Assembly: GCA_020056205.1 (NCBI GenBank)
Contig: JAGVIF010000486.1
Span: forward strand, 1-11,346
Direction: 5' to 3'
DNA from: Lentisphaeria bacterium
GTDB lineage: Bacteria; Verrucomicrobiota; Lentisphaeria; Victivallales; GWF2-50-93
Length of the DNA stretch: 11,346 nt
Shown piece after piece: positions 1-11,346 of the stretch. A program made the translations under genes and the position numbers. Under the pieces are notes generated by a model. That model did no database searches. It was not told the origin of the DNA and saw nothing but the letters and a program-made list of their open reading frames with translations. Numbering within the stretch: the first letter of the stretch is position 1; each line of letters opens with the position of its first letter.

Positions 1-1407
1 AAAAATGAATTGCTGTCAATCATGCCAATACTCGGCTTCCCTGTTACATCCGACAACCTTCAGGCGGGGGAACCCGGCGCCATTCAAGTAACCAGCATAG
101 ACAGAATGCAGGTCATACTTGCGACCGCCGCGAATATCGAAGCTCTGAACGAGCTGAAAAAATGGGTGGAAATACTTGACAAATCCGATGTCGGAGAACA
201 GGAGAGAGTTTTTATATACAAGGTGCTCAACGGCAAAGCGGATGAACTGCTCAGCGCTATTTCGGTGATTTTTCCGACGGAGGGAACAACGCTCTCTGTC
301 CCGAATTCGTCATCAGGAAGTTCAACAGCCGCCAGCACATCCTCCACCGATTCGGGCTCAAACTTTTCAACAACGACGCCTTCGTCGGCTGGAACCTCAA
401 GCGCGACTACGGCAGCCACATCATCTATAAAGCCCTCAACCTCGGCGGCAAACTCGAAAGACGGACCGGCAAGCGTCTTCGATGTCCCTGTGAAAGTTTT
501 TGCCGACGCCGTGAATAACAGGCTCGTAATAAGAACAACGCCGAGAACTTATGCCATGATGAGGGCGATACTTGAACGCCTTGACACCGTTGCCGCGCAG
601 GTACTTTTGCAGGTAATGGTATCCGAGATTACACTCACAAAAGACACCGAATTTGGGATAGAATTCTCAACAAGCGCTAAAAAGGGGGACTACAGCAGTT
701 TATTCGGTTCTAATTTTGCGGATCTTGTCCCCGCCGCCGATGATCAATACGGCGCAAGATATTGGGTGTCAAGACGTTCCGACCCCGACAATAAATTCGC
801 TTATCTAAGGGCGCTGGCGGGAGACGGAAAAATAAAAGTCCTTTCCGCTCCGCAGATCGTGGTCAAAAGCAATTCCGAGGCAAAAATCGCCGTCGGCGAC
901 AGCGTCCCTATCGTAACAAGCGAAAACACGGACACGTCATCAGGAACAGTTATAAACCGTTCTATTGAATACCAAGACACAGGGATAATTCTCGTCATCA
1001 CGCCTCGCGTTACGGAGGGCGGATTGATAACTATGCAGCTTGAACAGACAGTTTCCGAGGCATTTCGAAACAGTACATCCGACATAGATTCTCCGATAAT
1101 CCAGGAAAGGATAATAAAAACAGCCCTTTCAATAAGAGACGGCGGAACGATAATAGTGGGAGGATTGATCCGGGAAAGAACAATTGACTCAAACTCGTCA
1201 TATCCGTTCATACAGGAGATTCCGCTTTTGCGCAGACTGCTCGGAACCAGCAACATAAGTTTGACGAGGACAGAAATGCTTGTCCTCATAACCGGACGGG
1301 TCATAAGCGAACACAGCAAGCTTGATGACATAACAAAAAGATATAAACAGGCGATAAAGGCTCTCAACGATTTGGAAGAAAAAGATGAAAGCAAATATCA
1401 AAAATAA
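1..1407 (+). CDS. gspD: GspD/PilQ-type outer-membrane secretin, 5' end missing
   Basis: The reading frame is open from base 1, so the N-terminus lies outside the window; the TTG at 10 is only the first possible start, and numbering below counts from it. The product is the secretin of a type II secretion or type IV pilus-like system, a multimeric outer-membrane channel. Residues 25-60 fit the end of an N-domain repeat (ending in a WVEILD-type motif). Residues 66-95 and 159-192 look like the two halves of a further N domain (N3-like), split by a roughly 60-residue Ser/Thr/Ala-rich insert (about 97-156). The secretin domain proper follows (about 195-432), with VGDSVPIVT (296-304), GIILVITPRV (325-334), GGTIIVGGLI (378-387), IPLLRRLLGT (404-413) and TEMLVLITGR (421-430). 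A charged tail ends at residue 465. The last 23 bases overlap gspE, so the two are cotranscribed. GspD and PilQ-type assignments cannot be separated without the missing N-terminus. Confidence 0.93.
   Translation, partial: KNELLSIMPILGFPVTSDNLQAGEPGAIQVTSIDRMQVILATAANIEALNELKKWVEILDKSDVGEQERVFIYKVLNGKADELLSAISVIFPTEGTTLSVPNSSSGSSTAASTSSTDSGSNFSTTTPSSAGTSSATTAATSSIKPSTSAANSKDGPASVFDVPVKVFADAVNNRLVIRTTPRTYAMMRAILERLDTVAAQVLLQVMVSEITLTKDTEFGIEFSTSAKKGDYSSLFGSNFADLVPAADDQYGARYWVSRRSDPDNKFAYLRALAGDGKIKVLSAPQIVVKSNSEAKIAVGDSVPIVTSENTDTSSGTVINRSIEYQDTGIILVITPRVTEGGLITMQLEQTVSEAFRNSTSDIDSPIIQERIIKTALSIRDGGTIIVGGLIRERTIDSNSSYPFIQEIPLLRRLLGTSNISLTRTEMLVLITGRVISEHSKLDDITKRYKQAIKALNDLEEKDESKYQK
1374..1378 (+). 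promoter_or_regulatory. gspE ribosome binding site inside the gspD 3' end
   Basis: GGAAG lies six bases before the ATG at 1385. It sits within the last codons of the secretin gene and supports the ATG that creates the 23-base overlap. Confidence 0.6.
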
Positions 1408-3031
1408 AGAACCTCAGATTATTCGCCATGATTGGCGAAATATTATCGCGTCCCGGCTTTCTTCCCTGCTCGATTCGTATCATGAGGAAACGTCTGATTC
1501 AGACAGGCGCCGATCCGATTGGGATTACTGCAATCAGGGACTGCTCACGGAAAGCGACTTGCTCAAACTTTATTCCGAAAGCGCCGGAATAGAGAGCGTC
1601 GAGGACGAAGATCTCTCCGAAATGGCCGTTGAAAAATTTCCCGACATATCCTCCGAATTCATAGAAAATTCGTGTTGCCTTCCTCTTTCATGGGACGATG
1701 AAAACGTTGTTATAGCTGTCGCCGACCCATATCTTCTCGGCAGAATAAAATATCTCTTTAAAAGCGTCTACGGCAAAAAAACCTCTTTTTGCCTCTGGAG
1801 AAGGAGCGTTCTTGAAAGAATTATAAAGAACGTGTATGGGATTGAACAAGGCGGCGACAATATAGCGGAGGGGAAAAACTTTCTTCAAAATCAAAACGAT
1901 AGCGAGGAATCACTGCGAAATCTGGCAAGCGAAGCTACGATAGTCCGTCTCGTCAATGAAATGTTCTCAAGAGCCTTTGAACTCAATGCCAGCGACATAC
2001 ACATCGAGCCGGAAGAAAACATGCTTACAATACGTTTTAGGATAGACGGAATCCTTCACGAGACAATGACGGCGCCGCTGTCTCAATACCCCGCAATCGC
2101 GTCAAGAATAAAACTTATCGGAGGCTTAAACATAGCTGAAAGGCGGCTCCCGCAGGACGGCAGGACAAATTTCAAAGTGGGGAAAAATAATGTGGATGTC
2201 CGAATAAGCACTCTGCCGACAATCAACGGAGAAAGCATAGTCCTGCGACTGCTTAGAAAAGATAATTCCGTCTTCGACATGACAAAAATAGGAATGCCCG
2301 AAGAGATAAGAAAAAAATTTGAAAAGCTCATTCAACTCCCGCACGGAATTATTCTCGTAGTCGGGCCGACGGGGAGCGGAAAAACCACCACGCTCTACAG
2401 CGCAATAAGAAAAATAAACTCATCAGAAAAAAAAATTATAACAATAGAAGACCCGATAGAATACCGCATCGAAAAACTTTCTCAAATTCAGGTCAACCCA
2501 AAAATCGGACTTGATTTCGCAAACGGACTCAGGCATATAGTCCGACAAGACCCCGATGTGATTCTTGTCGGAGAAATAAGAGACAGAGAAACTGCGGAAA
2601 TAGCCGTTCACGCATCTCTTACAGGACATCTCGTATTCAGCACCCTGCACACAAACGACGCGTCGGGGGCCATAACCCGCCTCCTTGACATCGGCGTGGA
2701 GGGATTTCTCATTTCCGCGTCCCTGAAAGCGGTTTTGTCTCAACGTCTCGTGAGAAAAATATGTCTTGAATGCGACGGAACCGGACAGAAAGCCGGCCTG
2801 AAATGCAAAAATTGCGGAGGCGCCGGTTACAAAGGGAGAACCGGAATCTATGAATTACTCAACATAAATGACGAAATGGCCGCCGCCATAGCCAAAAACG
2901 CCGACGGAAACACGATAGCGTCAATAGCCAAAAAGAACGGCATGAAAACTCTGATCGAGGACGGCATGGAAAAAATTGCCGCCGGAATCACAAATGAAGC
3001 GGAAGTGGCGCGCGTTACTATCAACATTTAG
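1385..3031 (+). CDS. gspE: GspE/PilB-type secretion or pilus assembly ATPase
   Basis: This is a cytoplasmic hexameric ATPase that powers pseudopilus or pilus assembly for the secretin system encoded just upstream. Its 548 residues are a normal length for GspE/PilB. The N-terminal ~150 residues resemble the GspE N-terminal (MshEN-like) domain, including the usual DDENVVIAVADPYLL stretch. The ATPase core is complete: Walker A GPTGSGKTT at 327-335, Asp box with E355-D356, Walker B VILVGE at 392-397 with catalytic E397, and a His box with H415 and H422 (STLHTND at 419-425). A zinc-binding tetracysteine module follows, with C460/C463 and C474/C477, which is typical of assembly ATPases of the GspE/PilB branch rather than PilT retraction ATPases. 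Start: ATG with an SD six bases upstream. No gspF follows; the next gene points the other way, so the rest of the apparatus must be upstream or elsewhere. Confidence 0.95.
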   Translation: MKANIKNKEPQIIRHDWRNIIASRLSSLLDSYHEETSDSDRRRSDWDYCNQGLLTESDLLKLYSESAGIESVEDEDLSEMAVEKFPDISSEFIENSCCLPLSWDDENVVIAVADPYLLGRIKYLFKSVYGKKTSFCLWRRSVLERIIKNVYGIEQGGDNIAEGKNFLQNQNDSEESLRNLASEATIVRLVNEMFSRAFELNASDIHIEPEENMLTIRFRIDGILHETMTAPLSQYPAIASRIKLIGGLNIAERRLPQDGRTNFKVGKNNVDVRISTLPTINGESIVLRLLRKDNSVFDMTKIGMPEEIRKKFEKLIQLPHGIILVVGPTGSGKTTTLYSAIRKINSSEKKIITIEDPIEYRIEKLSQIQVNPKIGLDFANGLRHIVRQDPDVILVGEIRDRETAEIAVHASLTGHLVFSTLHTNDASGAITRLLDIGVEGFLISASLKAVLSQRLVRKICLECDGTGQKAGLKCKNCGGAGYKGRTGIYELLNINDEMAAAIAKNADGNTIASIAKKNGMKTLIEDGMEKIAAGITNEAEVARVTINI

Positions 3032-3040
3032 CGCATCTTC

Positions 3041-3062
3041 GACACTTTTAGGTGTTTTTTTT
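3041..3062 (+). terminator. weak Rho-independent-like hairpin after gspE
   Basis: A short stem ACAC/GTGT (3042-3045 with 3052-3055) closes a six-base loop and runs into eight T residues (3055-3062), ten bases after the gspE stop codon. The stem is only four pairs plus a possible wobble, so strength is doubtful. The position fits the end of the gspDE transcript. Confidence 0.45.
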
Positions 3063-3076
3063 AGGGCCTCTTCATT

Positions 3077-3220
3077 ATGAGAGGAGTCTTAAATAATAAA
3101 AATACAGTGACTAACTATTTGGATTCCCTTTTGGCATCCGGTGCGCGGTTCAGCGAAAAACTGGCGGTGGTTTCGGAGATCAGGCCGGGAAAAGCAAGCC
3201 AGTCTCATGCAAAAGAATAG
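3077..3220 (+). CDS. possible 47-residue ORF, unknown and doubtful
   Basis: An ATG at 3077 opens 47 codons ending TAG at 3218-3220, overlapping the 3' end of trpB by 16 bases on the opposite strand. The product is soluble-looking, with a mixed hydrophobic/charged middle ([19 protein letters not shown]). I do not recognise it. No good ribosome binding site precedes the ATG: a purine-rich GAGAGGAG lies just inside the frame with no ATG, GTG or TTG at proper spacing. It could be the degraded remnant of a further gene of the secretion operon or chance coding. Confidence 0.2.
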
Positions 3221-4491
3221 GCCCCGATCTGGTTTTCGGGCGACTGTGGACTGAACTCGGCATTGGAGACATCATCAGGGAATGCATTCAGGCGCAAGTT
3301 CTTGTTTAAAAATTTCTTCACCTGTTCAACGTCCTTGTCTCCGCGCCCGCTCAGATTGACTATTACCGTTGATTTTGGGGTAAGCGAAGGCGCCATCTTT
3401 ATGAGCCCAGCGATGGCGTGAGCGCTTTCAAGAGCCGGAAGAATGCCTTCGGTTTTTGAGAGGATCTGAAATGCGGCGATCGCATCATCATCCGAAACCT
3501 TCATATACTCGACGCGTCCGGCGTCTTTAAGAAAAGCGTGTTCGGGTCCGACGGCGGCGTAGTCAAGTCCAGCTGAGACTGAATGCGTAAGGGCGATTTG
3601 CCCAAATTCATCCTGAAGGACATATGTTTTAGTCCCCTGCAGGATGCCGGTTCTTCCTCCGCTGAAGCGCGCGGCGTGCTCTCCAAGTCCGCTCCCGCTT
3701 CCGCCCGCCTCAACACCTATCATCCTCACCGGAGAAAATTTAAGGAATGGATGGAAAAGCCCTATCGAATTGCTTCCTCCTCCAACACATGCGATAAGAA
3801 CGTCCGGCAGTTTCTTCTCAGTTTTTTTTATCTGCATGATAGATTCTTTTCCTATGCACGACTGGAAATCCCTGACTATCATTGGAAAAGGATGAGGGCC
3901 GAGAGCCGAACCGAGAATGTAATGAGTATGTCCACTGTTCGCCACCCAATCCCGTATCGCGGCGCTGACAGCCTCTTTGAGAGTTTTCTGTCCCACTTTC
4001 ACGGGAATGACTCTTGCTCCAAGCAGTTCCATTCTTGTGACGTTCAGCGACTGCCTGTCCATATCAACCTCGCCCATGTAAATATCGCATTGAAGTCCGA
4101 AACGAGCCGCCGCTGTAGCCGTTGCTACGCCGTGCTGCCCGGCGCCGGTTTCAGCTATTATTCGCGTTTTGCCCATCCTTACGGCGAGCATTGCCTGTCC
4201 GATAGAATTGTTTATTTTGTGAGCTCCGGTATGGCAAAGGTCTTCTCTTTTCAAATAGATTTTATGTCCGAGTTCCGACGACAAACGTTCGGCCGGATAC
4301 AAAGGGGTGGGTCTTCCGACATAATCGCGCAACAGGTTTTTATATTCAGAAATAAAAGTTTTGTCTTTTATCGCTGCCCTGTAGGTTTTTTCAAGTTCGC
4401 GCAAAACAGGCACAAGGGTTTCAGGAACGAAGGCGCCTCCGTAAGAGCCGAACCGTCCGCGTTTATCAGGCATTTTGCTCATTTTGTCCAT
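3205..4491 (-). CDS. trpB: tryptophan synthase beta chain
   Basis: TrpB is the PLP enzyme that condenses indole with L-serine to make L-tryptophan, normally in an alpha2-beta2 complex with TrpA. The 428-residue product carries the standard features: the [15 protein letters not shown] start, [16 protein letters not shown] with PLP-binding K92, ETGAGQHG with catalytic E114, the GGGSN phosphate loop at 237-241, [10 protein letters not shown] at 309-318, [12 protein letters not shown] at 348-359 and SGRGDKD at 381-387. It is the TrpB1 form that works with TrpA, not the longer TrpB2. The end carries about 25 residues beyond the usual ~400, a nonconserved tail. Start: ATG at 4491 with AGAGGAAG nine bases upstream. 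No trpA or other trp gene is adjacent, and the upstream side has only a gap and a divergent pheA. All catalytic residues that I can place are intact, so the enzyme should be active. Confidence 0.97.
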
Positions 4492-4500
4492 ATATCAAAT

Positions 4501-4508
4501 CTTCCTCT
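4501..4508 (-). promoter_or_regulatory. trpB ribosome binding site
   Basis: On the minus strand AGAGGAAG stands nine bases ahead of the ATG at 4489-4491, deciding that start over the Met codons at residues 4 and 7. Confidence 0.65.
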
Positions 4509-4753
4509 GAATGTTAAACGCTAATTGCGCAACCCGCAAGCGGCCTCCATTTTTCAAAAATAAAATCTGTGGTAAGATAAACCAATTTTTTCATAACAAA
4601 AACTTATTTTGCCTGATTTTTTTCGGAAAGTTTATTTGTTAAGTTTATTCCGGCGGGTTAGTTCGGCGCACAATTTGGTGAATATTTCCCCTGATCGTCA
4701 GGAGGATTTGTGTTTAGTTTGCAATAAATCTTTTCCCTGTTACCTTAACCGGC
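4509..4753. other. AT-rich non-coding gap upstream of trpB
   Basis: No convincing reading frame or RNA gene is visible. The stretch should hold the trpB promoter on the minus strand. A TTGTTA followed by TATCTT occurs at roughly 4565-4595 on that strand, but with a spacer of only about 14 bases, so I do not call it. A small palindrome CCGCAAGCGG sits near 4534-4543. I see no leader peptide with Trp codons or clear attenuator. Confidence 0.4.
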
Positions 4754-4873
4754 ATGAATGTACTGGAAATTAAGACCTCGCTCGAACGCGCTTTTGGCGC
4801 GGGAGACCACTTTATTTTCCTCTTTGGCTCAAGAGCATGGTGTAGTTGCCAAAAGGATAAGAAAAATTCTTAA
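4754..4873 (+). pseudogene. 5' fragment of an MNT-type nucleotidyltransferase
   Basis: An ATG at 4754 opens 39 codons. The first 28 read like the start of a minimal nucleotidyltransferase (MNT/KNTase-like fold): an amphipathic helix, then HFIFLFGSRA, the hydrophobic strand and G-S-R loop of the pol-beta superfamily. The frame should continue with the DxD metal-binding pair, but after GSRA it turns into unrelated residues (WCSCQKDKKNS) and stops. The composition also becomes more AT-rich at about 4840. I infer that the gene was broken at or near 4840 by the arrival of the block that carries pheA, or by a deletion. MNT genes often pair with HEPN genes as toxin-antitoxin modules; no partner is visible here. 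Confidence 0.45.
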
Positions 4874-4974
4874 GCGTATTTGATTTTGCGCAAGAACCTG
4901 TTAAAGTAGCGGCCTTCAAATTAAAAGAAAGAAACGGAAGATTTGTTAAGGCAAAGATAAATTTAATAGTCTAA
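4861..4974 (+). pseudogene. degraded 3' end of an unidentified gene ahead of pheA
   Basis: A frame without a usable start codon runs from 4861 to TAA at 4972-4974, eight bases before pheA. It ends with a coding-like stretch (FDFAQEPVKVAAFKLKER onward to about NLIV). In a different frame, bases 4833-4880 read EHGVVAKRIRKILKRI. The two could be pieces of one protein joined by a frameshift near 4880. I cannot name the family. Its position suggests the original gene upstream of pheA in the donor, cut at its 5' side. Confidence 0.25.
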
Positions 4975-4982
4975 GAGGCGTT

Positions 4983-5837
4983 ATGAGAATAAATCATTTT
5001 GGTAAACCTTATAGCTTCAGTCACGTTGCTGCGCTTAGGAGGTTTGGCAAAAGGCATGAGTATATTTCTCGTCCTACGATTGTTGGCACAATAGATTCTA
5101 TCGTAAAGGATTATGATTCAATTGGCATCGTGCCTATTGAAAACACTACAGGCGGGATTATCCATGATACGGTGAATACATTGTGCATGGAGGAGTACAG
5201 GAAATTACTTATTCGTGAGGAATTGGAGCTTCCTGTAAGGCTCTTTCTTTTAGCCAAAAGCCCGATTGCTTTATCACACGTTAGGGCTATCTACTCTCAT
5301 GAATATGCGCTTAAAAGGTCTGAAGGATGGATAAAACAACATACACCTCAAGCGATAGTGAAGCGGGTAAGCAGCACTTCAGATGCTGCCTGTAAGGCCT
5401 TAGAAGAAAAATATTCATGTGCTATAAGCAGCTCTGAGGCATCCAGTTATTATGGATTAAAGAAAATAGAAGAAATTCTTGTTGAAGGAAAAAAGAACCT
5501 CACAAGATTCTTTGTGTTGGGTAATGTGGGAGGTAAATATTCACCGAAAGGACAGGGTTCGGTGAATATTTACTATGGGACTACTATTATCTTTGAATTA
5601 GAAGATAGAGTAGGAGCTCTTTGCGATGCTTTGCAGGCATTTAAAAAGAACAAGATTACCTTGACAAGAATTATCTCAAGACCCGATATAAAGAAGGAAT
5701 GGGGATACGTTTTCTTTATAGAAATAAAAGGCGGGGAAAAGGATCAGAATGTCAAAAAAGCATTAATTGAACTTGATAAACATATAACTGATATCCGAAT
5801 ATTAGGCTCGTATCCCTTGAAAAGACTCGCACATTAA
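4983..5837 (+). CDS. pheA: prephenate dehydratase with ACT domain
   Basis: This enzyme decarboxylates and dehydrates prephenate to phenylpyruvate, the committed step to phenylalanine. The 284 residues match the length of the monofunctional enzyme; there is no chorismate mutase domain. The PDT domain (about 1-180) shows YSFSHVAALRRF (10-21), IGIVPIENTTGG (47-58), the STSDAACKAL region (131-140), AISSSEASSYYGL (147-159) and the catalytic TRF motif at 174-176 with T174. The ACT domain (about 203-280) shows GALCDAL (211-217), matching the GALV region of the phenylalanine site, and ISRP (231-234), matching ESRP with the Glu replaced by Ile. Feedback inhibition by phenylalanine is therefore plausible but may be altered. 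The N-terminal GPxGSFSH motif has drifted to GKPYSFSH. Start: ATG with AGAGG (4974-4978) four bases upstream. Codon use is visibly more AT-rich than in trpB or the genes on either side, suggesting transfer. Confidence 0.9.
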   Translation: MRINHFGKPYSFSHVAALRRFGKRHEYISRPTIVGTIDSIVKDYDSIGIVPIENTTGGIIHDTVNTLCMEEYRKLLIREELELPVRLFLLAKSPIALSHVRAIYSHEYALKRSEGWIKQHTPQAIVKRVSSTSDAACKALEEKYSCAISSSEASSYYGLKKIEEILVEGKKNLTRFFVLGNVGGKYSPKGQGSVNIYYGTTIIFELEDRVGALCDALQAFKKNKITLTRIISRPDIKKEWGYVFFIEIKGGEKDQNVKKALIELDKHITDIRILGSYPLKRLAH

Positions 5838-5907
5838 CCTACATTTTGCGTTTGAGCATTGGTATAAGTTTAGGAAAGCATGTTGTCTATCGTGGGGATT
5901 GCGCGCA

Positions 5908-7569
5908 ATGACCAATGAAACCGGGAAGAGCGGATTTTTTGTGGAAGGCCATATTCAATGGTGGTTGCTTGCCGTAATTTTAGCGGCCATATTCTTCAGA
6001 TTATATAATATTTCAAATTCAAGCCTGTGGACTGATGAATTTTCCACGCTTTGGGCTTCATCTGCTCCGACTCTTTCGGAAACCGTTGAGAGAGCGGAGC
6101 TTACACAGGGCATCCATCCGCTGTATTTCATCGTTCAAAGAGCGGTTTTGTCTTTCCTTCCGGTAAATGAGGCGAGCCTGAGGGGGCTTTCATGCGCCGC
6201 GTCAATCCTGTCTGTCTTCCTTATCTTCTGGCTGGGAAAGCTTATATTCAGAGACAACATAAAGGCTCTTTTGGCTTCCGCGATTTTCGCAATCCACGCA
6301 AACAGCATTTATTACGCCCAGGAAGCAAGACCCTACTCTATCGGAATAATGTTTGCGCTCTTTTCTCAAATATTCTTTCTAAGATTATTCGTGAAATTTC
6401 GCGCGGTTGACGCGGCTGCTTATTTTGCGGCGTCGGCGCTGTCGGTGTTTTTCCATTATGTGTTTTTAGCCGTCTTCCTCTGTCAAAACATTTATCTTCT
6501 TTTAACATGGTATCTCGGGCTCAGGAAAATCCGCCTTACAGAAACGACTCTGCCTTTGAAAAAATGGTTCGTCCTTCAGGCGTTATGCGCTTTGACGCTG
6601 TGCATAGCCTTCAGGCATATTTCCGGCATGCTTGGCGGGCGCCATGCGTGGAACTGGCTGAAAGATATGGATTTTCTGCAGGTTTCAGAACTTTTTTTCT
6701 CGATGTTAGATTTGAAAATTCTCGCCGTAATGGGCGTGGTCTTTGTGATATTTTACGCCGTTGAGCGTTTCAGTCCTGCGGAGGCGGTCAAAAGGCTTGG
6801 GACGAATGAGCTTGTTTTTCTTTTCATCTGGCTCTTTTCCACTCCGGTTTTTCTTTTCGTAATCTCAAAAGCGCTTGGGGTGTCATTTTTTGACCAGAGA
6901 TACATGTTGCTGTCAATGCCGGCATTATATTTGATCCTCGCAAATTTTCTTGACATATTCAGAAGCGATGTGATAAGGGCCGCATTTCCGGGCATATATC
7001 TGATCGTTTATCTGGGTTATGTTTCCGTTCCGTCATTTATGGACACCGGCGCGTTTTGCAGAAGGATTCCGCACAATTGGAAGGACGCGATAAGACACAT
7101 TCAGGAGGATTTCATGCCCGGGGACGCCATTCTCCTGCGATATGGCGATGTGAAGGAAAATTGGATTCCCTCGACAAAAAATCCGATAATACTTGATTAT
7201 CCCAGAGCCCCATTCCACAGCTTTTACTGGGAGAAAACGTCGAAAGACGATGGACTCCCTGAGATTTACAGCCTCACTTACACTTGGGATAAAAATTTTT
7301 ATCCCTACTATGAAAAGATTTTCGGCGAACTTGTCAAGAAAAAAAGAGTGTGGGTGATCGGGGTTGATCCTCCTAACACAAATTACAGGGTGGCCGCCGT
7401 TTCAGGCTTTATGTCTGAAAAGTACCTGTTCAAAAAACTTTATGATATAAATTTTTCCGGAGTTTATCTTGCCCTTCTTGAAAGTAATACGGCATTAAGG
7501 CTGCGCTCAACGGTTCATCCTTATTACGAAGAACTAAGAAAGGAAAGCAGAATGGAAAAAGAAAAGTAG
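5908..7569 (+). CDS. GT-C membrane glycosyltransferase (PMT_2/ArnT-like)
   Basis: The predicted 553-residue product is a polytopic inner-membrane glycosyltransferase of the GT-C fold. Members use polyprenyl-phosphate sugars to glycosylate lipid A, cell-surface polymers or proteins on the periplasmic side. A first membrane helix (about 17-34) is followed by the periplasmic loop with SLWTDEFSTLW, where D43-E44 is the expected catalytic acidic pair. HPLYF begins at H70, and QEARPYS (138-144), typical of this family, follows helices at about 97-113 and 118-135. Roughly eight to ten more hydrophobic segments extend to about residue 370; the remaining ~180 residues are soluble and probably periplasmic. 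Start: I choose ATG 5908 because GGGG (5894-5897) lies ten bases ahead; the TTG at 5899 would be one base from it. It ends at a strong terminator. The acceptor and sugar cannot be read from the sequence. Confidence 0.85.
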   Translation: MTNETGKSGFFVEGHIQWWLLAVILAAIFFRLYNISNSSLWTDEFSTLWASSAPTLSETVERAELTQGIHPLYFIVQRAVLSFLPVNEASLRGLSCAASILSVFLIFWLGKLIFRDNIKALLASAIFAIHANSIYYAQEARPYSIGIMFALFSQIFFLRLFVKFRAVDAAAYFAASALSVFFHYVFLAVFLCQNIYLLLTWYLGLRKIRLTETTLPLKKWFVLQALCALTLCIAFRHISGMLGGRHAWNWLKDMDFLQVSELFFSMLDLKILAVMGVVFVIFYAVERFSPAEAVKRLGTNELVFLFIWLFSTPVFLFVISKALGVSFFDQRYMLLSMPALYLILANFLDIFRSDVIRAAFPGIYLIVYLGYVSVPSFMDTGAFCRRIPHNWKDAIRHIQEDFMPGDAILLRYGDVKENWIPSTKNPIILDYPRAPFHSFYWEKTSKDDGLPEIYSLTYTWDKNFYPYYEKIFGELVKKKRVWVIGVDPPNTNYRVAAVSGFMSEKYLFKKLYDINFSGVYLALLESNTALRLRSTVHPYYEELRKESRMEKEK

Positions 7570-7578
7570 ATTGAAATA

Positions 7579-7608
7579 AAAAAGGCATCGAAACTTCGAC
7601 GCCTTTTT
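7579..7608. terminator. bidirectional Rho-independent terminator
   Basis: AAAAAGGC (7579-7586) pairs with GCCTTTTT (7601-7608). Inside, TCGA (7588-7591) pairs with TCGA (7596-7599) around an AACT loop, with one A/C mismatch between the two stems. A-rich and T-rich flanks make it usable from both strands. It sits between the converging glycosyltransferase gene and the minus-strand exported-protein gene. Confidence 0.9.
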
Positions 7609-7635
7609 AAAAATAACTATTTATTGTGGAGGATG

Positions 7636-8202
7636 TTAGAGCTTTACGTCATCAGACCCGAAATCATCCCCTTTGAGGTCTATGAAAAGCCAGCCGGTTA
7701 CGAAATCGGCTATTTCAACAGGATGAAGTTCAAAATCAAGTTCGACAAGGCCGACGCCGCCTTCAACTCCGATTGACCAGAAATCCCTTTTGCCCTCGTA
7801 GAAATTATATATGCTTTCACCCGGGGTCGGAACTCCGGTCGCGTAATAGTAGTAATCTTTCACAGTGCCGGACGCCTCTTCGAGTTGTTTGCTTTCAGCG
7901 GACATCATTACAAAACTCGCGTCCCAGCCGGATTCCAGACCGGCGCCGTATTGTCTGTTTATTTGCTTTATGGCTTTTGCCTCAACGCCTGTGCCGGCGC
8001 CAAACGCAAAATCTCTCGTAACAAAAACCTTCATTCTCGCCGTGGGGCCAAACCCCAGCGATATTGAGAAAATATCGCACATATCCATAATTCGATGCGG
8101 GATGTAGAAGACAACACCATGATACACCGAATCAGTTGCCTGTGATGAAAAGCCTGCGGTCATGACGAATGCCGCAACAATCAACGCGCCGATTTTTTTC
8201 AT
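7636..8202 (-). CDS. exported protein of unknown function
   Basis: The 188-residue product begins with a classical Sec signal peptide: MKK, a hydrophobic core (IGALIVAAFVMTAGF) and a likely signal peptidase I site after SSQA at residue 22. There is no lipobox cysteine, so the mature ~166 residues should be periplasmic or attached to the outer membrane. The mature part starts with VVFYIPHRIMDMCDIFSISL. It has glycine- and aromatic-rich beta-like segments (FAFGAGTGVEAK, a YYYYATGVPTPG loop, IGVEGGVGLVELDFELHP) and ends ADFVTGWLFIDLKGDD. The pattern recalls small uncharacterised envelope proteins of PVC-type bacteria, but I do not recognise a named family. Start: ATG with GGGAG (8210-8214 on the plus strand) seven bases upstream. 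It is monocistronic, with its own AT-rich upstream region and the shared terminator downstream. Confidence 0.8.
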   Translation of the reverse strand: MKKIGALIVAAFVMTAGFSSQATDSVYHGVVFYIPHRIMDMCDIFSISLGFGPTARMKVFVTRDFAFGAGTGVEAKAIKQINRQYGAGLESGWDASFVMMSAESKQLEEASGTVKDYYYYATGVPTPGESIYNFYEGKRDFWSIGVEGGVGLVELDFELHPVEIADFVTGWLFIDLKGDDFGSDDVKL

Positions 8203-8337
8203 AATCTTTCTCCCTTATATTTTTTTCAAAAAAACATTTTAATCCCCTAACGCTACTATCATTTGTAAAAAAATCAAATAAAAACTTGAGATAAAATCAT
8301 TTTTTTTATTTTTTTGTGTTTTAGGACAGACACGACT

Positions 8338-8365
8338 TTGAAAAAACATATATTCGGACTATCTT
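8338..8365 (+). promoter_or_regulatory. sigma-70-type promoter of the tRNA gene
   Basis: TTGAAA (8338-8343), a 16-base spacer and TATCTT (8360-8365) precede tRNA-Pro by 17 bases. An A-rich stretch lies at the -35 side and a C/G-rich discriminator follows the -10, as is usual for stable-RNA promoters. The rest of 8203-8337 is AT-rich and non-coding, and must also hold the promoter of the divergent exported-protein gene, which I could not place. Confidence 0.5.
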
Positions 8366-8382
8366 ACGCGCTTCCTCTGCGT

Positions 8383-8460
8383 CGGGATGTAGCGCAGTCT
8401 GGTTAGCGCGTTAGACTGGGGGTCTAAAGGTCGCGAGTTCGAATCTCGCCATCCCGACCA
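8383..8460 (+). tRNA. tRNA-Pro (anticodon GGG)
   Basis: The 78 bases fold as a complete cloverleaf. The acceptor stem is CGGGATG (8383-8389) with CATCCCG (8450-8456). The D stem is GCGC/GCGC. The anticodon stem is TTAGA/TCTAA with loop CTGGGGG, giving anticodon GGG at 8418-8420. The T arm is GCGAG-TTCGAAT-CTCGC, the discriminator is A8457 and CCA is encoded at 8458-8460. The C1-G72 pair is characteristic of bacterial tRNA-Pro. It reads proline codons CCC and CCU. Its 3' end borders the AT-rich restriction-modification block, a common place for island integration. Confidence 0.97.
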
Positions 8461-8547
8461 ATTTTAGTATAAATTCAGTTGCGGCGTAAGCTACTCTAAG
8501 TCATCCGTCGCTTCGCTGGTTACGATAGACCGCATACCGCTGATTTT
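8461..8547. other. junction between tRNA-Pro and the restriction-modification block
   Basis: This is an 87-base non-coding stretch. It contains no copy of the tRNA 3' end, no integrase fragment and no strong terminator hairpin. The composition is mixed, with a GC-rich centre (about 8500-8540) unlike the AT-rich genes that follow. Confidence 0.4.
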
Positions 8548-9588
8548 TTAACTTACCCAGACAGAAATTGAATCGTGAATTTGTCGCGACCAGACAGCTT
8601 CATCATCCAGCGAGAAGTTTTTCTGAATGATAGAATCAAGGTAGGATTTCAAAAATTTCGAGTTGCTAAAACTTTTATCCTTTGCAATGGTAATGAATGA
8701 AACAAACTGACTTAAATTCATCGGGACAATTCTTGTTTTTCCGCCATATGCTTTTGTATTCATTCGGTTCAGATTGAAAAAGTGTGCCAATGCGCCTTCA
8801 CTAATTTTCGGCGCGACAAACAAACAGTAAACAGGGACATCGGAATTATGTTGAACCCTGCCAAAATGACGAGCGACAGGCTCGCCTTCCATCTCATACT
8901 GTTTATTTCCGCTTGACATAGTCACTTCAACAATCATTTTAAATCCGTCATACTCTGCTTCAATATCGGGTAAGTTTCCAAGAGCCGTATTCAAAGGCAT
9001 TCCATCTAAATCCAATCGGAAATTTCCAGTGATTTGTTTTGCATAATTTATCATCACCGTTGCGCGCCAGATGTTCCATTCCAAATAAAGCGGAGGGTCA
9101 GGAATTTCTTTCTTCTGAATTTTCCCGAACACTTCGATTATGTCATCAAACTCCTTATAATTTTTCAATTCAACTTCCGCTTGCTGAATTACCTCCGAAA
9201 TCATTTTAATTTCTGTTGTCTCTAATAAATCTTTCAGCGTTTCAACATTTGCTTTCGCATCAAATTTGACAGACAATTTTAAAAGTTGTTTTTCAAGATA
9301 TTTTCTATCGTCAGTCAGCAACAATAATGACGAAAGATTGAAAAGATATTTTTTGAAACCAGTTTCCGTCTTAAATACTTTAGTTTTCCGTTCAACATTT
9401 TTTAAAACATAATCCACTTCTGCAACACGGGACGGAGCAACAATCATTCTGAAAGTTTTCTTTTCAAACGAAATTAGCTGCGTTGCTCTCAAATAGCGAA
9501 TGAAAGCGTCGGCATAATCAATGAGATATTTATTATGGCGTTCCCCTTCGGGTCGGGCTTTTCGCTGCAATCTTTTTTCCCAACGCAC
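8548..9588 (-). pseudogene. AlwI/N.BstNBI-family endonuclease, catalytic half only
   Basis: The longest frame is 346 codons from a GTG at 9588. Homology-like sequence begins near residue 19 (NKYLIDYADAFIRYLRATQL); the first ~18 codons are translated from the direct-repeat DNA and have no good ribosome binding site. Residues ~160-240 form a PD-(D/E)XK nuclease with E170 (YLEWNIW), D208 (LPDIEAEYDG), E221 in IVEVT and E234 in EMEGEPVARH. The spacings of 38, 13 and 13 equal those of the catalytic acids of N.BstNBI as I recall them (E418, D456, E469, E482). The distance from D208 to the end is also similar. By this alignment about 250 N-terminal residues, the site-recognition half, are absent. 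The family cuts at a fixed distance from an asymmetric site. The remnant may be dead, or expressed as a bare cleavage domain. It is the last gene of the minus-strand cluster. A GTG-started CDS is the alternative reading. Confidence 0.72.
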
Positions 9589-9624
9589 GATGCCAACGCT
9601 GAAAAAAGGATTTCCGCTACAATC
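9556..9624. repeat. pair of imperfect direct repeats in the restriction-modification cluster
   Basis: On the minus strand GATTGTAGCGGAAATCC (9608-9624) and GATTGCAGCGAAAAGCC (9556-9572) match at 13 of 17 positions with a 52-base period. Between them are T6 and A6 runs and two copies of GCGTTGG. The block extends toward GACCCGAAGGGGAACGCC (about 9538-9556). Such sequence reminds me of dispersed intergenic repeats seen in Bacteroidota genomes; that is recollection, not a search. It fills the gap between the 87-residue ORF and the AlwI-like homology and supplies the latter's apparent first codons. Confidence 0.55.
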
Positions 9625-9635
9625 CCTAACGCAAC

Positions 9636-9899
9636 CTACTTCACCAAATAAATCTTTGTGATTGAATTTTTACTTTGGTCAAAATGAATTTCAAATGCTT
9701 CTCTTTCATTAACTACTTTGCGAGAAGTTTCAAACACCAAATCATTCGGATGCTCCTTTGCTCTTTCATCCTCTATTTGAGTATACAACAAAGAGTGTTT
9801 CACTTTTTGAATTCCATTTTCAAATTTCTTCTTAAAAGAAAGTTCTATTTTCTTGAAATATTTTTGAGGATAAAATGATATGTCGTAATGCTGTGCCAT
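9636..9899 (-). CDS. 87-residue protein of unknown function, coupled to the endonuclease gene
   Basis: The ATG (9897-9899) shares its A with the TAA of the upstream endonuclease gene (TAATG), so the ORF is probably translated by coupling and belongs to the restriction-modification operon. The product is soluble and highly charged. It has a basic, aromatic N-terminal part (MAQHYDISFYPQKYFKKIEL) with lysine-rich helix-like sequence, an acidic middle, and a C-terminal beta-like end (AFEIHFDQSKNSITKIYLVK). I do not recognise a family. There is no helix-turn-helix as in controller (C) proteins, and no signal peptide or membrane segment. A small accessory or inhibitor subunit is possible, but that is inferred from position only. 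Confidence 0.65.
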   Translation of the reverse strand: MAQHYDISFYPQKYFKKIELSFKKKFENGIQKVKHSLLYTQIEDERAKEHPNDLVFETSRKVVNEREAFEIHFDQSKNSITKIYLVK

Positions 9900-10627
9900 T
9901 AGAATTGGAATATTTTACTTTCAAGTTTATTTGCTTTTGATGCGTTATCGTAAAGTTCAATCATCTCATCATAATTCGCAAATTTGAATTTATCAGAATT
10001 GCTTTGATACGGTTCAAGATGAATTTGTTTTTCAAACTTGCTTCTATGTTCTTCGGGTGCAATAATGTAAAATTCCGTTCTAAAATTTAATAATTGCAAA
10101 CTTCTATTAAATGCGCCAGTTAATGTTCCGACACCATCTACAACTTCAAATACTTTTTGAGGAAATTGGAAACCATTTTTATTAAACCAAATAACATCAA
10201 TTCTTTTTGTCTCTGCAACAATATCATCATAAGTAAAACTTGGAATATTTTTCACTGTTGTCAAATCAAATAATTTGATGTGGTCTTTAAAAGTGGCTGA
10301 AGGGTCAGCAGTGTATGTGTTATAGTTTTTGAAATTTCCCAACTCCAAACAAATGCCTTCAACGAATGAGTGCATTCTTAATGTATCAGATTTTTTTGGC
10401 GCTTTTTCTTCTGAATAATCTTTAAGAGCAAAAATTGCTAATCCGATTTTCTTAAAGTTTTTATTTTCTCTTATTTCTCTATAAAGAACGCCGCGAATAC
10501 CAGCTTCCCAATCTCCTGATTGTTTAGCCGTAGGATAATATTTTTCAATGTTGTCGTAGATAGTTTTCCAGCTGGCTGCTCCACCATTGTCTTCCAGAAT
10601 TTTTTTTATTGCTTCAACTTTTGTCAT
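9899..10627 (-). CDS. restriction endonuclease-like protein, HARE-type winged helix plus PD-(D/E)XK domain
   Basis: Residues 1-70 fit the HARE-HTH winged-helix pattern found in some restriction enzymes and chromatin factors: VEAIKKILEDNGG, then a WKTIYDNIEKYYP helix, GIRGVLYREI (43-52) and a closing IGLAIFALKDY strand. A linker (70-83) leads to a nuclease-like domain. E90 lies in a helix (SFVEGICLEL), D144 in KRIDVIWFNKNG and E161 in VFEVVDGVGTLTGAFNRSLQLL. This is the strand order of PD-(D/E)XK enzymes. Related proteins I recall have E-x-E in the last motif; here the second acid is Val163 with Asp164 next, so activity is uncertain. The ATG overlaps the methyltransferase TAA (TAATG), which supports a role as its partner nuclease. 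The gene is AT-rich like the rest of the block. Length, 242 residues, is full for a small type II enzyme. Confidence 0.7.
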   Translation of the reverse strand: MTKVEAIKKILEDNGGAASWKTIYDNIEKYYPTAKQSGDWEAGIRGVLYREIRENKNFKKIGLAIFALKDYSEEKAPKKSDTLRMHSFVEGICLELGNFKNYNTYTADPSATFKDHIKLFDLTTVKNIPSFTYDDIVAETKRIDVIWFNKNGFQFPQKVFEVVDGVGTLTGAFNRSLQLLNFRTEFYIIAPEEHRSKFEKQIHLEPYQSNSDKFKFANYDEMIELYDNASKANKLESKIFQF

Positions 10628-11265
10628 TATGCTACATCTTTTTCAGCGCTTCCTTTAAGCATTAATTCAAAAATTTCTGTGGGTTTTTGTGTTGGGTATT
10701 GTGAGGCAACCACTCTTTTTATTTTCCACACATCAGGAATACTTTTAGAGTTCAAATGTCTTTTTCCTTTGCTTGCAAATAAAATAAATTCGTGCCTTCT
10801 TCTGAAATAATGACCTAATCCGATATTTGCTTTGTCCCAACACAAAACATTTTTAATCTCAAACACGTCGCGGGCAATTGGGGCAAGTGAAAGTAAAGAA
10901 TAAGAATCAAACATAATATAAATGTGGCGGTCGTTTCGCAAAACACGATAACATTGCTGTAAAAATACTCTGTAGTTTCCTTCAGTATCATGAAATTCTT
11001 CAAACCATTTTGCGTCATCTTTTCCCGTATCTGCATATTTGCCAATAATTTTTCCACGACCAAGTTTTAATCTTTGGTTCATTCCTGAATATGCAGGGTC
11101 GGTAATAATAATATCAACGCTATAAGCCGGCAAACTCTTTAAAAAACTAATTGCATCGTCTTGAAACAAAGAAATCCTTTGATCTTGACTTTCATAAGCA
11201 GGTTGCTGGTCGATCTGAATTTTATGCCCATTCAAAACCTGATCTGATATGCGAGCCAATTGCAA
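10627..11265 (-). pseudogene. DNA methyltransferase (N6_N4_Mtase type) lacking the SAM-binding end
   Basis: This is a site-specific DNA amino-methyltransferase of the beta arrangement (catalytic motif first, SAM motif last). Visible parts are FLKSLPAYSVDIIITDPAY with motif IV DPAY at 56-59 (usual form DPPY), CWDKANIGLGHYF (142-154), HEFILFASKGKR (158-169), the DVWKIKR region (178-184) and YPTQKPTEIFELMLKGS (190-206). In complete enzymes this is followed by motif I, DPFxGSG or similar; here the frame stops after EKDVA, with TAA joined to the next ATG (TAATG). About 60 residues that normally bind S-adenosylmethionine are missing, so the 212-residue product is probably inactive unless another subunit supplies them. 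No ATG exists upstream of motif IV; the in-frame TGA at 11269-11271 leaves only TTG starts (11265, 11259, 11232), none with a clear SD. The 5' end therefore may also be damaged. A split or minimal enzyme is the alternative. Confidence 0.68.
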
Positions 11266-11346
11266 AACTCAAAACCGATGCCGATGAAGGAGATTATGAA
11301 ATTCAGACAAGCCGCAAAACCAGAGGCATACCCAAGGCGGTATGTC
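11223..11346 (+). other. possible 3'-open reading frame at the window end
   Basis: On the plus strand one frame stays open from 11151 to the window end. Its last ~35 codons read like protein (for example KPDLICEPIAKLKTDADEGD, then YEIQTSRKTRGIPKAVC), with higher GC than the restriction-modification block. The first part overlaps the methyltransferase 5' end on the other strand, so only bases beyond about 11230 could be genuine. No start codon with a ribosome binding site is seen, and it may be a gene interrupted by the block. The product is unrecognised. Confidence 0.2.

Follow-up and report, generated by a model that had tools for sequence, protein, structure and literature searches.

The closest described relatives of the nuclease analyzed here are the type IIS enzymes N.BstNBI/N.BspD6I, AlwI, MlyI and PleI (PF09491). 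The window (the whole stretch of 11,346 nucleotides that was analyzed) shares with them the C-terminal cleavage domain, in which the catalytic residues align, but lacks their recognition half, and its cognate methyltransferase (MTase) is broken. A cleavage domain deprived of a recognition domain is also found in the small subunit of R.BspD6I (186 aa, 2p14). That subunit pairs with a large recognition subunit, whereas no such partner was found in the window's own genome (81% complete), the search giving a single match only. The window piece also keeps residues in front of the cleavage domain, its homology starting from residue 23, while the match to 2p14 starts from residue 148.

For the neighbouring HARE ORF, two groups of enzymes offered points of comparison. 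The first comprises the free-standing homing endonucleases of T4-like phages (mobE and the seg genes). According to the parts of PMC2988022 drawn on here, mobE sits between nrdA and nrdB and overlaps nrdA as UAAUGA, and phage homing shows flank conversion. The HARE genes share with this group the UAAUGA overlap, an nrdA/nrdB intergenic site and the insertion into genes. The T4-like enzymes are of the HNH or GIY-YIG type and belong to phages, whereas a HARE and restriction-like protein is encountered in bacterial restriction operons, where the blocks that carry it cost the host the ends of its genes and have flush edges. The other group, the DpnI-type m6A-dependent nucleases, resembles the HARE protein in combining winged-helix-like and restriction-like nuclease domains and in adjoining inactivated MTases, as far as the relevant passages of PMC11037411 go; in the HARE protein, the HARE-type domain stands at the N-terminus instead. 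No description of HARE-family nucleases replacing parts of restriction-modification (R-M) operons was found in the titles and abstract openings of the open-licence papers searched.

The features of the window referred to below are as follows.

8383..8460, plus strand: tRNA-Pro(GGG), adjoining the nuclease remnant
8548..9588, minus strand: AlwI-type (PF09491) nuclease, C-terminal part only, with intact catalytic residues; homology spans 8551-9525, and residues 1-22 derive from the repeat
9526..9635, no strand assigned: Bacteroidota-type repeat with direct repeats and GCGTT/AACGC ends, between ORF87 and the nuclease remnant; holds the nuclease start codon
9636..9899, minus strand: 87-aa ORF (ORF87), its start overlapping the HARE stop (TAATG)
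9899..10627, minus strand: HARE ORF, 242 aa (relatives carry PF27126), with a winged-helix-like N-terminus and a restriction-enzyme-like C-terminal half; TAATGA start on the stop of the cut MTase
10627..11265, minus strand: what is left of the cognate beta-class MTase (PF01555), homologous over 10636-11238, without ~65 N-terminal codons and ~74 C-terminal residues including the DPF.GSG motif
11239..11346, no strand assigned: sequence unrelated to the MTase, in place of its 5' end, reaching the contig end

The nuclease frame and its missing N-terminal half

The nuclease frame (8548-9588, minus strand) comprises 346 open codons with a GTG start, and its first ATG does not occur before codon 48. 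It matched PF09491 (RE_AlwI) with E=4.7e-43 over profile positions 141-440 of 441, and the solved structure of N.BspD6I, 2ewf_A, with E=5e-21. Residues E170, D208, E221 and E234 of the window protein were placed opposite chain positions 424, 462, 475 and 488 of 2ewf_A (counted by hand on the alignment). The numbering of the 604-aa chain 6qnz_A is six lower, which puts the same four acids opposite E418, D456, E469 and E482 of N.BspD6I. The preliminary description had assigned the frame to the AlwI/N.BstNBI-type enzymes on account of this very spacing, and rightly so. E469 and E482 are taken here, as they were there, to be further catalytic residues. The part of PMC6261011 consulted lists the other two, E418 and D456, among the catalytic residues. 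The cleavage domain and the catalytic acids, on which membership in PF09491 was judged, are both present in the window, and the small subunit 2p14_A matched the frame as well (2.1e-19). Judged by these alignments, a half-length AlwI-type nuclease with aligned predicted catalytic acids is real and not a chance resemblance.

The window protein showed no departure at 109 positions conserved in at least 97% of the homologues, a property shared by 60 of 119 relatives among the matches listed. In a comparison of 12 sequences, the changes private to the window amounted to three synonymous and six nonsynonymous ones, inside the range of the other sequences. Since no relaxation was seen in the frame, the protein could still be made, and the earlier suggestion of a recent truncation agrees with this observation. 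The structure model of the nuclease was poor (mean pLDDT 51.9). Distant relatives were present in 14 plasmid records and one phage record, and none was detected in the viral contigs searched with the nuclease. Of the two plasmids inspected, one from Macrococcoides carries a 262-aa AlwI-family gene beside an IS257 transposase (L120:3860-4648), perhaps also a remnant.

Relatives of the nuclease are mostly full length. The search returned 1377 in all, of which 120 were listed, the first being the window's own; among the remaining 119, 101 have at least 540 aa, and the typical length is 557 aa. The homology begins at window residue 23, corresponding to residue 233-234 of P0002 (90% identical), and the N-terminal recognition half of PF09491, up to residue ~234 of 557, is absent, as the preliminary description had held. 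It had likewise placed the frame start in repeat DNA: residues 1-22 are indeed read from the Bacteroidota-type repeat. A short family starting at the same place, which it had named as the refuting observation, was ruled out by the predominance of full-length relatives. One relative, P0013, comes from another source and does begin at the identical place with the same repeat peptide, fused to an AlwI nuclease piece at the window's codon, the piece being 98% identical to full-length P0054. The repeat–nuclease junction thus arose or was passed on more than once. A search of the window's own genome assembly (81% complete) for a further copy of the nuclease, or of the N-terminal half alone, found none. 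Repeats of this kind exist in multiple copies in Bacteroidota, with six matches at four places in one genome; degraded matches occurred in four of 24 chosen genomes, and none further in the window's own.

A truncation hot spot near codon 233 was also considered, as L008 and P0020 break nearby, and was rejected because both look like ordinary frameshifts. In L008, the AlwI nuclease gene is frameshifted near codon 226 (L008:7968-7995), downstream of an MTase with an open frame.

The broken MTase and the replaced gene junction

The AlwI nuclease loci compared comprised 56 from the genome scan and two from the window's own family (58 in all, L003-L060). An MTase of the window's type (55-91% identity) directly precedes the nuclease in 22 of them, so the MTase of the window is regarded as cognate to the nuclease and not as part of another system. 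In 31 of the 58 loci, L040 and L046 included, a D12 MTase occupies this position. Downstream of the window-type MTase, the nuclease forms one open piece in 20 of the 22 loci and is divided into two pieces or frames in L004 and L008.

In all 22 loci, the MTase extends 66-75 residues past the point at which the window copy stops, and the DPF.G motif lies in this extension. In the window copy, the frame breaks off at residue ~210, and unrelated sequence near the contig end takes the place of the first ~65 codons. With both ends missing, the intact cognate MTase of a working type IIS R-M system is not there. By eye, the sequence at 11239-11346 that replaces the 5' end contains an open, coding-like frame on the plus strand, which runs off the contig.

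The junction between the two genes is replaced. The MTase homology stops at 10636 and the nuclease homology starts at 9525, which leaves 1,110 bp between them against 907 bp in L005. These 1,110 bp hold the HARE ORF, the 87-aa ORF and the repeat, and the ~907 bp lost contained the 3' end of the MTase gene and the 5' part of the nuclease gene. Neither the cognate MTase with its two missing ends nor what looks like the inclusion of the HARE ORF in the replacing block had entered the preliminary description. MTase relatives numbered 1566 in all, 120 of them listed with the window's own included; no other among those listed ends in a window-like manner (P0276 and P0347 are without the motif as written), hence, among operons with this type of MTase, the window is the only HARE-cut one seen.

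HARE loci in other genomes and probable transfer of the block

Every HARE relative listed (120 of 770) carries PF27126, and P0121-P0125 show 80-90% identity; the Pfam scan gave no match to PF27126. The first 67 residues weakly resemble HARE-HTH, at 0.023 in the window, which falls below the cut-off, while eight of 15 family members matched (best 0.00025). Forkhead, another winged helix, weakly matched nine of the 15 members (best 0.0063), and the C-terminal part matched a PADLOC type II nuclease model, again in nine of 15 (best 1.2e-07). D144, E161 and D164 are identical in all 125 HARE sequences, and three distant relatives have ExE where the window's clade has ExV-D. Residue 165, which adjoins the putative active site, is G in the window and S in 124 of the 125 sequences. 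The HARE structure model was of poor quality (mean pLDDT 55.4), a search for similar folds gave nothing at E<=0.001, and searches of solved structures gave no convincing match. HARE relatives were absent from phages and from the viral contigs searched, and plasmids gave one 26% match. For ORF87, no relative was found in the collections tried, among them plasmids and viral contigs.

HARE was searched in the window's own genome (cut-off 1e-3) and in overlapping sets of 29, 297, 395, 274 and 393 genomes (cut-offs from 1e-20 to 1e-60). Six loci, the window and five further ones, were obtained at E<=1e-50. The gene is rare, being present in 2 of 297, 0 of 395, 4 of 274 and 1 of 393 genomes, and it recurs at unrelated sites among other genes, the six loci being of four kinds. 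In L040 and L046 (Spirochaete genomes) and in L084, a D12 MTase cut to 109-111 aa is followed by HARE and then by an AlwI nuclease of 521-530 aa (Pfam assignment of the neighbours was run for L040 and L084). These three nucleases have a changed N-terminus without the TSPR..K segment. Of the 51 loci with at least 450 aligned columns, all but L040 and L046 have the segment (49 in all, 30 recognized by pattern and 19 by eye), as do all 101 proteins of at least 540 aa among the matches listed. In L086, the order is R.TdeIII, HARE and an MTase without its first 20 profile positions, and in L068, HARE stands alone between nrdA and nrdB (genes named by eye). In five of the six strong loci, the MTase is missing the end that faces HARE.

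The stop of the preceding gene overlaps the HARE start as TAATGA in the window and as ATGA in L040, L046 and L084; L068 and L086 have a gap instead. ORF87 and the repeat were not seen in the other HARE loci. Three distant HARE relatives (31-35% identity), found in the window's own genome, G067 and G069, had no adjoining MTase by eye. The one in the window's own genome (L069:4677-5411, 31%) adjoins a 200-aa ORF that looks by eye like an NYN-type nuclease. Region L086:2681-7742 apparently contains nested systems, in which the TdeIII operon with HARE lies between two apparent type III genes, a Mod gene that seems to be cut and a Res gene that is short at its N-terminus (by eye).

A comparison of L046 with L040 and the intact locus L052 bears on the movement of the block. 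Outside a block of ~900 bp, L046 is 96.9% (391 bp) and 98.8% (1,406 bp) identical to L052. The block itself, HARE with 55 nuclease codons, is that of L040 (~99% match), with two differences in 726 HARE bases, whereas the flanks of L040 and L052 are far less alike and their nuclease genes have a synonymous distance near 1.4. The block is common to two otherwise different loci. At its right edge in L046, the change-over takes place within about six bases, which we take as too short for an assembler overlap, although L046 is a short contig of 3.5 kb. The edges are flush and flank conversion is nearly absent, with two donor-like sites by the left edge. From these sequences we infer that the block moved into an allele without HARE, the direction being uncertain and the contig short. 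Co-conversion, proposed from the rise in L040–L046 identity near HARE, was rejected, as L052 shows the same conservation of these flanks and the edges are flush. The dN/dS of the nuclease proteins of L040 and L052 was 0.047 and that of the L040 MTase stub 0.065; as the stub shows no relaxed selection, the insertion in L040 appears young. A 53-row tree groups L040 with L046 and was not used for this point because both carry the block.

Explanations for the broken operon

As an object, the nuclease half is ordinary; the cause of the operon break is the more interesting finding. The reading that we favor, with a probability of roughly three in four, is that the nuclease half is the relic of a complete type IIS operon whose gene junction was replaced by a HARE-carrying block. 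The starting point would have been a beta-class MTase gene followed by a gene for a 557-aa AlwI-type nuclease. Replacement of their junction would have removed the 3' end of the MTase gene and the 5' part of the nuclease gene, and ORF87 and the repeat would have come to stand between HARE and the nuclease remnant. HARE is presumably the moving gene, a putative nuclease gene coupled to the preceding gene by stop/start overlap much as free-standing homing endonucleases are, and the remaining half of the AlwI-type enzyme probably no longer works in restriction. The decay of a type IIS enzyme envisaged in the preliminary description thus holds in so far as a broken operon left a relic; the cause goes beyond simple decay, ~907 bp having been replaced by a 1,110-bp block. 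Some observations count against parts of this reading. The nuclease frame is unrelaxed, so that its product could still be made, and the D...ExV-D motif of HARE, a predicted nuclease, departs from the ExE of distant relatives. Flank conversion, the mark of homing, is nearly absent in L046, ORF87 and the repeat are confined to the window among the HARE loci, and L068 and L086 have gaps before HARE. The window-type MTase gave no second example, the three distant HARE relatives stand apart from any MTase by eye, and the HARE-HTH matches are as weak as those of Forkhead. All assemblies are metagenomic or draft, and the window is the whole 11.3-kb contig of a 597-contig genome.

The cut MTases may also be read in another way. 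HARE might be a methylation-dependent (type IV) nuclease like DpnI, established only where its arrival destroyed a resident adenine MTase, with the AlwI nuclease merely left over; the truncation on the HARE-facing side in five of six strong loci speaks for it. HARE domains and winged helices are related, and the consulted part of PMC11037411 reports PD-(D/E)XK-wH sensors of adenine methylation, some of which stand beside frameshifted MTases. The same part of PMC11037411 indicates, on the other hand, that HARE domains may rather sense cytosine marks. D12 MTase matches over at least 200 profile positions occur elsewhere in every HARE genome except G000 (five of six), and they neither support nor exclude such an enzyme. 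This possibility is one we consider rather unlikely.

A free cleavage domain with HARE as its DNA-binding partner, as proposed in the preliminary description, would in its general form be a two-protein system with HARE as the recognition component of the AlwI nuclease and the window as the extreme case, reduced to the cleavage half. In L040, L046 and L084, HARE and the nuclease with the changed N-terminus do stand back to back in open frames, the nuclease dN/dS (L040 vs L052) is low, and a 186-aa cleavage subunit without a recognition domain works in R.BspD6I according to the part of PMC4081073 consulted. The equally unrelaxed MTase stub of L040, on the other hand, suggests an insertion too young for a low dN/dS to imply function. 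HARE also occurs without any AlwI nuclease, in the TdeIII operon of L086 and alone at the nrdA/nrdB site of L068, as well as next to nearly full-length AlwI nucleases, so the partnership is not supported. In the window, the two genes are moreover separated by ORF87 and the repeat, and the late first ATG of the nuclease is a further difficulty. Such a pair may exist in L040, L046 and L084 and is less likely in the window, and the two-protein system as a whole seems improbable. Plain decay by deletions and repeat insertion, with HARE present by chance, would suit the additionally broken 5' end of the MTase, the nuclease genes in two frames in L008 and L004, and the 262-aa gene beside IS257 on the Macrococcoides plasmid. 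It would leave unexplained why so rare a gene lies beside a cut MTase in restriction operons in five of six strong loci, and we give it an equally small chance. A repeat of a multi-copy kind could finally have joined contig pieces wrongly, and the GC content drops from 0.37-0.52 to 0.30-0.37. The same repeat peptide at the same codon in P0013, from another source, and the recurrence of the MTase–HARE–nuclease order on the 135-kb contig of L040 speak against a chimera, which appears more improbable still.

A wider, tentative generalization, to which we give somewhat less than even odds, may be considered. HARE/PF27126 putative nucleases would form a class of mobile genes that enter restriction operons in place of the MTase–nuclease junction, disarm the MTase and leave the neighbouring nuclease with a new N-terminus or with the cleavage half alone. 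They would spread from species to species as a block, and type II systems would be converted in a process that is either homing-like or driven by methylation. The turnover of restriction systems is fast, and to our knowledge the way in which they are lost has rarely been seen. In the loci compared here, a rare nuclease-like gene recurs at places where an MTase is cut, with two MTase families (PF01555 and PF02086) and two nuclease families (AlwI and TdeIII), and one pair of alleles, intact and replaced, shows 97-99% identity outside the block. This recurrence and these near-identical alleles allow a test of whether such a gene is a predator of restriction operons or can persist only where methylation has been destroyed.

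Next to the nuclease remnant, tRNA-Pro(GGG) adjoins the low-GC restriction segment and is a possible integration site.
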